This document shows positions 1-64,000 of a stretch of 64,000 nucleotides of DNA, in pieces. The notes beneath the pieces are model-generated. The model searched no databases. It saw nothing but the letters and a program-made list of their open reading frames with translations, and was not told the DNA's origin. Every line of letters begins with the position of its first letter. The stretch's first letter is position 1. A program made the translations under genes and the position numbers. Location: positions 1 through 64,000 of the forward strand of contig JAHBTI010000008.1 of assembly GCA_019638705.1 (NCBI GenBank), in the 5' to 3' direction. Source of the stretch: Bacteroidota bacterium (GTDB lineage: Bacteria > Bacteroidota > Bacteroidia > B-17B0 > Aurantibacillaceae).

Positions 1-91
1 CGAACTGACAATTCTTTATTGGACTTTAGACAACATTAATAAGAAACGGTTTTTCAGTCATTGTGAATAATACGCAAAATGGTGTATAACT

Positions 92-125
92 TTTGTCCGT
101 TCTCAATTCCATTCGTTTATATTTG
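92..125 (+). promoter_or_regulatory. Bacteroidota-type promoter of the enoyl-CoA hydratase gene
   Basis: TTTG at 92-95 and TATATTTG at 118-125, 22 bases apart, match the Bacteroidota -33 TTTG and -7 TAnnTTTG boxes. It lies 30 bases before the ATG at 156 and argues against any start further upstream. Confidence 0.6.
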
Positions 126-155
126 CCTCGTTTAAAAAATCTATCTAATACTACA

Positions 156-944
156 ATGGTGGCAACAAGCGAATACATACTATGCGAAGTAAGCAACGGC
201 GTGTTGGTAATCACAATCAACCGCCCCGATAAATTAAATTCTCTCAACAAACAAACCATAGAGGAACTTCATGAGGCTTTGCGCGAAGCCGAACATCACA
301 ACGAAATTCGTGCAGTAATAATTACAGGCGCGGGACAAAAAGCCTTTGTGGCAGGGGCTGACATTGCGGAGTTTGCCGATTACAGCATTGAACAAGGCAA
401 GCAACTGAGCGCAACAGGACATTTTAAAATTTTCAACTTTATTGAAAATTACAGCAAGCCTGTGATTGCAGCCGTAAACGGTTTTGCTTTGGGCGGCGGT
501 TTGGAATTGGCAATGGCTTGTCATATCCGCGTGATGAGTGATAATGCAAAAGTCGGGTTGCCCGAAGTGAGTTTGGGTGTTATTCCGGGTTATGGCGGCA
601 CACAACGTTTGGCACAATTGGTTGGCAAAGGCAAAGCATTTGAAATGATTGTTACGGCTGATATGATTAACGCACAAGATGCGTTGCAATGGGGTTTGGC
701 AAATTACGTTACCACACAGGTGGAATTGCTGAACAAATGTTTTGACATCACCAACAAAATTTCCTCAAAAAGCCCCACGGCTATTAAAACAGCCATAAAA
801 GTAATTAATGCCGGCTACAACAGTAAAGTAAACGGCTTTGAAACCGAAATTGAAGAATTTGGCAAAGCCTTTGGTACTAAAGATTTTAAAGAGGGTGTAA
901 GCGCGTTTTTAGAAAAACGCAACGCCGATTTTAAAGGCGAATAG
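156..944 (+). CDS. enoyl-CoA hydratase/isomerase family protein
   Basis: A 262-residue crotonase-fold protein expected to hydrate trans-2-enoyl-CoA in fatty acid or amino acid degradation, in the cytoplasm. Visible family signatures are the oxyanion-hole segment AGADIAEF near residue 67, GGGLELAMAC near residue 110, and the catalytic-glutamate region LPEVSLGVIPGYGGTQRL near residue 132. Length is normal for the family. A longer reading from 93 is possible, but the promoter box at 118-125 lies inside that extension, so I take ATG 156. The gene stands alone and is followed directly by an inverted repeat. Substrate range cannot be told from sequence. Confidence 0.9.
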   Translation: MVATSEYILCEVSNGVLVITINRPDKLNSLNKQTIEELHEALREAEHHNEIRAVIITGAGQKAFVAGADIAEFADYSIEQGKQLSATGHFKIFNFIENYSKPVIAAVNGFALGGGLELAMACHIRVMSDNAKVGLPEVSLGVIPGYGGTQRLAQLVGKGKAFEMIVTADMINAQDALQWGLANYVTTQVELLNKCFDITNKISSKSPTAIKTAIKVINAGYNSKVNGFETEIEEFGKAFGTKDFKEGVSAFLEKRNADFKGE

Positions 945-952
945 TTTTTTTT

Positions 953-1011
953 AACCACATAGTGTACATAGAGCGTTTTTATGCTTTTCAAACTATGTGT
1001 GCTATGTGGTT
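953..1011. repeat. intergenic inverted repeat, CACATAG family, copy 1
   Basis: Arms 953-971 and 993-1011 pair at 16 of 19 positions (AACCACATAG...ACATAG against its complement). It fills the gap between the hydratase stop codon and the next gene. Related sequences occur at 15009-15106 and 16598-16730, so this looks like a dispersed palindromic family and not only a terminator. Confidence 0.65.
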
Positions 1012-1025
1012 TAATTTTTCAGTTG

Positions 1026-1033
1026 TAATTTTG
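1026..1033 (+). promoter_or_regulatory. -7 promoter box
   Basis: TAATTTTG is an exact TAnnTTTG match. It ends only 2 bases before GTG 1036 and 5 bases before TTG 1039, so the message would be leaderless or nearly so. Confidence 0.4.
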
Positions 1034-1035
1034 TA

Positions 1036-1398
1036 GTGTTGAATAAAAACACAAAATATTTTTTCTTCTTTCTTAGTATCGTGTTTGTTTTCTTTTCGCC
1101 CGAAATGCAAGCACAATGCGCCATGTGTAAAGCCGCCGCAGAAAGCGATATGCAAAACAATCCCAATTCTATAGTGCAGAACTTAAACAAAGGTATTTTG
1201 TTTTTAATGGCAATTCCTTACATCATTGTAGGCATTATTTTCAGAAAAGATATTGTTCAGTTTTTTAAAAGTTTCGGCAATAAAGACAAAACACTTTTAA
1301 ACAAAAAACGATTGAGCAATCTTACTTTTTTGCTTACGTTTATTACCTGCGCCACAATTTTGTTTGTAGTGTTTATGAGTGCTTATAAGGTGAAATAA
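1036..1398 (+). CDS. small exported membrane protein with a CxxC motif
   Basis: About 120 residues. The N-terminus is a hydrophobic signal peptide ending at a QAQ-type cleavage site, followed at once by CAMCKAA. Two further hydrophobic segments lie near residues 52-68 and 94-115 with a basic loop (KDKTLLNKKR) between them. I recognise no named family; the CxxC could be redox-active or bind metal in the periplasm. The start is GTG 1036 or TTG 1039. The first internal ATG (1105) would remove the signal peptide, so I reject it. Confidence 0.7.
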   Translation: MLNKNTKYFFFFLSIVFVFFSPEMQAQCAMCKAAAESDMQNNPNSIVQNLNKGILFLMAIPYIIVGIIFRKDIVQFFKSFGNKDKTLLNKKRLSNLTFLLTFITCATILFVVFMSAYKVK

Positions 1399-1429
1399 AT
1401 ACCCCAAACAATTTCTAAAATTAAAAGAA

Positions 1430-2038
1430 TTAGCTCTTACTTCTCACCTGTCCGAAAAAAAGACTAAACACAATACCTTTATCAGGGTGGTTGTGGAAAT
1501 TCGCAAATATATCAACTCCTACGCCAAAATATTTCGTTGGTGTCCATGTCAAATTCAAATTTACATGCGCACCCAAATATTGAAATGGGTCATAGTGATA
1601 ATGATATTCATGATTTGTTATTATGGAACCCCAACCAGACTGTTTTATTGCGATTGTATCAACATGATTATTTCTCCAATTGCCTTTTCCAACAGATAAG
1701 CCCACCATTGGAATAAACCTGAAGTATTCATTATGAAAAGAATATCCATACAGAAGAGAAAGATTTTTCATTTCTTGGATATAATTTGTTTTTTTAGATT
1801 GAAACGGGACGAAGCCTTTATCGTTATTTTGATAATATCTTAGAGAAAAAATATGTTTATTCAAACCGAAATTAAGTCCAAGTTGAAAGCCTAATCTATC
1901 TTCTCCGTCAGAGTGAAATCCTAATTGTCCCCATATACTTTTATTAATACTATCTTCTTTATTGATAAAAGATAAATCATTCAAAGCGTATATTTTTACT
2001 AATCCGGTGCAAAATAATATGATGTATAATTTTCTCAT
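1430..2038 (-). CDS. outer-membrane beta-barrel-like hypothetical protein
   Basis: 202 residues from ATG 2038, beginning MRKLYIILFCTGLVKIYA, a signal peptide. The rest alternates short amphipathic strands rich in Gly, Tyr, Phe and Trp (for example WGQLGFHSDGEDRLGFQLGLN) and ends in a run of aromatic and hydrophobic residues, as small 8-stranded porin-like barrels do. No named family recognised. An upstream in-frame ATG at 2056 falls inside a hairpin (2039-2059) and encodes a non-typical start MKGFHF, so the shorter start is preferred. Function unknown. Confidence 0.65.
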   Translation of the reverse strand: MRKLYIILFCTGLVKIYALNDLSFINKEDSINKSIWGQLGFHSDGEDRLGFQLGLNFGLNKHIFSLRYYQNNDKGFVPFQSKKTNYIQEMKNLSLLYGYSFHNEYFRFIPMVGLSVGKGNWRNNHVDTIAIKQSGWGSIITNHEYHYHYDPFQYLGAHVNLNLTWTPTKYFGVGVDIFANFHNHPDKGIVFSLFFGQVRSKS

Positions 2039-2074
2039 AAAGTGAAACCCTTTCACTTTTGCTAATTAGTGAAA
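2039..2074 (-). promoter_or_regulatory. mutually exclusive hairpins just before a start codon
   Basis: Three complementary segments lie directly upstream of ATG 2038: AAAGTGAAA (2039-2047), TTTCACTTT (2051-2059) and AGTGAAA (2068-2074, + strand reading). The middle one can pair with either neighbour, so two alternative hairpins are possible in the leader RNA. Regulatory meaning is inference. Confidence 0.3.
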
Positions 2075-2111
2075 TTGCCTAAGGGCGAACTTCGTTTCGT
2101 GGCAGAAGTTT

Positions 2112-2414
2112 TTAGCGATTTTGCTCAATTACTTTTGGAGCTTTAAAATAATCGCTGTCTTTTTTAGGTGCGTTTTTCAAGGCTTCTTTTTGTGTAATGG
2201 TAATTTCGGGAACATCGGGGCGCAACACATTTTTTTCGCTGCTCATGTAAATTAAAGGCTCAACGTTGTCGGTGTTCAGTTCGTTCAGCTTGTCTATAAA
2301 AGAAAGCATACGGTTCATGTCGTTTAAAATTTCTGCTTTTGCTTCCTCGTTAAATTCCAAGCGCGCGAGGTGTGCTACCTCATCAACCGTTTTTATGTTT
2401 ATTGTGTTCGCCAT
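2112..2414 (-). CDS. gatC: Asp-tRNA(Asn)/Glu-tRNA(Gln) amidotransferase subunit C
   Basis: 100 residues, normal for GatC. The family pattern is clear: VDEVAHLARLEF near the N-terminus, LSFIDKLNELNTDNVEPL in the middle, and a C-terminus LRPDVPE...ALKNAPKKDSDYFKAPKVI. GatC stabilises the GatA-GatB amidotransferase that converts misacylated Glu-tRNA(Gln) or Asp-tRNA(Asn). gatA and gatB are not in the window. Its start overlaps the end of the acyltransferase gene by 32 bases, so the two are translated from one message. Confidence 0.93.
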   Translation of the reverse strand: MANTINIKTVDEVAHLARLEFNEEAKAEILNDMNRMLSFIDKLNELNTDNVEPLIYMSSEKNVLRPDVPEITITQKEALKNAPKKDSDYFKAPKVIEQNR

Positions 2415-3150
2415 TATATTTGTCTAATTCTTCGGCAATAAAATTATAAACTTTCTCTTTAAGTTCATCGGTGTTTTTTTCGGTCATGCCAACGGTATTT
2501 ATCGGGTTTCCTACCAAAATTTTGGGTATTCCCGCTTTGCCGTTGCTTTTAAAAAATCCGCCGTTTTCCAAATAATGCCAGTTATTAAAATTTACTACAG
2601 GTACTATGGGCACTTGCTTTTCAATAGCCAGCTTAAACGCTCCGTTTTTAAAGGCTCTTAATTTGCCCCTGTCGCCAATTGTGCCTTCGGGATAAATAAC
2701 CACGCTGATGCCCTCGTCAATTTTTTTCCCTGTTTCTTCAAAGGCTTTATGCGCAGCCGTGATGCTTTTGCGGTTTACAGGAATATCCAGATACACAAAA
2801 AAATATTTAAAAAGCGGAATTTTAAGCAACTCGGCTTTGCCCATATACACCGCTGTGTGGTCAATGTAAAACGGCGAAAACACAATGTCTAAATACGAGG
2901 TGTGGTTTGAAACCACCACACAGGGTTTGGGTAATTTGTACTTTTTTGTTTTGTATAAAATTACAGGGTACAAAAAGCTGCCCAAGCAAATAATGTGTGA
3001 CCAAACACGTTTGAGTTTATAAACAAAACTAAACTGCTTGGTGCGCAAAGCAACATAAAAAAGCGGAAACAAAATAATAAAGGGAATAACAAAGCATAAA
3101 GCAAACCATGTTTTCCAAAGCGGAGCAAATATGACGCGAAACAGTTTCAA
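2383..3150 (-). CDS. 1-acyl-sn-glycerol-3-phosphate acyltransferase (PlsC family)
   Basis: 255 residues from TTG 3150. It carries the PlsC/LPLAT motifs: NHTSYLD (HX4D) near residue 82 and YPEGT near residue 153, then PIVPV. A hydrophobic segment near residues 15-35 anchors it in the inner membrane. Expected to acylate lysophosphatidic acid in phospholipid synthesis. The frame stays open to TTG 3219, but that codon is inside the terminator hairpin of the upstream gene, so it is unlikely to be the start; a TATATTAG box (1 mismatch) near 3160 fits the shorter form. Cotranscribed with gatC. Confidence 0.8.
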   Translation of the reverse strand: MKLFRVIFAPLWKTWFALCFVIPFIILFPLFYVALRTKQFSFVYKLKRVWSHIICLGSFLYPVILYKTKKYKLPKPCVVVSNHTSYLDIVFSPFYIDHTAVYMGKAELLKIPLFKYFFVYLDIPVNRKSITAAHKAFEETGKKIDEGISVVIYPEGTIGDRGKLRAFKNGAFKLAIEKQVPIVPVVNFNNWHYLENGGFFKSNGKAGIPKILVGNPINTVGMTEKNTDELKEKVYNFIAEELDKYNGEHNKHKNG

Positions 3151-3193
3151 ATTTTTGTTTAGAGGTGCTAATATACTATTTAATGTAAAATAT

Positions 3194-3231
3194 AAAAACC
3201 TCTTTTGCTGTTTTTGCAAAAGAGGTTTTTT
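3194..3231 (-). terminator. rho-independent terminator of the T9SS metalloprotease gene
   Basis: Stem AAAACCTCTTTTGC pairs with its complement across a 7-base loop and ends in a T run in the minus direction. Confidence 0.75.
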
Positions 3232-3235
3232 CGTC

Positions 3236-3264
3236 CCTCCCCTTTGGGGAGGTTAGGAGGGGCT
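3236..3264. repeat. 29-bp palindromic element, intergenic copy
   Basis: A C-rich arm, CTTTGGGG turn and G-rich arm, ending at the base before the complement of the metalloprotease stop codon. It matches 27 of 29 bases of 50919-50947, which lies inside a coding region. The two differences are TA here and CG there at the centre of the second half. Confidence 0.75.
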
Positions 3265-5640
3265 TTAGTCTTTAATCACCCTGTAAGCAGATTGCCTGCC
3301 GTTATTACTCACCTTAATAAAATAAACCCCCTGACTTAATGCCGATAAATCAATCGTTTCCTTTAATTCTGTTTTGCCGATATAAGAACTTTCAAAAACG
3401 GTTTGCCCTAACACATTTTGCACCACAAGTTTTGTTTGGTGCGAGGCATTTAAGTCAGCTGCCGATACGGTAAACTTTCCGTCAGAAGGATTTGGATACA
3501 CGGAAAGCCCCATAGGGTTAGTTACGGAAATTTTACGGATACCGGTAGTATCATCGGGGTCACCACCGGGATTACCTGTAGTATCGGCAGGTACATTAAT
3601 TTTAAAATTTTTATCGCTCCAGTCGTAAAATACATTTCCTACGCTTTCAATTCTAATTCTGCAGGTGGCAATGCTTGCCGAAACCGTAGGCACGGTAACT
3701 ATTTCAAAGCCATCGTTTTCTGTTTCATTTACCAAAACAGAGTAAGTGCTGCCGCTGTTGTACGAAATATAAATGCGCACCGTGGCACAATTTATGGGGT
3801 CTATGTCTGTGCCGTTGTTATTCCAAATAATTGCCTCCTGCGTTTGCGACGTCCATGTAATACCTGCGGCGTTGGGGTAGGTAATGGCAAATATGCTGCC
3901 GCCGTCAATGGTAATATTACTCACATCGTAACACACGCCGCCGCCGCCCATTTTGTTATCTCTGGCAGTAAACCTGAATTGTAAATTTTGCGAGGAATTT
4001 GGCAGATACTCGCCTTTGGTGGTTGTAAACGTTCCGCCCAATGTTGCAGCATTTTGAATGGGGAAATAACGAGTAGGTGAAGTTGTTGGCGCATACGAAC
4101 GGAAAAACGGTTTGCTCGCCGAATTCCAGTTTCCCGAAGCCGTAGCCACATCTACTTCTTCCCACGAATACGTTAAAGCATCACCATCGGGGTCGGTTGC
4201 ACTGCCTGTTAAGTAAAACGGCGTGGAAGCAGGAACAACGTAATCGCCCGCACCTGTTACCACAGGCGGCTGATTGCCTGTGTTAATAAATGTGGCGCAG
4301 TTGTTGCCTGTGCTGTTGTTGGTATAATTTACAATTTCGTCATAACTGATGGCATGAAAATACGCAATGCTGTTGTTTGCCAAATTATTAGTGCCGCCGC
4401 ATATACCTGCATAGCCCATAATGGTAATGCCGCTGCCCGGTTCTACCGCTGTTATTGCACTTCTGTTTCCACCGCCGCAAGAGCCTGTGGTGGCATTAAA
4501 GGTATGATTGCCACCAAACTGATGCCCTATTTCGTGGGCTACATAATCAATGTCGTAAGGGTCGTTTACAGGATTGGGGCTGCCTGTAATGCCCAAAGCC
4601 TTAGCGTTGTTTTGGCATACACAACCCAAATTTGCCAAGCCGCCGCCGCCTGTGCTGAACGTGTGTCCGATGTCAAAATTGGCTGAACCAATCAGATTGG
4701 TGATAATTGCGTGGCTTTCGCTGATTAAAGTACCTGCATTGTTGTTTCCTGTGTAAGATTGCGCGGTAGCGGTTGGCGCAGCAACTATGGAAGATGTGGT
4801 ATTGGTTTTTAAATACAGCGTAAGTGTGGTTTGAGGAACTAACTCCAAACGAACGGCTACTTCCGTTTCATACACCCCGTCCACACGGTTTACGGTGGTA
4901 ACTACCCTGTTTAATACATCGGTGGTGGTAGGGGCTGACATACCCGTGCTGGCAATGGCGTATTGCCCTGTGCAACCTACTGCCAAACGGTATTTGCGTA
5001 ATTCAGCACCCACACAAACTGCCCCAAAAGCTGTTTTGTGAGCCGATGAAGTGTGTTGCTGCGAAGAAGGAAAGTCTTTTTTGTGCGCGTTGGTTTCTTC
5101 ATTTTCAATCACACCCACTTCAGGTAAAACGTCCGCAGGGTCTTTTACAAAATCGGCGGTGTAGTAGGTAATGTAATGCGTAATGTCGTTTAAGCTGTAA
5201 GGGTCAATAAAAAAATCGCCGTGGGGTGTGCGCACCATGCCGTGAAAGCCTGTGTTTCCTGCCCAGTCTAATTTTCCGTTGGCATAAGGGTCGTCAATGC
5301 CTTTTACTGAAAAAGTTTTTATGTCGGGAAACGAAGCCGCCAGTTCACTTGCCATTACAGGGCTTTCCACCACCCTGAAACTTTGAAACGTGCCGTCAGG
5401 CAAGGGCAATGAAATAATGCACAAACTATTATTTATATGTACATTTTTTTCGTGAGGCGCAGCAAATAATTTGCTTTTCATGTCTGCCGCGTTAAGTGTA
5501 AGCGTTACATATTTTTGCGGAATAATTTGGCGTTTGCCCTGAACTCTGATTGATGTTTCGTTTGCAGCCTCCCAAAAGTTTTGTGCCTGTAAGTTTACGC
5601 ATAACACTAATGCGACTGCCATAAGTTTAGTTACGTTCAT
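3265..5640 (-). CDS. reprolysin-like metalloprotease with T9SS type A sorting domain
   Basis: 791 residues. After a short signal peptide (ends LQAQ) there is a propeptide-like region, then an M12B/M72-type zinc protease domain with HEIGHQFGGNH near residue 368 and the Met-turn-like IMGYAGICG soon after. A beta-sandwich stretch follows, and the last ~80 residues form a T9SS type A domain (GLSVYPNPSDGKF ... GVYFIKV ... RVIKD). The protein should be exported by Sec, cross the outer membrane by T9SS and act at the surface or outside. Many Cys residues near the active site suggest disulfides. Stands alone with its own promoter box and terminator. Confidence 0.9.
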   Translation of the reverse strand: MNVTKLMAVALVLCVNLQAQNFWEAANETSIRVQGKRQIIPQKYVTLTLNAADMKSKLFAAPHEKNVHINNSLCIISLPLPDGTFQSFRVVESPVMASELAASFPDIKTFSVKGIDDPYANGKLDWAGNTGFHGMVRTPHGDFFIDPYSLNDITHYITYYTADFVKDPADVLPEVGVIENEETNAHKKDFPSSQQHTSSAHKTAFGAVCVGAELRKYRLAVGCTGQYAIASTGMSAPTTTDVLNRVVTTVNRVDGVYETEVAVRLELVPQTTLTLYLKTNTTSSIVAAPTATAQSYTGNNNAGTLISESHAIITNLIGSANFDIGHTFSTGGGGLANLGCVCQNNAKALGITGSPNPVNDPYDIDYVAHEIGHQFGGNHTFNATTGSCGGGNRSAITAVEPGSGITIMGYAGICGGTNNLANNSIAYFHAISYDEIVNYTNNSTGNNCATFINTGNQPPVVTGAGDYVVPASTPFYLTGSATDPDGDALTYSWEEVDVATASGNWNSASKPFFRSYAPTTSPTRYFPIQNAATLGGTFTTTKGEYLPNSSQNLQFRFTARDNKMGGGGVCYDVSNITIDGGSIFAITYPNAAGITWTSQTQEAIIWNNNGTDIDPINCATVRIYISYNSGSTYSVLVNETENDGFEIVTVPTVSASIATCRIRIESVGNVFYDWSDKNFKINVPADTTGNPGGDPDDTTGIRKISVTNPMGLSVYPNPSDGKFTVSAADLNASHQTKLVVQNVLGQTVFESSYIGKTELKETIDLSALSQGVYFIKVSNNGRQSAYRVIKD

Positions 5641-5665
5641 ATTTTAACTGTGTTTTATGTTTTAC

Positions 5666-5673
5666 CAAATATA
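5666..5673 (-). promoter_or_regulatory. -7 promoter box of the metalloprotease gene
   Basis: TATATTTG on the minus strand, exact TAnnTTTG, 25 bases before the start codon at 5640. Confidence 0.55.
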
Positions 5674-5774
5674 GTGAGAAAAATTTTGTGAGATTGAAAA
5701 TTTTGTACTTTTCCCCGTGCAAAAAGCAACCTTGCGCCACTCAACAAACGTAAACAGATTTTTTAGTATTTAGT

Positions 5775-6248
5775 ATGCCTCACAAACCACACAACGTAAA
5801 AGTAATAGGGCGCAGAGAATTTATTGATTTGCCCCAACTCGGCATTGCAGGCATAGAAGCCAAAATGGACAGTGGCGCATTTACCGCTTCGCTGCACTGC
5901 GAAAACCTGCGCATAGATTATGAAAATTCAAAACCAATCCTTTATTTTACTGTTGAACAAAGCAGCCTGCCTGTTTTAAGATTTGAAAATTTTACGCAGC
6001 GAAAAATTAAAAATTCTTTCGGCGAAATGGAAGAACGTTATGTGATACACACGCTTGTTAAAATCGGCAAGAAAAATATTCTGGCTGATATTTCACTTTC
6101 TAACCGCGATAATATGCGCTATCCTGTGTTGATTGGTCGCCGTATGCTGAAAGGAAAATTTTTGGTGGACGTAAATCAAATTCACACAGGCGGCGTTTCC
6201 CTGAAAAAAGCAGTTAAAGAATTGAATTTAAAAAACAATCAACCATGA
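5775..6248 (+). CDS. RimB-like retropepsin-fold protease (ATP-dependent zinc protease family)
   Basis: 157 residues of the PF05618-type family. The hallmark is the aspartic-protease-like motif DSGA at residues 32-35 inside a short beta-rich domain, with a second conserved core [12 protein letters not shown] near residue 114. In Pseudomonas the RimB/RimK pair controls glutamate tailing of ribosomal protein S6; here the gene overlaps the start of a RimK-type ligase by 4 bases (ATGA), which supports the same partnership. The family name is historical: the fold points to an aspartyl protease. Substrate in this organism is unknown. Confidence 0.85.
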
Positions 6249-7147
6249 AAATTATTATCCTATCACGAAACAAAAACCTCTACTCCACCCGCCGATTGGT
6301 GGAAGCAGGCGAAAACCGCGGACACGAAATGATTGTGCTTGACCACATGAAATGTGTGCTGGTTATTGAACAAGGTAAACCGCATATTTATTATAATGGC
6401 AGAGAAATTACGGGTGTGCAAGCCGTTATTCCGCGCATTGGCGCAAGTGCCACGTTTTACGGCACGGCGGTGGTGCGTCAGTTTGAAATGATGAAAATTT
6501 TTACCGCCACCGAAAGTCAGGCGTTGCTGCGTTCGCGCGACAAGCTGCGCAGTTTGCAAATATTAGCGCGCGCAGGTTTGGGTATTCCAAAAACGGCATT
6601 TGCATCTTCGCCCAAAGAAAAAGACATTGACAGTTTGATTGACAGCATTGGCGGTGCACCTTGCGTAGTAAAGCTTTTGGAAGGAACACAAGGCGTTGGC
6701 GTTATTTTGGCTGAAAACAAAAAAGCGGCAGCAAGCGTTATTGAAGCCTTTTTGAAAGTGGATACCGATATGCTGGTACAGGAATTTATTTCAGAAGCCA
6801 AAGGTGCGGATTTGCGCGTGTTTGTGGTGGACGGACAAATTGTAGGCGCAATGAAACGCCAGGCAAAAGAAGGTGAGTTTAGAAGTAATCTGCATCGCGG
6901 TGGCTCGGCAAAAGTTGTTCCGCTTACGGCGGAAGAACGCGCTACCGCCATTAAAGCGGCAAAACACATGAAACTCGGTATTGCAGGCGTGGATTTGTTG
7001 CAATCAAAACGCGGACCTTTAGTTATGGAAGTAAATTCTTCACCCGGCTTGGAGGGCATTGAGGGCGCAACCCGCGTGGACATTGCAGGAAAAATTATTG
7101 AATATGTGGAACGTAATGAGTTTAACAAACCGGGGGAAGATTCGTAG
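6245..7147 (+). CDS. rimK: RimK-family alpha-L-glutamate ligase (ATP-grasp)
   Basis: 300 residues. ATP-grasp features visible: [16 protein letters not shown] near residue 140 (glycine-rich loop), [20 protein letters not shown] near residue 177, and the metal-binding [13 protein letters not shown] near residue 264. RimK adds glutamates to the C-terminus of ribosomal protein S6 or related substrates. Translationally coupled to the preceding protease gene. The last codons (PGEDS) and the stop lie inside the 19-bp direct repeat that also occurs at 7898-7916, so the 3' end may have been an insertion point for the following toxin-antitoxin pair. Confidence 0.9.
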
Positions 7148-7149
7148 GT
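7131..7149. repeat. direct repeat bracketing the MNT/HEPN pair, left copy
   Basis: CGGGGGAAGATTCGTAGGT overlaps the end of rimK. The copy at 7898-7916 differs at one base. Confidence 0.7.
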
Positions 7150-7167
7150 TTAATAAGCCTTGTTTTG

Positions 7168-7175
7168 TACTTTTA
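7168..7175 (+). promoter_or_regulatory. -7-like promoter box of the MNT gene
   Basis: TACTTTTA matches TAnnTTTG at 7 of 8 positions and ends 5 bases before ATG 7181, supporting that start. Confidence 0.35.
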
Positions 7176-7180
7176 CACTT

Positions 7181-7474
7181 ATGAAACTTGACACAAGTAA
7201 AATAGCGAGCATAAAAAAGTATTTTGAAACACGTCCTGTTTTAAAAGCCTATTTATTTGGCTCTTATGTTCGCAACGAAGCCGACAGACAAAGTGATATT
7301 GATATTTTAGTTGACCTTGATTATTCTCAAAAAATAGGTTTGCAGTTTATGCAAATGAAACTTGACCTTGAACAACTTTTAAATTCCAAAGTAGATTTGG
7401 TTTCTTCAAATGGGTTATCGCCTTATGTGAAACCGATTGTAGATAATGAAAAGCAATTAATTTATGCGCGGTAA
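7181..7474 (+). CDS. MNT-type nucleotidyltransferase, antitoxin of a HEPN/MNT module
   Basis: 97 residues. The minimal nucleotidyltransferase motif is intact: GSYVRNEADRQSDIDILVDL near residue 28, with the GSxRx(n)SDxD pattern that binds metal and ATP. In HEPN/MNT modules this protein modifies (AMPylates) the HEPN toxin and neutralises it. The next gene is the HEPN partner, overlapping by 11 bases. An in-frame ATG at 7160 precedes the promoter-like box, so ATG 7181 is preferred. Confidence 0.88.
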   Translation: MKLDTSKIASIKKYFETRPVLKAYLFGSYVRNEADRQSDIDILVDLDYSQKIGLQFMQMKLDLEQLLNSKVDLVSSNGLSPYVKPIVDNEKQLIYAR

Positions 7475-7811
7475 ATTAGGCGATAAAGTCAGATTGCAAC
7501 ACATTTACGATGCCATTCTTGAAATAGAATTGTATTTGGTAAATAAAGATTTTTCTGATTTTATACAAAGTTCCATGATGCGTTTTGCCTGCATTAAGCA
7601 AATGGAAATTATTGGCGAAGCAAGCAATCATATTTCAGACGAAACAAAAAATAAATTTTCAAGCATTGCTTGGGCGCAAATTGTAGGCATGAGAAATATT
7701 TTTGTACACGAATATTTTGGCGTTGATACCGCGCTGGTTTGGGAAATAATCAAAAATGACATCCCCGAATTGAAAGAAAAAGTAAAAGAAATCTTGAATG
7801 GTTTGGATTGA
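7464..7811 (+). CDS. HEPN-domain toxin (DUF86 family)
   Basis: 115 residues, all helical in character. It contains KQMEIIGEASNHIS near residue 46 and the catalytic RX4H motif in GMRNIFVHEYFGVD near residue 75. HEPN proteins of this type are RNases that cut RNA and stop growth unless silenced by the MNT partner encoded just upstream. The pair is bracketed by 19-bp direct repeats (7131-7149, 7898-7916), which suggests it moved in as a unit. Confidence 0.88.
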   Translation: MRGKLGDKVRLQHIYDAILEIELYLVNKDFSDFIQSSMMRFACIKQMEIIGEASNHISDETKNKFSSIAWAQIVGMRNIFVHEYFGVDTALVWEIIKNDIPELKEKVKEILNGLD

Positions 7812-7897
7812 AAAACACATTTTCATTTACCTTAATACATTTTACATACAACCGCAGTATTAGCTCTACTCTTGTCAATTCTCAAAATCCTGCGGAG

Positions 7898-7916
7898 CGG
7901 GAGAAGATTCGTAGGT
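7898..7916. repeat. direct repeat bracketing the MNT/HEPN pair, right copy
   Basis: CGGGAGAAGATTCGTAGGT, 18 of 19 identical to 7131-7149, 87 bases after the HEPN stop. Confidence 0.7.
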
Positions 7917-7921
7917 CATTA

Positions 7922-7957
7922 AAAAAAACAGCTATCATAATTTGATAGCTGTTTTAT
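7922..7957 (-). terminator. hairpin terminator after the ParE-type toxin gene (repeat copy A)
   Basis: Stem AACAGCTATCA / TGATAGCTGTT with a T run in the minus direction. It overlaps the toxin stop codon at 7954. The 36-base block is repeated at 8504-8539 with two changes. Confidence 0.65.
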
Positions 7958-8265
7958 GAATTTCTTTTTTTCCAATAATTGGGTTCTCGGTGCAGGTGCA
8001 TTACCGCAAGAATAATTATTTGTTGTTTGCTGATTTTATAAATAATTCCATACGGAAAACGATTAACCAAAGCTCTTCGAATACTTCCTTTTAAAATTTG
8101 CCATGCCTTTGGTTGTGCCATAACTATACGGATAGTAGCGTACACCTCTACCGAAAAATCATAACCCAAATTTTCTTGACGAGCATTGTAGAAATTCACC
8201 GCTTCAATAAATTCATCTTCGGCTTCGGGGTGAAAAGCGTATGATGTTATACCGCTTTTTTCCAT
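7954..8265 (-). CDS. ParE/RelE-family toxin
   Basis: 103 residues with the ParE-fold layout: FHPEAEDEFIEAVNFYNARQ (helical hairpin), then FSVEVYATIRIV, then the beta-sheet core RRALVNRFPYGIIYKISKQQIIILAVMHLHREPNYW. This ending is typical of ParE-like toxins beside TIGR02574-type antitoxins. Targets in the family are gyrase or translating mRNA; which applies here cannot be told. The start overlaps the antitoxin gene end by 19 bases. Confidence 0.87.
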   Translation of the reverse strand: MEKSGITSYAFHPEAEDEFIEAVNFYNARQENLGYDFSVEVYATIRIVMAQPKAWQILKGSIRRALVNRFPYGIIYKISKQQIIILAVMHLHREPNYWKKRNS

Positions 8266-8468
8266 AATTTTTTAAACACTTCTTCGCCGTCAATTAATTT
8301 CACTTTTTTTTGGCGTATTTCTTCCCAACGTTTTTCGGCTAAAGATGCCCAAACTTTATCGTTGTCTTTTTGCGGAGCGTTTAGGCTTTTTAATAAATCT
8401 TCGGCTATTTGAACTCTTTGCTCGGCAGGTAAGGAAAGTGCTTCTTGCAAGATGTCTTTTGTTTTCAT
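8247..8468 (-). CDS. addiction-module antitoxin (TIGR02574-like)
   Basis: 73 residues from ATG 8468, MKTKDILQEALSLPAEQRVQIAEDLL, the helical N-terminus typical of this antitoxin family. The C-terminus is basic and probably wraps the toxin. The frame is open to 8486, but the -7 box at 8484-8491 overlaps that longer start. First gene of a two-gene operon with the ParE-type toxin. Autoregulation is expected for the family but no operator is obvious. Confidence 0.83.
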   Translation of the reverse strand: MKTKDILQEALSLPAEQRVQIAEDLLKSLNAPQKDNDKVWASLAEKRWEEIRQKKVKLIDGEEVFKKLWKKAV

Positions 8469-8483
8469 CGCTAACATTTTATA

Positions 8484-8491
8484 CAAATATA
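8484..8491 (-). promoter_or_regulatory. -7 promoter box of the ParE-type module
   Basis: TATATTTG on the minus strand, 15 bases before the antitoxin ATG. Confidence 0.5.
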
Positions 8492-8503
8492 CTTATTATA
8501 TAC

Positions 8504-8539
8504 AAAAAAACAGTTATCATAATTTGGTAGCTGTTTTAT
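8504..8539 (-). terminator. hairpin terminator after the deiminase operon (repeat copy B)
   Basis: Same 36-base block as 7922-7957 with two substitutions; stem AACAGYTACCA-type with T run in the minus direction, 16 bases after the stop of the small protein gene. Confidence 0.6.
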
Positions 8540-8555
8540 TACTTGCTCTAAAAAT

Positions 8556-8825
8556 TCATTCCATACCATTAATGTTTTTAAGTGTTTCCAAAGTAGTTTC
8601 TATTTTGTCAAGCAATTCAACAAGCAAGAGAACATTTGTATCATCACAACTTTTTAGAAGTTCGTAGCTTATATTGTATTCTTCGCCAATTTCAATAATA
8701 TCGTTCCATTCTTTTAATTCGCCTTGCATCACAACATTAACAATAGAAGCGTAAATGCTGTCATACACATTGAGTAAATTTCTCAAAGCGTCTTCTAAAT
8801 TCTCTCTGTAATTTTCCGACTGCAT
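8556..8825 (-). CDS. small helical protein of unknown function
   Basis: 89 residues from ATG 8825. The sequence is strongly acidic and helical (ENYRENLEDALRNLLNVYD; LLVELLDKIETTLETLKN), with no signal peptide and no family I recognise. It is the last gene of a three-gene operon, 8 bases after the deiminase-like gene, and is followed by a terminator. It could be an immunity or adaptor protein of the operon; that is inference from position only. Confidence 0.55.
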   Translation of the reverse strand: MQSENYRENLEDALRNLLNVYDSIYASIVNVVMQGELKEWNDIIEIGEEYNISYELLKSCDDTNVLLLVELLDKIETTLETLKNINGME

Positions 8826-8833
8826 TTTTTTAC

Positions 8834-9820
8834 TTAGTTGGTAAACGAAACACAATGTAATACGCCGCCAAATTTGCTCAACTTATCACAATCTATACTC
8901 TCCACATTATATCTATAACGTTGCAACATGTGTTTGTTTATGTCGCTGTGTGCCTTCTCATCATTAGAATATTCGGGAAAAATAATTGTGTCGTTGAGGA
9001 TTAAGAAATTTGTATGTATTCCTTGTGCGCTGTCTAAACAAGTGTCTGATGTGTCATTAAACGTTTTTCCGCCGCCAATAACTTTTTCGGTAACAGGGTT
9101 ATCTATAATAGGCACTACATTTAACGAATGTTTTTTTGCAATGTACTCTAACTGCCTGATGTAAATTCTATCTTGCCAAAAAATATTAGTATCTAAATAT
9201 TGAGCTACACAAATTGTGTCTTCGTTCAAAAAATTCAAATAGCCGTCAGCATGAGCCAACACATCGTATTTGTTGCTTGGAATAACAACTACTTCAACGC
9301 CCAAATAATTGGAAAGCTTTTTTACAGGCTCTTTAGAAATGCCGTAATTGTCTTTTATAATTTTATCTGTAACAAAAGCAATTTTGCCGTTGCTTACAAA
9401 ATTACCACCGTCAAGAATAATGGGCATTTTAATTAGTTCCGCACCAATACTTTTTTCAAATATTTCAGACACAGAATAATTTATTCTGTCTAAATAATAA
9501 CCTGTGTAGATGTATGGGCAATAATCAGGGCGAAATATCGGCTTATAAATTTTATTCATTCCCGAATTAAAACCCATTATATCGCGCAGCCATATTTCGT
9601 GAAAATTTTTTATCACAAGCGGCTGAATGTTTTTTGCGGGATAACAATTTTTTATTTCATCGGCAGCGTTTTGATTGTTTACAATAATAAATTGCCGAAT
9701 ATCGTCAGGCACTACGCCAATCAGTTTTTTGAAAAACGGCGCAAGGCTTGTGTAACCATCAAACCCTTTGGGATAAGGCAAAAACAAATCCGATACTTTG
9801 GTAAATTCTGCTTTTATCAT
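8834..9820 (-). CDS. agmatine deiminase / peptidyl-arginine deiminase family protein
   Basis: 328 residues from ATG 9820. The family (PF04371) motifs appear in order: EIWLRDIMGF near residue 75, DGGNFVSNGK near residue 135, HADGYLNFL near residue 190, and the catalytic-cysteine end FGGVLHCVSFTN. These give the Asp, His and Cys of guanidine-modifying enzymes. The usual WxRDxGP has become WLRDIMGF, so substrate preference may differ. No speA or other polyamine genes are nearby; instead it sits between a glycosylase-like gene (2 bases upstream) and a small helical protein. No signal peptide, so it acts in the cytoplasm. Confidence 0.75.
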   Translation of the reverse strand: MIKAEFTKVSDLFLPYPKGFDGYTSLAPFFKKLIGVVPDDIRQFIIVNNQNAADEIKNCYPAKNIQPLVIKNFHEIWLRDIMGFNSGMNKIYKPIFRPDYCPYIYTGYYLDRINYSVSEIFEKSIGAELIKMPIILDGGNFVSNGKIAFVTDKIIKDNYGISKEPVKKLSNYLGVEVVVIPSNKYDVLAHADGYLNFLNEDTICVAQYLDTNIFWQDRIYIRQLEYIAKKHSLNVVPIIDNPVTEKVIGGGKTFNDTSDTCLDSAQGIHTNFLILNDTIIFPEYSNDEKAHSDINKHMLQRYRYNVESIDCDKLSKFGGVLHCVSFTN

Positions 9821-9822
9821 TT

Positions 9823-10506
9823 TTAGAGGTTTTGAGTTTCTTGAGTGCTGCAAATTATTTTTTTTATTTTATACCCACTATAAATTTTTATTTCATCATC
9901 AGATAAGTTAGAATTTTCAAACAAGAATGTCTTCTTTCCACTCTTGCTATTATATTTATGTTCTTTAAATATAAACTCGGCTTTTAGCAAGTACCTATAT
10001 TTTTTGCAAGTAAAATCATTTTCCTTACCTAAATTTATGCGCCTTGATTTGAATATATCATTGCCAAGTTTCTGAGGCATGGAAATCCACTCAATAGAAT
10101 TACTTCCTATACAAAGTTGATTAAATAACACTTTTCTTACTTCAGATTTTTCTATAACAATGTTTTTATTCAAATCATAAAGTCCACGAATTAAAAATCC
10201 ACCATATCCCTCTTTAGGTATGTTATTTTGATTGCCAAAACCAAGAGATAAATCAACTCCGTATCTATGTGCCTCTAATTCACCACACATTCTTTCATGG
10301 TCTAAAGTATGAGTATCACGATGATATTCGTGATAATAATATGCTTCTATGTCAATCAATGAATACATTGAGTCATTTATTTTCAATGCTGTCTTCAAAA
10401 TCAACTCTTTTGCAATAAATTCAAGAGATTTGGTTATACTTTCTTTTGATGTTGTATCTTTTAATTTCAGTATTGAGGCAATGTCAATTTTCAATTCTGT
10501 TTCCAT
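9823..10506 (-). CDS. hypothetical protein, possibly of 3-methyladenine DNA glycosylase (MPG) fold
   Basis: 227 residues. The central part reads IDIEAYYYHEY...DTHTLDHERM...AHRYGVDLSLG...GGFLIRGLYDL, which follows the order of the alkyladenine glycosylase family (VETEAY, the H region, YxxYGxxxxxN, AVLIRAL), including the Glu of EAY that is catalytic in true MPG enzymes. Similarity is partial and I cannot verify it, so function is tentative. First gene of the operon with the deiminase-like gene, with its own promoter box at 10532-10539. A DNA or nucleotide-modifying role would be unusual beside an arginine-type deiminase. Confidence 0.5.
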   Translation of the reverse strand: METELKIDIASILKLKDTTSKESITKSLEFIAKELILKTALKINDSMYSLIDIEAYYYHEYHRDTHTLDHERMCGELEAHRYGVDLSLGFGNQNNIPKEGYGGFLIRGLYDLNKNIVIEKSEVRKVLFNQLCIGSNSIEWISMPQKLGNDIFKSRRINLGKENDFTCKKYRYLLKAEFIFKEHKYNSKSGKKTFLFENSNLSDDEIKIYSGYKIKKIICSTQETQNL

Positions 10507-10531
10507 GTAAATTTTTGTTTTATGATTTCGT

Positions 10532-10539
10532 CAAATGTA
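10532..10539 (-). promoter_or_regulatory. -7 promoter box of the glycosylase-like/deiminase operon
   Basis: TACATTTG on the minus strand, exact TAnnTTTG, 25 bases before the start at 10506. Confidence 0.5.
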
Positions 10540-10794
10540 AATAGTCTTTATGAGAAAAAATACACTTTAAAAATTTGTGAGAATTTTAACAGTTTAAATT
10601 TTTTTATGTCGCAGCCTGCGCGGATAGTGGCTTATAAAAAAATTAATTAAAAATAATTTTTTATGTTTTTCTATATATTGATATATAAAATATAATATCG
10701 TTAACAGAACGTCAAAAACAGAAATTATTCATGCAAAAAGTTTGATAAAAACAGCCCGAAAAATTCTGTGCGTTCATTTTTTAAATAAAAACAG

Positions 10795-10802
10795 TATCTT
10801 TG
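10795..10802 (+). promoter_or_regulatory. -7 promoter box of the UPF0175/PIN module
   Basis: TATCTTTG, exact TAnnTTTG, 7 bases before ATG 10810; implies a very short leader. Confidence 0.5.
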
Positions 10803-10809
10803 CTTTATT

Positions 10810-11076
10810 ATGAACAACATTGTCATACCTGTTAATGTAACACCCGATATCTTGATTGCGCTGAATGAAAATGAGCAAGAGTTAAAAAATCATTTTCAGG
10901 TGAGCATTGCCATAATGCTGTTTCAAGAAGGAAAACTCACTTTTGGGAAAGCCGTGCAATTATCAGGCTTAACCCGCTATGAGTTTGAAAAAGCCTTAGC
11001 CAAAAACAATGTTCCTGTGTCTAATCCGAGCGTTCAACAAATAATGTCTGACTTAAACAAATTGAACAATTTGTAA
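10810..11076 (+). CDS. UPF0175-family antitoxin
   Basis: 88 residues. The C-terminal half is the UPF0175 helix-turn-helix-like signature: MLFQEGKLTFGKAVQLSGLTRYEFEKAL near residue 37. Proteins of this family are DNA-binding antitoxins for PIN/DUF3368 toxins. The partner follows after 1 base. Starts at ATG 10810 directly behind a -7 promoter box. Confidence 0.85.
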   Translation: MNNIVIPVNVTPDILIALNENEQELKNHFQVSIAIMLFQEGKLTFGKAVQLSGLTRYEFEKALAKNNVPVSNPSVQQIMSDLNKLNNL

Positions 11077-11077
11077 G

Positions 11078-11560
11078 ATGAAAGTTGTAATAGCCGATAC
11101 AGGCGCGTTAATTTCACTTGGTATTGTAGGACAGATAGATTTAATTGAAAAGATTTTTGGCGAGTTTTACATTGCCGAAGCGGTTTGGATAGAACTGAAT
11201 AATTACGATAATCCTAATTTTAATCCAAACATATTATCCGATTTAAAACGCAGAGTAAAACAAATTCATTCTAAAAATCACTTGTCACTTGTAATGGATT
11301 ACGGCGAATCGGAATCAGTTATTTTGTACGAAGAATTAAACGCGGATTATTTGTTGATTGATGACAATAAAGCAAGACAACTTGCCGAATCGCTTCATAT
11401 TAATTGTATAGGAACTATAGGCGTACTGCTTAAAGCAAAACAAAAAGATTTTGTTTCGGAATTAAATCCCTTGTTTAAAAAACTTATTTCGGAAGACCGC
11501 TTTTTCTCTAAAAAACTCTTGAACGAAATTTTAGTATCAGTTGGTGAATTGCCTTTGTAA
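11078..11560 (+). CDS. PIN-domain toxin (DUF3368 family)
   Basis: 160 residues. Acidic PIN residues are visible: IADTGALISLG at the N-terminus, GESESVILYEELNADYLLIDD near residue 75, and IGTIGVLLKAK near residue 108. PIN-domain toxins are Mg-dependent RNases, usually cutting tRNA or rRNA. Paired with the UPF0175 antitoxin one base upstream; together they form a complete type II module. Confidence 0.85.
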   Translation: MKVVIADTGALISLGIVGQIDLIEKIFGEFYIAEAVWIELNNYDNPNFNPNILSDLKRRVKQIHSKNHLSLVMDYGESESVILYEELNADYLLIDDNKARQLAESLHINCIGTIGVLLKAKQKDFVSELNPLFKKLISEDRFFSKKLLNEILVSVGELPL

Positions 11561-11609
11561 TATTTTTAGCAATTAAATATGCAAGAAAACAATACCTCTC
11601 ACTCTATGT

Positions 11610-12815
11610 TCAATACGCATAATCACCCAAATACTCAAAGGGCGCGGTTAATTTTCCGTTTTTGCATATACTTGCGCGTTCAATAATGTTATCGGGGTCT
11701 TCGCCAAAAACGTGTAACAACACGCGCTCCGACAAATCTTTGCCAAAATCATCGCTCGCGTCGCGTGGCAATTCACAAGGTAAATTATCCACAGCCATTA
11801 TGCAAATGGTGTCTTTATTAAAAGGTAAATCTTCTTTCCCCGACAGAATGTTGTAACCGTAAAACGGTTTTTCAATCGTGCTTGCGCGCAAAGTGGTTGG
11901 CACAGAACCGTCAATGTCGCAGGTAATGTCGGCAATTACCGAGATGTGAAAATCTTTTGCTTTCATGTCTTCGGCGGTAAACATTTTTGGTGCGCGCGGG
12001 TCCCAGTAATGCGCAGACATATACAAATCCGTTACTTTGGTAAAGGGCACAAACTTTGAAACAAAATGTTCAGGGTGTTTAAAAAAATCGTTCAGGTCAA
12101 AATTGCGGTCGTTGGCGCGTTCTACATAATCACGCGGATTAAGCTGACAATACACCGGCTCGCGGAACGAAGCCATTAAAAATTCTTCGGGCGTTACTTT
12201 GCGAATGCGCATGGCACTCAAGGTCTCAATAGCACCGTTGGCAACGCGCCCGCCACCCGTCAATGCAATTTTAATGTTCGGCAATTTGGCACGTTTCAGT
12301 TCTTCTTCCATTTCGCTTTTGTCGCGGCAAAGGTGCGCGGGTTTTAAACGAAACAAATCGTATTTTAAACCATAACCCAAAATGCCGTTGTAAGCCCCAA
12401 CCACGCCTGCATAGCGACCAAAACCAATAATGCGGTTGTGATTTTTGTCGGTCAACGTTTCGTAATCAATCATCTGCACTTGCTTTTCAATTAAAGCGTG
12501 CATCAGTTTTTTGTTATGCGCTTGTTTTTTTATGGTATGCGAAAAGAAAAAATATTTTTTTCCTGCAATCAGTTTTTCGGGCGGAACTTCTTTTACACCC
12601 ATCAGCACATCGCAATCACTCACATCTTCCTGCAAGGTAACGCCAAAAGCGGTGTATTCGCTGTCGGCATAACAACGGATTTCACTCGGCTGAACAACAA
12701 TGTCTATTTGAGGGTATTTTTTTGAAAGTTCCGAACATATCAGCGGCGTTAAAGGCACACGTTTGTCGGGCGGAGATTTTTCTTCGCGCAACACACCTAT
12801 TTTAATCTTTTGCAT
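11610..12815 (-). CDS. NAD(P)-dependent oxidoreductase, saccharopine/alanine dehydrogenase-like
   Basis: 401 residues from ATG 12815. The N-terminal domain (IGVLREEKSPPDKRVPLTP) and the Rossmann segment IALTGGGRVANGAIETL near residue 191 match the AlaDH/PNT-related saccharopine dehydrogenase (lysine-forming) group common in Bacteroidota. Active-site-like residues are in YAGVVGAYNGILGYG. It probably interconverts saccharopine or a related amino acid conjugate with NAD(H), in the cytoplasm. The TATCTTTG box on the minus strand at 12836-12843 fixes the start and overlaps the leader of the divergent S41 protease gene. Confidence 0.75.
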   Translation of the reverse strand: MQKIKIGVLREEKSPPDKRVPLTPLICSELSKKYPQIDIVVQPSEIRCYADSEYTAFGVTLQEDVSDCDVLMGVKEVPPEKLIAGKKYFFFSHTIKKQAHNKKLMHALIEKQVQMIDYETLTDKNHNRIIGFGRYAGVVGAYNGILGYGLKYDLFRLKPAHLCRDKSEMEEELKRAKLPNIKIALTGGGRVANGAIETLSAMRIRKVTPEEFLMASFREPVYCQLNPRDYVERANDRNFDLNDFFKHPEHFVSKFVPFTKVTDLYMSAHYWDPRAPKMFTAEDMKAKDFHISVIADITCDIDGSVPTTLRASTIEKPFYGYNILSGKEDLPFNKDTICIMAVDNLPCELPRDASDDFGKDLSERVLLHVFGEDPDNIIERASICKNGKLTAPFEYLGDYAY

Positions 12816-12835
12816 ACTTAAATTCAATAATTTCG

Positions 12836-12843
12836 CAAAGATA
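12836..12843 (-). promoter_or_regulatory. -7 promoter box of the saccharopine-dehydrogenase-like gene
   Basis: TATCTTTG on the minus strand, 20 bases before ATG 12815. The divergent S41 protease start is only 6 bases away, so the two promoters must overlap. Confidence 0.5.
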
Positions 12844-12849
12844 GCATTT

Positions 12850-14301
12850 ATGTTTTCTTACAGATTTTTGATTTCCGCTTTTCTGATTTTGACTTTGAAT
12901 ATTGCGTTTCATGCGCAAACCAAAGAAACCGTACTCACCAAAAAATTTTCGCCACAACAATTAAAAACAGATGCCGAAGTGTTTAAAAACGTTACGCTTG
13001 CCATGCACCCTGTTGTGGGCATTTACCAATCAAAAGATTTTTACAACAATTTGTTTGATGATTTTATTCGGAATTTAAACGACAGCCTCACCGAAAAACA
13101 ATTTCGTTTAAAAACAAAATTGCTGGTTGATGAGCTGCATTGCGGACACACGGAAGTTCTGTACTCATCGGCGTATTACAAATACATGAACAAGCAGAAA
13201 GTAAATTTTTCGCCTTACATTTTTTTGCCTGTGGAAAACCAAGTGTATGTGTTTGCCAACTTAAACAAGAAAAAAGACAGCACCTTAAAAACAGGAACAG
13301 AGATTACAAAAATAAACGGCATTGCGGTGGACAGCCTGTTGCGTTACAGTAAGCGGTTTATCAGCACAGACGGTTACAACCAAACCGCAAAAGATTTTTT
13401 CATACAATTTGGTTTCAATATTTTTTATCCTGCTTTGTTTGGAAGACCTGATACGTTTTCGGTGGAATACAAAAACCGTGACACGCTGAAAACCTTGAAA
13501 TACGAGGCTTTCAAAACAAAAAATATTCCGCCGGTACGTTTTCGCAGCGACAGTTTGTTTACAAAATATAAAGCGGCAAAAATAAAACACCGTTTTTTAG
13601 ACGAAGAACACAAAACTATGCTGTTGCAAATAGAAGGATTTTCTAATCGTAAATACAGAAAAGCGTACCGAAAAGTTTTTCGCAAACTGAAAAAAAATAA
13701 TTCCGAAAATTTAATTATTGACCTGCGCGGAAACGGCGGCGGCAGTATGGCTAACACATACAAATTGTTGAGTTATTTAATTAATGAACCTGAAACGCAA
13801 ACGCTGAAAACAGGCATTAAAAATTATCCGTACAGAGAATACACCAAAGGAAATGTATGGTTTAAGTTTACGCGCTTTGTGTTTGGCAAAGTTATCGGCG
13901 TGAAAAAAACTGTAAATGACACCGATAATTTTATTTACACCATTAAGCCCCGCAAAAAAAATCACTTTGATAAAAAAGTGGCAGTATTAATTAACGGCGG
14001 TTCGTTTTCCGCGTCCTGCTTGGTGTCGGCGTATTTACAAGTTCATAAGCGTGCCGTTTTTATTGGTCAAGAAACAGGCGGAGCAATAGAAGGTTGCAAT
14101 GCAGGCGTAACGCCTTATTACAAATTACCCAACACAAAAATCAGAATACGAATGCCTGCCTTTAGAATTATACACGATGTAGCTCCTGAAATTACAGGGC
14201 ACGGCATTTTACCCGATTACAAAACCGAATACACATTTAAAGATTTTCTCAAAAAAAGAGATGTGGATTTACTGAAAGCAAAAGAGGTGCTGGGGTATTA
14301 A
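12850..14301 (+). CDS. S41-family (C-terminal-processing-like) peptidase
   Basis: 483 residues from ATG 12850; a signal peptide (FLISAFLILTLNIAFHAQ) is followed by a helical domain, a PDZ-like region (TGTEITKINGIAVDSLL) and the S41 catalytic core with LIIDLRGNGGGS near residue 290 and VLINGGSFSASCLVSAY near residue 379, where Ser of GGSFSAS is the likely nucleophile. The usual Lys about 25 residues later is not obvious (IGQETGGAIEGC), as in many Bacteroidota members. Located in the periplasm or cell envelope. Substrate unknown. The longer open frame from 12763 overlaps the divergent gene and lacks a signal peptide. Confidence 0.85.
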   Translation: MFSYRFLISAFLILTLNIAFHAQTKETVLTKKFSPQQLKTDAEVFKNVTLAMHPVVGIYQSKDFYNNLFDDFIRNLNDSLTEKQFRLKTKLLVDELHCGHTEVLYSSAYYKYMNKQKVNFSPYIFLPVENQVYVFANLNKKKDSTLKTGTEITKINGIAVDSLLRYSKRFISTDGYNQTAKDFFIQFGFNIFYPALFGRPDTFSVEYKNRDTLKTLKYEAFKTKNIPPVRFRSDSLFTKYKAAKIKHRFLDEEHKTMLLQIEGFSNRKYRKAYRKVFRKLKKNNSENLIIDLRGNGGGSMANTYKLLSYLINEPETQTLKTGIKNYPYREYTKGNVWFKFTRFVFGKVIGVKKTVNDTDNFIYTIKPRKKNHFDKKVAVLINGGSFSASCLVSAYLQVHKRAVFIGQETGGAIEGCNAGVTPYYKLPNTKIRIRMPAFRIIHDVAPEITGHGILPDYKTEYTFKDFLKKRDVDLLKAKEVLGY

Positions 14302-14308
14302 ACGTTTT

Positions 14309-14971
14309 TTAAATATTCAGGAAATACAAAAACTGGTCTAAACGCTCGCGCATATCTTTATCAAAATTGCCGTGATGAAAAGAAGCCTTAACAGAATAAT
14401 TATAGCGGTTAAACGTTTGAATAATTGCCGATAAATCTTCGCGGTTTACTTTTACGGTTACTTCCAGCTTAGTGCTGTCGGGCGGCGAAGAAACGTGTAA
14501 ACTTAAAATTTTTGCATCGTTACTTTCAATAATGCTTCCTATTTGTGTAACCGAATAATCGTTTTGGTTGAGTTCCAAAACAATAACGCCACCCGGGTTT
14601 TGCACGGACATCATCGTTCCCAAATTGTGAATAATGCCTTTTAAGGTAACACAACCTTTGTACAACTCTTCTTCGTCAATCACGGGAACTACGGTCAAAT
14701 TCATGCTGCTCATTAAATGAATAACATCGTAAGCGTGTTGGTAATAATGCACCGCCGCGCGTGAAAAACGAATTTTACTTGCATTAATTTCTTCGTCGGG
14801 GTGTTCGTAATCCAGCACATCGGTTTCAGAAATTATGCCTATGAGTTGTCGGTTATTTACAACGGGAAGATGAGATACTTTAAATTGTTCCATCCAGTCC
14901 AAAGCCATTTCAACGGTGTCGGTGGCTTTCAGAGGTGGAATTTCGTCGGTTATTAAGTCGTCTGCTAACAT
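14309..14971 (-). CDS. CBS-domain protein with a C-terminal ACT-like region
   Basis: 220 residues. Two CBS repeats are visible: DDLITDEIPPLKATDTVEMA...VSHLPVVNNRQLIGIISETDVL (1-50) and a second one ending VVPVIDEEELYKGCVTLKGII (75-120). After them the protein continues with LEVTVKVNREDLSAIIQTFNRYNYSV, an ACT-like beta-alpha-beta pattern. CBS pairs bind adenine nucleotides, so this is a probable ligand-sensing regulator; no catalytic domain is attached. Partner unknown. Convergent with the S41 gene, 7 bases apart. Confidence 0.8.
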   Translation of the reverse strand: MLADDLITDEIPPLKATDTVEMALDWMEQFKVSHLPVVNNRQLIGIISETDVLDYEHPDEEINASKIRFSRAAVHYYQHAYDVIHLMSSMNLTVVPVIDEEELYKGCVTLKGIIHNLGTMMSVQNPGGVIVLELNQNDYSVTQIGSIIESNDAKILSLHVSSPPDSTKLEVTVKVNREDLSAIIQTFNRYNYSVKASFHHGNFDKDMRERLDQFLYFLNI

Positions 14972-14981
14972 TTAATTTTTT

Positions 14982-14989
14982 CAAAAGTA
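14982..14989 (-). promoter_or_regulatory. -7 promoter box of the CBS protein gene
   Basis: TACTTTTG on the minus strand, exact TAnnTTTG, 10 bases before the start codon at 14971. Confidence 0.5.
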
Positions 14990-15008
14990 GTAAATTAATT
15001 AGTTTTGA

Positions 15009-15106
15009 AACCACATAAATTTTTCAGACACAGAGGCACAAAGACACAGAAAAGATTAAGAAAGAAATAAAAAATTCAGAGCCTCTGTGCCTCAGTGTCT
15101 CCGTGT
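15009..15106. repeat. intergenic inverted repeat, CACATAG/CACAGAG family, copy 2
   Basis: Begins AACCACATA like the other copies. Arms 15028-15050 and 15084-15106 pair at 18 of 23 positions (ACACAGAGGCAC-type). The element ends 7 bases before the pdxJ start codon. Confidence 0.6.
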
Positions 15107-15113
15107 TGAAAGT

Positions 15114-15830
15114 ATGACGAAACTAAGCGTAAACATTAATAAAATTGCCACCCTGCGCAATGCACGCGGTGGAAATAGCCCCGATGTAATAAAAGCTGCA
15201 CAAGACATAGAGCGTTTTGGTGCACAGGGCATTACCGTACATCCGCGCCCGGACGAACGGCACATTACTTACAAAGATGTGCGCGATTTAAAACCTTTAT
15301 TGAAAACAGAATTTAACATTGAGGGAAATCCCAAAGAAAAAAAATTTGTGGATTTGGTATTGGAAGTAAAACCTTCGCAAATAACCTTAGTGCCCGACAC
15401 GCAAGGGCAATTAACAAGCGACCACGGTTGGGACACGGTTGCAAACAAAGATTATTTAAAAGACATTATTTCTGTTTTTAAATCGCAGCACATTCGCACC
15501 TCTATTTTTGTGGACGCCAATATAAAAATGGTGGAAGGTGCAAAAGAAACAGGAACAGACCGCATTGAACTTTATACCGAAGAATACGCACGTTTATATT
15601 CCACGCAAAAAGAAAAAGTAATTTTACCTTTCCGGGAAGCGGCAAAACGCGCAGCCGAATTAGGTTTGGGCATTAACGCGGGACACGATTTGAATTTAGA
15701 CAACTTAAAATTTTTCAAACAAAACATTCCAAATCTATTGGAAGTTTCTATTGGTCATGCCTTGATTAGCGATGCTTTGTATTTTGGTTTGGAAAACACC
15801 GTACAACTTTATTTAAGACAATTAAAGTAA
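15114..15830 (+). CDS. pdxJ: pyridoxine 5'-phosphate synthase
   Basis: 238 residues from ATG 15114. PdxJ motifs are plain: [17 protein letters not shown] at the N-terminus, [13 protein letters not shown] near residue 45, EGNP near 72, DANIKM near 138, and [14 protein letters not shown] near 184. It condenses 1-deoxyxylulose 5-phosphate with 3-amino-2-oxopropyl phosphate, the last ring-forming step of vitamin B6 synthesis. An upstream in-frame ATG at 15087 lies within the repeat element and is not conserved in character, so ATG 15114 is chosen. Coupled (TAATG) to the following hydrolase. Confidence 0.95.
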
Positions 15831-16594
15831 TGAAATTAGCATATAGAGAATACGGCGCAGGGCAGCCACTCATCATTCTTCACGGATTGTTCGGGCAAAG
15901 CGATAACTGGAACACATTGGCAAAACAGTTTGCCGAAAAAAACTTTCGTGTGTTTACGCTTGACCAACGCAATCACGGACTTTCGCCGCACAGCGATGTT
16001 TGGAATTATGAAGTTATGGCAGATGATGTAATGGAATTTATTAAAGACCACAATTTGCAAAATCCCATTTTATTGGGACACAGCATGGGCGCAAAAACCG
16101 TCATGTTTTTTGAAAACAAATTTCCGAACGTGGCTTCAAAACTTATTATCGCCGATATGTCGGCGCGTGAATATCCGCCGCACCATGCCAACGTGTTAGA
16201 TGCGTTAAATGCTGTGGATTTTTCAACAATTAAAACTCGCAAAGAAGCCGAAGCCGTGATGAACGAACACATCAGCGATTTCGGCACAAAACAATTTTTG
16301 CTCAAAAACATTTACTGGAAAGAAAACGAAGTGATGGATTGGCGGTTTAACTTAAATGTGATTTCAAAAAATTACGATGATATACTTGTCGCTGTTCCGC
16401 CATACACTTCGCAAACAGAAACGTTAATCATTAAAGGGGAAAAATCGCATTACGTTGAGCAAAACGATGTACAGGATTTTGCAACACGTTTCCCTAATTT
16501 CAAATTAGTGGTAATTAACGGCGCAGGTCACTGGGTTCACGCCGAAAAACCAAAAGAGTTTTTTGAAGTTGTGTTGAGTTTTATAACAACTTAA
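15830..16594 (+). CDS. alpha/beta-fold hydrolase (YbfF-like esterase)
   Basis: 254 residues. Standard layout: LHGLFGQSDNW oxyanion loop near residue 18, nucleophile elbow GHSMGAKT near residue 82, and the catalytic His in GAGHWVHAEKP near residue 233. DQRNHGLSPH near residue 46 is typical of the YbfF group, esterases of short acyl esters. Its ATG overlaps the pdxJ stop codon (TAATG), so it is cotranscribed, but no metabolic link to B6 is known. Confidence 0.87.
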   Translation: MKLAYREYGAGQPLIILHGLFGQSDNWNTLAKQFAEKNFRVFTLDQRNHGLSPHSDVWNYEVMADDVMEFIKDHNLQNPILLGHSMGAKTVMFFENKFPNVASKLIIADMSAREYPPHHANVLDALNAVDFSTIKTRKEAEAVMNEHISDFGTKQFLLKNIYWKENEVMDWRFNLNVISKNYDDILVAVPPYTSQTETLIIKGEKSHYVEQNDVQDFATRFPNFKLVVINGAGHWVHAEKPKEFFEVVLSFITT

Positions 16595-16597
16595 TAC

Positions 16598-16730
16598 AAC
16601 CACATAGAAACATAGTTTGCATAGAAAATTTTTGTGCAAAAAGACACACAGAGAAATGTCGCTACGCGACACTATGTGAAAACTTAAAAAGCATTGGTGA
16701 ACCTATGTAACTTATGATTTCTATGTGGTT
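16598..16730. repeat. intergenic inverted repeat, CACATAG family, copy 3
   Basis: 133 bp. Outer arms AACCACATAGAAACATAG (16598-16615) and its near-complement (16712-16730). An inner hairpin GTCGC-TAC-GCGAC sits near 16658. The right end touches the stop codon of the HAD gene. Confidence 0.65.
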
Positions 16731-17359
16731 CAAATCAAATTCAACGCTTTCAGCAAATCCCCCACTTCCATATTTTTTGGTAAGAGATATGCATTAATAC
16801 CACATTCGCCCGCCGCTTTAACGTGTTGCTCGCTGTCATCAATAAACACGGTTTCTTCGGGTTTCAGTTTATTTTGGTTCAGCAGCATTTCAAAAATTTC
16901 TTTTTCGGGTTTGCGCATTCCCACGCGGCAACTGTAATACAACCTGTCAAAATAATCTGCAAAGTTTTTTACGCCGTTGTGCAAATACAAATTCCGCTCA
17001 AACACGCTGATGTGCGTTTCGCAAGTGTTGCTCAATAAAAATGTGCGGTATTGCGTTTTTAAATCCACCAACAAATCCAAACGGTGTTCGGGAACATCAA
17101 GCAGCATGGCGTTCCAAGCGGAAAGTAAATCCTCGTCATCGCCCTCGTAACGAATTAATTTTCTTATTTCGGTAAAAAATTCGTAGTCGGATATTTTGCC
17201 TTTGTCAAACAAATCAAAAATACTTTCCTGTTTGGCTTGGGTATATATTTGCTCAAAGGGAATTTGACTAATCTTGTTAAACGCGCTAATGGTACGGTTT
17301 ATATCAAGGTCAATAATTACACCGCCAAAATCAAAAACAATATTTTTAATTTGCTTCAT
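16730..17359 (-). CDS. HAD-superfamily hydrolase
   Basis: 209 residues from ATG 17359. Motif I is FDFGGVIIDLD near residue 9, motif II LLSNTCETH near residue 108, motif III Lys in GMRKPEKEIF near residue 146, and motif IV FIDDSEQHV near residue 171. The FDFGGV form places it with EPHX2/YihX-like phosphatases acting on small sugar or nucleotide phosphates. Stands alone; its stop codon abuts repeat copy 3. Confidence 0.87.
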   Translation of the reverse strand: MKQIKNIVFDFGGVIIDLDINRTISAFNKISQIPFEQIYTQAKQESIFDLFDKGKISDYEFFTEIRKLIRYEGDDEDLLSAWNAMLLDVPEHRLDLLVDLKTQYRTFLLSNTCETHISVFERNLYLHNGVKNFADYFDRLYYSCRVGMRKPEKEIFEMLLNQNKLKPEETVFIDDSEQHVKAAGECGINAYLLPKNMEVGDLLKALNLI

Positions 17360-17419
17360 TATTTTGCAAATATGCAGCATTTCTCTATTTTTGCGCTCCT
17401 AAAAACCGGAAAAATCTTC

Positions 17420-17493
17420 GCTCCTATAGCTCAGCCGGTTAGAGCATCAGACTCATAATCTGAGGGTCCCTGGTTCGAGCCCAGGTGGGAGCA
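17420..17493 (+). tRNA. tRNA-Met (anticodon CAT)
   Basis: A complete cloverleaf: acceptor GCTCCTA / TGGGAGC with A discriminator, D arm GCTCAGCCGGTTAGAGC, anticodon arm TCAGA-CTCATAA-TCTGA, T arm CCTGG-TTCGAGC-CCAGG. The anticodon stem lacks the three G-C pairs of initiator tRNA, so it is probably the elongator; a tRNA-Ile with modified CAT cannot be excluded. CCA is not encoded. Confidence 0.9.
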
Positions 17494-17506
17494 CAAAACA
17501 AAAAAA

Positions 17507-17540
17507 CAATCCCCTGTAATACTGATAATTACAGGGGATT
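17507..17540 (+). terminator. terminator after the tRNA gene
   Basis: Stem ATCCCCTGTAAT / ATTACAGGGGAT, 14 bases after the tRNA, with a short T-rich tail. It is symmetric and could also serve the opposite strand. Confidence 0.55.
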
Positions 17541-17614
17541 TGAATTTTCGGGAGATACTACATATAGGGACTTAGCAGTCGTAACCGCCACACAGCTTTT
17601 CTTTCGGTGTCTGC

Positions 17615-18190
17615 CTAATGTATTAAGTAAGGAGTTAAAGTCTGCGAAACGCTGCGATTTACATAAATAATAGTTTTGACTTTGTCTAAGATGTAGTTTA
17701 ATGGTTGTCCGCTATCGAGGGCGTAATTGTTTATATAACTGTCAGCATTGGAAACGAAATAAACATCGTCTTTAAATTTGTCGGTTAAATGCTTGATGTC
17801 ATTTTTATCACAGGCAAAGAACGAAACGATAGTGATTGTCTTCTTTGATGTTTCCTTTATTTTCACAAGGCTGTCCAATTGATTAATGCAACGGTCACAA
17901 AACAAATAATTAAAATTAATGATAATGAAGTCAGATTTAATTTTGTCGTACGTTAGTTCTTTTCCGTTCGTTGTCTGGAACGGAGCATAAGGAAAGCGAC
18001 AACCAATTACTTTTGCCCAAGCCGTCTCAATGCTTCTTGTAATATGGTTTGCGGTGTCGCCAACTTCAGGCACTTCATTCATGTCTATTTTCCGCTGGTA
18101 GTTTGCCTCTGAAAAACATTCATTGGTCAGCTGTCCGAACGAAGAAAAGTAAATCGCAGTCAGCAAAATTGTATAGATGATTTTTTTCAT
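17615..18190 (-). CDS. exported thioredoxin-fold protein (TlpA/AhpC-like) with CxxC
   Basis: 191 residues. A signal peptide (KKIIYTILLTAIYFSSFGQ) is followed by a thioredoxin-like core: DFIIINFNYLFCDRCINQLDSLVK, where CDRC occupies the CxxC position, then TIVSFFACDKNDI and VYFVSN. It is short for the family and has Phe in place of the usual Trp before the CxxC. Probably a periplasmic thiol oxidoreductase; partner unknown. No operon partner on its strand nearby: the next gene upstream (34 bases away at 18237) is in the same direction and may be cotranscribed. Confidence 0.65.
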   Translation of the reverse strand: MKKIIYTILLTAIYFSSFGQLTNECFSEANYQRKIDMNEVPEVGDTANHITRSIETAWAKVIGCRFPYAPFQTTNGKELTYDKIKSDFIIINFNYLFCDRCINQLDSLVKIKETSKKTITIVSFFACDKNDIKHLTDKFKDDVYFVSNADSYINNYALDSGQPLNYILDKVKTIIYVNRSVSQTLTPYLIH

Positions 18191-18236
18191 AATCTCATGT
18201 TTGCGGTGATACCGTTACCTTTACCCATAACAAAAA

Positions 18237-19646
18237 CTAATACACCAAAATTTTCCGTTTCAAAAAGAAAACCGCTTCGCCAAGTTTGGCTGTGAATTTA
18301 GAACTTGAATAAGCGTTTTGTCCAGCCGTTTCCAAATCGTTGGCATAGCCGTAAACATCGGTAATTTGCGCTTTGTACAAAATTTCGCTGGTAGCCTTAT
18401 TTTTTAATTGAAGATTAACAACCAGCGAAGCTAAAGACACTTTGTAATTTCTTTCCAACACCGAACTGCTGATGTCCTTCTTGGTATCGGCAACACTTTC
18501 AATAATAAAATCGGCTTCATTGGTATTATCCACCAAACGGATTTCTTCGCCGCTGAAACGCTGTTTAATAAACAGTTCAATGGCATGTAAATCGGTAGCT
18601 TTACCTAAATTTTTTTCAACGGAATTTACATAAATACTAATGCCCGTAACGTTTGCTTCCACCCTTAACGCCGAAGTTTGAATAAATTGTTTCAACAGGG
18701 TAACGCCTGCCCTGCCCACAGAATCACTGCCCATGAGCGTATTAATATCAGGATTTAAAGAAAAAAATGTAGTGTGCTGCAAAGGTTCTACCGAAAGAAC
18801 TCTTACTTGTAAAATACCGCTTGCATCGGTAGCAGATTTTCCGTTCAGGGTAATTTTATCGTCGTCGCCGGCAATTAAAAACGGAAAACTTTGCAAAGGT
18901 GTTTTGCTTTTCAGTTCCAATGAATAGGAAAGCGGCGCATAAGAAGCCTGATAAGGTTTTAGCACAGGTACAGTTTTTTGCTGCACCACCGAAATAGATT
19001 GCAATTGCTGTTGAATTAAATTAGTCAGGTCAAACACATTTCTTACACCGTTTGCTTGCGAAGCATCAAAATTTATTTCTTCGCTTAAATAAGGCGTTAA
19101 AACACCAAACGCCTGAATGCGTTTTTTCAGCGAAGCGGAAAAATTTTGGTTTTTTTCATCTTCAAAACTTGACACAATTAAGTTGGAAGCCTTTGAAATG
19201 GTTTGTTGTTTTTTTAATGCTTTTTGCTCGGCGTATTTTTGCTTGTCTAATTCGTAATACACCCAATATTGTTTGTCGTTTTCGTAACTGTCCACAAGCG
19301 TGTAGCCCTCAATATTATCGCTGCTTGAAAGTTTAATGAGTGAATTAAAATCTTCGTTAAAGCTGTTATTGTTTTGTACCGAATACAACACCGAGTTACT
19401 TGAAATGTCCACTTTAATTTCGGAAGTCAAATCATAAAGCGCGTTTTTCTTGGCTTCCATTTGGTAATTGCCGCCTTTGGTTTTATCGCCAAAACCAATG
19501 CCCACAAACTTAAAACCTGTGTTGGGTCGGTGGCTTACCCAGGCAGGCACACGAAGCTCAACAGGATATTGCTCCGTTACCACCTGTTTGCTTTTGCAGG
19601 AAATTAAAATAAGTGCTGAAAAAAATATGTAGTAAGCTTTTTTCAA
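18237..19646 (-). CDS. LPP20-like lipoprotein
   Basis: 469 residues. Lipoprotein signal ends ALILISC (Cys 17). The N-terminal part has the LPP20 pattern VPAWVSHRP...FVGIGFG...AKKNALYDLTSEIKVDISS and YWVYYELDKQKYAEQKA; the C-terminal part (from residue ~330) reads like a CsgG/LpoB-type domain (IEVNSVEKNL..., DFIIESVADT, ATSEILYKAQITDVYG). Expected to be anchored in the outer membrane facing the periplasm. It is 5 bases downstream of a TPR lipoprotein gene and near another LPP20-type gene; together they resemble envelope assembly modules, but function is unproven. Confidence 0.75.
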   Translation of the reverse strand: MKKAYYIFFSALILISCKSKQVVTEQYPVELRVPAWVSHRPNTGFKFVGIGFGDKTKGGNYQMEAKKNALYDLTSEIKVDISSNSVLYSVQNNNSFNEDFNSLIKLSSSDNIEGYTLVDSYENDKQYWVYYELDKQKYAEQKALKKQQTISKASNLIVSSFEDEKNQNFSASLKKRIQAFGVLTPYLSEEINFDASQANGVRNVFDLTNLIQQQLQSISVVQQKTVPVLKPYQASYAPLSYSLELKSKTPLQSFPFLIAGDDDKITLNGKSATDASGILQVRVLSVEPLQHTTFFSLNPDINTLMGSDSVGRAGVTLLKQFIQTSALRVEANVTGISIYVNSVEKNLGKATDLHAIELFIKQRFSGEEIRLVDNTNEADFIIESVADTKKDISSSVLERNYKVSLASLVVNLQLKNKATSEILYKAQITDVYGYANDLETAGQNAYSSSKFTAKLGEAVFFLKRKILVY

Positions 19647-19651
19647 AAAAA

Positions 19652-21049
19652 TTATTTCAGATTTTTGTTTGAATTGATAAATAAATGTATGGTTTGACTA
19701 ATTGCTTCGCCTTGCAATTCGGGAAACGATTTTAACGTTGTTCTTGCACCATTTTCCTTAAACTTGGCTCGCCACGCCGAAGGATTATATTGATTTACAA
19801 TACCTGTGCTTTGAGGGTTGTACGGAAATAATGAACTAATATCGTTACCCGAAGGATTTGCCTTGCCAAAAAGTTTTTGAATAAGGTTAGGAGAAGAAAA
19901 TTCGTTGTAATCAACAGCGTCTTTAGCGGTTATGTATTGGTCTCTTCCCTCAATAATTTGATTGGAATACGCATTTACAATTTGATATTTGTATGTATAA
20001 GAAAAAACATTCTGAGCCTGTACGCTATTATAATCAAAGGTTCTGTACCTGACAGCCATTGTACCGTCTTTCTCTTTATAATTTTCTTTTTGAAAGCCGT
20101 TGTGCGGTGTTCTTTTCTCACCTGAAGGGTTCTGTCTGACATCTTTTACATCGTACAAATAAAAATAGTCTGCGCCTGTAGCTTTACGAATGGCTTGCAT
20201 TACATCTACATTGTTGCTGTTGCTCAAATCAATCGTTTTATTGGCGTTTTGATGAAAAGGTGTGTTGTTAATTAAATTTACATGATTCAACTGCTTTTGC
20301 GCTGCCTGAAAATTATTAAATAAACTTTCCTCAATTTCTTTTTCGGAAAAATTGGAACTTGTTTTCGGTTGAAATAAAATCACATTTTTGCTTTGCTGTG
20401 CATCGGCAAGTTCCAAAAGCTGTTGCGAATCTTTGTAATTGTCGGTTTTATTTTTAATGCTTATCAGCGAAGTATAAGCACCTGCATAATTTTTATTTTC
20501 AATATTGCGCACGGCATTTTGGTACAGAGGTTCACACACGGCAATAATTTCCAAATTCGGTAAATCTCTGTACGAAGCGTTGTAGCGTTTTACTTTGTTA
20601 ATGTAACCCACCGCTTCATTGTATTTTTTTTGCCCCACAAGCAAAGTAGCTTGCTGATAGTTTTTTGAATTGTATTGCTCCACGGCGTTTAAATAATCGT
20701 CGTCATACGTTTTAGGATAATCTAATTGCACATTCAAATCAGCAGCTTTGGAATTAAAACTTTTCATTTTCTCATAACTTTCCAAAGAGGCTTCTAATTG
20801 CTGCGTATTATAATTCCTGAAAAATTCCGAAGCAAGGCTTGAGGTATATTTTTGCCCCACATCTTTTAGTTTAATGCGCGCATCAACGTTGGTTGGCTTG
20901 CGCAGCAACGACTGGTAATAATACTCGGCGGCATCGCCCACCAAACCTTGCAATTCGAGGCGCTCGGCTACTTTAAAAAATTTTTTTGAGCCGGTGCAAC
21001 TTGCCAAAACCAACGTAAGGGCAATGAATATATATACAGTCTTTTTCAA
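19652..21049 (-). CDS. TPR-containing lipoprotein
   Basis: 465 residues if started at TTG 21049 (MKKTVYIFIALTLVLASC, a clear lipoprotein signal). Several tetratricopeptide-like helical pairs follow: RLELQGLVGDAAEYYYQSLL, ALEQYNSKNYQQAT, KKYNEAVGYINKVKRY, NIENKNYAGAYTSL. The C-terminal half is a soluble domain with ATGADYFYLYDVKDVR. The frame is open to ATG 21145, but that and ATG 21088 lie in or before the terminator of the previous gene, so they are unlikely starts. Middle gene of the LPP20 cluster. Confidence 0.7.
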   Translation of the reverse strand: MKKTVYIFIALTLVLASCTGSKKFFKVAERLELQGLVGDAAEYYYQSLLRKPTNVDARIKLKDVGQKYTSSLASEFFRNYNTQQLEASLESYEKMKSFNSKAADLNVQLDYPKTYDDDYLNAVEQYNSKNYQQATLLVGQKKYNEAVGYINKVKRYNASYRDLPNLEIIAVCEPLYQNAVRNIENKNYAGAYTSLISIKNKTDNYKDSQQLLELADAQQSKNVILFQPKTSSNFSEKEIEESLFNNFQAAQKQLNHVNLINNTPFHQNANKTIDLSNSNNVDVMQAIRKATGADYFYLYDVKDVRQNPSGEKRTPHNGFQKENYKEKDGTMAVRYRTFDYNSVQAQNVFSYTYKYQIVNAYSNQIIEGRDQYITAKDAVDYNEFSSPNLIQKLFGKANPSGNDISSLFPYNPQSTGIVNQYNPSAWRAKFKENGARTTLKSFPELQGEAISQTIHLFINSNKNLK

Positions 21050-21080
21050 TAGAAATGCAGAGGTACTGAAATTTAAAAAA

Positions 21081-21107
21081 AAGAGCATCTCTGCGCGAGA
21101 TGCTCTT
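21081..21107 (-). terminator. terminator after the short LPP20 lipoprotein gene
   Basis: Stem AAGAGCATCTC / GAGATGCTCTT, loop TGCGC, T run in the minus direction. It lies between the two lipoprotein genes and decides the start of the next one (TTG 21049). Confidence 0.75.
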
Positions 21108-21125
21108 ATGTGTGTGTAAAACGGA

Positions 21126-21707
21126 TTAACGGTTTTCCTCCGCAAATTTTTTCATTTCGGCATCAAAAATTTGTTGGAATTTTTGTTTGTCGTAATCTAA
21201 TTGCAATTTGGCATCGCTTGAAATTTTTGCGTCAATTTTTTCAAAAATTTCTTTTTTGCCGGCTTCAAGAGCAATCCAGTAGCTGTAACTTCCATCGGTT
21301 TCTTTAAATATTTTTTCGCCGATTTCTTTTACGTTTGACATACTTTGATTTACCACCTCGCGCGATTGTTCTTCAAATTTGTTTTCAAACTCTTGTTTGT
21401 TGCCCACTGTGCGTTGATTGGTGTATTGGTCGGTTACACGTTTTACCACAGCGTTTACGTTGCCCGCCATTTCTGCACGCGCATTCTGAAAGGCAATTTT
21501 TTTGGCTGTTGCCAAATCGGGGGATTTGCCTACTTGTTTTGAACGGAAATACTCCGAATTGCTGCGGTATTCAGATGAACTGAACGGCACGGTGATTTCA
21601 ATAGCACCTGTTTCTTTTTGCACGGGTGTTTTTTTTGATTTGCAACCTGCTAATGTCAATGCTGCTATTGCAGGGATTAAGAGCAATTTTGATGTTGTTG
21701 TACTCAT
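21126..21707 (-). CDS. LPP20-family lipoprotein
   Basis: 193 residues. Signal ends LTLAGC with the lipidated Cys at residue 22. The LPP20 core is AKKIAFQNARAEMAGNVNAVVKRVTDQYTNQ (residues ~68-98), followed by a helical region ending in ASKxxIFEKIDAKI-type repeats. Family members are outer membrane lipoproteins linked to flagella, curli or cell wall synthesis in other phyla; here only the location is clear. Own promoter (21763-21770) and terminator, so it can be expressed apart from its two relatives downstream. Confidence 0.8.
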   Translation of the reverse strand: MSTTTSKLLLIPAIAALTLAGCKSKKTPVQKETGAIEITVPFSSSEYRSNSEYFRSKQVGKSPDLATAKKIAFQNARAEMAGNVNAVVKRVTDQYTNQRTVGNKQEFENKFEEQSREVVNQSMSNVKEIGEKIFKETDGSYSYWIALEAGKKEIFEKIDAKISSDAKLQLDYDKQKFQQIFDAEMKKFAEENR

Positions 21708-21762
21708 GATTTTTTGTTTTTTAGTGAATATTTAATTTGTTTGTATGACTTAATTACGGTGG

Positions 21763-21770
21763 CAAAGTTA
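21763..21770 (-). promoter_or_regulatory. -7 promoter box of the short LPP20 gene
   Basis: TAACTTTG on the minus strand, exact TAnnTTTG, 55 bases before the start at 21707. Confidence 0.45.
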
Positions 21771-21812
21771 ATTTTTTTTCGCACAATTAACTTGCTTTAA
21801 CATTTGATAATG

Positions 21813-22496
21813 TTATATAGATTCATTCGTTTTTGCAAGGGCGTTTGCAATAATCAAATCGTGGGGCGAGGTGATTTTAATATTCTCTTCATTTCCCTCT
21901 ACCAAGTGTATGTTTTCGCCAAAGGTTTCCAAAACGGTGGCATCATCGGTAAATGCCGAAGTATAATCCTGATTAAATGCCGCTTTAATTTTTGAAGTTA
22001 AAAAACATTGCGGTGTTTGGATAATTTTAAATTCGTTTCGGTTTACCGAATGATTAACGTTGTTGCTGATTTTGCGCATACTTTCGCCTACCGAAACACA
22101 AGGCGTGGCATTGCCTTTTGCGGCAGCAGTTTCAAAACAGTTTTTTATGGTTTGTTGCGATACAAATGGTCGTGCCGCATCGTGAATACCGACAACAGAA
22201 TTTTCGTCTTCAATTAAATTCAAACCGTTTTTTACCGAATGAAAACGGGTTTCCCCACCTACAGTAATTTGAATATCGGCTTGCCGCAAAGAAAATTGTT
22301 GCAACAAATTTTCTAAAAGTGTTTTGTAATTTTTGTGTACGCTGATAATAATTTTGATTTGTGTATCGTAGTTCAAAAAACAATGTATGGTGCGAATGAT
22401 AATGGGAATGTTTGCCACTTCCAAAAATTGCTTCGGGATTTCGCTTTTCATACGGCTTCCGCTTCCGCCTGCTACTATAATAATGTAGTGTTGCAC
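21813..22496 (-). CDS. ispD: 2-C-methyl-D-erythritol 4-phosphate cytidylyltransferase
   Basis: 227 residues. IspD motifs: IIVAGGSGSRM near residue 6 and PKQFLEV near residue 21 (CTP binding), GIHDAARPFVS near residue 102, and the C-terminal FTDDATVLE with EGNEENIKITSPHDLIIA. It makes CDP-methylerythritol in the MEP isoprenoid pathway. ispF, sometimes adjacent, is not here. The gene is 17 bases downstream of xthA on the same strand. Confidence 0.94.
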   Translation of the reverse strand: MQHYIIIVAGGSGSRMKSEIPKQFLEVANIPIIIRTIHCFLNYDTQIKIIISVHKNYKTLLENLLQQFSLRQADIQITVGGETRFHSVKNGLNLIEDENSVVGIHDAARPFVSQQTIKNCFETAAAKGNATPCVSVGESMRKISNNVNHSVNRNEFKIIQTPQCFLTSKIKAAFNQDYTSAFTDDATVLETFGENIHLVEGNEENIKITSPHDLIIANALAKTNESI

Positions 22497-22513
22497 AGAT
22501 TAAAAGTAAATGT

Positions 22514-23275
22514 TTATTCAATTTCCACCAACACGGGGCAATGGTCGCTGTGCACGGCTTCGGGAAGAATAACCGAACGTTTTAAATTTTTTTCCAGATT
22601 GTTTGTGGCTAAATTATAATCAATGCGCCAACCCAAATTTTTTCCGCGTGCGCCTGCGCGATAACTCCACCAAGTGTAATTGTGCGGTTCGCCGTTAAAG
22701 TGCCTGAACGTATCTATAAATCCCGAATTAATAAATTGCTCAAACCATTCGCGCTCTTCGGGCAAAAAACCGCTTGTGTTGGCATTTGATTTCGGATTGT
22801 GAATATCAATAGCACGATGACAGATATTGTAATCGCCACTCAAAATAAGTTGAGGTCGCTCTTTTTTTAATTGGGCAATGTAATCTGAAAAATCGGCGAG
22901 CCATTTCATTTTAAAAGCTTGTCGTTCATCGCCGCTGCTGCCGCTTGGGTGATACACACTCATCACCGACAGTTTTCCGAAATCGGCGCGTAAAACCCTG
23001 CCTTCGTCATCGTATTGTTTTATACCGCAGCCGTAGGTTACATTATCGGGTTTTGTTTTTGAGAAAATTGCCACACCGCTGTAACCTTTTTTTTGTGCAG
23101 GATACCAGTAATGATGATAACCTAATTCTTCCAGTTCAAACACCCCAACCTGTTCGGGAGTTGCCTTAATTTCCTGTAAACACAACACATCGGGCGCGGC
23201 TTGTTTCATCCAGTCTATTAAACCCTTGCTCATGGCGGCTCTGATGCCGTTTACGTTGTAAGTAATAATGCGCAT
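22514..23275 (-). CDS. xthA: exodeoxyribonuclease III
   Basis: 253 residues from ATG 23275 (MRIITYNVNGIRAAMSKG). Metal and catalytic residues of the family are present: LCLQEIKA near residue 31, YHPSGSSGDERQ, SGDYNICHRAIDI near residue 147, and the terminal HSDHCPVLVEI. It is an AP endonuclease and 3'-5' exonuclease in base excision repair. An upstream in-frame ATG at 23287 adds only four residues. Probably cotranscribed with ispD. Confidence 0.93.
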   Translation of the reverse strand: MRIITYNVNGIRAAMSKGLIDWMKQAAPDVLCLQEIKATPEQVGVFELEELGYHHYWYPAQKKGYSGVAIFSKTKPDNVTYGCGIKQYDDEGRVLRADFGKLSVMSVYHPSGSSGDERQAFKMKWLADFSDYIAQLKKERPQLILSGDYNICHRAIDIHNPKSNANTSGFLPEEREWFEQFINSGFIDTFRHFNGEPHNYTWWSYRAGARGKNLGWRIDYNLATNNLEKNLKRSVILPEAVHSDHCPVLVEIE

Positions 23276-23302
23276 AATTTTGTGCACGAAAGGTAAGAAG
23301 AA

Positions 23303-23336
23303 AAAAGTCCCGCGAGTGAAACCTCGCGGGACTTTT
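23303..23336 (-). terminator. terminator after the T9SS protein gene
   Basis: Perfect 14-bp stem AAAAGTCCCGCGAG / CTCGCGGGACTTTT with loop TGAAAC, 22 bases after the stop at 23359. It also lies just before xthA. Confidence 0.8.
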
Positions 23337-23358
23337 AAGGAATTGTTTAAAAAAAACT

Positions 23359-25275
23359 TTACTCTTTAATCAGAATAATGCTTTGTTGCCGTTCTTCGGA
23401 AACTGCTTTCATTAAATATTGCCCTGAACTTTGAGCGTTGAGATTAATCACATTTTCTCCTGATTTCACTTCTTGTTTCAAAACAACTTTTCCTTGAATA
23501 TCGTATATCAGCACAGTCATTTCTTTTTCTGTTTTTACGGTAAACTCGCCCTTACTCGGATTAGGGTAAACTATCCACTCTATACTTTTACCCTGTAATT
23601 CATTTACGCCCACACAGGCAAAAACCTGTACTGCCACAGTTGCTGTTTTTTCGCAGCCGCCGGTGTTTGTTCCGGTTACGGTATAAACAACAGTACCCGG
23701 TGGCGTGTTAGTAAAACTTACGGTAATTAAAGAAGCAGTTGCTCCGCTGCTCCATAAATAATCATCCGCCCCGTTTACTGTCAGGCTAACGGTTTCCGTT
23801 CTGCATACTTCGTTGCTGGAAACAGCGGCACTTGTTTTTGGCATGGAAAGTACCGTAAGCTGACACACCGCAGGAATGCCGGCACAACCGTCCACCGTAG
23901 AATTTACAGTATAATCATACACGCCCTCAGGTGGACTGACTACTTCAGCACCGCCTTGCGAATACACATAAATGCCCCCACCCGAAGGAGAAAGACTAAA
24001 ACTTTCGCCCGCGCAAATTTTGCCGGTATTTGCCGAAATAGTTGGTGTCGGTTTCACGGTTACTAACTTAACGGCAGTATTACTTGATAAACAGCCGTAG
24101 CTGCTTGTGCCGGTTAAAGAATAGGCGGTGGTGGCATCGGGTATAAATGTGTAAGAAGAAGCTGAAAACGTGATGCCGCCGGGCTCTAAGGTGTAATCTG
24201 CCGCACCCCCAACCGACATGGTTGCCGAGCCGCCCGAGCATACAGCCGAAGGATAAACAGACCAAATATTTACAACCGGTGCAGCAGCTGCGGTAACGTT
24301 TAAGGTTAATGGAAGCGAGGTAACACAATTATAAGGTGAGGGTGCGGTATAAGTTGCCGTTACACTCAGCAGCCCCGAGCCGTTTACGGTGGTGCTTATT
24401 ATATCAGTACCGTTACCTGTTGTGCCTGTCCAGCTTCCGGGTGTTGTCCAGTTATACGCTGTTGCATTTGGCGTAGCAAGGGCATCTATGGTATAAGTAG
24501 CCGGTGTGCCCACACATAATATTGTAGGTCCTCCGATAGCCACCGGCGCGGGTGCGGGCGGCACGGGAATAAAACGCCAGGCATCGTTTACAGCCGTCCA
24601 TGAGGTATTGTTGCGTCCCGGCACGGCAGTTCCCATAGTTCCCGAAGCATTTTCAATGCCCTGGGTGCTGGTAGCATACGAGTCATTTAACGTAGCAACG
24701 GAATAGCTGTGTATTTCTATAACATTGCTTGTTTCATACAATACAATCTGCCCTGTGTTAAAATTAGTTGGAAATGAAAAAAAATAACCCGGCACACCGT
24801 CGTATGTTACTATAAACGTACGGTTAGGGGCTGTACCCACAGTAGTGTATGAAATAGAACCGTAAGTCGTGTAATCCATATCCGTTTGATTAAGAGCCAC
24901 CATGGCATTTGGGGCTGTTTGGCTCGGAAAGGACTGAACAGGGTCGGCATATCCGGTGGCTATGGCAGGTGTGCCATTGTTAAATTGAATAAAACCGTTG
25001 GTACATATCCAAACATCGGTATATGTGGTACAGTAGTAATCAAAATTAAAGCCTATGGGAATTAAAGGCGATACGCCGTCGTCAGGGTTTACGCCCGAGG
25101 GATTAAACGAAGAAAAGGGCGAAACTGAAAACGAAAGCGGTGACATAGTGTTGCCTGTCGGAAAAAGCGAATAACTGATAGGCATTACAGTATAATTGGA
25201 ACAAGCCGCCACACATTGCGCCTGACTTTGATAAAAAAAAGCCAAACCGCACACAGAGAGTAAAAATTTTTTCAT
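23359..25275 (-). CDS. secreted multi-domain protein with T9SS type A sorting domain
   Basis: 638 residues. Signal peptide ends SQAQ. The first ~230 residues form a beta-rich domain (VWICTNGFIQFNNG..., VIEIHSYSVATL) seen in surface proteins of Bacteroidota; then three or four Ig/PKD-like repeats, each with a pair of Cys and TY-x-x-x-TG ends; the last ~75 residues are the sorting domain (EWIVYPNPSKGEFTV...VINLNAQSSGQYLMK). Likely an adhesin or surface structural protein. No catalytic motif seen. Codon use resembles its neighbours. Confidence 0.85.
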   Translation of the reverse strand: MKKFLLSVCGLAFFYQSQAQCVAACSNYTVMPISYSLFPTGNTMSPLSFSVSPFSSFNPSGVNPDDGVSPLIPIGFNFDYYCTTYTDVWICTNGFIQFNNGTPAIATGYADPVQSFPSQTAPNAMVALNQTDMDYTTYGSISYTTVGTAPNRTFIVTYDGVPGYFFSFPTNFNTGQIVLYETSNVIEIHSYSVATLNDSYATSTQGIENASGTMGTAVPGRNNTSWTAVNDAWRFIPVPPAPAPVAIGGPTILCVGTPATYTIDALATPNATAYNWTTPGSWTGTTGNGTDIISTTVNGSGLLSVTATYTAPSPYNCVTSLPLTLNVTAAAAPVVNIWSVYPSAVCSGGSATMSVGGAADYTLEPGGITFSASSYTFIPDATTAYSLTGTSSYGCLSSNTAVKLVTVKPTPTISANTGKICAGESFSLSPSGGGIYVYSQGGAEVVSPPEGVYDYTVNSTVDGCAGIPAVCQLTVLSMPKTSAAVSSNEVCRTETVSLTVNGADDYLWSSGATASLITVSFTNTPPGTVVYTVTGTNTGGCEKTATVAVQVFACVGVNELQGKSIEWIVYPNPSKGEFTVKTEKEMTVLIYDIQGKVVLKQEVKSGENVINLNAQSSGQYLMKAVSEERQQSIILIKE

Positions 25276-25397
25276 AACAAAACGAATTATAAAGTTGAAA
25301 ACGCAAGGTAGAGATTTCCGCTTGTTTTTTTACGGATTTTAACATTTCAGAAAAAATTTAACATTTTTTTAATAAATTCCTTAACACTTTTTTGAGT

Positions 25398-25414
25398 TTG
25401 GCACGATATTTGCA
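25398..25414 (+). promoter_or_regulatory. sigma-54-type promoter
   Basis: TTGGCACG, 4 bases, TTGCA: the -24 GG is 25400-25401 and the -12 GC is 25412-25413, matching the YTGGCACG-N4-TTGCW consensus at every fixed position. The start codon at 25465 would leave a leader of about 40 bases. A one-mismatch TAnnTTTG box overlaps it, so sigma-54 control is likely, not proven. Confidence 0.65.
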
Positions 25415-25464
25415 ATACTAAGGGAAAGTAATTCACAGATTATAAATTAAAAAACAAACAAATC

Positions 25465-28400
25465 ATGAACACAATTAAAAAAACGCTCTTGTTGTTTGCC
25501 GCTCTTGTAATAATCGGCAACAGTTTACAAGCACAAAATCAGGCATTTGAGCCTCAGCAAGCACCGCTTGACCCGGTGTATTTCCATGTCTTTGACAAGG
25601 ACTCGCTAAAGGGTTTTGACGAACCTGCCGCAAGAAAATATCTCCTTGACAACCAGTACTATGGGAGGGAAGTTGCGATAGCGATGTATCACCACAAACG
25701 GGAGTACATTAAGCAAAAGTACAACATTGTTTCAGCCCCTGTGCCGAGCAGCAATCACAGATTGCCTGTTGCCCGCACCGTAGTTGCAGGCTGCATCAAC
25801 GAAGATTTTGAAGCATCTGCTTCAGCATCAATTACTTCTTCCGGACAAATTGCAGGTTGGTCAGTTTTTTCGGGTTCAATTGTATCTTCGCAAAATCTTT
25901 GTAATATAGAGCCTGCTATGGGAGAGGCTACTGGTATTTCGGAGTTGATAGACTGTTCTGCTCCCGGAGGGTACATAGACCCGACCATAGGTCCTGCTTA
26001 CCCTCTTTATTCCGTATTTGGCTCGGGTGCACCCAATGCTAACGCGGCGGCGGTAAATCCGCAAGTATCCACTAATTTTTTCGGTAACAAAATTTTACGT
26101 TTAAACAACTATGGCGCCGGCAGTGATAATCAGGTTTGGGGAGGCAGTCACAAAAGCAAAGAAACGTTAGTTAAAACCTTTGCGGTAACACCTCAAAACG
26201 CTTTGTTCCGTTTTGCCTATATCTCGGTAATGGCACCCGGACACAGTTGCTGCGACGGCAGCGGTTCAAAATTAAATATGTATGCCAATGGTAATCCCAT
26301 TGCCTGCCCTGCTTTTTCCATTTATGCACCAAGCAGTTCCTGCTTAACCGGTAATGCCCAAGATGTTCAATATTATATTGGCGGTAGTGGTACTAACAGC
26401 GGTAATCCTTATAACCCTGCTACAAATAATGCTGGTGGTAATAATGTGTATAACAAATGGAGGATTATGTCGGTGGACTTAACGCAATACATTGGCGGAA
26501 ATGTTACGTTTGAACTGACTGCTTACGATTGTAATGTTGCCGGACACCTCGGCTATATATATGTTGATGCCCAATGCGGACCAATGACCATTACGGGCAA
26601 CGGTAAAGAATTTGAGACTACCATTGCCGTTACCCCAAGCGTGAACACCTGCGGTGCTTATGGTGCAACCTTGTGTGCCGCTGACGGTATGGAGTTTTAC
26701 GCATGGGCAGGACCGGGTTTACCTGCGGGTGCAGGTGTGCCAAGTCCCACCAACCAGTGTATCACCACTACCCTTTCTGCAACTTACACTTTGTACTTTA
26801 CACCTCCGGGCGCTTGCGGCACATTTACCCGCTTGGTGCAAACCACCGTTGGTAATCCGCCTGTATTGTTGGGAAGCAACGTACAGGCAAGTTGCGGACA
26901 AACCGTATCTACCGCAGCACTTCAAGCCAATGGTTCTCTTCTTGGCGCACCGGGTACTTATACCATTACCTGGAATCCGCCGCCCTCTGTTTCTTTAAGT
27001 CAAAATTCGCTCACGGGTACTTATCTCGTACCGCCGCCTATGGCACCTGCCACGCAGGTGACAGTTACAGCTATAGATACGATAGGTTGTTTTACCCATC
27101 TTTACTTCACCGTTAATCCTACCGTGCCCTTACCAACCTTTACCGTTTACCCGAGTGCGGGTACTATGAGCATTACCTGCGACAGACCCGTAGTGGATTT
27201 GGCGGCAGTTTCCAATTACACTTACGGTGCTTTAAATATTCACTGGGTGGGACCTAATGTGAACACAACAGGAACAGTAGCAAGTTTTGCTGCCCCCGGC
27301 AACGTTACCGTTACCGTAAAAGATGTTGCATTTACCTGTGCGGTAGATACGGTGCTTACCATAGGTATTAATACCGTTGCGCCTACCGCAAATGTTGCCC
27401 CTCCATTACAGCAAATAGATTGTTCCAACCCTTTTGTGCAAACCGTTACCTTAACAGCAACAGGTCCCATGGCAAGTAACCCCAATCTTATGCATGTGGT
27501 GTCTTCGTCTGTGCTCAGCGGTTCTATGGCTATTGGTACAGGCTCGCAGGCACTTTATAACCCTGTGGCACAAAACGGAACAAATGCTTATGATTACTGG
27601 CTGATAAACAGCGTTTCGGGTTGTTCGACTCATGCTACTTTTACTGTAACCACTTCCGCAGACTTCCCTACCTTCTCTATTTCCAGCACCGGAACTTTAT
27701 CGGGGCAAGGTAACTATACGGTGGGGTGCAGCCCCTCACACCATCTTAATGTGATAAACATTGTAAATCCAAATACAATGCCTATAAACGGCGGTGGTAT
27801 GAATTTTGGTTTCCTTCCTCCGGGCAGCACAAGTACGGTAACTAACATAGGACCTTCCCAGTCCACCGTTGTGAGTATCCCCGGAACATGGACGGTGTTG
27901 GTAAATGACATCAGCAACAATTGTATTGCCTTTGCTCCTGTTACCATTGTTCAGAACACCATATCGCCCGACAGGTCGGTAATAGTGCCGCTTCAAGTGT
28001 TAGATTGCTTCACACCAAGCATCACACTTATGGGACAAACCACCAACTCGGCGGCTGCGTTTGCATGGCTAATTCCGGGTGGGCAAACTCAACCGGGCGA
28101 AAACATTACCATAAACACCACTACCAACATTGCCAGCTCAATAATTGGCAACTACACGTTGGAAGTTACAGACCAGAATAACGGCTGCAAGAGCTACTCG
28201 GTAGTGCCTATGCAACAAAACCTGTACCGCCCTGTGCCTAAAATATCGGTAACAACCAATACCATTACCTGTACAACACCTACGTTACAGTTAAGCAACT
28301 CCAGCACAAGCGGCATAACGCCTGCTTCGGGTTTTGCAACAAATAAAATTATTCAGGTGCAATTATGGGACGGACCTTCGCCGCAGCAAACGGTAACAGA

Positions 28401-29316
28401 AATCAGCAGTTATGTAGCCGCTGTACCGGGTGTTTATACCATGACGGTGAAAGACCTTAACAACGGCTGTAACTCCACCACTACCCTGCAAATACAAGAC
28501 GGCAGAGTGTACCCTGTGTTTATTCCGTCTAATCCGTTTGTGCTGGACTGCGGTGCTAAAACAACAAGCATTTTCCCTGCCATTACAGCCAGCTTAGCAT
28601 ACACTTACTCGTGGTTTGGTCCGGAAACTAACACCTTTGTGGGTTCTACCACCAACAAAACAGTAAATGTATCTTCTACAGGTGAATATGCTGTGCTGGT
28701 TACTAATCCTACCAGCGGTTGTGCAACCACCGGCACCTTGCTGGTTGTGGACGGAAATCTTACAGGAGGTTTTATACCAAGCAAAACACATATTTATGCG
28801 GGCGAGGAAGTTGTTTTCACCAACACAACCACTTCATCGCTTGGCAACACCAGTATTACTTCTGTATGGAGTTACGGTAACGGTGATACAGACACCTACA
28901 CCGATATGACAAGTGGTCGCGTGAAATACACACAACCGGGTAAATACATGGTACTTTTATATACCACAAAAGGACCGGGTGAAGCTGTTAATTGCAGAGA
29001 TATAGATACTGCTTACATTACGGTAGATATTCCTTCTAAATTAGACGTACCGAACGTATTTACGCCAAACGGAGACGGTGTAAACGATGTGTTCTTCTTA
29101 AAAGCTGCCAACCTTATCAGCATAGAAATGGTTATTTATGACCGCTGGGGGCACATGGTGTATGAAGTAACCAGCGAAACAGGCAACATTGCCTGGGACG
29201 GTAAAAACATCTACGGCAAAGATGCTGCCGCAGGAACTTACTTCTATATCCTTAAAGCTAAAGGGAAAGACGATAAAGATTACGACCAAAAAGGAACTAT
29301 TACCTTAGCTCGCTAA
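25465..29316 (+). CDS. giant secreted protein with gliding-type C-terminal domain (CHU_C / T9SS type B)
   Basis: 1283 residues. The signal peptide (LLLFAALVIIGNSLQAQ) is followed by a ~130-residue N-terminal region and a jelly-roll-like domain with clustered Cys (GHSCCDGSGSK, AYDCNVAGHLGYIYVDAQCG). Eight or so Ig-like repeats follow, with NTI-T-CTTP-type motifs, then a PKD-like domain (GNGDTDTYTDMTS...YTQPGKYMVLLYT). The C-terminus has the gliding-associated signature VFTPNGDGVNDVF and IYDRWGHMVYE, used for T9SS export and surface attachment. Likely a giant adhesin. It has a sigma-54-type promoter and its own terminator. Confidence 0.9.
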   Translation: MNTIKKTLLLFAALVIIGNSLQAQNQAFEPQQAPLDPVYFHVFDKDSLKGFDEPAARKYLLDNQYYGREVAIAMYHHKREYIKQKYNIVSAPVPSSNHRLPVARTVVAGCINEDFEASASASITSSGQIAGWSVFSGSIVSSQNLCNIEPAMGEATGISELIDCSAPGGYIDPTIGPAYPLYSVFGSGAPNANAAAVNPQVSTNFFGNKILRLNNYGAGSDNQVWGGSHKSKETLVKTFAVTPQNALFRFAYISVMAPGHSCCDGSGSKLNMYANGNPIACPAFSIYAPSSSCLTGNAQDVQYYIGGSGTNSGNPYNPATNNAGGNNVYNKWRIMSVDLTQYIGGNVTFELTAYDCNVAGHLGYIYVDAQCGPMTITGNGKEFETTIAVTPSVNTCGAYGATLCAADGMEFYAWAGPGLPAGAGVPSPTNQCITTTLSATYTLYFTPPGACGTFTRLVQTTVGNPPVLLGSNVQASCGQTVSTAALQANGSLLGAPGTYTITWNPPPSVSLSQNSLTGTYLVPPPMAPATQVTVTAIDTIGCFTHLYFTVNPTVPLPTFTVYPSAGTMSITCDRPVVDLAAVSNYTYGALNIHWVGPNVNTTGTVASFAAPGNVTVTVKDVAFTCAVDTVLTIGINTVAPTANVAPPLQQIDCSNPFVQTVTLTATGPMASNPNLMHVVSSSVLSGSMAIGTGSQALYNPVAQNGTNAYDYWLINSVSGCSTHATFTVTTSADFPTFSISSTGTLSGQGNYTVGCSPSHHLNVINIVNPNTMPINGGGMNFGFLPPGSTSTVTNIGPSQSTVVSIPGTWTVLVNDISNNCIAFAPVTIVQNTISPDRSVIVPLQVLDCFTPSITLMGQTTNSAAAFAWLIPGGQTQPGENITINTTTNIASSIIGNYTLEVTDQNNGCKSYSVVPMQQNLYRPVPKISVTTNTITCTTPTLQLSNSSTSGITPASGFATNKIIQVQLWDGPSPQQTVTEISSYVAAVPGVYTMTVKDLNNGCNSTTTLQIQDGRVYPVFIPSNPFVLDCGAKTTSIFPAITASLAYTYSWFGPETNTFVGSTTNKTVNVSSTGEYAVLVTNPTSGCATTGTLLVVDGNLTGGFIPSKTHIYAGEEVVFTNTTTSSLGNTSITSVWSYGNGDTDTYTDMTSGRVKYTQPGKYMVLLYTTKGPGEAVNCRDIDTAYITVDIPSKLDVPNVFTPNGDGVNDVFFLKAANLISIEMVIYDRWGHMVYEVTSETGNIAWDGKNIYGKDAAAGTYFYILKAKGKDDKDYDQKGTITLAR

Positions 29317-29337
29317 TTAACAGCGTTTGATACTCTT

Positions 29338-29377
29338 AAAAAATCCCGACCGTAAATTTATGGTCGGGATTTTTTTA
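29338..29377 (+). terminator. terminator after the gliding-type protein gene
   Basis: Stem AAATCCCGACC / GGTCGGGATTT with loop and T7 tail, 20 bases after the stop. Confidence 0.85.
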
Positions 29378-29405
29378 TTATTCGTTTTGTAATCGTAAAA
29401 AATCT

Positions 29406-29413
29406 TACATTTG
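29406..29413 (+). promoter_or_regulatory. -7 promoter box of sucC
   Basis: TACATTTG, exact TAnnTTTG, 38 bases before the start codon; a TTTG at 29386-29389 is a possible -33 box. Confidence 0.5.
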
Positions 29414-29451
29414 AAGCACTTAAAAATTTAGTAGAATACTCAATCTGTTTT

Positions 29452-30645
29452 ATGAACATTCACGAATATCAAGGAAAAAGCATTTTAAAAAGTTTTGGCG
29501 TGGCAGTGCAAGAAGGCATTGTAGCCGAAACTACTGAACAAGCCGCCGCTGCCGCAAAACAAATTATGGACACTTATAAATGCGACGGCGTGGTGGTTAA
29601 AGCCCAAATTCACGCGGGCGGACGCGGCAAAGGCGGTGGCGTAAAATTTGCTCCAAGTTTGGATAAAGCAAAAGAAGTTGCTTCCAACATTATAGGTATG
29701 CAGTTAATTACACCTCAAACATCAAAAGAGGGTAAAAAAGTGCATAAAGTATTAGTAGCGCAAGATGTGTATTACAAAGGTGCAAACGAACCAAAAGAAT
29801 TTTATATGAGTGTGCTGCTTGACCGTGCCAAAGGGCGCAATACCATTGTGTACAGCACCGAAGGCGGTATGGATATTGAACACGTTGCCGAACACACCCC
29901 CGAAAAAATCTGGAAAGAAGAAATAGACCCCCGCGTGGGCTTGCAAGGATTTCAGGCACGCAAAATTGCCTTTAATTTGGGCTTGAGCGGAAACGCGCAC
30001 AAAGACATGGTGAAATTTGTCAATTCACTTTACAAAGCCTACGAAAGCATTGATGCCTCTTTGTTTGAAATTAATCCTGTACTAAAAACTTCTGACGACA
30101 AAATTATTGCGGTGGACAGCAAAGTAACCTTTGACGACAATGCTTTGTACCGCCACCCTGATTATGCTGCCATGCGCGACATTACCGAAGAAGACCCGAC
30201 AGATGTGGAAGCAAGAAATGCTGAACTGAACTATGTGAAATTAGACGGCAACGTGGGTTGTATGGTAAACGGCGCAGGTTTGGCAATGGCTACCATGGAC
30301 ATTATTAAACTGAGCGGCGGCGAACCTGCCAACTTTTTAGATGTGGGCGGCACAGCCAATGCAGAGCGTGTTGAAAAAGCATTTCGCATTATTTTAAAAG
30401 ACAAAAACGTAAAAGCTATTTTGGTAAATATTTTTGGCGGCATTGTGCGTTGCGACCGTGTGGCGCAAGGCATTGTGGACGCATACAAAAATATGGGCAA
30501 TATTGAAGTGCCGATTATTGTGCGCCTGCAAGGCACAAACGCCGATTTGGCTAAAAAACTCATTGACGAGTCAGGTTTAAAAGTATATTCGGCAATTGAA
30601 TTTCACGAAGCAGCCGCTTTGGTAAACAAACTATTAAAAGCATAA
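29452..30645 (+). CDS. sucC: succinyl-CoA ligase (ADP-forming) beta subunit
   Basis: 397 residues, full length. ATP-grasp and CoA-ligase features: MNIHEYQGKSILKSFGV, AGGRGKGGGVKFA near residue 50, NGAGLAMATMDIIK near residue 274, DVGGTANAERVEKAF near residue 300, and NIFGGIVRCDRVA near residue 326. It couples succinyl-CoA cleavage to ATP synthesis in the TCA cycle. The alpha subunit gene (sucD) is not beside it, which is common in Bacteroidota. Confidence 0.95.
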   Translation: MNIHEYQGKSILKSFGVAVQEGIVAETTEQAAAAAKQIMDTYKCDGVVVKAQIHAGGRGKGGGVKFAPSLDKAKEVASNIIGMQLITPQTSKEGKKVHKVLVAQDVYYKGANEPKEFYMSVLLDRAKGRNTIVYSTEGGMDIEHVAEHTPEKIWKEEIDPRVGLQGFQARKIAFNLGLSGNAHKDMVKFVNSLYKAYESIDASLFEINPVLKTSDDKIIAVDSKVTFDDNALYRHPDYAAMRDITEEDPTDVEARNAELNYVKLDGNVGCMVNGAGLAMATMDIIKLSGGEPANFLDVGGTANAERVEKAFRIILKDKNVKAILVNIFGGIVRCDRVAQGIVDAYKNMGNIEVPIIVRLQGTNADLAKKLIDESGLKVYSAIEFHEAAALVNKLLKA

Positions 30646-30673
30646 TTACAAACCATATCACAAACAAAATAAA

Positions 30674-31564
30674 ATGAAGAAATCAAGTCTATTATTTTTA
30701 TCCGCAATAACGGCTTTCTCGTTAAGCAGTTGCGGTGGCAGCAAAGCAGATGACTCTGAAATTGTTGCAGAAGATTCATCGGGTACAGAAACCAAGCAAG
30801 GTCCGGTTTCGGAAACATTTTTCCAAGTGCCTTCGCCGGGAGAAATGCTTACGTTTATTAAAACCGTAGCAAAAAAGGATAATAAAAACATTTCGTTTTT
30901 AAATAACCCTGCCAACGAAAAAAATTATACCGATACCAAATTAAGAGCGTTGAATTTTGGTATTTACAGTTGCGACCTGAGCTATTGCAGCATTTTTGAA
31001 ATCGGTTCGGAGGTATTGAAATATTTTAAAACCGTGAAAACCATGGGCGACCAAATCGGGGTTTCTACCGCCATTAAGCCCGAAATATTAAAACGTATTG
31101 AAAAAAACGTTGGTTCGCCCGACTCTTTGTCGGTAATTACCGATGATGTTTACTTTCAATCGTTTGAAGCGTTGGAAGAAAGCGAGCAAGGTTCTACTTT
31201 GGCTTTGGTTGTAGCAGGTGGTTGGTTAGAGAGTATTTTTATTGCCACCAATCTGGCTAATTTTGAAGAAAAAAGTCCGGTTATTGAACGTTTGGCTGAC
31301 CAAAAATACACGCTGGAAAACATGATTGAGTTTTTGAAAAAACACGAAGCAAACGATGCCAACGTAACTTCGGTGCGCGAAGACTTTGAATCCTTGCTGG
31401 CAGAGTTTAACAACATTGGCGAAACCGAGGCAAAAGCACTTAAAGCGGACGATGGCGCAAAAGTGTTTGGCGGTGGCAAACAATTAGTAATTAATCAGGA
31501 AACTTACAAGGCTATTACCGAAAAAATAAAATCAATCCGCAATTCATATACATTAACCAAATAA
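30674..31564 (+). CDS. lipoprotein of unknown function
   Basis: 296 residues. Lipoprotein signal ends FSLSSC (Cys 20), then a low-complexity acidic linker. The rest is mainly helical, with Cys pair YSCDLSYCSIF near residue 98 and a long helical C-terminal part (VREDFESLLAEFNNIGETEAKALK). I recognise no family. 28 bases after sucC and 13 bases before the next exported protein, with which it is probably cotranscribed. Confidence 0.65.
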   Translation: MKKSSLLFLSAITAFSLSSCGGSKADDSEIVAEDSSGTETKQGPVSETFFQVPSPGEMLTFIKTVAKKDNKNISFLNNPANEKNYTDTKLRALNFGIYSCDLSYCSIFEIGSEVLKYFKTVKTMGDQIGVSTAIKPEILKRIEKNVGSPDSLSVITDDVYFQSFEALEESEQGSTLALVVAGGWLESIFIATNLANFEEKSPVIERLADQKYTLENMIEFLKKHEANDANVTSVREDFESLLAEFNNIGETEAKALKADDGAKVFGGGKQLVINQETYKAITEKIKSIRNSYTLTK

Positions 31565-31577
31565 ATTTATCAGAGCT

Positions 31578-32057
31578 ATGAAATACGTTTTAACTATATT
31601 CTTATCGGCAGCATTAAGTGCTTCGGTATTTTCGCAAGCGTCAGTCTGCACAGGATTTCACAAAAAATACTGTGAAACAGAAAGTGCAAAAGGAGAAAGA
31701 TGGCAATACAACGCACAAAGCAAAAGCGGATTGTTTGACCAGGGTTCGTCGTCAAAATTGCGCTGCGTGGTTTACAAAGGCATGGATTACCGAATTACCG
31801 TTTGTTGCGAAACCATTTTGGGCGACAAAGTGAACTACAAAATTTTTGATTCGCGTACCAAAGAATTGTTGTTTGACAATGCTACCGCCGAAGACACTCA
31901 AATGTTCGAGTTTCAAAGCGCAAGTACCCGTCAGTTGTTAATTGAAGTGTTAGTGCCGAAAGGAGCTACCGACAAAGACAAGCACAAATCATCTCAAGAT
32001 GCCGCCTGCGTGGGACTTCTTATAGAACACAAGCAAGCAGACAAACAAGGTTTTTAA
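31578..32057 (+). CDS. small exported protein of unknown function
   Basis: 159 residues with a signal peptide ending SVFSQ. It has five or more Cys (VCTGFHKKYC, LRCVVYKGMDYRITVCCETI, ACVGLLIEHK) and a beta-rich look, so it is probably a disulfide-stabilised periplasmic or surface protein. No family recognised. Cotranscribed with the preceding lipoprotein, and followed by a terminator. Confidence 0.65.
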   Translation: MKYVLTIFLSAALSASVFSQASVCTGFHKKYCETESAKGERWQYNAQSKSGLFDQGSSSKLRCVVYKGMDYRITVCCETILGDKVNYKIFDSRTKELLFDNATAEDTQMFEFQSASTRQLLIEVLVPKGATDKDKHKSSQDAACVGLLIEHKQADKQGF

Positions 32058-32085
32058 TTTTGTTTGAAGCAATAATATTCCAATT

Positions 32086-32114
32086 AAAACCCAATCCACA
32101 CGGATTGGGTTTTT
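32086..32114 (+). terminator. terminator after the small exported protein gene
   Basis: Stem AAAACCCAATCC / GGATTGGGTTTT with a 4-base loop and T run. Confidence 0.8.
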
Positions 32115-32152
32115 AATTACCTTTACTTTCTCATTAAAAAAAATCCTCAATC

Positions 32153-32968
32153 ATGTCGGTTCATAAAGAGATAAAAAAAGTAACTACGCACACCTTGCTT
32201 GAAATGAAAAAACGCGGCGAGCGAATTTCCATGCTCACGGCGTATGATTTTACCATGGCGCGCATTATTGACGAAGCAGGCATTGATGTAATTTTGGTTG
32301 GCGACAGCGCAAGCAACGTTATGGCGGGACACGAAACCACGTTGCCCATTACGCTGGAACAGATGATGTATCACGCCGGCAGCGTGGTGCGTGCCGTAAA
32401 CCGCGCTTTGGTTATTGCCGATTTGCCTTTTGGTTCGTATCAGGCAAATTCCAAAGAAGCCTTACATTCTGCCATCCGCATGATGAAAGAAAGCGGTGCG
32501 CACGGCGTAAAAATTGAAGGCGGCAGAGAAATAAAAGAAAGCATTGAACGTATTTTAACGGCAGGCATTCCCGTAATGGGGCATTTGGGCTTAACGCCGC
32601 AAAGCATTTATAAATTTGGAACATACAGCGTGCGCGCCAAAGAGGAAGAAGAAGCCGAACGTTTGCTGGAAGATGCCAAGCTGCTGGAACAATACGGTTG
32701 TTTTGCTTTGGTGCTGGAAAAAATTCCTGCTGCATTGGCAAAGAAAGTGGCTGAAAGTATTTCTATTCCTGTGATTGGTATTGGTGCAGGCAATGGCGTG
32801 GACGGACAAGTTTTGGTGGTACACGATATGTTGGGAATGACTAACGAATTTAGCCCGCGATTTTTGCGCCGCTACGCAAATTTGTATGACACGATGAGTT
32901 CTGCTTTTAAACAATACAGCGCAGATGTAAAAAGTAAAAATTTTCCGAACGAAAACGAGCAGTATTAA
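32153..32968 (+). CDS. panB: 3-methyl-2-oxobutanoate hydroxymethyltransferase
   Basis: 271 residues. PanB motifs: [19 protein letters not shown] near residue 24, [20 protein letters not shown] near residue 45, DLPFGSY near residue 87, VKIEGG near residue 120, [10 protein letters not shown] near residue 142, and [16 protein letters not shown] near residue 206. It makes ketopantoate, the first committed step of pantothenate synthesis. panC is not adjacent. Confidence 0.95.
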
Positions 32969-33118
32969 ATTTCTGTTGGTGTTTTGTATTTTTCCGAATA
33001 CTCTTTTTGGGTGTTACAGTTTTTGTGTGGTGATAAGAGTTGGGGTAATTCTGTGGCAGTATGTAAACAACAGAAATTGTAAATAAAATTTGTAAATTCG
33101 AAACTTAAAAAGTTTGCT

Positions 33119-33388
33119 ATGCCTGTTATTTCAATGTTTTATGGTATTATAGTGATGATGTATTTTTTTGATACGGAAAGACACCATTTGCCACACATAC
33201 ACATAAAGTACGCTGAATATACTTGTGTTATTTGCATTACAGACAGCGAGATTTTGCAAGGAAGTTTGCCAAATAATAAATTGAGATTAATCTTAGCTTG
33301 GATAGAAATACATAGAGATGAACTTATGGCTAATTGGGAATTGGCTGTAAATGGCGCAGAATTATTTAAAATTAAACCTTTGCAATAA
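33119..33388 (+). CDS. DUF4160 protein
   Basis: 89 residues. The DUF4160 core is visible: ISMFYGIIVMMYFFDTERHHLPHIHIKY, with the FDxxxHHxPHIH stretch of the family. This protein is nearly always followed by a DUF2442 gene, as here (1 base gap). Their shared role is unknown; a toxin-antitoxin or regulator role has been proposed for related pairs. Short and compact, with no signal peptide. Confidence 0.7.
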   Translation: MPVISMFYGIIVMMYFFDTERHHLPHIHIKYAEYTCVICITDSEILQGSLPNNKLRLILAWIEIHRDELMANWELAVNGAELFKIKPLQ

Positions 33389-33389
33389 C

Positions 33390-33623
33390 ATGATAACCGT
33401 AACAAGCGTAAAACCTTTAACTAATTATTATTTGGAACTTGGTTTCAGCAATAATGAAATACGTTGCTTTGACGTAAAACCATATTTGGAAAAAGGAATT
33501 TTTACCGAACTAAAAGACGAAAGCTATTTTAAACAAGTTGCTTTGCAATTAGGCAGTATTACATGGAAAAACGGACAAGATTTTAGTCCTGAAACCTTGT
33601 ACATAAAAAGTGTTGCTGTTTAA
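33390..33623 (+). CDS. DUF2442 protein
   Basis: 77 residues from ATG 33390 (MITVTSVKPLTNYYLELGFSN), the typical DUF2442 N-terminus, ending in DFSPETLYIKS. Partner of the DUF4160 gene just upstream; the upstream in-frame ATG 33351 is inside that gene and less likely. Function unknown. Confidence 0.75.
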   Translation: MITVTSVKPLTNYYLELGFSNNEIRCFDVKPYLEKGIFTELKDESYFKQVALQLGSITWKNGQDFSPETLYIKSVAV

Positions 33624-33691
33624 AAAAGTTTAAGTTGATTTTGCATTATGAACAGTACAAACAAGCTTCAAAGAATTTGGAAGGCATTTTT

Positions 33692-33955
33692 TTAATCTTT
33701 TACAGCTAATCCATTTACCAAATCACTCAATTTAGTATCTAACGCATAGCATAATCGGAATGCCATACCGATAGTTATATCTTGACCTTTGTCTTTATCA
33801 TTAAGTTTAGAAAATATGTTTCTTATGGTAGATTCGGAACAACCTGTGGCTTTTGCCAAATGAACATTATTGCCGCCGAATTTCTGTTGGTGAAGAACAA
33901 ACAAGCGTTTGGTGATTTCAACTTTTAAACGCTTTATCTCATTCTCCTTTATCAC
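33692..33955 (-). CDS. small XRE-type helix-turn-helix regulator
   Basis: 87 residues. The HTH reads LAKATGCSESTIRNIFSKL near residue 33, a Cro/XRE-like pattern, followed by TIGMAFRLCYALDTKLSDLV. Probably a small transcription factor. An 8-bp inverted repeat (CGAGTAAA at 33973-33980, TTTACTCG at 33995-34002) sits directly upstream and could be its operator. Divergent from the SH3 lipoprotein gene. Confidence 0.75.
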   Translation of the reverse strand: MIKENEIKRLKVEITKRLFVLHQQKFGGNNVHLAKATGCSESTIRNIFSKLNDKDKGQDITIGMAFRLCYALDTKLSDLVNGLAVKD

Positions 33956-33972
33956 ATTGTAAAGAAAAACAA

Positions 33973-34002
33973 CGAGTAAAAATTTTTTACATACTTTACT
34001 CG
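33973..34002. promoter_or_regulatory. candidate operator of the XRE regulator
   Basis: Perfect 8-bp arms CGAGTAAA and TTTACTCG with a 14-bp spacer, 18 bases upstream of the regulator start. Candidate autoregulation site; unproven. Confidence 0.35.
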
Positions 34003-34019
34003 CATTATAATACGAATTT

Positions 34020-34116
34020 TATTATATTAGCCACCATAGAAAATGGAGTTCAGAAACCATTAAAAACGGGGCGAAACCGAAAAGCCTTATGAGTAGGGAA
34101 ATATAAAATATAAACA
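34020..34116 (+). promoter_or_regulatory. structured leader with a possible H-type pseudoknot
   Basis: The ~100-base leader before ATG 34117 contains a 4-bp hairpin (ATGG 34043-34046 with CCAT 34057-34060) and then CGG (34067-34069), GGC (34070-34072), CCG (34077-34079), GCC (34084-34086), which can form an H-type pseudoknot. Such compact folds occur in riboswitches; no ligand can be guessed. Confidence 0.3.
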
Positions 34117-34851
34117 ATGAAAATTTTACTTAAACAAGCGGTAGCAATTATTTCTGCTACATTAATCATTGCAAGTTGCGGCAATTCTATTGACCGCGAT
34201 GCTAAGAAATTAGCCGAAATCCAATGCAAGACTCAAAGATTAGAGCAAAAGAGACAAAAATTACTGCAGCAAGCAATGTCATCAGGAGATAATATGTCTG
34301 CTTTGAGCGCAATGTCTCTTTCGCCGCAAGAAATGGAAAAACTTTCTCTGCTCGCTTTAGAAGCCGATTCTTTATTTAAAGAAATAGAGCGTAAATATAC
34401 CTCTGATTCCGATAAAGAAAAACTTAGAATAGCATTGCTAAAAGAAATGGCTAAATGCGGTTCAGAGGAAATGTCGGACGAAGAAGCGAATAGTAATGCT
34501 AAAACCGAAGAAACATCGGAAAATGAACTAACAAAAAACAATGAGCAAGTGTATTCAACAGAACAATCTAATGCGACAAATAATACAGAAGAAGAAATGG
34601 AAGCGTATTATACCGTAGCCTCAGATAAAGCATATTTTTACAATGCCCCGAGTAACGAAACTAAACGAAAAGCATACTTGATAGAGGGAGATAGAGTTCT
34701 CGTTACAAAAACTCAAAATGAGTTTGGCTACGCTGAGTTTGAAAATAGTCAGGGAAAGACTACAAGCGGCTGGATAAAATTATCTGATATAGAAAGAGAA
34801 ATAACTCCCGGCGAAAGAGTTGAAAGTCTTAATGAAACTCAAGGACAATAA
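34117..34851 (+). CDS. lipoprotein with C-terminal SH3-like domain
   Basis: 244 residues. Lipoprotein signal ends TLIIASC. A coiled-coil-like helical region (LAEIQCKTQRLEQKRQKLLQQAM) is followed by an acidic, Asn/Glu/Thr-rich linker (residues ~125-160) and a C-terminal SH3-like barrel (VASDKAYFYNAP...GDRVLVTKTQNEFGYAEFEN...TSGWIKLSDI). A peptidoglycan or protein interaction role is likely; exact function unknown. Confidence 0.7.
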   Translation: MKILLKQAVAIISATLIIASCGNSIDRDAKKLAEIQCKTQRLEQKRQKLLQQAMSSGDNMSALSAMSLSPQEMEKLSLLALEADSLFKEIERKYTSDSDKEKLRIALLKEMAKCGSEEMSDEEANSNAKTEETSENELTKNNEQVYSTEQSNATNNTEEEMEAYYTVASDKAYFYNAPSNETKRKAYLIEGDRVLVTKTQNEFGYAEFENSQGKTTSGWIKLSDIEREITPGERVESLNETQGQ

Positions 34852-34967
34852 AAAAAATAAAAAATCATTGTCCCGTCCTAAAATAACGATACAGTATTAT
34901 AGGCTACAAAAGTAGATTTTAAACAGAATAAAATAAGAATGGCATTAAAAACTTTAATGAAAGAGAA

Positions 34968-35387
34968 ATGGATACTTCAAATATTATAGCATTAGCACTG
35001 GGAGGAATAAGTCTTATTGTTTCAGTTGTCGGTTTTGTAATAACACCGCGTATTAACCTAAAATCAAAAAAATTAGAAAAAAGATTGGAGTACCGCTTTG
35101 TGTTATTTCAGAAAATATTAGAATTATGGGAACATGTAAACAGCAGCCCATCACCAGACCAGTCTAAATTAATCAGTATAATGTCGGAAATTAACAAACT
35201 AATTCAGCTACACGGGTACAACTCTGAAATTACGGCATTCGAAGAATTAAGAGACGCGTATAGTGAATATGTAAAAAATCAAAATACAAATACAGGACAA
35301 CGACTTACCACAAAGTTGAGTGAATTTTTTTCTATTGCTTTTAACGCATACAGAAAAGAAATTGTATTGGAAAGATTACGAGACTAA
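34968..35387 (+). CDS. hypothetical protein with an N-terminal membrane segment
   Basis: 139 residues. The first 25 residues form a single transmembrane helix (IIALALGGISLIVSVVGFVIT); the rest is helical, charged and soluble (SKKLEKRLEYRFVLFQKILELW). No family recognised. Located between a lipoprotein gene and a decayed-looking stretch. Confidence 0.55.
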   Translation: MDTSNIIALALGGISLIVSVVGFVITPRINLKSKKLEKRLEYRFVLFQKILELWEHVNSSPSPDQSKLISIMSEINKLIQLHGYNSEITAFEELRDAYSEYVKNQNTNTGQRLTTKLSEFFSIAFNAYRKEIVLERLRD

Positions 35388-35607
35388 AATAGACTTGGTA
35401 AAAGTAACAGCCTCACCCCGAAGGATTTTGAGCATTGATAAGAGCAGAGGTAATTGCGGAACCGGCATTTTTTTTGTGCTTGCTTTATTAAGCAATTTCG
35501 TTTTTTCGTTTAGCAATTTTTCAGTTCCGCTTTATGTTATTGTAAACGGTATCTTCATGTTGATTTATTTGCTGATTGCTTACACGGTTGCGCGAGCGAA
35601 GCAGTAG
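35388..35607 (+). pseudogene. possible decayed membrane protein fragment
   Basis: A frame encodes SPRRILSIDKSRG then two hydrophobic segments up to 35607. The start resembles the SIDxxRG N-terminus of membrane acyltransferases (RLLSLDALRG-like), but no convincing start codon belongs to it and it overlaps the previous gene in another frame. Could be a remnant or chance. Confidence 0.2.
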
Positions 35608-35653
35608 AGTGCGCCTTATCACCCTGTTGATTTTTTCTTTATCTTTACGGCAA

Positions 35654-35869
35654 ATGATACGCACCGTTTTAACGCCCGACAAACAAAATGTTTCAATTCA
35701 CTTGCCTAAAAATTATGTTGGCAAAAAAATTGAGGTAATTGCTTTTGCCATTGAGGAAACTGTTCAGCAATCAGAGAAAGAGCGTATTCTTACACATTTT
35801 GCCTCCGAAAAAACATTAAGCAAAGATTGGCTTACACCCGAAGAAGACCAAGCATGGAAAGATTTGTAA
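35654..35869 (+). CDS. orphan antitoxin-like protein
   Basis: 71 residues from ATG 35654 (MIRTVLTPDKQNVSIHLPKNYVGKKIEVI). The HLPKNYVGKKIEV pattern is that of small antitoxins (DUF2281-like) that bind DNA near the N-terminus and the toxin through the acidic C-terminus (LSKDWLTPEEDQAWKDL). No toxin gene follows: the next gene is on the other strand 6 bases away. It may be an orphan left after loss of a PIN or RelE partner. Confidence 0.6.
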   Translation: MIRTVLTPDKQNVSIHLPKNYVGKKIEVIAFAIEETVQQSEKERILTHFASEKTLSKDWLTPEEDQAWKDL

Positions 35870-35875
35870 AGTGTA

Positions 35876-36853
35876 TTAGTGAGTGGTTTGCACGCCGTTA
35901 ATTCTCAATTTCTCAACTTGCAACACTTCTTTTGTGTCTTTATCGTAAACAAACACTATAAGGTTGATGTATTGTTTTTTTATGCAAACATCTTTAATGC
36001 CGTGCTGATTGTTGTTTGAATAAAAACAGGTTTTTGCGCCAATTTGGTAGCAAGGCGTGGTGATGGTGGCGGTATCTTTATTGGCAGGTGCAGATTTTAC
36101 CAACTGCCCCCAAGAGCCGTTAACAGAGCCTAGCAAAATATTATCAAAACGGTAATTTGGGCGCAAATCGTCATGATATTTTGTAATTGCGCCCGAGGGA
36201 ACAGCGTAATCTTTTTGAAATGCCACAATGCTGTCCTGCGTTAAAACGGCATTCATCATTACATCGGCACTAAAGGCTTTTAAAAATGTGCTTTTTACTT
36301 TTGCTTTCAGGTAACTGCTTACCGTATCATACACACAGGTTACTTCTAACTTTACGGTTTGGGGCTGAGCAATGGCGGTGTTTATAAGCGACGACCAATT
36401 TCCGTCGCCTTTGGCATAAGGCTGTTCTCGGTTTACCATGCCTCTGGGCAAACCCGCGCTGCTCAAACCAAAGTAGGTGTCCCACTCGTTTCCGGTGGTG
36501 GTTCTAAATTCTTCTTTATACAAGGTATCGCCTGCGCAAAAACAATTTTTTGGTTCGGGTGAGGCAAACTGATTGCTGACATGGGGCGCAATGACCACTA
36601 ATTTTTTACCGTGTGTTTTTTCCAATGCTTCGGCGCGGCGGGCTGCACGAGGGCAATTACCGCAGGTGTGCCCTGTGTAATCTTCCAACAATACTGTTTT
36701 AACATCGCTTGAAACCTGGCTGGTTACAATATTGGTAAGGGCTGTATCCAAAGGGCAATCAACGTTTATGTTGGCGTAAGGATTAGGTTGTGTTACTTTA
36801 TCGCAACCTGCAAGTGCTGTTACAAAAACAAAGAGGTAAAAAATCCGTTTCAT
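35876..36853 (-). CDS. Omp28-family outer membrane lipoprotein
   Basis: 325 residues. Lipoprotein signal ends VTALAGC. The N-terminal part reads VKTVLLEDYTGHTCGNCPRAARRAEALEK near residue 53, a thioredoxin-fold start with a CxxC, and the rest is the Omp28 beta-rich region. Omp28 proteins are surface-exposed adhesins or antigens in Bacteroidota. Third gene of an operon with a TlpA-type oxidoreductase and a DUF6029 protein, so a redox-linked function is plausible. Confidence 0.8.
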   Translation of the reverse strand: MKRIFYLFVFVTALAGCDKVTQPNPYANINVDCPLDTALTNIVTSQVSSDVKTVLLEDYTGHTCGNCPRAARRAEALEKTHGKKLVVIAPHVSNQFASPEPKNCFCAGDTLYKEEFRTTTGNEWDTYFGLSSAGLPRGMVNREQPYAKGDGNWSSLINTAIAQPQTVKLEVTCVYDTVSSYLKAKVKSTFLKAFSADVMMNAVLTQDSIVAFQKDYAVPSGAITKYHDDLRPNYRFDNILLGSVNGSWGQLVKSAPANKDTATITTPCYQIGAKTCFYSNNNQHGIKDVCIKKQYINLIVFVYDKDTKEVLQVEKLRINGVQTTH

Positions 36854-36882
36854 CGTGCTAAAATTTTTACAGGTTAAAGGTA

Positions 36883-38610
36883 TTAAAAACTACTGGTAAT
36901 TGAAAGTGTGATGCCGTTAGAGGCAGGCACTACGCGACACACACCGCCCACACAAAAAATGCCTGCGCTTTGTTTGCCGTAACTCAAAGCAATGCGGTGC
37001 GCATCTTTGTTGTAACCAAACGTGCCCAAGTAATAATGTATGCGTAAATCTTTGTCGGGATTGCCGTAATTGTATTGGTCGTACACGGCAAAAAACCAAT
37101 TACTTGTCGGTGTCCATTCAATCATCAGGGTTGCCCAATTGCCTTTTGCTACCAAATTTGAGTTGGTAATCATATCCTGTGTTTTTGCAAACAAACCCTG
37201 CGCTTCAAAACGAATGGAACTTGACGATTTGTATTTGTACGTTAAATCCACAATGGCAATTTGACTTTCTAAACTTTTGTAACCTGCAAATTCAGAGCCT
37301 TCCTGCACAATGTTGCGGTTATAAAACTGATTGCAATACATAAACGTGCCTTTCCATTGCTTGTTGAATTTTTTATTTATCTCTACAAAAAAATCGTGGT
37401 AGTACTGGTCAGCTGCATCAAAAGGATTGTTCTTTCCGTTAAAATCGGGGTTAAACCATTTTGTTTCGTAGAAAGTCATAGCCGTTGCGCTATCGGCACG
37501 CGGAATGGTTTTTAAGCCGTTGAAGCGGGAATAATTTACGGTAACTTCCGTGCCGTATTTTCCGCCGAAAAACGTGTTCTTTTTAAACTTGTACTGCACT
37601 TCTGCCATAAAGCCAATTTCGCCTTTTAGCTGCGTGGCATAAGGATTTAAGGCAGGCATGGGATAGGAATGTTGTTTTGTTGTGGCAGGCAAATAATTAA
37701 TCAACAGGTTTTGTAAACTTTCGTTTCTATCGCTGCGAAAGCTCATGTTGTCAATGCGCTTGCCCTGAAGCAAAAACGACAATCCGCCCTCTGTTACATA
37801 GGAAGCACTTACAAACAACGCCTCGCCCTTTTTGTAAGAATAATGATTATCTGCCGAAGGGTCGTTTATTTTAAACGAGTATTCGGAAAAGAAATTGAAA
37901 CTCTCGCGGATAACGTTTAAACGCCCGCCATAAGTTGCCACGTTTTGCGGCAGCACAAGCGCAGGGTCATCATCACTTTGATATTTGCTTACAAAACTTC
38001 CGCCAAAAATTATTTTGGTTTTCATGTTGGCGAGTGTGCTGTCAAACAATTCGTTGATGTTCACTTCCGCATCGCCACCGCGCACAATGCCTGTGCCTGT
38101 ATTAAAAAAATAACGCTGCTTGCCTGTTAAACCTTTTAATGTTAAACCTTTTACGGGCGAAGAAATGACACGAACACCGTCAAGCGCGTTGTCGTACAAC
38201 AAACCCGGCTCGTAATAGGTACGAAAGGTTAAACCGCTGCCAAACTGCTCGTAAATATGTCCAACGGTAATGTCTAATAAATCGGTTTGATAACGCGCAA
38301 AACGGTTTACCAAACCCTGACCTCTGTAACGCGCATCAAATCCCTGTCGCACATTGTTATAGGCTTCGTAGCGCATACCCGCCGAAAATTTTCCTTTGGT
38401 GTAATTGATGTTTCCAAACACGTTGGACAAATATTTTTCGGGAACGTTTGGCGCGCCAATTAAGCTGTCGGGTTGATAATACTGCGCATCAATCTGAAAA
38501 TTTCCGTGAACAGAACCCAATTCGTTGGCAACACCCGAAAGCACATTTTGCGCTTTGAAAAAAGAAATACTAAAGAAAAAAATTACAGCTAATGCCGCTC
38601 TCTGTGCCAT
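36883..38610 (-). CDS. DUF6029 outer membrane beta-barrel protein
   Basis: 575 residues with a signal peptide (LAVIFFFSISFFKAQ). The body is a large beta-barrel pattern, with the family features GNFQIDAQYYQPDSLIGAP near residue 35, NYTKGKFSAGMRYEAYNN near residue 69 and GFDARYRGQGLVNRFA near residue 91, ending in a Phe-terminated strand SLSITSSF. Function unknown; conserved beside Omp28 and TlpA in many Bacteroidota. Middle gene of the operon; 13 bases from the TlpA-type gene. Confidence 0.8.
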   Translation of the reverse strand: MAQRAALAVIFFFSISFFKAQNVLSGVANELGSVHGNFQIDAQYYQPDSLIGAPNVPEKYLSNVFGNINYTKGKFSAGMRYEAYNNVRQGFDARYRGQGLVNRFARYQTDLLDITVGHIYEQFGSGLTFRTYYEPGLLYDNALDGVRVISSPVKGLTLKGLTGKQRYFFNTGTGIVRGGDAEVNINELFDSTLANMKTKIIFGGSFVSKYQSDDDPALVLPQNVATYGGRLNVIRESFNFFSEYSFKINDPSADNHYSYKKGEALFVSASYVTEGGLSFLLQGKRIDNMSFRSDRNESLQNLLINYLPATTKQHSYPMPALNPYATQLKGEIGFMAEVQYKFKKNTFFGGKYGTEVTVNYSRFNGLKTIPRADSATAMTFYETKWFNPDFNGKNNPFDAADQYYHDFFVEINKKFNKQWKGTFMYCNQFYNRNIVQEGSEFAGYKSLESQIAIVDLTYKYKSSSSIRFEAQGLFAKTQDMITNSNLVAKGNWATLMIEWTPTSNWFFAVYDQYNYGNPDKDLRIHYYLGTFGYNKDAHRIALSYGKQSAGIFCVGGVCRVVPASNGITLSITSSF

Positions 38611-38623
38611 TACTTTTATGTAA

Positions 38624-39139
38624 TTAGTGTTTTAAAGGTTCGCCTTTTACTATGGCTTGCACGTTTTGATACAATTTATCTTCGTCGCCTTCGGCATAGG
38701 AATTATGACTCCACACAATGTTTCCGTTGCCGTCCACCAAAAAGGTGTGAGGCACGTTATTTACGTTCATGGCACGTTTAAAATCAGAGTTTTCGTCTAA
38801 GTAAACTTCGTATTCCCAACCTTTGATTTTCACGTCGGTTACCACTTTGCTGCTGCTGCGCACATCGTCAATAGAAATGGCAATGAGTTTTACGCCTGTT
38901 TCTTTTACCCAATCGCCGTAATTTTCGGCAATGGCATCTAATTCTTTTTTGCAGGGTTTGCACCATGTAGCCCAAAAACTGATGATGATTGGCTTGCCGT
39001 TGTTGCTAAACGTGTTGGAATTAATTTTGCTGCCGTCTAATTTTTTTAAAGTAGCAGCGGGAATTTTATCTCCCTCGCCTGCCAAAGCATTAAACGAAAA
39101 TGCGGCAAGCAATAAAAACGAAAATATTACCTTTTTCAT
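38624..39139 (-). CDS. TlpA-family thiol-disulfide oxidoreductase
   Basis: 171 residues with a signal peptide (FLLLAAFSFNALA). Classic thioredoxin-fold: ATLKKLDGSKINSNTFSNNGKPIIISFWATWCKPCKKEL, with WATWCKPC near residue 57 and the cis-Pro in VNNVPHTFLVD near residue 130. It acts in the periplasm, reducing or exchanging disulfides. First gene of the operon feeding DUF6029 and Omp28 genes, which may be its targets or partners. Confidence 0.9.
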   Translation of the reverse strand: MKKVIFSFLLLAAFSFNALAGEGDKIPAATLKKLDGSKINSNTFSNNGKPIIISFWATWCKPCKKELDAIAENYGDWVKETGVKLIAISIDDVRSSSKVVTDVKIKGWEYEVYLDENSDFKRAMNVNNVPHTFLVDGNGNIVWSHNSYAEGDEDKLYQNVQAIVKGEPLKH

Positions 39140-39297
39140 GTTCTGATTATTTCAAAAATTGAGCTACAATTATAGTGAAAAAAACGGGGAAATTAAGTGT
39201 TAATGTTTCAGGTTGGAAGTTGTTAAAAACCTTTACTGTTTTCAGGTATAAAAAAAACAACGGCACTAAGCACTTGCCCACAATCTTACGCTTTGGC

Positions 39298-39756
39298 TTA
39301 GAGCTTACTTTGGGGGTTTTTTCGTCCGAAAAGTGTCCAGAAAATATTTGCAAGAAAAACTAATTGTCCCAGCAGGAAACCAAAAAAAACGAAAACAAGA
39401 AGTTCATTTATGTCAAAACCTTTGTTAAAGGGGTTAGTGTCCGGCGTGTATCGTCTAAGTTGAAAAAGGGATGTCGGCGGGAAAATGAAAATAAGTAAAG
39501 TCAATGTTGTAATTGCATAATGAATTTGTCCTAGGCAATACTTAAGTGGCTTTGAGAATTTTGTAAAGGAGAAATATATTAAAGACATTAAAAAGAAAGT
39601 GGAAGCAAGTCCCAAGGCAATATGTGTCTGTGCGATGACTAAATAAGTGTCATGAATATTGATGTCCAAAGTCGACCTGAAAAAAACGAACCCGATTGCT
39701 AATATTAGCAAGCCCGTCAAACTGAATAAGAAGTCAATTCGTTTTAAATTACTCAT
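39298..39756 (-). CDS. small membrane protein resembling a fragment of cytochrome oxidase subunit I
   Basis: 152 residues with four hydrophobic segments. Near residue 35 it reads DINIHDTYLVIAQTHIALGLA, matching the subunit I motif HDTYxVVAHFHYVL that carries heme and metal ligands in true oxidases, but the rest of the oxidase is absent. It may bind a metal or be a membrane protein of unrelated function with a chance match. The start at 39756 is preceded by no clear promoter box. Confidence 0.5.
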   Translation of the reverse strand: MSNLKRIDFLFSLTGLLILAIGFVFFRSTLDINIHDTYLVIAQTHIALGLASTFFLMSLIYFSFTKFSKPLKYCLGQIHYAITTLTLLIFIFPPTSLFQLRRYTPDTNPFNKGFDINELLVFVFFGFLLGQLVFLANIFWTLFGRKNPQSKL

Positions 39757-39794
39757 GTTGTCAAAATGCGCCCTAACTTTAAAATATGCGCCAT

Positions 39795-39845
39795 AAAACT
39801 ACACAAATACAACCAAAAACAGACGGCTTTGTGTAGTTTTTTGTT
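39795..39845 (+). terminator. terminator-like hairpin upstream of hemL
   Basis: Stem AAAACTACACAAA (39795-39807) / TTTGTGTAGTTTT (39828-39840) followed by a T run. It sits in a divergent intergenic region, where no gene on this strand ends, so it may insulate hemL or be a relic. Confidence 0.45.
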
Positions 39846-39869
39846 TTTATCCAAACCCAATTAAATCCC

Positions 39870-39877
39870 TACTTTTG
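39870..39877 (+). promoter_or_regulatory. -7 promoter box of hemL
   Basis: TACTTTTG, exact TAnnTTTG, 13 bases before the start codon. Confidence 0.5.
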
Positions 39878-39890
39878 CCGAAATTTTTTT

Positions 39891-41174
39891 ATGACTACTT
39901 CCAATTCGGCACAACTTTTTGAAAAAGCAAAACACTACTTTCCGGGCGGTGTAAATTCCCCTGTTCGCGCATTTCGCAGCGTGGGCGGCAATCCGCTGTT
40001 TATTGAAAAAGGCAAAGGCTCTCACATTTGGGACGCAGACGAAAATGAATACATTGATTTTTGTTGCAGTTGGGGACCTTTGATTTTAGGACACGCCAAC
40101 GAAAATGTGTTGAATGCCGTTGGTAAAACCATGCGCAATGGCACTTCATTTGGCGCGCCAACAAAATTAGAAAACGATTTAGCCGAACTCATTTTATCCA
40201 ACAATCCGTTTATTAAAAAAATTCGTTTTGTAAGCAGCGGAACGGAAGCGGTGATGAGCGCAATCCGCTTGGCGCGCGGTTTTACAAAACGAAACAAAAT
40301 TTTAAAATTTGAAGGCTGTTATCACGGGCATGTGGATAGCATGTTGGTGAAAGCGGGCAGCGGTTTGGTAACCTTCGGTAACTCAAGCAGCGCGGGCGTT
40401 CCCGAAAGTTTTGTAAATGAAACTATCACCGTTCCCCTCAACAACAGAGAAGCCGTTGAGCAAGCCTTTGCCAAATATAAAAACGAAATTGCCTGTGTGA
40501 TTATTGAGCCTGTTCCCGCCAACAATGGTTTGTTGTTGCAAGACAAAACATTCTTACAATTCTTGCGCGAAATTTGCACCACCAACAAAACCTTGTTGTT
40601 ATTTGATGAAGTGATTAGTGGCTTCCGCCTTGGTTTCTGCGGTGCGGCGGGCTTTTACAACATTCAACCCGATATTATTACTTACGGAAAAATTATCGGT
40701 GGCGGATTTCCTGTGGGCGCGTATGGCGCAAGCGCGGAAATTATGTCTTGCATTTCACCCGAAGGGAATGTATATCAAGCAGGCACGTTAAGCGGAAACC
40801 CTGTTGCCATGAGCGCAGGCATAGCGCAGCTTTCAGAATGTCTGAAAAAAGATTTTTACCCGGAGCTTGAAAAGAAAACCAATTATTTGATTGAGGGAAT
40901 TATGAAAGTAAACGGTTTTAAATTGTTTAAACTCTTTAAACTCGGCTCTATTTTTTGGATTGCTTTTACCGAAAAAGAAGCCATTAAAAATGCCGAAGAC
41001 ATTGATGCCAACAGCATGGCGTATTTCAAAACTCTATATCACGCTTTGTTGGAAGAAGGCGTTTATTTGGGACCAAGCGGCTACGAAGTTGGTTTTATGA
41101 GCAGCGCACACACATACCAAGATTTGGATAAAACAATTTCGGCGTTTGAAAAAGCACTAAAAAAGTTGAAGTGA
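39891..41174 (+). CDS. hemL: glutamate-1-semialdehyde 2,1-aminomutase
   Basis: 427 residues. Motifs: HYFPGGVNSPVRAF near residue 13, VSSGTEAVMSAIRLARG near residue 115, LLFDEVISGFRLG near residue 236, and the PLP lysine in ITYGKIIGGGFPVGAYG (Lys 267). It converts glutamate semialdehyde to 5-aminolevulinate for heme synthesis. No other hem genes are near. Confidence 0.94.
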   Translation: MTTSNSAQLFEKAKHYFPGGVNSPVRAFRSVGGNPLFIEKGKGSHIWDADENEYIDFCCSWGPLILGHANENVLNAVGKTMRNGTSFGAPTKLENDLAELILSNNPFIKKIRFVSSGTEAVMSAIRLARGFTKRNKILKFEGCYHGHVDSMLVKAGSGLVTFGNSSSAGVPESFVNETITVPLNNREAVEQAFAKYKNEIACVIIEPVPANNGLLLQDKTFLQFLREICTTNKTLLLFDEVISGFRLGFCGAAGFYNIQPDIITYGKIIGGGFPVGAYGASAEIMSCISPEGNVYQAGTLSGNPVAMSAGIAQLSECLKKDFYPELEKKTNYLIEGIMKVNGFKLFKLFKLGSIFWIAFTEKEAIKNAEDIDANSMAYFKTLYHALLEEGVYLGPSGYEVGFMSSAHTYQDLDKTISAFEKALKKLK

Positions 41175-41224
41175 ATTTTGTGTCTTTAAAATTGTGAAGT
41201 GGAGGCTTCAAATTATATGATATT

Positions 41225-42244
41225 CTATTTTTTGATTTCGTAATACCCGTTGTTCGGGTTGTGATAAAAACATTCCGAACCGTCCCACTTGCGTGTTACC
41301 CAAACTAAATTGCTCTTATTCTTTTTATACCAATTTTTTAAGTTTTGCTTAAACTGTTTTCTGTTATTTGTGTTTGAACGCAAATGAAACCAATAAGGCG
41401 AATAACCAACTTTCTCATCATACTGAATACCCAATAACTCAAAGGTTGGAATTTCATGAATTATTTCTTCCATGGCTTTGTATGAAATGTCGCCAACAGT
41501 CCAGTAGCCGCCAAACCATCTGACTATTGCCGTTGTTTTTGTGGTGTCGTCAATTTTTTCTATCAACTCGTCAATCACTTCCAATTTTAATTTTACAATA
41601 CTCCAAAATATAGAGTTGGCATCGGGCTGCTCTTGCTCTAAACAATGAGGCATTAATGAAATAAATTTTAAGCTGTCCATTAATTTCATTTTGGTTATCA
41701 TTACTTCTGCTTCTTTGTCGTGATACACAAATGTTGTGTCTAATAAGTAGTGATACTTGTTTTTATTAAATTTAAAAATTGATACTTGAATTTTAGAAGG
41801 GTTATAAGGTTCAAGTTCTTCGGACGATTCAATAATCCATAAACCGTTTTTATCTGTTCTAAATTCAACATTTTTCAGGTAGTTTATAAATGCCAATTTG
41901 TAATAATTGCCGTATTGATTTAAAAACAAACCATACACACAGCCTCCCGTTCCACAGCCGCCTAAGTTCACCATGATGTCTTCTTTGCTATCTGCATTAA
42001 AGTCCCCGATTTTAAAAGGTTCGGGTGTGTAAGAAGTGTCCGGAAATTTAAAATCTGATGTTTCGGGTGCAATAATTCTAACAAAGTTTTCATTGACATT
42101 ATAGTCAAGTATGAACAAACTGTCTTGGTTTTTTATTAATTTGTCAAGCTGTGCAGAATTTAAGTTGCTTGCAACGGTTTCAGGTTCTTGTTTACCCTGA
42201 CAAGAAATTGAGAACATTAATATCAGCCCTGCTATACTTTTCAT
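41225..42244 (-). CDS. lipoprotein of unknown function with an FG-GAP-like calcium motif
   Basis: 339 residues from ATG 42244 (MKSIAGLILMFSISCQ; Cys 15 is the lipidation site). Near residue 78 it reads IGDFNADSKEDIMVNLGGCGTGGC, a calcium-binding FG-GAP-like repeat with a Cys cluster. The C-terminal half contains MPHCLEQEQ and a region with many Trp and Tyr residues. Probably attached to the outer membrane. No partner or family beyond that. A TTG at 42262 extends the frame but is after the promoter box, and ATG 42244 gives the better signal. Confidence 0.65.
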   Translation of the reverse strand: MKSIAGLILMFSISCQGKQEPETVASNLNSAQLDKLIKNQDSLFILDYNVNENFVRIIAPETSDFKFPDTSYTPEPFKIGDFNADSKEDIMVNLGGCGTGGCVYGLFLNQYGNYYKLAFINYLKNVEFRTDKNGLWIIESSEELEPYNPSKIQVSIFKFNKNKYHYLLDTTFVYHDKEAEVMITKMKLMDSLKFISLMPHCLEQEQPDANSIFWSIVKLKLEVIDELIEKIDDTTKTTAIVRWFGGYWTVGDISYKAMEEIIHEIPTFELLGIQYDEKVGYSPYWFHLRSNTNNRKQFKQNLKNWYKKNKSNLVWVTRKWDGSECFYHNPNNGYYEIKK

Positions 42245-42273
42245 TTTTGTTATCAACTCCAAACCTACAAAAC

Positions 42274-42281
42274 CAAATTTA
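42274..42281 (-). promoter_or_regulatory. -7 promoter box of the FG-GAP-like lipoprotein gene
   Basis: TAAATTTG on the minus strand, exact TAnnTTTG, 29 bases before ATG 42244. Confidence 0.45.
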
Positions 42282-42369
42282 CTTTCACAATAAAAAACCT
42301 CGTGTTGTTTTTCAGTAAAAGGGTTTTGCTTATGCAGTTTTTTAATGTGTTTTTGACATAGTTATTTTT

Positions 42370-42377
42370 TACATTTG
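42370..42377 (+). promoter_or_regulatory. -7 promoter box of the gingipain-fold gene
   Basis: TACATTTG, exact TAnnTTTG, 20 bases before ATG 42398, with a TTTG at 42352-42355. Confidence 0.5.
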
Positions 42378-42397
42378 AGAACACGAATACTATTGCC

Positions 42398-44620
42398 ATG
42401 AAAAAAATATACCAAACTATTTTCGCGCTGATTATTTTTGTACAGTTATCAAAATCGCAAAACCCTACGCCGAAAGATTGTTCCGTAGAACTTTGGGCAA
42501 GTGTTGAGGCAAGCCCCCCTACAATTACGCTTAACTGGCTGCCCAATGTGGGAACAACAAATTATGCAGTGGACAGAAAACTGAAAAACGCTTCGGTTTG
42601 GACACCGCTTGCAGCAACGCTTCCGAGCACTACTACCCAATACGTTGATAACACAGTATCTGTTGGCGTAAATTACGAGTACCGTGTGAGAAGAACTGCC
42701 TCAACAGGCGCAGTAAACTATACAGGCTACGGCTACATTAATTCGGGCATTGAGATACCTGTTACAGAAAACAGAGGTAAATTAATTTTATTGGTTGCCG
42801 ACAATTTCAGCTTGTCTTTAGCTCCCGAGATTAAACGCCTGGAAGATGACATGGAAGGCGACGGCTGGGAAGTTATAACGAGTTATGTGAGCACAACCAC
42901 CGCCGTACCTGATGTTAAAGACACAATTTTAAACATCTACAATTTAGACCCCGCCAATACCAAAGCCCTGTTTTTGTTGGGACATATTCCTGTGCCGTAC
43001 AGCGGCAATTTTGGACCCGACGGACACACCGACCACCAAGGCGCATGGGCAACAGATGTGTATTATGCCGAGTTGAACGGAACGTGGACAGATATTTCTG
43101 TGAATGTAACTTCAGGCTTACCTGCAAGAACACAAAACATTCCCGGGGACGGTAAATTTGACCAATGGCTTATTCCGAGCGGCACGGTGGAGTTGCAGGT
43201 GGGTCGCGTTGATTTATACGGTATGCCCTCGTTTACCGCCACAGAAACAGAACTGACGAAAAACTATTTAAACAAAGACCACGATTACCGAAAAAAAATA
43301 TTCTCGCCTGAAAAACGCGCCGTGCTGGAAGATAATTTCGGGTACTTTGCCCCGGGTGAAGTGTTTGCTTCAAGCGGCTTTAAAAATTTCGGACCCTTGG
43401 TAACGCCTTCTAACGTTGTGGTTGCCGATTACTTTACCACCATGACGGGAAACTCTTATCAATGGAGCTATGGTTGCGGCGGCGGCTCTTACACAAGTGC
43501 GGGCGGCATTGGCAATACGGCAAATTTTACAAACTCTGATTTGCAGGGTGTATTTACCATGTTGTTTGGCAGCTATTTCGGCGACTGGGACATCAGCAAT
43601 AATTTTTTAAAAGCACCTCTGTGTCAGGGAAAAACTTTGACCAATGCCTGGGCAGGTCGCCCCAACTGGATGTTTCACCACATGGGGTTGGGAGAAAACA
43701 TCGGTTACAGCACCATGCTTACGCAAAACAACACCACACTTTATTTTGGCTCGCCCTTTGCGCCAAATCAAGGCATGGTAAACTCCATTCATATTTCATT
43801 AATGGGCGACCCCACGTTGAGAAACGACATAGTAGCTCCTGTTTCAAACGTGGTGGCAACTAAAGTGGGAAACGACTGCCATATTTCATGGTCAGCTTCC
43901 ACCGAAACTACTTTGGTGGGTTATAACATTTATATGAAAAACGACACCAACACAAATTATGTAAAAATAAATTCTACGCCAATCAGCGGAACAACTTACA
44001 CCGACTATTGTTTGCCATATCTCGGCACATACAAATACATGGTGCGTGCTTTAAAATTAGAAACAACCCCAAGCGGAAGCTATTATAACATGAGCGAAGG
44101 CATAGCCGATACGGCTTATAATTCAAGCCATTTTACCGTGCAAGCGCAGTTTGCAAACACGCAATCGGGTGCTACGGTTTCATTCAACAATCTGTCAAAC
44201 AAGGCTACAAATTATGTGTGGGATTTCGGGGACGGACAAAACAGCACCGCAGCAAACCCCTCTGTAACCTATACCGCCAACGGATTTTATATTGTTACGT
44301 TAATTGCTTCCAACAATTGTGATGCCGACACCATTATAGACATAATTACTGTTTCAACTGTCGGGCTAAAAGAATTACATTTGTTTAGCGACTGGAATAT
44401 TTTTCCAAACCCCGCAAGCACATTTGTTATGCTTAGTAATGAGGCTTGCCAAAATTGTACGTTAAGTATTTTCAACAGCGAAGGAAAACAAGTTTATTTT
44501 CAAAACAACCTCAGCGAACAACAAACAATAAATGTATCCGGTTTCAAAAAAGGCATTTATCTTATCAGATTAAGCGATAACAAAAACCGTTCGGTAAGCA
44601 GGAAGTTGATTGTGGAATAA
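42398..44620 (+). CDS. T9SS protein with a degenerate gingipain-like (C25) fold
   Basis: 740 residues. Signal peptide, then an FN3-like domain (residues ~25-120), then a C25-like region: ALFLLGHIPVPYSG, TDVYYAELNG, VELQVGRVDLY follow the gingipain order. Where active gingipains have GHGS this protein has GCGGGS, and where they have the catalytic Cys it has LFGSYFG, so it looks inactive. A second FN3-like domain, a PKD-like domain (FDGQNSTAANPSVTYTANGFYIVTLIAS) and a T9SS type A domain (DWNIFPNPASTFVML...ISLSxKKGIYLIRL) follow. Secreted to the surface. Confidence 0.8.
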   Translation: MKKIYQTIFALIIFVQLSKSQNPTPKDCSVELWASVEASPPTITLNWLPNVGTTNYAVDRKLKNASVWTPLAATLPSTTTQYVDNTVSVGVNYEYRVRRTASTGAVNYTGYGYINSGIEIPVTENRGKLILLVADNFSLSLAPEIKRLEDDMEGDGWEVITSYVSTTTAVPDVKDTILNIYNLDPANTKALFLLGHIPVPYSGNFGPDGHTDHQGAWATDVYYAELNGTWTDISVNVTSGLPARTQNIPGDGKFDQWLIPSGTVELQVGRVDLYGMPSFTATETELTKNYLNKDHDYRKKIFSPEKRAVLEDNFGYFAPGEVFASSGFKNFGPLVTPSNVVVADYFTTMTGNSYQWSYGCGGGSYTSAGGIGNTANFTNSDLQGVFTMLFGSYFGDWDISNNFLKAPLCQGKTLTNAWAGRPNWMFHHMGLGENIGYSTMLTQNNTTLYFGSPFAPNQGMVNSIHISLMGDPTLRNDIVAPVSNVVATKVGNDCHISWSASTETTLVGYNIYMKNDTNTNYVKINSTPISGTTYTDYCLPYLGTYKYMVRALKLETTPSGSYYNMSEGIADTAYNSSHFTVQAQFANTQSGATVSFNNLSNKATNYVWDFGDGQNSTAANPSVTYTANGFYIVTLIASNNCDADTIIDIITVSTVGLKELHLFSDWNIFPNPASTFVMLSNEACQNCTLSIFNSEGKQVYFQNNLSEQQTINVSGFKKGIYLIRLSDNKNRSVSRKLIVE

Positions 44621-44640
44621 AGGGAATGTAAAAAAGTTCT

Positions 44641-45573
44641 TTATGATTTTATAAGTTCTATTCTTTCCGATACCATTTTTTTTAAATCGTTTTTATGTTC
44701 CAATGGCAGAAAAGAATTGTCTATCCACCAATTTAATTTATCCAAACTGTAAATAAATAAATTGTAACAATTCTGAATTTGCTTTTCAGTCAATTGTAAA
44801 TTTAAACCTAACACATCAAAGTCTTTTTTTGAGAGTTTATTTCTCTTTCCATTTAGATTCAAGCCCATTTGCTCTGTTTCGTTTTTTATAACAAGGTGTG
44901 TGCTTACCAAGTCGTATGCCGGGCTTAGGCAAAATGCTCCGTCTTTTTTTTCCACCATAGAAAAATTTTTTAAATGCATATCGGCATTGCCTGTAATAAA
45001 GCTAAATAAAATCAATTGAAAATAATGTAACACATCTAATCCTGATTGTGTTGAATAGTGTTTGATTGCTTTACCAGCCTTTTCGTAGCTGCCTCTGTAT
45101 TTATGCTCTGTGAGCGTTTCTGTAAGTTGGCACAAGTCTTCGCAGGCAATTTTGTTTGTATTATTTCTGTCAAACCTCTTTGTAATGTATGCAAGTTTTC
45201 CGCTTTTTAATTTTACCAAACTATGTGTTGCTGCTTCAATTCCTAATTCGCTTGCAAGGTGCATACACAGGTCTTCATTTTCAGGCAAGAATAAATATGT
45301 TTCGCTTTGAGGCTTTATTATATAGTTGCTCTTATCATCAACAATTGTAAATCGGATATTTTTTTTTGTTTTTTCCAACCACAAACTTAGTTTTGGCTGA
45401 ACACCGGTAATAGCTTGGTTTGCACCAACAATTTGCTTTGCATAATCACTTATTTTTTTTTCGTCTATATCCAATTCGGGCATTTGTTTTAAGCCAAAAA
45501 CATTAGCTATACACTTTAAGTGGCAGTCGGTTTCTTGTGGTGGTAAGGGTTTATAGCAAATTAAGCAGTTCAT
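44641..45573 (-). CDS. hipT: HipT-type kinase toxin of a three-part HipBST module
   Basis: 310 residues. An N-terminal zinc-ribbon-like CLICYKPLPPQETDCHLKC is followed by the HipA kinase core: VQPKLSLWL, NYIIKPQSE, AYITKRFDR, the catalytic LFSFITGNADMHLKNFSM near residue 192 and the metal-binding LSPAYDLVSTHL. HipT phosphorylates tRNA synthetases to halt growth. It lacks the usual N-terminal HipA subdomain, which is encoded by the separate upstream gene, overlapping by 4 bases. Confidence 0.87.
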   Translation of the reverse strand: MNCLICYKPLPPQETDCHLKCIANVFGLKQMPELDIDEKKISDYAKQIVGANQAITGVQPKLSLWLEKTKKNIRFTIVDDKSNYIIKPQSETYLFLPENEDLCMHLASELGIEAATHSLVKLKSGKLAYITKRFDRNNTNKIACEDLCQLTETLTEHKYRGSYEKAGKAIKHYSTQSGLDVLHYFQLILFSFITGNADMHLKNFSMVEKKDGAFCLSPAYDLVSTHLVIKNETEQMGLNLNGKRNKLSKKDFDVLGLNLQLTEKQIQNCYNLFIYSLDKLNWWIDNSFLPLEHKNDLKKMVSERIELIKS

Positions 45574-45893
45574 TCTTTTTTATTTTGAATAATAGATATA
45601 TCTCCTATGCAATCTTTACACAGTGTTAGCAAAAGGCTCATTCTGTCTCGTGGATTGAGTTTCCAATTTTCAACGGCTATTTGTAACAACCAGCCTTCGG
45701 GGATTAGTCCGTCAAAAAACGGCAACATTTTCTCATCGGTAAATACTTCCGAACGTACCGGCAAGGTTTTGCTTACCTCTCCGTAAATGGGATTAAGCAA
45801 ATAGTCTTTATCATATTGAAAAGAATAGCCGTTTTCATCTTCCCATATCAGCCCTGCCAATTTATCTTTTTTATAAACTAATCCTTGTTTCAT
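45570..45893 (-). CDS. hipS: HipS-type small protein (separate HipA N-terminal subdomain)
   Basis: 107 residues from ATG 45893 (an ATG at 45902 adds three). It matches the couple_hipA N-subdomain 1 pattern: LAGLIWEDENGYSFQYDKDYLLN, LPVRSEVF, LPFFDGLIPEGWLLQIAVENW, DRMSLLLTLCKDCIGDISI. In HipBST modules this small protein, and not HipB, neutralises the HipT kinase. Overlaps hipT by 4 bases and follows hipB. Confidence 0.83.
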   Translation of the reverse strand: MKQGLVYKKDKLAGLIWEDENGYSFQYDKDYLLNPIYGEVSKTLPVRSEVFTDEKMLPFFDGLIPEGWLLQIAVENWKLNPRDRMSLLLTLCKDCIGDISIIQNKKE

Positions 45894-45905
45894 AACAAAC
45901 ATACG

Positions 45906-46337
45906 CTATTGATTTTCTATGGATATTATATCAGAATGAGTAATTGTTTCGGTTAGTTTATCATCGGGTTTTCGTTGATATTGTATCGCATTGTTGTTTG
46001 GAACAAATTTCCAAGCAACAATTTTGTTTTCTTTTTTATCAATCATTTCTTCTATGATAATTCCATATTTAATTCTCTTGTCGGATAATGTAATTTTTAC
46101 ACCTTTATTAAAATAATTCCAATAAATGTCATAAGGGTCAAGTAGTTGTTTATTGGGGATTAGCTTAAAGCCAAACAAATGAAGCACTTGTTCAACTTTG
46201 TTTAATTGTAAAGTTTTCTTACCTTGTTCTAACTCACGGATAAAACGAACGCCCACACCTGCTTTTGTGGCAAGTTCTTCTTGAGTAATACCAAGTTTTT
46301 TTCTTTGAAACCGGACAAATGACGAAAAACTATTCAT
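45906..46337 (-). CDS. hipB: HipB-type XRE regulator of the HipBST module
   Basis: 143 residues. N-terminal HTH FVRFQRKKLGITQEELATKAGVGVRFIRELEQGKKTLQL; the C-terminal 80 residues are an unusual extension (YGIIIEEMIDKKENKIVAWKFVPN). Expected to bind the operon operator. Three identical-type repeats TTCGGGTATAAA lie at 40-bp intervals directly upstream. First gene of the operon; 3-12 bases from hipS. Confidence 0.85.
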   Translation of the reverse strand: MNSFSSFVRFQRKKLGITQEELATKAGVGVRFIRELEQGKKTLQLNKVEQVLHLFGFKLIPNKQLLDPYDIYWNYFNKGVKITLSDKRIKYGIIIEEMIDKKENKIVAWKFVPNNNAIQYQRKPDDKLTETITHSDIISIENQ

Positions 46338-46351
46338 TTTTATTATACCTT

Positions 46352-46444
46352 TACGGGTACAAATATAGGTAGAAATTAAATAAACAAACCGTTCGGGTAT
46401 AAATTTTTTATAAAATTACAATTTCGTCCTTTTCGGGTATAATA
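46352..46444. promoter_or_regulatory. hipBST promoter with three operator-like repeats at 40-bp steps
   Basis: CGGGTA cores start at 46354, 46394 and 46434 in TACGGGTACAAAT, TTCGGGTATAAAT and TTCGGGTATAATA (+ strand reading). The first overlaps the -7 box TATATTTG (46360-46367, minus strand), which is 22 bases before the hipB start. The exact 40-bp phasing places all three on one DNA face, suiting cooperative HipB binding and looping. Confidence 0.6.
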
Positions 46445-46512
46445 TTTAGATTTTGAAGGATACGCCCTCATTCTTCGGGCTACTCGAAGTAACAGGGGGA
46501 TTTTAGACAACT

Positions 46513-48045
46513 TTATTGAATAAGGCAAGCCTGCTTAACAAAAGTTCCTGCGCTGTTTTTTCTTTGCAGAGAATGTTCTATAATAAGCCGTGCGGTTTCA
46601 GTCATGTTTTTTAATTCGAAAAATTCTTTGGTGATGTTATGCGTTTGCGCAATATGTTCTAATTCTTTTTGCAGCCGAACAACATTTTTTTTGGCATGGT
46701 GCAATTCATCGTCATTACGTACAATACCCGCATAACGCAACATAAGAGCTTGCAGTTCTTTTTTTTGTTTCAAAATAAAATCAGAACTGATGTGTTGTGT
46801 ATTGATTTTGTAAGCACTCAGATTTTTGGGGAATTTTGTTTGATGTGAACGGGCTGCTGCCAGATAGTTGTAAATTCTGTGTGAGTAAACCAAGGCTTCT
46901 AAAAGCGAGTTGGAAGCAAGCCTGTTTGCGCCGTGCAGCCCTGTTCTGGAACATTCTCCGCAAGCAAACAAATGTTTCACCGAAGTTTCTCCGTTTATAT
47001 TTACCGAAATGCCGCCGCACACATAATGCTGCGCAGGCACTACGGGAATTTTGTCTTTTGCCGCATCAATGCCCACGCTTTTGCACCGCTCATAAATCAT
47101 CGGGAAATGATGTTTGAATGTTTTTATATCCAAATGCGTGCAATCCATAAACACACACGGCTCTCCCGATTTTTTCAGTTCCATATCAATGCTTTGCGAC
47201 ACAATATCGCGCGGAGCTAAATCGCCTCTTGCATCGTATTTCAGCATAAAACGCTCTCCGCTTTTGGTTTGCAAACAAGCTCCAAAGCCGCGCACCGCTT
47301 CGGATATAAGAAATGCTGCCGTTATTCCGTTTTCATACAAGGTGGTGGGGTGAAACTGTATAAACTCCATATCCCGAATAAACGCGCCGGCTCTGCTGCC
47401 CATGGCAATGCCATCTCCCGTTGCCACAGGCGGATTGGTGGTGTGTCCGTAAACCTGCCCGATGCCACCCGTTGCCAATATGGTAAAGTCGGAAACAAAA
47501 GGCTGTATATCTTCCGTTTTTTCATTTAACACATAAGCCCCATAGCAGCGGTTATTGCGCACAATTAAATCAAGCGCAAAATGATACTCTAATACGCAAA
47601 TATTTTCTTTGCGTTTTGCCTGTGCCAGTATTGCCTGTTCTATTTCCTTTCCCGTTTGGTCTTTATGATGCACTATGCGGTGTGCCGAATGTCCGCCTTC
47701 TTTGCCCAAATGCAAATTTCCTTGTGTGTTCCTGTCAAATGCCGCGCCCCACTGTATCAGCTCGTTCAGCCGTTCGGGTGCGTTTTTCACCACCATGTCC
47801 ACTACTTCTTTGTCGCACAAGCCACCACCGCAAATAAGCGTGTCTTCTATGTGTTTTTCAAATGAATCTTTGAAGAAATTGGTTACAACGGCAATGCCGC
47901 CCTGTGCATACTTGGTATTGGATTCTTCTTCGTTGGATTTGGTTACAAGTGTTATGTTCCTGTCCGGAAATTTTTCCGACAGTTTTATGGCTAAGCTAAG
48001 CCCCGCCACTCCCGAGCCGATTATCAGATAATTACTTGTTTTCAT
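46513..48045 (-). CDS. nadB: L-aspartate oxidase
   Basis: 510 residues. FAD motif [15 protein letters not shown] near the N-terminus; succinate-dehydrogenase-type sites [10 protein letters not shown] near residue 46, [12 protein letters not shown] near residue 122, [20 protein letters not shown] near residue 194, FIQFHPTTL and [10 protein letters not shown] near residue 344, [18 protein letters not shown] near residue 368. It oxidises aspartate to iminoaspartate for NAD synthesis. Start overlaps nadA stop by 4 bases (ATGA). The HipBST promoter lies 69 bases downstream on the same strand. Confidence 0.95.
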
Positions 48046-48971
48046 TCAGATAATTGCAACATTCTTTCAATGGGTCGCAGTGCTTTCTGCCTGATGTCTT
48101 CGGCAACAGTAATTTCGGGGCTTTCGTGAAGCAGGCAATCATATACTTTTTGCAGCGTGTTCATTTTCATGTAAGGACATTCGCTGCAAGCGCAGGTATT
48201 ATTCTCATAAGCGGGTGCAGGAATAAGTGTTTTTTCGGGAACTTCCTGCTGCATTTTGTACAAAATGCCTGCTTCGGTGGCTACAATAAACGTTTGAGCG
48301 GGACTTGTTTTTACATATTGTATCATGCCTGCCGTAGAGCCAATGTAATCTGCCGTTTCCAAAACAGAAGTTTCCGATTCGGGGTGAGCTATAATTTGGG
48401 CATCGGGATTTTTTTTGTGTAAAGCCTCAAGTTTTTCCAAAGAAAATGCTTCGTGTACGATGCAAGAACCGTCCCACAACAGCATATTGCGCCCCGTTTT
48501 GCGGTTAATGTAATTGCCAAGATTTCTGTCGGGAGCAAAAATAACAGGCTTGTGTTTAGGAACGGACTCTACTATTTTTACGGCATTGGACGAGGTGCAG
48601 ACAATATCGCTCAGTGCTTTAATATGCGCCGAACAATTTACATAAGTAATAACAGTATGTTCGGGGTGCGCCTCCACAAATGTTTTAAAAAGAGCGGGCG
48701 GACAGGATTCTGCCAACGAGCAGCCAGCCTCCAAATCGGGGAGCAGCACTTTTTTGGAAGGGTTTAAAATTTTTGCCGTTTCTGCCATAAAATGCACTCC
48801 TGCAAACAGAATAATATCTGCACTGGTGCTTGCCGCCTGTTGCGACAAACCCAAGCTGTCGCCTACATAATCGGCAATATCCTGAATAGCGGGTTCCTGA
48901 TAATAATGCGCCAGCAGCACCGCATTTTTTTCTTTTTTCAGTTTCAGTATGTTTTCTTTCAAATTACTCAT
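48042..48971 (-). CDS. nadA: quinolinate synthase
   Basis: 309 residues. NadA features: [22 protein letters not shown] near the N-terminus, [11 protein letters not shown] near residue 60, three Cys ligands of the 4Fe-4S cluster in [20 protein letters not shown] and [13 protein letters not shown]. It condenses iminoaspartate with dihydroxyacetone phosphate. First gene of the nadA-nadB operon. A near-consensus box (TTACTTTG on the minus strand, 48994-49001) lies 23 bases upstream. Confidence 0.95.
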
Positions 48972-49148
48972 AACACATCATTGCTAACGCCTGCAAAGTA
49001 AGGCATAATGCATTTTTGTATTTATGACTTAAATCATGTTTTGGTAAAAAAACCGGTTAAATTTTATGCGTTTTGTTATGCGCCGGCGTTTCCGTAAAAC
49101 AACATAAGGCGTTATCAAATCTGTGCCGGTAGTGTGCCAATAAATTTC

Positions 49149-49156
49149 TACATTTG
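49149..49156 (+). promoter_or_regulatory. -7 promoter box of the polysaccharide operon
   Basis: TACATTTG, exact TAnnTTTG, 11 bases before ATG 49168. It is the only good promoter box for the 13-kb operon. Confidence 0.5.
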
Positions 49157-49167
49157 CGCGCCCGATT

Positions 49168-49986
49168 ATGGAATTTGAAATAAAACCACAAAGTCGCTTT
49201 AGTCTTGGACTGCAAGAACTCTGGACTTACAGAGAGTTGTTTTATTTTTTTACCCTGCGCGACATTAAAGTAAAATACAAACAAACTGCGCTCGGAGTTT
49301 TGTGGGCAATTTTTCAACCAGCCATTATGACCTTGTTGTTTACGCTTGGTTTCGGGAAAATGATTTCGGCAAATTCCGAATTACAAATTCCTTATCCTGT
49401 ATTTGCCTTGAGCGGATTTTTATTGTGGAACATTTTTTCAAGCGGCTTGTCAAATGCGGGAAACAGCATGGTGAACAACGCCAACATCATTAAAAAAATT
49501 TATTTTCCGCGCTTGATAATTCCTGTTTCTTCCGTTTTAGTTTCGGTGGTTGATTTTTGTATGGCGTTTTTGGTGTTTATTCCCGTGTTGTTGTATTATC
49601 ATTGCTCGCTTAATTTTTCGGCAATTATTTTTATTCCGTTGAGCGTAATTTTAGCGGCTATGGCAACATTTGGCTTGGGAACTTTTTTAGCAGCAGTAAA
49701 TGTAAAGTACCGCGATTTCAGATATATTTTACCGTTTTTTATTCAGGCACTTTTATTTGCCACGCCTGTTATTTATCCCATTGAAATAAACAGCAACAAA
49801 CTGTTTCAACTTATTTTGCAATTCAATCCCATGAATGCTCCCATTGCTTTGTTCAGAGCAGGAATTAGCGGTTATGAATTTTCATTTGCCTCAATTGTGA
49901 GCAGTGTAATCGTATCGTTCATTTTATTTGCAACAGGCATAATTTATTTCAGAAAAACCGAAAGTTATTTTGCAGATTTAGCGTAA
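49168..49986 (+). CDS. polysaccharide export ABC transporter, permease
   Basis: 272 residues with about six transmembrane segments. ABC-2 export features: LTLRDIKVKYKQTALGVLWAIFQPAIMTLLFTLGFGK near residue 27, VNNANIIKKIYFPRLIIPVSSV near residue 97 and KYRDFRYILPF near residue 175. The Wzm/KpsM/TagG type exports an undecaprenyl-linked O-polysaccharide. The next gene (TAATG overlap) is a RhuM-like protein, and the matching ATPase comes after that, so the normal permease-ATPase neighbourhood is interrupted. Confidence 0.9.
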   Translation: MEFEIKPQSRFSLGLQELWTYRELFYFFTLRDIKVKYKQTALGVLWAIFQPAIMTLLFTLGFGKMISANSELQIPYPVFALSGFLLWNIFSSGLSNAGNSMVNNANIIKKIYFPRLIIPVSSVLVSVVDFCMAFLVFIPVLLYYHCSLNFSAIIFIPLSVILAAMATFGLGTFLAAVNVKYRDFRYILPFFIQALLFATPVIYPIEINSNKLFQLILQFNPMNAPIALFRAGISGYEFSFASIVSSVIVSFILFATGIIYFRKTESYFADLA

Positions 49987-50819
49987 TGGAACAGGGAGAA
50001 TTAATCATATATCAGCCTGAAAAAAATAAAAATTTTCAAATTGAAGTGCGGTTTGAAGATGAAACGGTTTGGCTTAATCGGCAACAATTGGCAGAATTAT
50101 TTGACAGAGATATAAAAACGATTGGGAAGCATATTAACAATGCGCTAAACGAAGAATTAAAAAATATTTCAGTTGTCGCAAAATTTGCGACAACTGCCTC
50201 TGACGGAAAAACGTATCAGATAGAGCATTATAATTTAGATATGATTTTATCGATTGGTTATCGGGTTAAATCTGATAGAGGCATTCAATTCCGTATTTGG
50301 GCAAACAAAATATTGAAAGAATATTTGCTGAAAGGTTATGCCGTACATCAACGTATAGAACGCATTGAAAACAAAGTATTGCAACACGACAAACAATTTG
50401 ATTTGTTACTTAAAACGCCATTACCAACCAATGAAGGAATTTTTTACGAAGGGCAAATATATGATGCGTGGGATTTTGTTTCGCGCATTATAAAAACGGC
50501 TAAAACAAACATTGTGTTAATTGATAATTATGTTGATGATACTGTTCTCACGCTATTATCAAAACGCAAAAAAGGCATCAAAGCAATTATTTATTCAAAG
50601 AAACTATCTAAACAGTTTTTGTTGGATTTGGATAAACACAATCAGCAATACGAAAAAGTTGAATGTTTTGAGTTTTCAAAATCACATGACCGTTTTTTGA
50701 TTATTGACCAACAAACCGTTTACCACATTGGCGCATCTCTAAAAAATTTGGGGAAAAGTTGGTTTGCATTTTCCAAAATTAATTTAGACACAAAAGAACT
50801 TGTAAAGAAATTGAATTGA
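49986..50819 (+). CDS. RhuM-like protein with a PLD-like C-terminal domain
   Basis: 277 residues. The N-terminal ~110 residues are the RhuM/virulence-protein pattern: IEVRFEDETVWLNRQQLAELFDRDIKTIGKHINNALNEEL and DGKTYQIEHYNLDMILSIGYRVKSDRGIQFRIWANK. The C-terminal part is a phospholipase-D/nuclease-like region (IVLIDNYVDDTVLTLLSKR ... KSHDRFLIIDQQTVYHIGASLKNLGKSWFAFSK) with HDRF at the place of the HxK motif. It probably binds or cuts nucleic acid. Its position inside an exporter gene pair, overlapping both neighbours by one or a few bases, is out of place for a polysaccharide operon. Confidence 0.8.
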   Translation: MEQGELIIYQPEKNKNFQIEVRFEDETVWLNRQQLAELFDRDIKTIGKHINNALNEELKNISVVAKFATTASDGKTYQIEHYNLDMILSIGYRVKSDRGIQFRIWANKILKEYLLKGYAVHQRIERIENKVLQHDKQFDLLLKTPLPTNEGIFYEGQIYDAWDFVSRIIKTAKTNIVLIDNYVDDTVLTLLSKRKKGIKAIIYSKKLSKQFLLDLDKHNQQYEKVECFEFSKSHDRFLIIDQQTVYHIGASLKNLGKSWFAFSKINLDTKELVKKLN

Positions 50820-52012
50820 AACCCATTTTAGAAATACAAAACATCAGCAAAAAATTTCGGATTAATCACGAACAGCAACCTTATTTGAGTTTAAGAGATG
50901 CGGTTGTAAATTTCTTCTCCTCCCCTTTGGGGAGGTCGGGAGGGGCTGAAGACTTTTGGGCTTTGCGCGATATTTCCTTTAATGTGAATGCAGGCGACAC
51001 GCTTGGTATTATCGGTAAAAACGGTGCAGGCAAATCAACACTCTTAAAAATACTTTCAAAAATTACGCCGCCCACAAGCGGAAAAATTATTTCACGCGGA
51101 AGAATTGCAAGCTTGTTGGAAGTAGGAACAGGCTTTCACCCCGAACTGAGCGGAAGAGAAAACGTGTTTATGAACGGCTCTATTTTGGGAATGCGCAGAA
51201 GTGAAATTCAAAAAAACTTTGATGCCATTGTAGATTTTGCGGGCGTAGAAAAATTTATTGATACACCGCTAAAACATTACAGCAGCGGAATGCAACTGCG
51301 TTTGGCGTTTGCCGTTGCCGCATTTTTAGAAAACGAAATTTTAATTATTGACGAAGTGCTTGCCGTGGGCGATGCCGAGTTTCAAAAAAAGTGCATGGGC
51401 AAAATGGAAGACGTAAGCAAAAGCGGAAGAACCATTTTGTTTGTGAGCCATAATATGGGCGCAATTTCTTCGCTTTGCAAAACAAGTGTAATGCTCAAAC
51501 AAGGACAAATTTTCTTTTCGGGAAATACGCAAAATACCATTGATGTTTATTTGAATGAAGGCGCAAACTCGGAACAATATTTCGGCAAAACGGTAAAAGA
51601 TATTTTTGTGAAATCCGTTAAGCCCGTTAATTCAAATAGAGAAGCGACTAATGAATTTGACACGTCGAAAAAAATAACTTTGTTGATAGAAATTGAAGCG
51701 AAAGAACTGAACAAAAATTTTCAGTTAGGTGTTGCCATGTTAGACAGCTACAAAAACAAAATATTTACCAATCATTACAAAACAGAAAACAACTTGCGGA
51801 AAAATTTTACCGTTTCGTATGAAATTCCTGAAAACACGATATGTGCGGGCAGATATTCGTTTGATGTTGCTTTGTTTATTCCCAACAACACTTTGTTTGA
51901 TTATATAAACGATGTGTGCGGAATTACGGTTTTGGACAGCGGAACGGAAATGTATCAGCACGAAAATTACGGACACGTTTTTATTAAATGCAAGTGGAAT
52001 GAACTTAATTGA
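50816..52012 (+). CDS. polysaccharide export ABC transporter, ATP-binding protein with C-terminal Wzt-like domain
   Basis: 398 residues from TTG 50816, overlapping the RhuM stop (TTGA). Walker A GKNGAGKST near residue 68, signature YSSGMQLRLAF near residue 157, Walker B LIIDEVLAVGD near residue 178, and a C-terminal carbohydrate-binding domain (residues ~260-398) as in Wzt of O-antigen exporters. Residues 35-44 (SSPLGRSGGA) are encoded exactly by a 29-bp palindromic repeat that lies in frame between NFF and EDFWALRDISF; relatives normally have no such insert or a different linker. Partner of the permease at 49168. Confidence 0.92.
   Translation: MKPILEIQNISKKFRINHEQQPYLSLRDAVVNFFSSPLGRSGGAEDFWALRDISFNVNAGDTLGIIGKNGAGKSTLLKILSKITPPTSGKIISRGRIASLLEVGTGFHPELSGRENVFMNGSILGMRRSEIQKNFDAIVDFAGVEKFIDTPLKHYSSGMQLRLAFAVAAFLENEILIIDEVLAVGDAEFQKKCMGKMEDVSKSGRTILFVSHNMGAISSLCKTSVMLKQGQIFFSGNTQNTIDVYLNEGANSEQYFGKTVKDIFVKSVKPVNSNREATNEFDTSKKITLLIEIEAKELNKNFQLGVAMLDSYKNKIFTNHYKTENNLRKNFTVSYEIPENTICAGRYSFDVALFIPNNTLFDYINDVCGITVLDSGTEMYQHENYGHVFIKCKWNELN
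50919..50947. repeat. 29-bp palindromic element inserted in frame within the exporter ATPase gene
   Basis: Same element as 3236-3264, 27 of 29 bases identical, here contributing 10 codons to the reading frame without a stop. Confidence 0.8.
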
Positions 52013-52640
52013 AAAAATAACATTGAATTTCCGTGCGCTGAAAAGACTTGTGTGGAAAGAAAGAGAGCGAATGTTCCTTGAAAAAGAACAGCATTCAAAA
52101 AAGTTCATGACCTTTAAAAATGTTGAACTTGTAAACAGTTATGTTGGTAAGTACAGTTATGTTGCAAACAATTCCATTATTCATAATTGCGAAATAGGAA
52201 AATTTTGTTCCATAGGTCCAAATGTTGTGATTGGTTACGGCGAACACCCTTTGTCCTTTATAAGCACTTCGCCTGTTTTTTACGAAAATCCAAATATGTT
52301 TGGCGAAGACGTATATTCTCCAAATTCTTTTAACGGAAAACAGAAAGTTATAATAGAAAACGATGTTTGGATAGGCGCGAATGTTTACATTAAAAACGGC
52401 GTAACTGTTGGAAACGGAGCGGTTATTGGCTCAGGAGCGGTAGTAACAAAATCTGTTCCACCCTATGCTGTTGTAATTGGTGTTCCCGCAAAAATATTCA
52501 AATACAGGTTTAGTGAAGAAGAAATAAAAAAACTCTTGGAAATAAAATGGTGGAATTGGGATATTGATAAAATAAAAAAACACAAAAATTATTTTACAAA
52601 AACGAAACTGAACGATTTTTTTAACAACATAAGCAAGTAA
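51999..52640 (+). CDS. CatB-type hexapeptide-repeat O-acetyltransferase
   Basis: 213 residues from ATG 51999, overlapping the ATPase gene end by 14 bases. Left-handed beta-helix repeats are visible: VGKYSYVANNSIIHNCEIGKFCSIGPNVVIGYG, then IENDVWIGANVYIKNGVTVGNGAVIGSGAVVTKSVPPYAVVIGVPAK. It probably O-acetylates a sugar of the polysaccharide or its lipid-linked unit. The longer frame from 51912 is antisense-free but adds residues unlike the family. Confidence 0.85.
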   Translation: MNLIEKITLNFRALKRLVWKERERMFLEKEQHSKKFMTFKNVELVNSYVGKYSYVANNSIIHNCEIGKFCSIGPNVVIGYGEHPLSFISTSPVFYENPNMFGEDVYSPNSFNGKQKVIIENDVWIGANVYIKNGVTVGNGAVIGSGAVVTKSVPPYAVVIGVPAKIFKYRFSEEEIKKLLEIKWWNWDIDKIKKHKNYFTKTKLNDFFNNISK

Positions 52641-53768
52641 TTGAGAGAAAAAATAAAAATACTTTTCTTCACGCCTTACGCGGGGCGCACGGGTTCTGAA
52701 ATGGTGTTGATGAATTTCATCAAACACTTGGATAAAGAAAAATTTGATGTGCGCTTGTTTGCCATGCAAAACGGAGAGCTGTTGCCTGAACTGCAAACCA
52801 CAATTAAAACATACTACGACGACAGCAATGATAATTTGCAGAAAAGAATTTTGAATAAAATAAAAACAAAATTTGGCTTTCGTTCACGACTTGAAAAACG
52901 TGTGCTTTCTATTCACAAAAAATTTCAGCCCGATGTTTGGTATTTGAACACGATTGCGCTAAACTCCGTTTTAAACATTGCTTTGAAACACAAGATAAAA
53001 TTCGCAGTTCACTTTCACGAGTTGCTGTCACAATACGCTATTTTAAGTTCCGGTGATTTAAATAATTTTGTTTCAAAATCAGAATTTACGGTGGGCTGTT
53101 CTGAGACTGTTTGTGAGAACTTGCGCGTGTTGGGTGCAAAAAATATTTTCAAGCAGTACGAATGTATTGACACGAGTGTTATAGATGAACAATTAAAAAA
53201 TACTCCTTCGTATAAAAATAAATTGCCTTTAAAAAATGAAGAAACAATCATTGTTGCAATGTCCGGTCAACGCATTGAAAGAAAAGGTTTTGACATTTTT
53301 GTAAAAACAGCACAACTGTTGAAAAATGAAAACATACATTTTTTGTGGCTCGGCGCAACTAAACACAGCGGTTACGAATTTTTTGTGGAGCAATACGTTA
53401 AAATAAATCAACTGAATAATGTTTCTGTTCTTTATCCGCGCAAAGAAGAATATTATCATTACTTAAACGTGATTGATATTTTTTTTCTGAGTTCAACCGA
53501 AGACCCATTTCCTTTGGTGATGCTGGAAGCGGCGTATTTAAACAAATTTATTGTTTCATTTAATTCGGGTGGCGTAAGCGAATTTTTGCAAAAAGAAAAA
53601 GGTGTAATCATTGAAAATATTGGCGCGGAACAGGCAAGTAGAACTATCAAAGAAGTGATAAGCAAAAAAAATTTTGCATTGTCGCCGAGAACAAACGAGT
53701 TTGAATTTTCCGCAAAAAAACAAGCGGTCAAAATGGAAAGCATTTTAAAAAATCAGTTTAAATTGTAA
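52641..53768 (+). CDS. family 1/4-type glycosyltransferase
   Basis: 375 residues from TTG 52641, directly after the acetyltransferase stop (TAATTG). GT-B pattern: KILFFTPYAGRTGSEMVLMNFIKHL at the N-terminus and the C-terminal FFLSSTEDPFPLVMLEAAYLNKFIVSF near residue 283 (the EDPFPLVMLEA motif is the donor-binding E-x7-E region of GT4). It should transfer a sugar from a nucleotide-sugar to the growing glycan. Sugar identity unknown. Confidence 0.87.
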   Translation: MREKIKILFFTPYAGRTGSEMVLMNFIKHLDKEKFDVRLFAMQNGELLPELQTTIKTYYDDSNDNLQKRILNKIKTKFGFRSRLEKRVLSIHKKFQPDVWYLNTIALNSVLNIALKHKIKFAVHFHELLSQYAILSSGDLNNFVSKSEFTVGCSETVCENLRVLGAKNIFKQYECIDTSVIDEQLKNTPSYKNKLPLKNEETIIVAMSGQRIERKGFDIFVKTAQLLKNENIHFLWLGATKHSGYEFFVEQYVKINQLNNVSVLYPRKEEYYHYLNVIDIFFLSSTEDPFPLVMLEAAYLNKFIVSFNSGGVSEFLQKEKGVIIENIGAEQASRTIKEVISKKNFALSPRTNEFEFSAKKQAVKMESILKNQFKL

Positions 53769-53771
53769 GCA

Positions 53772-54569
53772 ATGCCTTTGGTTTCAATCATCATAATTAA
53801 CTACAACACCTTTCAACTCACTTGCAGTTGCATAAAATCGGTGGTTGAAAAAACCAAAGATGTTTCTTACGAAATTATTTTAGTGGACAATGCTTCTACC
53901 GAACGCGATGCCGATGAGTTTAAAAAATTATTTCCTAAAATTAATTTAATTAAAAGCAAAGAAAATTTAGGTTTCGCCAAAGGAAATAATGTAGGAATAC
54001 AACACGCACACGGCGAATTTATTTTGCTGTTGAACAGCGATTGCGAATTGACGGAAGACAGCATTGCAATTTGCTGCAAGGAGTTTTCGGAGAAAAAAAA
54101 CATCGGCGTTATCACTTGTAAATTAATTTATCCCAACGGGAAAATGCAGCATAATTGCCAAGTCTTTCCTTCCACAATTAAAATTTGGATTGAGAAATTA
54201 CGTTTGCATAAATTATTCTCAAAAAAAATCAGAAGTTCTTACTTGCAAGGTTTCTATTGGGATTACGAAACTTTCGGTTTTCCCGATTGGATTTGGGGAA
54301 CATTTTTTATGTTCAGAAAATCTGCTTTGGATTTATTACCCGATAAAAGGCTGAGCGATGATTTTTTTATGTACATGGAAGATGTGCAATGGTGTTGGAA
54401 TTTTCGCAAAGCAAAAATTAAAATTGCATACACGCCGAAAACTACGGTAATTCATCACGGCGGAGGAAGCAATGCCGACAGAAGCGAAATGATAAACAAA
54501 AACTATCTATCGTTTTTGGAAAAAAATTATAATGCTATTCATAGAAAATTACTTGGAAACAAAATATGA
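53772..54569 (+). CDS. family 2 glycosyltransferase
   Basis: 265 residues. GT-A pattern: VSIIIINYNTFQLTCSCIKSV, then IILVDNASTE near residue 36, GFAKGNNVGIQHAHGEFILLLNSDCEL near residue 68 (the NSD acts as DXD), and FFMYMEDVQWCWNFRKAKIKI near residue 194. Similar to rhamnosyltransferase-type enzymes. 3 bases after the preceding gene. Confidence 0.9.
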   Translation: MPLVSIIIINYNTFQLTCSCIKSVVEKTKDVSYEIILVDNASTERDADEFKKLFPKINLIKSKENLGFAKGNNVGIQHAHGEFILLLNSDCELTEDSIAICCKEFSEKKNIGVITCKLIYPNGKMQHNCQVFPSTIKIWIEKLRLHKLFSKKIRSSYLQGFYWDYETFGFPDWIWGTFFMFRKSALDLLPDKRLSDDFFMYMEDVQWCWNFRKAKIKIAYTPKTTVIHHGGGSNADRSEMINKNYLSFLEKNYNAIHRKLLGNKI

Positions 54570-55339
54570 GTTTTAATCAATACATAAAAAAAATTGCCGC
54601 ACATTTCATCAAAAAACATCAGTTGGAATATTGGTCAATTAAAAAAAACGAAACAAAAACTCTTGCACCAATACGACACTTTTATTCCGATTTTATTTTT
54701 CCCGAAATGAAAATAATAGATGTTGGTGCAAACGTGGGAAATTATTCTCAGGTGTTTTTAAACTTAAATGCAAAAGTTATTGGCGTTGAACCTCAAAAAT
54801 TTTGTCAAAACATTTTAAAAAAACGTTTCCGAAATAATCAAAATTTCAAATTGATTTCTGCCGCATCGGGTGCGGTTGTTTCGTCTTCAATCATTCATAA
54901 ATCCAAATCGCATACCATAGCTTCTATGAACAAAAACTGGATTGGCAACGTAACGCAAAGCAATCGCTTTAAAAATGAAAACTGGAAAGACGAAGAAATA
55001 GTTTCTGTTACAACTATGGACAACATCATCAAAGAAAATTTTGTTCCCGATTACATTAAAATAGATGTGGAGGGTTATGAAAAAGAAGTATTGAAAGGAT
55101 TAAATCATGCCGTTAATTTTATTTCCTTTGAAATTACTTTGCCCGAAATGAAGCAAGCGGCGATTGATTGCGTAAATGAAATTTCACGTATTGGAAATTA
55201 TGTTTTTGTTATCCCCAATCAAGATAAATTAATTGACATTAAAGAGTGGTTTTCTAAAACAGACGTTCTCGCTTACATAGAAGAATTGAGTAAACAATCC
55301 ACTGAAATCTCTGCCGATATTTTTTGTAAAAAAATTTAA
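54566..55339 (+). CDS. FkbM-family methyltransferase
   Basis: 257 residues, overlapping the previous gene by 4 bases (ATGA). SAM-binding: IIDVGANVGNYSQVF near residue 51, VIGVEPQK near residue 72, DYIKIDVEGYEKEVLKGL near residue 162. FkbM enzymes methylate hydroxyl groups, often of sugars. Probably modifies a sugar of the exported glycan. Confidence 0.9.
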   Translation: MSFNQYIKKIAAHFIKKHQLEYWSIKKNETKTLAPIRHFYSDFIFPEMKIIDVGANVGNYSQVFLNLNAKVIGVEPQKFCQNILKKRFRNNQNFKLISAASGAVVSSSIIHKSKSHTIASMNKNWIGNVTQSNRFKNENWKDEEIVSVTTMDNIIKENFVPDYIKIDVEGYEKEVLKGLNHAVNFISFEITLPEMKQAAIDCVNEISRIGNYVFVIPNQDKLIDIKEWFSKTDVLAYIEELSKQSTEISADIFCKKI

Positions 55340-56160
55340 TGACCCGTAAACCCACCGCCATACTTGTTCTTTCCTGCGACAAATACGCCGATGCGTGGCA
55401 GCCGTTTTTTTTATTTTTTCAAAAATATTGGAGTGATTGCCCTTTTCCTGTTTATCTGGGTACGAACGAAAAAGTTTTTTCTTTCCAAAACGTAAAACAA
55501 ATTTTTTCGCACAAACAAACAACCTGGTCAGATGAGTTGCAAACTATTTTGCAGCAAATTCCCGAACAAAACATCATCGTTATGTTGGAAGATTATTTTA
55601 TTTACAAAAAAGTAAATAACAATGATTTGTTTCAACTGATTGATGACATGGAAAAGCACCATGCCGCATATATTAAACTTGGCGCGTTTCCCGCAAAGTA
55701 CGATGAATTGTGGTGGTACAAACCTCTGAAAGAAAATCCGAAACTTGGTGTAATAGAAAAAGGAGCGAAATACCGCCTGTGTTTACAAACTGCTCTTTGG
55801 AACAAAACTATTTTGTTGAACTTGCTTAATCTTTCAGAAAACCCCTGGCAATTTGAAATTGAAGCCTCAAAGCGTTCAAACGAATTAGAAAATCCTTTTT
55901 TGTTGGTAATTGCCAACCCGAAAGAAAAAGTGGTGCATGGTCCTATTCAATATTATTGCACGGCTTTATCGGCGGGCAAGTGGATGCGCGGCGCAATTCG
56001 TTTGTGCAAAAAAGAAAATATTGCCATAGATACTTCGCAGCGTGAAACAGAAACATGGGCAGAAGAATGGCGGAGAAAATTATACATTGCGCTTCCGCTT
56101 GGTATGCGCAAAATGGTGAATTTCCTACAATCACGATTAAAAAAATTAAAGTATGTCTGA
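55339..56160 (+). CDS. glycosyltransferase-like protein of unknown family
   Basis: 273 residues, ATG overlapping the previous stop (TAATG). The start AILVLSCDKYADAWQPFFLFF and the acidic IIVMLEDYFIYKKV near residue 75 resemble GT-A enzymes with an ExD or ED motif, and CTALSAGKWMRGA lies near residue 210. Other parts do not match a named family I know. Its position and overlaps suggest it acts on the same glycan. Confidence 0.65.
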   Translation: MTRKPTAILVLSCDKYADAWQPFFLFFQKYWSDCPFPVYLGTNEKVFSFQNVKQIFSHKQTTWSDELQTILQQIPEQNIIVMLEDYFIYKKVNNNDLFQLIDDMEKHHAAYIKLGAFPAKYDELWWYKPLKENPKLGVIEKGAKYRLCLQTALWNKTILLNLLNLSENPWQFEIEASKRSNELENPFLLVIANPKEKVVHGPIQYYCTALSAGKWMRGAIRLCKKENIAIDTSQRETETWAEEWRRKLYIALPLGMRKMVNFLQSRLKKLKYV

Positions 56161-57082
56161 AAATAATTTATCTATCATTATCCCTACCAAAGACAGAGGC
56201 GAAGTATTTTACAAAACGCTGAACGCCGCATATCAAGCAACAAAAAACGTGTCCGCCGAAATAATTGTGATTAACGATTCCAAAACAAACAATGTTGTTA
56301 TTGAAGAAAAATTTTTGGACAGGGTAAGTGTGTTTAATAATCCGAAAAGCGGTGTAGCGGCGGCAAGAAATTACGGCGCAAGTTTGGCAAATGGAAAATG
56401 GCTTTTGTTTTTAGACGACGACATGATAATGAACGAGGAAAATATCCATTTATATTTACAACACACAAACAGAGAAGATAAATTTTGTGTGAACATTGAA
56501 TGGATTTATCCGCCCGAACTGATTGCCCAAATTGAAAAAAATGCTTTCGGCAGATTTTTAATTAAATACGGATTTACCACCATGCGCGGCTGGAGTAACT
56601 ATCCTGATTGGACAACAAACAGTATTGTAGAAGTAACATCAGTTGCAAGCCCCAATTTGTTTTTACGCAAACAATATTTTTTTGAAACACATGGATATGA
56701 CGAAAAATTTCCCTTTGCAGGTTTTGAAGATTATGCTTTTTCAAAACGTTTGGAACAACACAATTTCAAAATGTATGTGGATACAACCAGTATAATGTAT
56801 CACAACGAAGCTGACCGTATTGAGCCCAAAGAATGGTTTAAACGAAAAGAGCGTGGCGGGGAAACGCGGCGTGTGGCGGTAGAGCAAGGTTTTGTGGAAA
56901 TAGGAATAAAACAAAATGTTTTGAAAAATGTTTTTTATTTCAGCACTCCCATAATTGAACCCATGCTAAAATTTATTTTAGCTATTACTTCTCCGTTTAA
57001 AATAGTTGATGCCCTGTCGTTTACTTGTTACAAAATGCTTTTGGGAATAGCTATTAATAAAGGATATAACAAGAAAAAGTGA
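56153..57082 (+). CDS. family 2 glycosyltransferase
   Basis: 309 residues, overlapping the previous gene by 8 bases. GT-A pattern: LSIIIPTKDRGEVFYKTLNAA, AEIIVINDSKTNNV, SGVAAARNYGASLANGKWLLFLDDDMIM near residue 64, and FPFAGFEDYAFSKRLEQH near residue 186. A C-terminal hydrophobic tail (residues ~265-300) may tether it to the membrane. Confidence 0.9.
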   Translation: MSENNLSIIIPTKDRGEVFYKTLNAAYQATKNVSAEIIVINDSKTNNVVIEEKFLDRVSVFNNPKSGVAAARNYGASLANGKWLLFLDDDMIMNEENIHLYLQHTNREDKFCVNIEWIYPPELIAQIEKNAFGRFLIKYGFTTMRGWSNYPDWTTNSIVEVTSVASPNLFLRKQYFFETHGYDEKFPFAGFEDYAFSKRLEQHNFKMYVDTTSIMYHNEADRIEPKEWFKRKERGGETRRVAVEQGFVEIGIKQNVLKNVFYFSTPIIEPMLKFILAITSPFKIVDALSFTCYKMLLGIAINKGYNKKK

Positions 57083-57083
57083 A

Positions 57084-58601
57084 ATGAAATTTATCAGGTT
57101 AATAGTTAATTCTAAAAGCAGTAAAAAAAACTTATTGATGCTTTTATTAATAATTGCATCTTTATTTATACTGATAATAGGATTATCGAGAACTTTTTAT
57201 CCCTATGATGTCGGTCATTACGAAGCTGGAATTTGGGCTCCGGCAGAATTAGCCTCACAAGGAATAAACCCATACGGTTTAGATATAACAATCCATGAGC
57301 CTTACACCATGTCGCCTTACGGCATTTTGTATTATGCAATAGTAGGGTTAGGAATAAAACTATTCGGTTTGCAATTTTGGTTTGCAAGAGCATTATCCTT
57401 AATCTGTGTAGCCTTAGCAACATTGTGTGTAGCAAAACTCACTCATCGTTATACAAAAAATTTTCAGGCGGCGATGCTAAGTGCCATTCTATTTTTGTCG
57501 CAATTTCCCGTACAAGCATGGATAGGCATACAGCGCCCCGACACGCTTGCTTTAGCCTTATCTTTACTTGGAATTACAAGTGCTTTAAGTATAAACCGTC
57601 GGGGTGAAAACTCCTTTCTTGCTGTGTTATTTCAAGCGATTGTTCTTGCAGCTGCCATACTTACGCGACAAACATGTGTTCTTCCTGTTTTAATAGTTTC
57701 ATTGTGGTATTGGTTCACAAAAAAACATTCTCGTTTAGTTTTGTTTTTAGCATTAGTCAGTTTGTTTTTAATAACAGTTACAGTATGGTTAAACAAAACT
57801 TCGGGGGGGGCTTACGTTTGGCAGCAATATATAATGCCAAGTGCCGTGCAAAAAAGTTTTGCTATAGGATTGAACCACTTTATAACATTCGCATTTGCTC
57901 CTGTAACAGTTTGCCTTATTGGGTTGTGTTTGTTTTTATGGAGAAATAAAAACAAGTATGTCGCCAAAAGGAATGAAACAAATCATGATGCGTTATATGA
58001 AAAAATATTTCTCGCATACCTTTGCCTTTCACTACTCTTAGCAATGGTTACAGCTTCCCGTTATGGCTCCAACTTAAATTATTATCTGGAAGTTTCTGCG
58101 GCTCTTTCAATTGTTATTCCGGTATATTGGCATCGTTTTAGTCAAAACATAAAACAAAAGTATTTAATAACAATATTAATTTTAATTGGTTTATCCTTTT
58201 CGTTTAGAGGGGTACAGGTATTGAGGGGTGAATATTTCAGATGGCAATCCTTGCCTTACTTTAAAGAAATTGTTTCCGTCATAAATACTAAAACGTCTTC
58301 GGAAGAAATTTCCTATTCCGATTATCCGGAACTTGTTGTCTCAGCTCAACGCAATTATTTTTTTAATGATTTTGTACAATATGACGGCAGGGCAAAATTA
58401 CAACACAAAATATACGACAGCGTTATGCATTCGGGTAAACCTGCGGCTATAATAAATTGCAGCCGTGAAGCTCCTCAAGGATATTTCCGTTACCCACTTT
58501 CTCAGCCCGAGCCTTATAAATTTTATAAAGTATTTTTACATCTTCACCATTCAAACAATAACCGGTCTTTGGATAGTGTTGTTAAAGAAAAAAAGCAGTA
58601 A
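57084..58601 (+). CDS. polytopic GT39-like (PMT/ArnT-type) glycosyltransferase
   Basis: 505 residues with about ten transmembrane segments. The first periplasmic loop has FYPYDVGHYEAGIWAPAELASQGINPYG, with the acidic pair used by lipid-donor glycosyltransferases. It probably moves a sugar from a polyprenyl-phosphate donor at the outer face of the inner membrane. A G8 tract at 57803-57810 lies in the frame (codons 240-242); loss or gain of one G would end the protein at about 249 or 288 residues. The last 100 residues are soluble. Confidence 0.75.
   Translation: MKFIRLIVNSKSSKKNLLMLLLIIASLFILIIGLSRTFYPYDVGHYEAGIWAPAELASQGINPYGLDITIHEPYTMSPYGILYYAIVGLGIKLFGLQFWFARALSLICVALATLCVAKLTHRYTKNFQAAMLSAILFLSQFPVQAWIGIQRPDTLALALSLLGITSALSINRRGENSFLAVLFQAIVLAAAILTRQTCVLPVLIVSLWYWFTKKHSRLVLFLALVSLFLITVTVWLNKTSGGAYVWQQYIMPSAVQKSFAIGLNHFITFAFAPVTVCLIGLCLFLWRNKNKYVAKRNETNHDALYEKIFLAYLCLSLLLAMVTASRYGSNLNYYLEVSAALSIVIPVYWHRFSQNIKQKYLITILILIGLSFSFRGVQVLRGEYFRWQSLPYFKEIVSVINTKTSSEEISYSDYPELVVSAQRNYFFNDFVQYDGRAKLQHKIYDSVMHSGKPAAIINCSREAPQGYFRYPLSQPEPYKFYKVFLHLHHSNNNRSLDSVVKEKKQ
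57803..57810 (+). repeat. G8 homopolymer inside the GT39-like gene
   Basis: Eight consecutive G in an A+T-rich gene. A one-base slip in either direction shifts the frame and truncates the protein (stop near 57834 or at 57949). Confidence 0.9.
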
Positions 58602-58624
58602 ATAATCAAAGAGCGTTCCGTTTC

Positions 58625-59740
58625 GTGAAAAAAAACATCACCTGCATAATTTCCGACATTGATAAAGCACTCGCGTTTGAGTGGGCTGCCGAATTTCTTG
58701 ACAAGGAAAAAATTACCCTTTCCTTTATTTTAATTAACGGCGAAAATTCTTTTTTGAGAAATTATTTACAAGAAAAACATATTCCTGTTTATGCGATTAA
58801 TTGCAAAAGCAAAAAAAATATTCCCCTTGCTGTTTGGAAATGTTTTTGGCTGCTGAAAAAATTAAACCCCGATGTAGTGCATTGTCATTTATTTTTTGCC
58901 AACCTGATTGGCTTGACTGCCGCGAAAATGGCAGGGATTAAATCACGCATTTACACGCGACATCATTCCGATTATCATCATGTTTATTTTCCAAAAACCG
59001 TGAAATGGGATAAATACTGTAATTCTTTAGCAACAAAAATTGTTTCCATTTCCGATGTTGTTACAAATATTTTAGTTCAAAAAGAAAATGTTGAGGAAAA
59101 CAAAATTGTAAAAATTCATCACGGTTTTGATACAAAAAGTTTTATTGAGCCGAATGAGGAAAAAGTAACCGCGCTTAACGCAAAATACAATCCTCAAAAT
59201 AAAAAACCTGTTATTGGTGTTATCTCACGCTTCACAGAATGGAAAGGCGTTCAGTATATTATTCCCGCAGGCAAAAAATTATTGGAAAAATATCCCGATG
59301 CCTTGTTGTTATTGTTTAACGCAAATGGAGATTACGAAAAGGAAATTGATGTTTTATTAAAAGAATTACCTCAATATTCATTTCAAAAAATAAAATTTGA
59401 GAACGATATTGCCAATCTCTACAAAGTTTTTGATGTGTTTGTTCATGTGCCAATCAGCGAAAACGCCGAAGCCTTTGGGCAGACATACATTGAAACTATG
59501 TTGTCGAGCATTCCGCTCGTAGCAACAAAATCAGGCATTGGCAATGAAATTATGAAACATGAATTTAATTGCTTGGAAGTCCCTTATCAAAACTCTGAGG
59601 CCATTTACAATGCCATACTTCAACTCTTGGAAAACGAAACATTGAAAAATGAGCTCATCAAAAACGCCCGCCAAAGCGTGGAAGAAAATTTTTCAATCAA
59701 TAAAATGATTACGTCATTAGAACAATTATATTTACACTAA
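58625..59740 (+). CDS. family 4-type glycosyltransferase
   Basis: 371 residues from GTG 58625. GT-B pattern with PDVVHCHLFFANLIGLTAAK near residue 78, SRIYTRHHSDYHHVY near residue 104, GVISRFTEWKGVQYIIPA near residue 198 and VHVPISENAEAFGQTYIETMLSSIPLVATK near residue 276, the donor-binding region. Sugar unknown. Confidence 0.9.
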   Translation: MKKNITCIISDIDKALAFEWAAEFLDKEKITLSFILINGENSFLRNYLQEKHIPVYAINCKSKKNIPLAVWKCFWLLKKLNPDVVHCHLFFANLIGLTAAKMAGIKSRIYTRHHSDYHHVYFPKTVKWDKYCNSLATKIVSISDVVTNILVQKENVEENKIVKIHHGFDTKSFIEPNEEKVTALNAKYNPQNKKPVIGVISRFTEWKGVQYIIPAGKKLLEKYPDALLLLFNANGDYEKEIDVLLKELPQYSFQKIKFENDIANLYKVFDVFVHVPISENAEAFGQTYIETMLSSIPLVATKSGIGNEIMKHEFNCLEVPYQNSEAIYNAILQLLENETLKNELIKNARQSVEENFSINKMITSLEQLYLH

Positions 59741-59758
59741 CTATATATCTACACTAAA

Positions 59759-60580
59759 ATGTTAGCAAGTATCATCATTCCCTGCTACAATGCCGAATTG
59801 TACATCGAGCAAACTTTAAAATCTGTTTTATCACAAACCGAAGCAGATTTTGAAATTGTTTTAATTGACGACGGCAGCACCGACAAATCAAAAGAAATTA
59901 TTTTGTCGTTTAACGACAATCGCATAAACTATTTTTATCAGTCCAACAAAGGCGTATCAGCAGCGAGAAACAAAGGGCTTTCCGAAGCAAAAGGAGAGTA
60001 CGTCATTTTTTTTGATGCCGACGATATTATGCCGAACGGTTTTTTGCACTCGCGCGTTTTGTTGTTGGAACAAAACAATGAGCTCGCTTTTGTAAGCGGC
60101 AATATTCAAAAATTTACGGGCGAACTAACATATCCCAACATTCTGCGCGGCATAAGCAACAACGGAGTACACGAAATTTTGTTTTACGACAAAGATGTGG
60201 CAGGTTGCCCTTCCAATTATTTATTCAGAACAAATTTTCTGTTGCAACACAACATACTTTTCAATGAAAACATTTCAAGCCCTGCCGATAAATTTTTTTT
60301 GTTGCAATGTTTGGCTTACGGAAAAACCCAATGTTCACCTGATGTCGTGAAGCTTTTGTATCGTATTTCCGAAAACAGCATGTCGGGAAAACTCACCAAA
60401 AAATTAGCTTTAGACAACGAACTATATTTTAAAGAATTGGTGAAACACCATTTAATTCCCGACAACATTAAAAGAAAAGTTTTGAGAAAGGGCTATTATA
60501 TGTTGTGCCTGTCGTACTTAAAACTTAAACAACCTTTAAAAGCATTTTATTATTTAATTAAAACCATTTTTATTTTTTAA
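59759..60580 (+). CDS. family 2 glycosyltransferase
   Basis: 273 residues. GT-A pattern from the first residues: ASIIIPCYNAELYIEQTLKSVLSQ, then IVLIDDGSTDKSKEI, NKGVSAARNKGLSEAKGEYVIFFDADD near residue 62. The typical C-terminal domain is replaced by a helical, basic tail (KRKVLRKGYYMLCLSYLKLKQP). Sugar unknown. Confidence 0.9.
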   Translation: MLASIIIPCYNAELYIEQTLKSVLSQTEADFEIVLIDDGSTDKSKEIILSFNDNRINYFYQSNKGVSAARNKGLSEAKGEYVIFFDADDIMPNGFLHSRVLLLEQNNELAFVSGNIQKFTGELTYPNILRGISNNGVHEILFYDKDVAGCPSNYLFRTNFLLQHNILFNENISSPADKFFLLQCLAYGKTQCSPDVVKLLYRISENSMSGKLTKKLALDNELYFKELVKHHLIPDNIKRKVLRKGYYMLCLSYLKLKQPLKAFYYLIKTIFIF

Positions 60581-60584
60581 GCTC

Positions 60585-62486
60585 ATGTGCGGTATTTCGG
60601 GTTTCATAGATTTTACAAATAATTCGTCAAAAGAAATTTTGAAACGAATGTCCGACACACTTGCTCACCGCGGACCGGACGGTTTTGGCGAAGAATTTTT
60701 TGAAAAAGATAATTTCCAAATCGGACTTGGACATCGCCGCTTGTCAATTATTGATTTGAGCGAGGCGGGTAAACAACCCATGCAATATAAAAATTTGCAC
60801 ATTGTTTTTAACGGAGAAATTTACAATTACCAAGAAATAAAAAATGAATTGCAGGCTCTCGGACATTCGTTCATTTCACATTCCGACACCGAAGTTATTT
60901 TACACGCTTACGAGCAGTGGCACGAAAACTGCTTGCAGAAATTTACGGGTATGTTTGCCTTTGTTATTTACGATGAAGAAAAAAACAACCTCTTTTGCGC
61001 ACGCGACAGAGCAGGCATAAAGCCGTTTTTTTATTATTTCAAAAACAATTTATTCCTTTTCGCTTCCGAACTCAAAGCCTTTCACCAACACCCTGAATTT
61101 GAAAAAGAAATTGACACCAACGCGCTCGCTTTGTTTATGCAGCACGGCAATATTCCTGCACCGCATTGCATTTTTAAAAACTGTTTCAAGCTAAAACCCG
61201 CACACTTTATGCGGTTTCAGACTGCAAATTGCAAATTACAAATTCAACAATACTGGAATGTATATGACGCTTACAACAAACCAAAACTCACTATTTCTTT
61301 TGATGAAGCAAAAACCGAAACCGAAAAAATTTTAGCAAAGGCATTTGAATACCGCATGGTGTCTGATGTTCCCGTGGGTGTGTTTTTAAGCGGCGGTTAC
61401 GATAGTGCGTGTTTAACGGCGTTGCTTCAAAAAAACAACACCGAAAAATTAAAAACCTTTACCATTGCCATGCCCGATATTGGCTTGAACGAAGCGCCTT
61501 ATGCCAAAGACATTGCCAATTATTTGGGAACGGAGCACACAGAAATTGACTGCACACAAAAAGATGCTTTGGATTTAATTCATAATTTACCTTTTTATTA
61601 CGACGAGCCTTTTGCCGACAGCAGCGCAATTCCTACAACTTTGGTTTCTAAAATAGCACGCAAACAGGTTACGGTTGCATTGAGCGCAGACGGTGGCGAT
61701 GAGGTGTTTGCAGGCTACAACCGTTACGATTATTTAATGAAACACGGAAATTTTTTAAATAAAATTCCCGCACCTTTCCGCAAATCCATGTTGGGAATGA
61801 TGAATGTAATTTCTGCCGATAAAATTCCGTATTTCAAAAACACATACAATTTTCATAACCGTTATGAAAAGCTGAAACGTCTGCTCAACAATCCTTCGCC
61901 AAAAAATATGATGCTGAATTTGAGCAAGCAGTTTGAAAGCGAGCAACTGAACGATTTTTTGAAAACAAGTTTTGAGGAATTAGAAACGGCGTATTTAAGC
62001 GAAGAATTAAAAAAAGAATTTTATTCGCCACTCGCCTATATGCAGGCAACAGATTATCAAACCTATTTGCCCGACGACATTCTTCAAAAAGTGGACAGAG
62101 CGAGCATGAGCCAAAGTTTGGAAGCAAGAGAACCCTTCTTAGACCACCACATCATTGAATGGGCAGCACAATTGCCCGATGATTTCAAGTATCACAAAGG
62201 CATAAAAAAATATATTTTAAAAGAAATTGTTCATGCGCACATTCCAAAAAAATTAATGGACAGACCAAAAATGGGTTTCGCTATTCCCATTGAACAGTGG
62301 TTGATGAACGACTTAAAAGATTTGGTGCTGCATTATTTAAGTGATGAAAAAATTGCCTCTCAAAATATTTTTAATCCCAACGCTGTTTCAAAATTAAAAT
62401 CCGATTTCTTTTCGGGCAAAAAAGAACTGGCAGCCAAAATTTGGTATTTGCTGATGTTTGAAATGTGGTACGAGAAGTGGGGTTGA
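60585..62486 (+). CDS. asnB: asparagine synthase (glutamine-hydrolysing)
   Basis: 633 residues. Cys 2 is the glutaminase nucleophile (MCGISGFIDF), with RGPDGFGEEF, HRRLSIIDLSEAGKQPM and VFNGEIYNYQE in the N-terminal domain; the synthetase half has VGVFLSGGYDSACLTALL near residue 265 (P loop) and SADGGDEVFAGYNRYDY near residue 370. In polysaccharide operons such enzymes often amidate uronic acids, so it may serve the glycan instead of free Asn. The tract 61223-61243 contains three 7-bp tandem units in frame (codons 213-220), which would shift the frame if one unit were lost. Confidence 0.85.
   Translation: MCGISGFIDFTNNSSKEILKRMSDTLAHRGPDGFGEEFFEKDNFQIGLGHRRLSIIDLSEAGKQPMQYKNLHIVFNGEIYNYQEIKNELQALGHSFISHSDTEVILHAYEQWHENCLQKFTGMFAFVIYDEEKNNLFCARDRAGIKPFFYYFKNNLFLFASELKAFHQHPEFEKEIDTNALALFMQHGNIPAPHCIFKNCFKLKPAHFMRFQTANCKLQIQQYWNVYDAYNKPKLTISFDEAKTETEKILAKAFEYRMVSDVPVGVFLSGGYDSACLTALLQKNNTEKLKTFTIAMPDIGLNEAPYAKDIANYLGTEHTEIDCTQKDALDLIHNLPFYYDEPFADSSAIPTTLVSKIARKQVTVALSADGGDEVFAGYNRYDYLMKHGNFLNKIPAPFRKSMLGMMNVISADKIPYFKNTYNFHNRYEKLKRLLNNPSPKNMMLNLSKQFESEQLNDFLKTSFEELETAYLSEELKKEFYSPLAYMQATDYQTYLPDDILQKVDRASMSQSLEAREPFLDHHIIEWAAQLPDDFKYHKGIKKYILKEIVHAHIPKKLMDRPKMGFAIPIEQWLMNDLKDLVLHYLSDEKIASQNIFNPNAVSKLKSDFFSGKKELAAKIWYLLMFEMWYEKWG
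61223..61243 (+). repeat. 7-bp tandem repeat inside asnB
   Basis: TGCAAAT, TGCAAAT, TACAAAT in a row. Seven bases per unit is not a multiple of three, so a unit change alters the frame. Confidence 0.75.
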
Positions 62487-62493
62487 ACCCCTT

Positions 62494-63819
62494 TCAACCC
62501 TCAACTTTTACCGTCAAACTTCTTTGATACAGTTCATTCAAAATAACCAAACTTGAAAGAAAAAACGGAATGCAGGGAATTTTTAAGCGCACCAGCGCAC
62601 CAAAATTTGAAATGGAAATGCCCACCGAAAACGCAAAAAAGATAGAGAAAACAAAAGAAAACATGAGCAAGGGGTGTGTTGGAATTAAACTGAAAAACTT
62701 ATACACCTTCAGTTTGACAAGCAGATAAATGGTAAAGCCAAACACAAACATATTTTCTATGGAGCAAATTCCCATTACCACATTTCGCACATCTAAAAAA
62801 GTGGGTCTGAACAGCGTTGCAAAAATAGCTTTGTGTGCTACCGACATTACGCCACTTATGGTGGGTTCATAATCGCCAATATCAAAAGCATTACCACCAT
62901 AATAACTTTGTTTTAAATCGCGTTGCCCCCGCGAAGCCGTTTCAATCACATTTTCTACGGAATATTTTCCTAAAGAACTGCTCATTTGCCGTAAAACAAA
63001 TATGCTCACAAAAAGCCCTGCTGCAAGCAAAACCGGAGCAAACATAACTCTGATAAATGCGATTTTAATTTTAGAAATTCTCAAAGAAAAAAACCATAAA
63101 ATAGAGCCCGGCAATAAGGCAAAAAGCACATAAGGTTTTATCAACAATAATAAATATGAAGCAACTATCAGCGATAAAACATAATTATATCGGCGTTGTT
63201 TTTGTACAAAAAACCAATAAAATCCATGCACATAAAAACATACGGCAGAAAATGTAATGCTGTCTTTCATAATGCCACTACCCCAAAAAAGAACCGAAGG
63301 CACATACAAAATGCTCCATGCGAATTGTTTTTCCAAATCAGGAAATTCGCGGACAAAAATTAAGAACAAACGCCACACGCCAAGATAACACAAAGAAGCC
63401 GTAACAACAGAAGCCGCCATATAACTTTTACAACTCAAAAAAATAACGGGTACAAAACACTTAGAAACAAAGAAGGCATACTTATCGTTTACCCAATAAA
63501 CAGGGGTTTTGGCATCAAGAAGATAAAATTCGGAAATGGAAGGGCGACCAAAATATAAGTATATAAAATCGGCGGGGCGTTCAAACAACACATCAAGCAA
63601 AGCCGAAGCCGTGTAAAAATAATTAACCGTATCGCCGCCATTGTAATAAAAAAAATACACCAAGCCCAAGGCAATTGCGCCAAACATTTTTACAATTAAA
63701 CCCCGTAAAAAATAGTTGTATGCTTTATTCCGCACTTTTTGTTTTATGCTAAATCTGTGCGCGAAAAAAAGAATGACAATAATGTAAACGGGCGCAATTA
63801 ATAAATCAAAAATGTCCAT
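62494..63819 (-). CDS. polytopic membrane protein, possible polysaccharide polymerase-like
   Basis: 441 residues from ATG 63819 (MDIFDLLIAPVYIIVILFFAHRF), with roughly ten or eleven transmembrane segments. There is a periplasmic loop containing YYNGGDTVNYFYTASALLDVLFERPADF and a conserved-looking SVLFWGSGIMKDSITFSAVCFYVHGFYWFF. This layout resembles Wzy-type polymerases, but no diagnostic motif is certain. ABC-exported glycans usually need no Wzy, so its partner is unclear. Convergent with asnB. Confidence 0.6.
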   Translation of the reverse strand: MDIFDLLIAPVYIIVILFFAHRFSIKQKVRNKAYNYFLRGLIVKMFGAIALGLVYFFYYNGGDTVNYFYTASALLDVLFERPADFIYLYFGRPSISEFYLLDAKTPVYWVNDKYAFFVSKCFVPVIFLSCKSYMAASVVTASLCYLGVWRLFLIFVREFPDLEKQFAWSILYVPSVLFWGSGIMKDSITFSAVCFYVHGFYWFFVQKQRRYNYVLSLIVASYLLLLIKPYVLFALLPGSILWFFSLRISKIKIAFIRVMFAPVLLAAGLFVSIFVLRQMSSSLGKYSVENVIETASRGQRDLKQSYYGGNAFDIGDYEPTISGVMSVAHKAIFATLFRPTFLDVRNVVMGICSIENMFVFGFTIYLLVKLKVYKFFSLIPTHPLLMFSFVFSIFFAFSVGISISNFGALVRLKIPCIPFFLSSLVILNELYQRSLTVKVEG

Positions 63820-63827
63820 TGAGTTTT

Positions 63828-63835
63828 TAAAAGTA
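63828..63835 (-). promoter_or_regulatory. -7-like promoter box of the membrane protein gene
   Basis: TACTTTTA on the minus strand (7 of 8 matches) 8 bases before ATG 63819; supports that start over ATG 63840 or 63870. Confidence 0.35.
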
Positions 63836-63899
63836 AACATAAAACCCATTGCTCTGAAATCATCTTTCAACTTTCAACTCTCCACTTTCAACTTATTGC

Positions 63900-63907
63900 T
63901 AAATTTG
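63900..63907 (+). promoter_or_regulatory. -7 promoter box of the kynurenine 3-monooxygenase gene
   Basis: TAAATTTG, exact TAnnTTTG, 5 bases before ATG 63913. Transcription would begin at or very near the start codon. Confidence 0.5.
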
Positions 63908-63912
63908 CGCCC

Positions 63913-64000
63913 ATGAATAAAAACGTAACTATTGTGGGCGCAGGACTTGTAGGTTCTCTGTTGTCCATTTATCTCGCTAAAAAAGGATATACCGTAAACA
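63913..64000 (+). CDS. kmo: FAD-dependent monooxygenase, probably kynurenine 3-monooxygenase (partial, runs off the window)
   Basis: Only the first 29 residues are in the window: MNKNVTIVGAGLVGSLLSIY then LAKKGYTVN, a GxGxxG FAD-binding fold that begins like KMO of Bacteroidota. The rest of the gene is outside. KMO hydroxylates kynurenine in tryptophan degradation or NAD synthesis; nadA-nadB at 46513-48971 encode another route to quinolinate. Confidence 0.65.
   Translation, partial: MNKNVTIVGAGLVGSLLSIYLAKKGYTVN

Follow-up and report, generated by a model that had tools for sequence, protein, structure and literature searches.

The motif at positions 25398-25414 of the window (the whole 64,000-nucleotide stretch of DNA analyzed here) is very probably a true sigma-54 (RpoN) promoter for the gene of a 1283-aa T9SS surface protein, one of about eight secreted-protein genes that make up a small regulon. 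RNA polymerase carrying sigma-54 would bind the -24 and -12 elements and wait as a closed complex, which an AAA+ enhancer-binding protein (EBP) would then remodel. The likeliest remodeller would be a PspF-like EBP (an AAA domain and a Fis-type HTH, with no receiver) encoded beside lptE and secG, which may bind TTAACA-type boxes close upstream of the -24 element and might act at the groES promoter as well.

The probable promoter element and its conservation in the genus

Read from the sequence, the motif TTGGCACGATATTTGCA ends 50 bases before the ATG at 25465. Its GG at -25/-24 and its GC at -13/-12, separated by a 10-base gap, account for all sigma-54 promoter positions, so the consensus fit seen at this place in the preliminary description held up. 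A motif scan of the window returned exactly one perfect match to TGGCACG-N4-TTGCA.

25397..25404, + strand: -24 element TTTGGCAC, GG at 25400-25401 (from the sequence and orthologue conservation)
25410..25414, + strand: -12 element TTGCA, GC at 25412-25413 (from the sequence and orthologue conservation)
25425, + strand: expected transcription start, predicted from the -24/-12 geometry with C25413 taken as -12
25465..29316, + strand: gene of the 1283-aa secreted protein, with a signal-peptide-like N-terminus and a T9SS type B (CHU_C / TIGR04131) domain at residues 1194-1283

The 160 bases upstream of the 22 best orthologues examined in the genus, from 22 species, were scanned for the same element. 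TGGYAY-N5-TTG was found once per upstream region in all 22, at 45-82 bases before the ATG, and the stricter TTTGGYAY-N5-TTG in 20 of them. TGG and A of the -24 element are invariant, its two C positions being C or T, and the TTG of the -12 element is likewise invariant. Pairwise identity across species was 0.92 in the motif, against 0.39 in its spacer, 0.37 in the upstream flank, and 0.42 in the downstream flank. In dinucleotide-shuffled upstream regions, a mean of 0.02 (strict) or 0.065 (loose) sequences per set of 22 carried the pattern, and rpoN-locus sequence contained the strict pattern once in 197 kb, both strands counted, or 0.0008 per 160 nt; as the 22 species are related, so that counts are not independent events, and as the pattern was refined on the same data, these figures are effect sizes and not p-values. 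Because it is conserved across species, the site is real beyond a bare match.

No TAnnTTTG box was found on the + strand between the 1283-aa-protein gene and its neighbour. The earlier statement that nearly all other promoters of the window are of the TAnnTTTG type went too far: 10 of the 25 upstream regions of at least 60 bases have one, where about 3 are expected. On the minus strand, TACCTTGC at 25303-25310, upstream of the divergent gene at 23359-25275, fits the SM5 class TAnnTTGY known from F. psychrophilum.

The 1283-aa protein and its neighbours

The C-terminal domain of the protein was recognized as PF13585 (E=1.2e-19) and scored above the cut-off for TIGR04131, and its N-terminus, as read from the translation, is hydrophobic and signal-peptide-like. 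The protein combines the C-terminal sorting domain and the N-terminal signal sequence of T9SS type B cargo; CHU_C is the only domain that Pfam gives, with no other recognized in it. An AlphaFold model of the N-terminal region, built from two sequences, had a mean pLDDT of 36 and was unusable.

Downstream on the same strand lies a sucC-like gene (29452-30645), and a 189-base intergenic region is common to the 1283-aa-protein gene and the divergent gene at 23359-25275, which encodes a T9SS type A protein. No activator gene adjoins the 1283-aa-protein gene. The label of a giant gliding-type protein could not be kept, since 1283 aa is not giant and the type B sorting domain marks secretion, not gliding. 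SprB-type gliding adhesins are very large proteins with repeats, encoded in sprCDBF-like operons and needed for gliding, and the 1283-aa protein does not fit this type; with a length that is not giant and a sucC-like downstream neighbour, nothing ties it to gliding.

A small set of secreted-protein genes with the same promoter motif

The genome was searched with TTTGGCACGNTNTTTGCA, allowing up to three mismatches, and the context was read for the best 30 matches. Ten of these have no more than two mismatches, stand in promoter position, and share the strand of the gene that follows; eight of the ten precede signal-peptide-like starts, and seven of these eight genes encode curated T9SS tails (four type B, three type A), several of the seven proteins also having PKD, Ig, fn3, or laminin-G-like domains.

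Sites before the eight secreted-protein genes: C20:12663, C24:19877, C47:25397 (window), C6:17358, C23:62514, C8:9247, C30:14723, C46:80374

The eighth gene, on C46 (L117 12033-14343), lacks a curated T9SS tail and is split into ORFs of 124 aa and 534 aa, either a broken gene or an assembly error. Of the remaining two sites, one lies before an Xre-type HTH gene and the other before a helicase gene.

As the genome holds about 140 type A and 40 type B tails (~180), the promoter marks a small subset of T9SS cargo. Two C19 paralogues and one C38 paralogue had no site with up to three mismatches in the stretches read, and the promoter has therefore not simply been copied with the family. The proposal to look for the motif before other large secreted proteins was thus fruitful, with about seven further secreted-protein genes found. 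The idea of a separate switch for this adhesin did not survive, the promoter being common to those genes and relaxed versions of it standing before groES.

RpoN, enhancer-binding proteins, and promoter-proximal boxes

RpoN is single, full-length, and canonical in this genome, with AID, CBD, and DBD and the RpoN box ARRTIAKYR. It keeps the Arg aligned to R383 of E. coli RpoN, a residue involved in -12 recognition. The rpoN gene was found in all 41 genomes searched, and a second match to the sigma-54 DNA-binding domain, in most cases full length, was seen in about ten species of the genus; the genome under study has one rpoN. The preliminary description had advised a search for rpoN and EBP genes and had named a missing rpoN as grounds for giving up the sigma-54 reading. 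The search yielded the canonical RpoN and PF00158 EBPs, so that this objection falls away.

Three proteins of the genome have strong PF00158 domains:

Contig 1 (C1:368272): REC-AAA without HTH, GSFTNA replacing GAFTGA
Contig 18: REC-AAA-HTH with GAFTGA
Contig 34: AAA-HTH (Fis-type) with GAFTGA but lacking a receiver; lptE-like, TPR, and secG-like genes come next

The contig 18 and contig 34 proteins, both with GAFTGA, are two textbook EBPs. The listings for five relatives (G002, G004, G008, G014, and G015) each show just two strong PF00158 proteins. Both were read in G008: one is a REC-AAA protein without HTH and with GAFTSA (L121 8039-9190), and the other is an AAA-HTH protein with GAFTGA, beside lptE. 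For the other four, frame lengths suggest these two types. All five keep the window-type promoter, G004, G008, and G014 before the orthologue and G002 and G015 before an N-terminally related gene. Frame lengths suggest that most relatives have the HTH-less REC-AAA protein, whose role as a sigma-54 activator is doubtful. By elimination, since a single EBP combining GAFTGA with an HTH is left in some relatives, the lptE-linked PspF-like EBP is the best candidate and would be the likeliest activator, with confidence that we put at about evenly balanced. In genome G026, from another family, the gene order (C79) is miaB-EBP-lptE-TPR-secG-groES, which links the receiver-less EBP to groES.

Three TTAACA boxes lie upstream of the window copy:

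25381..25386, + strand: TTAACA box 1, 18 bases upstream of TGG, of a type conserved in orthologues
25358..25363, + strand: TTAACA box 2, 41 bases upstream of TGG
25339..25344, + strand: TTAACA box 3, 60 bases upstream of TGG

Each of the 22 orthologue promoters has TTAACA, TTTACA, or TTCACA upstream of TGG, at a distance of 11 or 18-19 bases, and TTAACA at 18-19 bases was also found in the promoters of five further gene families. Within the genome under study, TTAAC or TTTACA lies within 20 bases of TGG in six of the eight regulon members, the window copy included, less regularly than in the orthologues. At the motif copy of the 134-aa Xre-type HTH gene (C44:40888-40905, minus strand), three TTCACA boxes precede TGG by 32, 53, and 74 bases, at exact 21-base intervals.

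The upstream activating sequence of sigma-54 promoters lies about 100-150 bp upstream (PMC7057263). No distal enhancer at -100 to -150 was recognized here from column conservation over ~100 bases upstream, the conserved boxes being promoter-proximal instead. These boxes may be EBP sites, IHF/HU-like sites, or an operator.

A serious though less probable alternative keeps the sigma-54 promoter and departs from the preferred explanation in the activator and the box only: the contig 18 REC-AAA-HTH protein (or the contig 1 REC-AAA protein) would activate in answer to a two-component signal, and the boxes would be IHF/HU-like or repressor sites. The contig 18 protein has the GAFTGA, REC, and HTH that such a role calls for, and TGTTAA, the reverse complement of the box, lies 22-24 bases after TGG in 10 of the 22 species, which would give an operator-like flanking pair. 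However, a protein of the contig 18 type is absent among the strong matches listed for the five relatives named above, where the promoter is kept, and the contig 1 protein is without HTH and has GSFTNA for GAFTGA. The contig 18 EBP could still take part in this species.

A relaxed -12 element and the groES promoters

The C of the -12 element is normally strongly conserved in sigma-54 promoters. The window copy has it (TTGC), but the base after TTG in the 22 orthologue promoters is A in 12, T in 9, and C in 1. The relaxation came to notice because a groES scan with a TTG-type -12 element missed most sites; with TGGYAY-N5-NTG, the promoter was found before groES in all 21 genus members. The base at the -12 C position of these promoters is A in 13, C in 7, and G in 1, and the groES promoters of related families look similar at -12. 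Most of these promoters, 21 of the 22 before orthologues and 14 of the 21 before groES, would escape a search with TTGC, the usual -12 consensus, as they lack the C.

The groES promoters have their own boxes. None of the 21 in the genus has TTAACA, TTTACA, or TTCACA within 45 bases. Class-wide, groES upstream regions (L173-L211) have TGGYAY-N5-NTG and, in many cases, TTTGWC ~30 bases before GG; in other families this box lies near 19-21, 38-42, or 51, spacings that are close to helical turns.

That the -12 C is not conserved in the relatives might point to another sigma factor, either of the ECF type or a variant of sigma-A like the SM5 class (TAnnTTGY), acting at a site that only resembles -24/-12, and in two orthologues (G017 and G018) TATATTTG, a sigma-A -7 box, falls within the motif. 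We consider this reading improbable, as TGG, A, and TTG are invariant at exactly the sigma-54 spacing and no TAnnTTTG was found at one position common to the orthologue upstream regions. The same relaxed form also stands before groES, which is reported to depend on sigma-54 in Flavobacterium psychrophilum (PMC9723704) and in Bacteroides thetaiotaomicron (PMC12316311). Given a -12 C relaxed both in the orthologues and at groES, with its reported sigma-54 dependence, either the sigma-54 of this lineage tolerates other bases at -12 or these promoters are weak and lean on their activator. The relaxed -12 may not be new, since the F. psychrophilum SM4 logo (PMC9723704) may already show it.

A broader and distinctly tentative proposal is that sigma-54 promoters of this lineage require the G but not the C at -12, that a helically phased proximal box (TTTTRAC / TTTTGWC) is bound by a single PspF-like activator, and that one envelope-stress input thereby reaches both the chaperone genes and a few genes of T9SS surface proteins.

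Bare consensus matches in the genome

The chance expectation of ~0.03 first given, taken for a bare 11-base match in 128 kb, was of the correct order, yet such a match is weak evidence genome-wide. Across the 3.22-Mb genome, TTGGCAC-N5-TTGC has 12 matches vs 4 for the reversed pattern, and TGGCAY-N5-TTGC has 28 vs 19 for the control; counting bare consensus matches was rejected as promoter evidence because it does not discriminate. Nine of the 12 exact matches lie inside genes or in a repeat, and a bare consensus match is therefore weak evidence in this genome. The three that are intergenic and in promoter position (C20:12664, C24:19878, and the window copy) have the whole core TTTGGCACGATATTTGCA in common. 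"Intergenic" refers here to a start-codon-aware test, under which true sites can fall in the open extension of a downstream gene; four sites whose frame is continuous with that of the downstream gene were assessed by eye. C3:5046 and C20:18600 are near-identical copies of a repeat (TCTCGATAACGCTTACGCCATAGCTTCAGCGTTGGCAC...) with a perfect -24/-12 match and were set aside from the promoter count. One of these copies lies 117 bases upstream of an ORF, where a promoter is possible.

That the window site is a functionless chance match to the consensus, as the nine intragenic or repeat matches might suggest, is highly implausible, for it is contradicted by the 22 of 22 orthologue promoters, their narrow position range, their strongly diverged flanks, and the concentration of sites before T9SS genes.

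Comparison with known systems

Control of this kind is already known for the SprB operon. Start-site mapping in the related fish pathogen F. psychrophilum (PMC9723704) placed a sigma-54 motif, SM4, ahead of genes for chaperones and exported proteins and ahead of the remFG-sprCDBF gliding operon, whose SM4 promoter was confirmed by reporter mutagenesis. As in that operon, a sigma-54-type promoter precedes genes of T9SS-secreted surface proteins of a Bacteroidota member here. The two differ in that the F. psychrophilum case is a true SprB gliding operon with an SM5 promoter as well, whereas here the product is a non-SprB T9SS type B protein of 1283 aa, no TAnnTTTG was seen, a TTAACA-type box is conserved, and about seven other cargo genes have the promoter too.

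The same study gives F. psychrophilum one sigma-54 and three PF00158 proteins, and describes one SM5 promoter before a sigma-54 regulator-lptE pair, a pair that matches the EBP-lptE context found here. PspF-type EBPs have no N-terminal regulatory domain (PMC7057263); the lptE-linked EBP resembles them in its AAA domain, Fis HTH, GAFTGA, and lack of a receiver, but lies in a different genome context, miaB-EBP-lptE-TPR-secG, to which groES is added in another family, and has a long linker before the HTH.

Sigma-54 control of the chaperone genes groES, grpE, and dnaK in Bacteroidota is described in PMC9723704 and PMC12316311. The groES genes of the genus are like these in having TGGYAY-N5-NTG with a relaxed -12 element, and differ from the window-gene type in often having TTTGWC ~30 bases from GG, not TTAACA at ~19. 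Relative to the SprB operon of PMC9723704, the promoters described here point to one more conserved regulon, with promoter details of its own. With them, sigma-54 control of T9SS surface proteins would reach beyond the single tested operon of a flavobacterium to a regulon conserved in a different Bacteroidia genus, for which they supply a concrete activator candidate and box.
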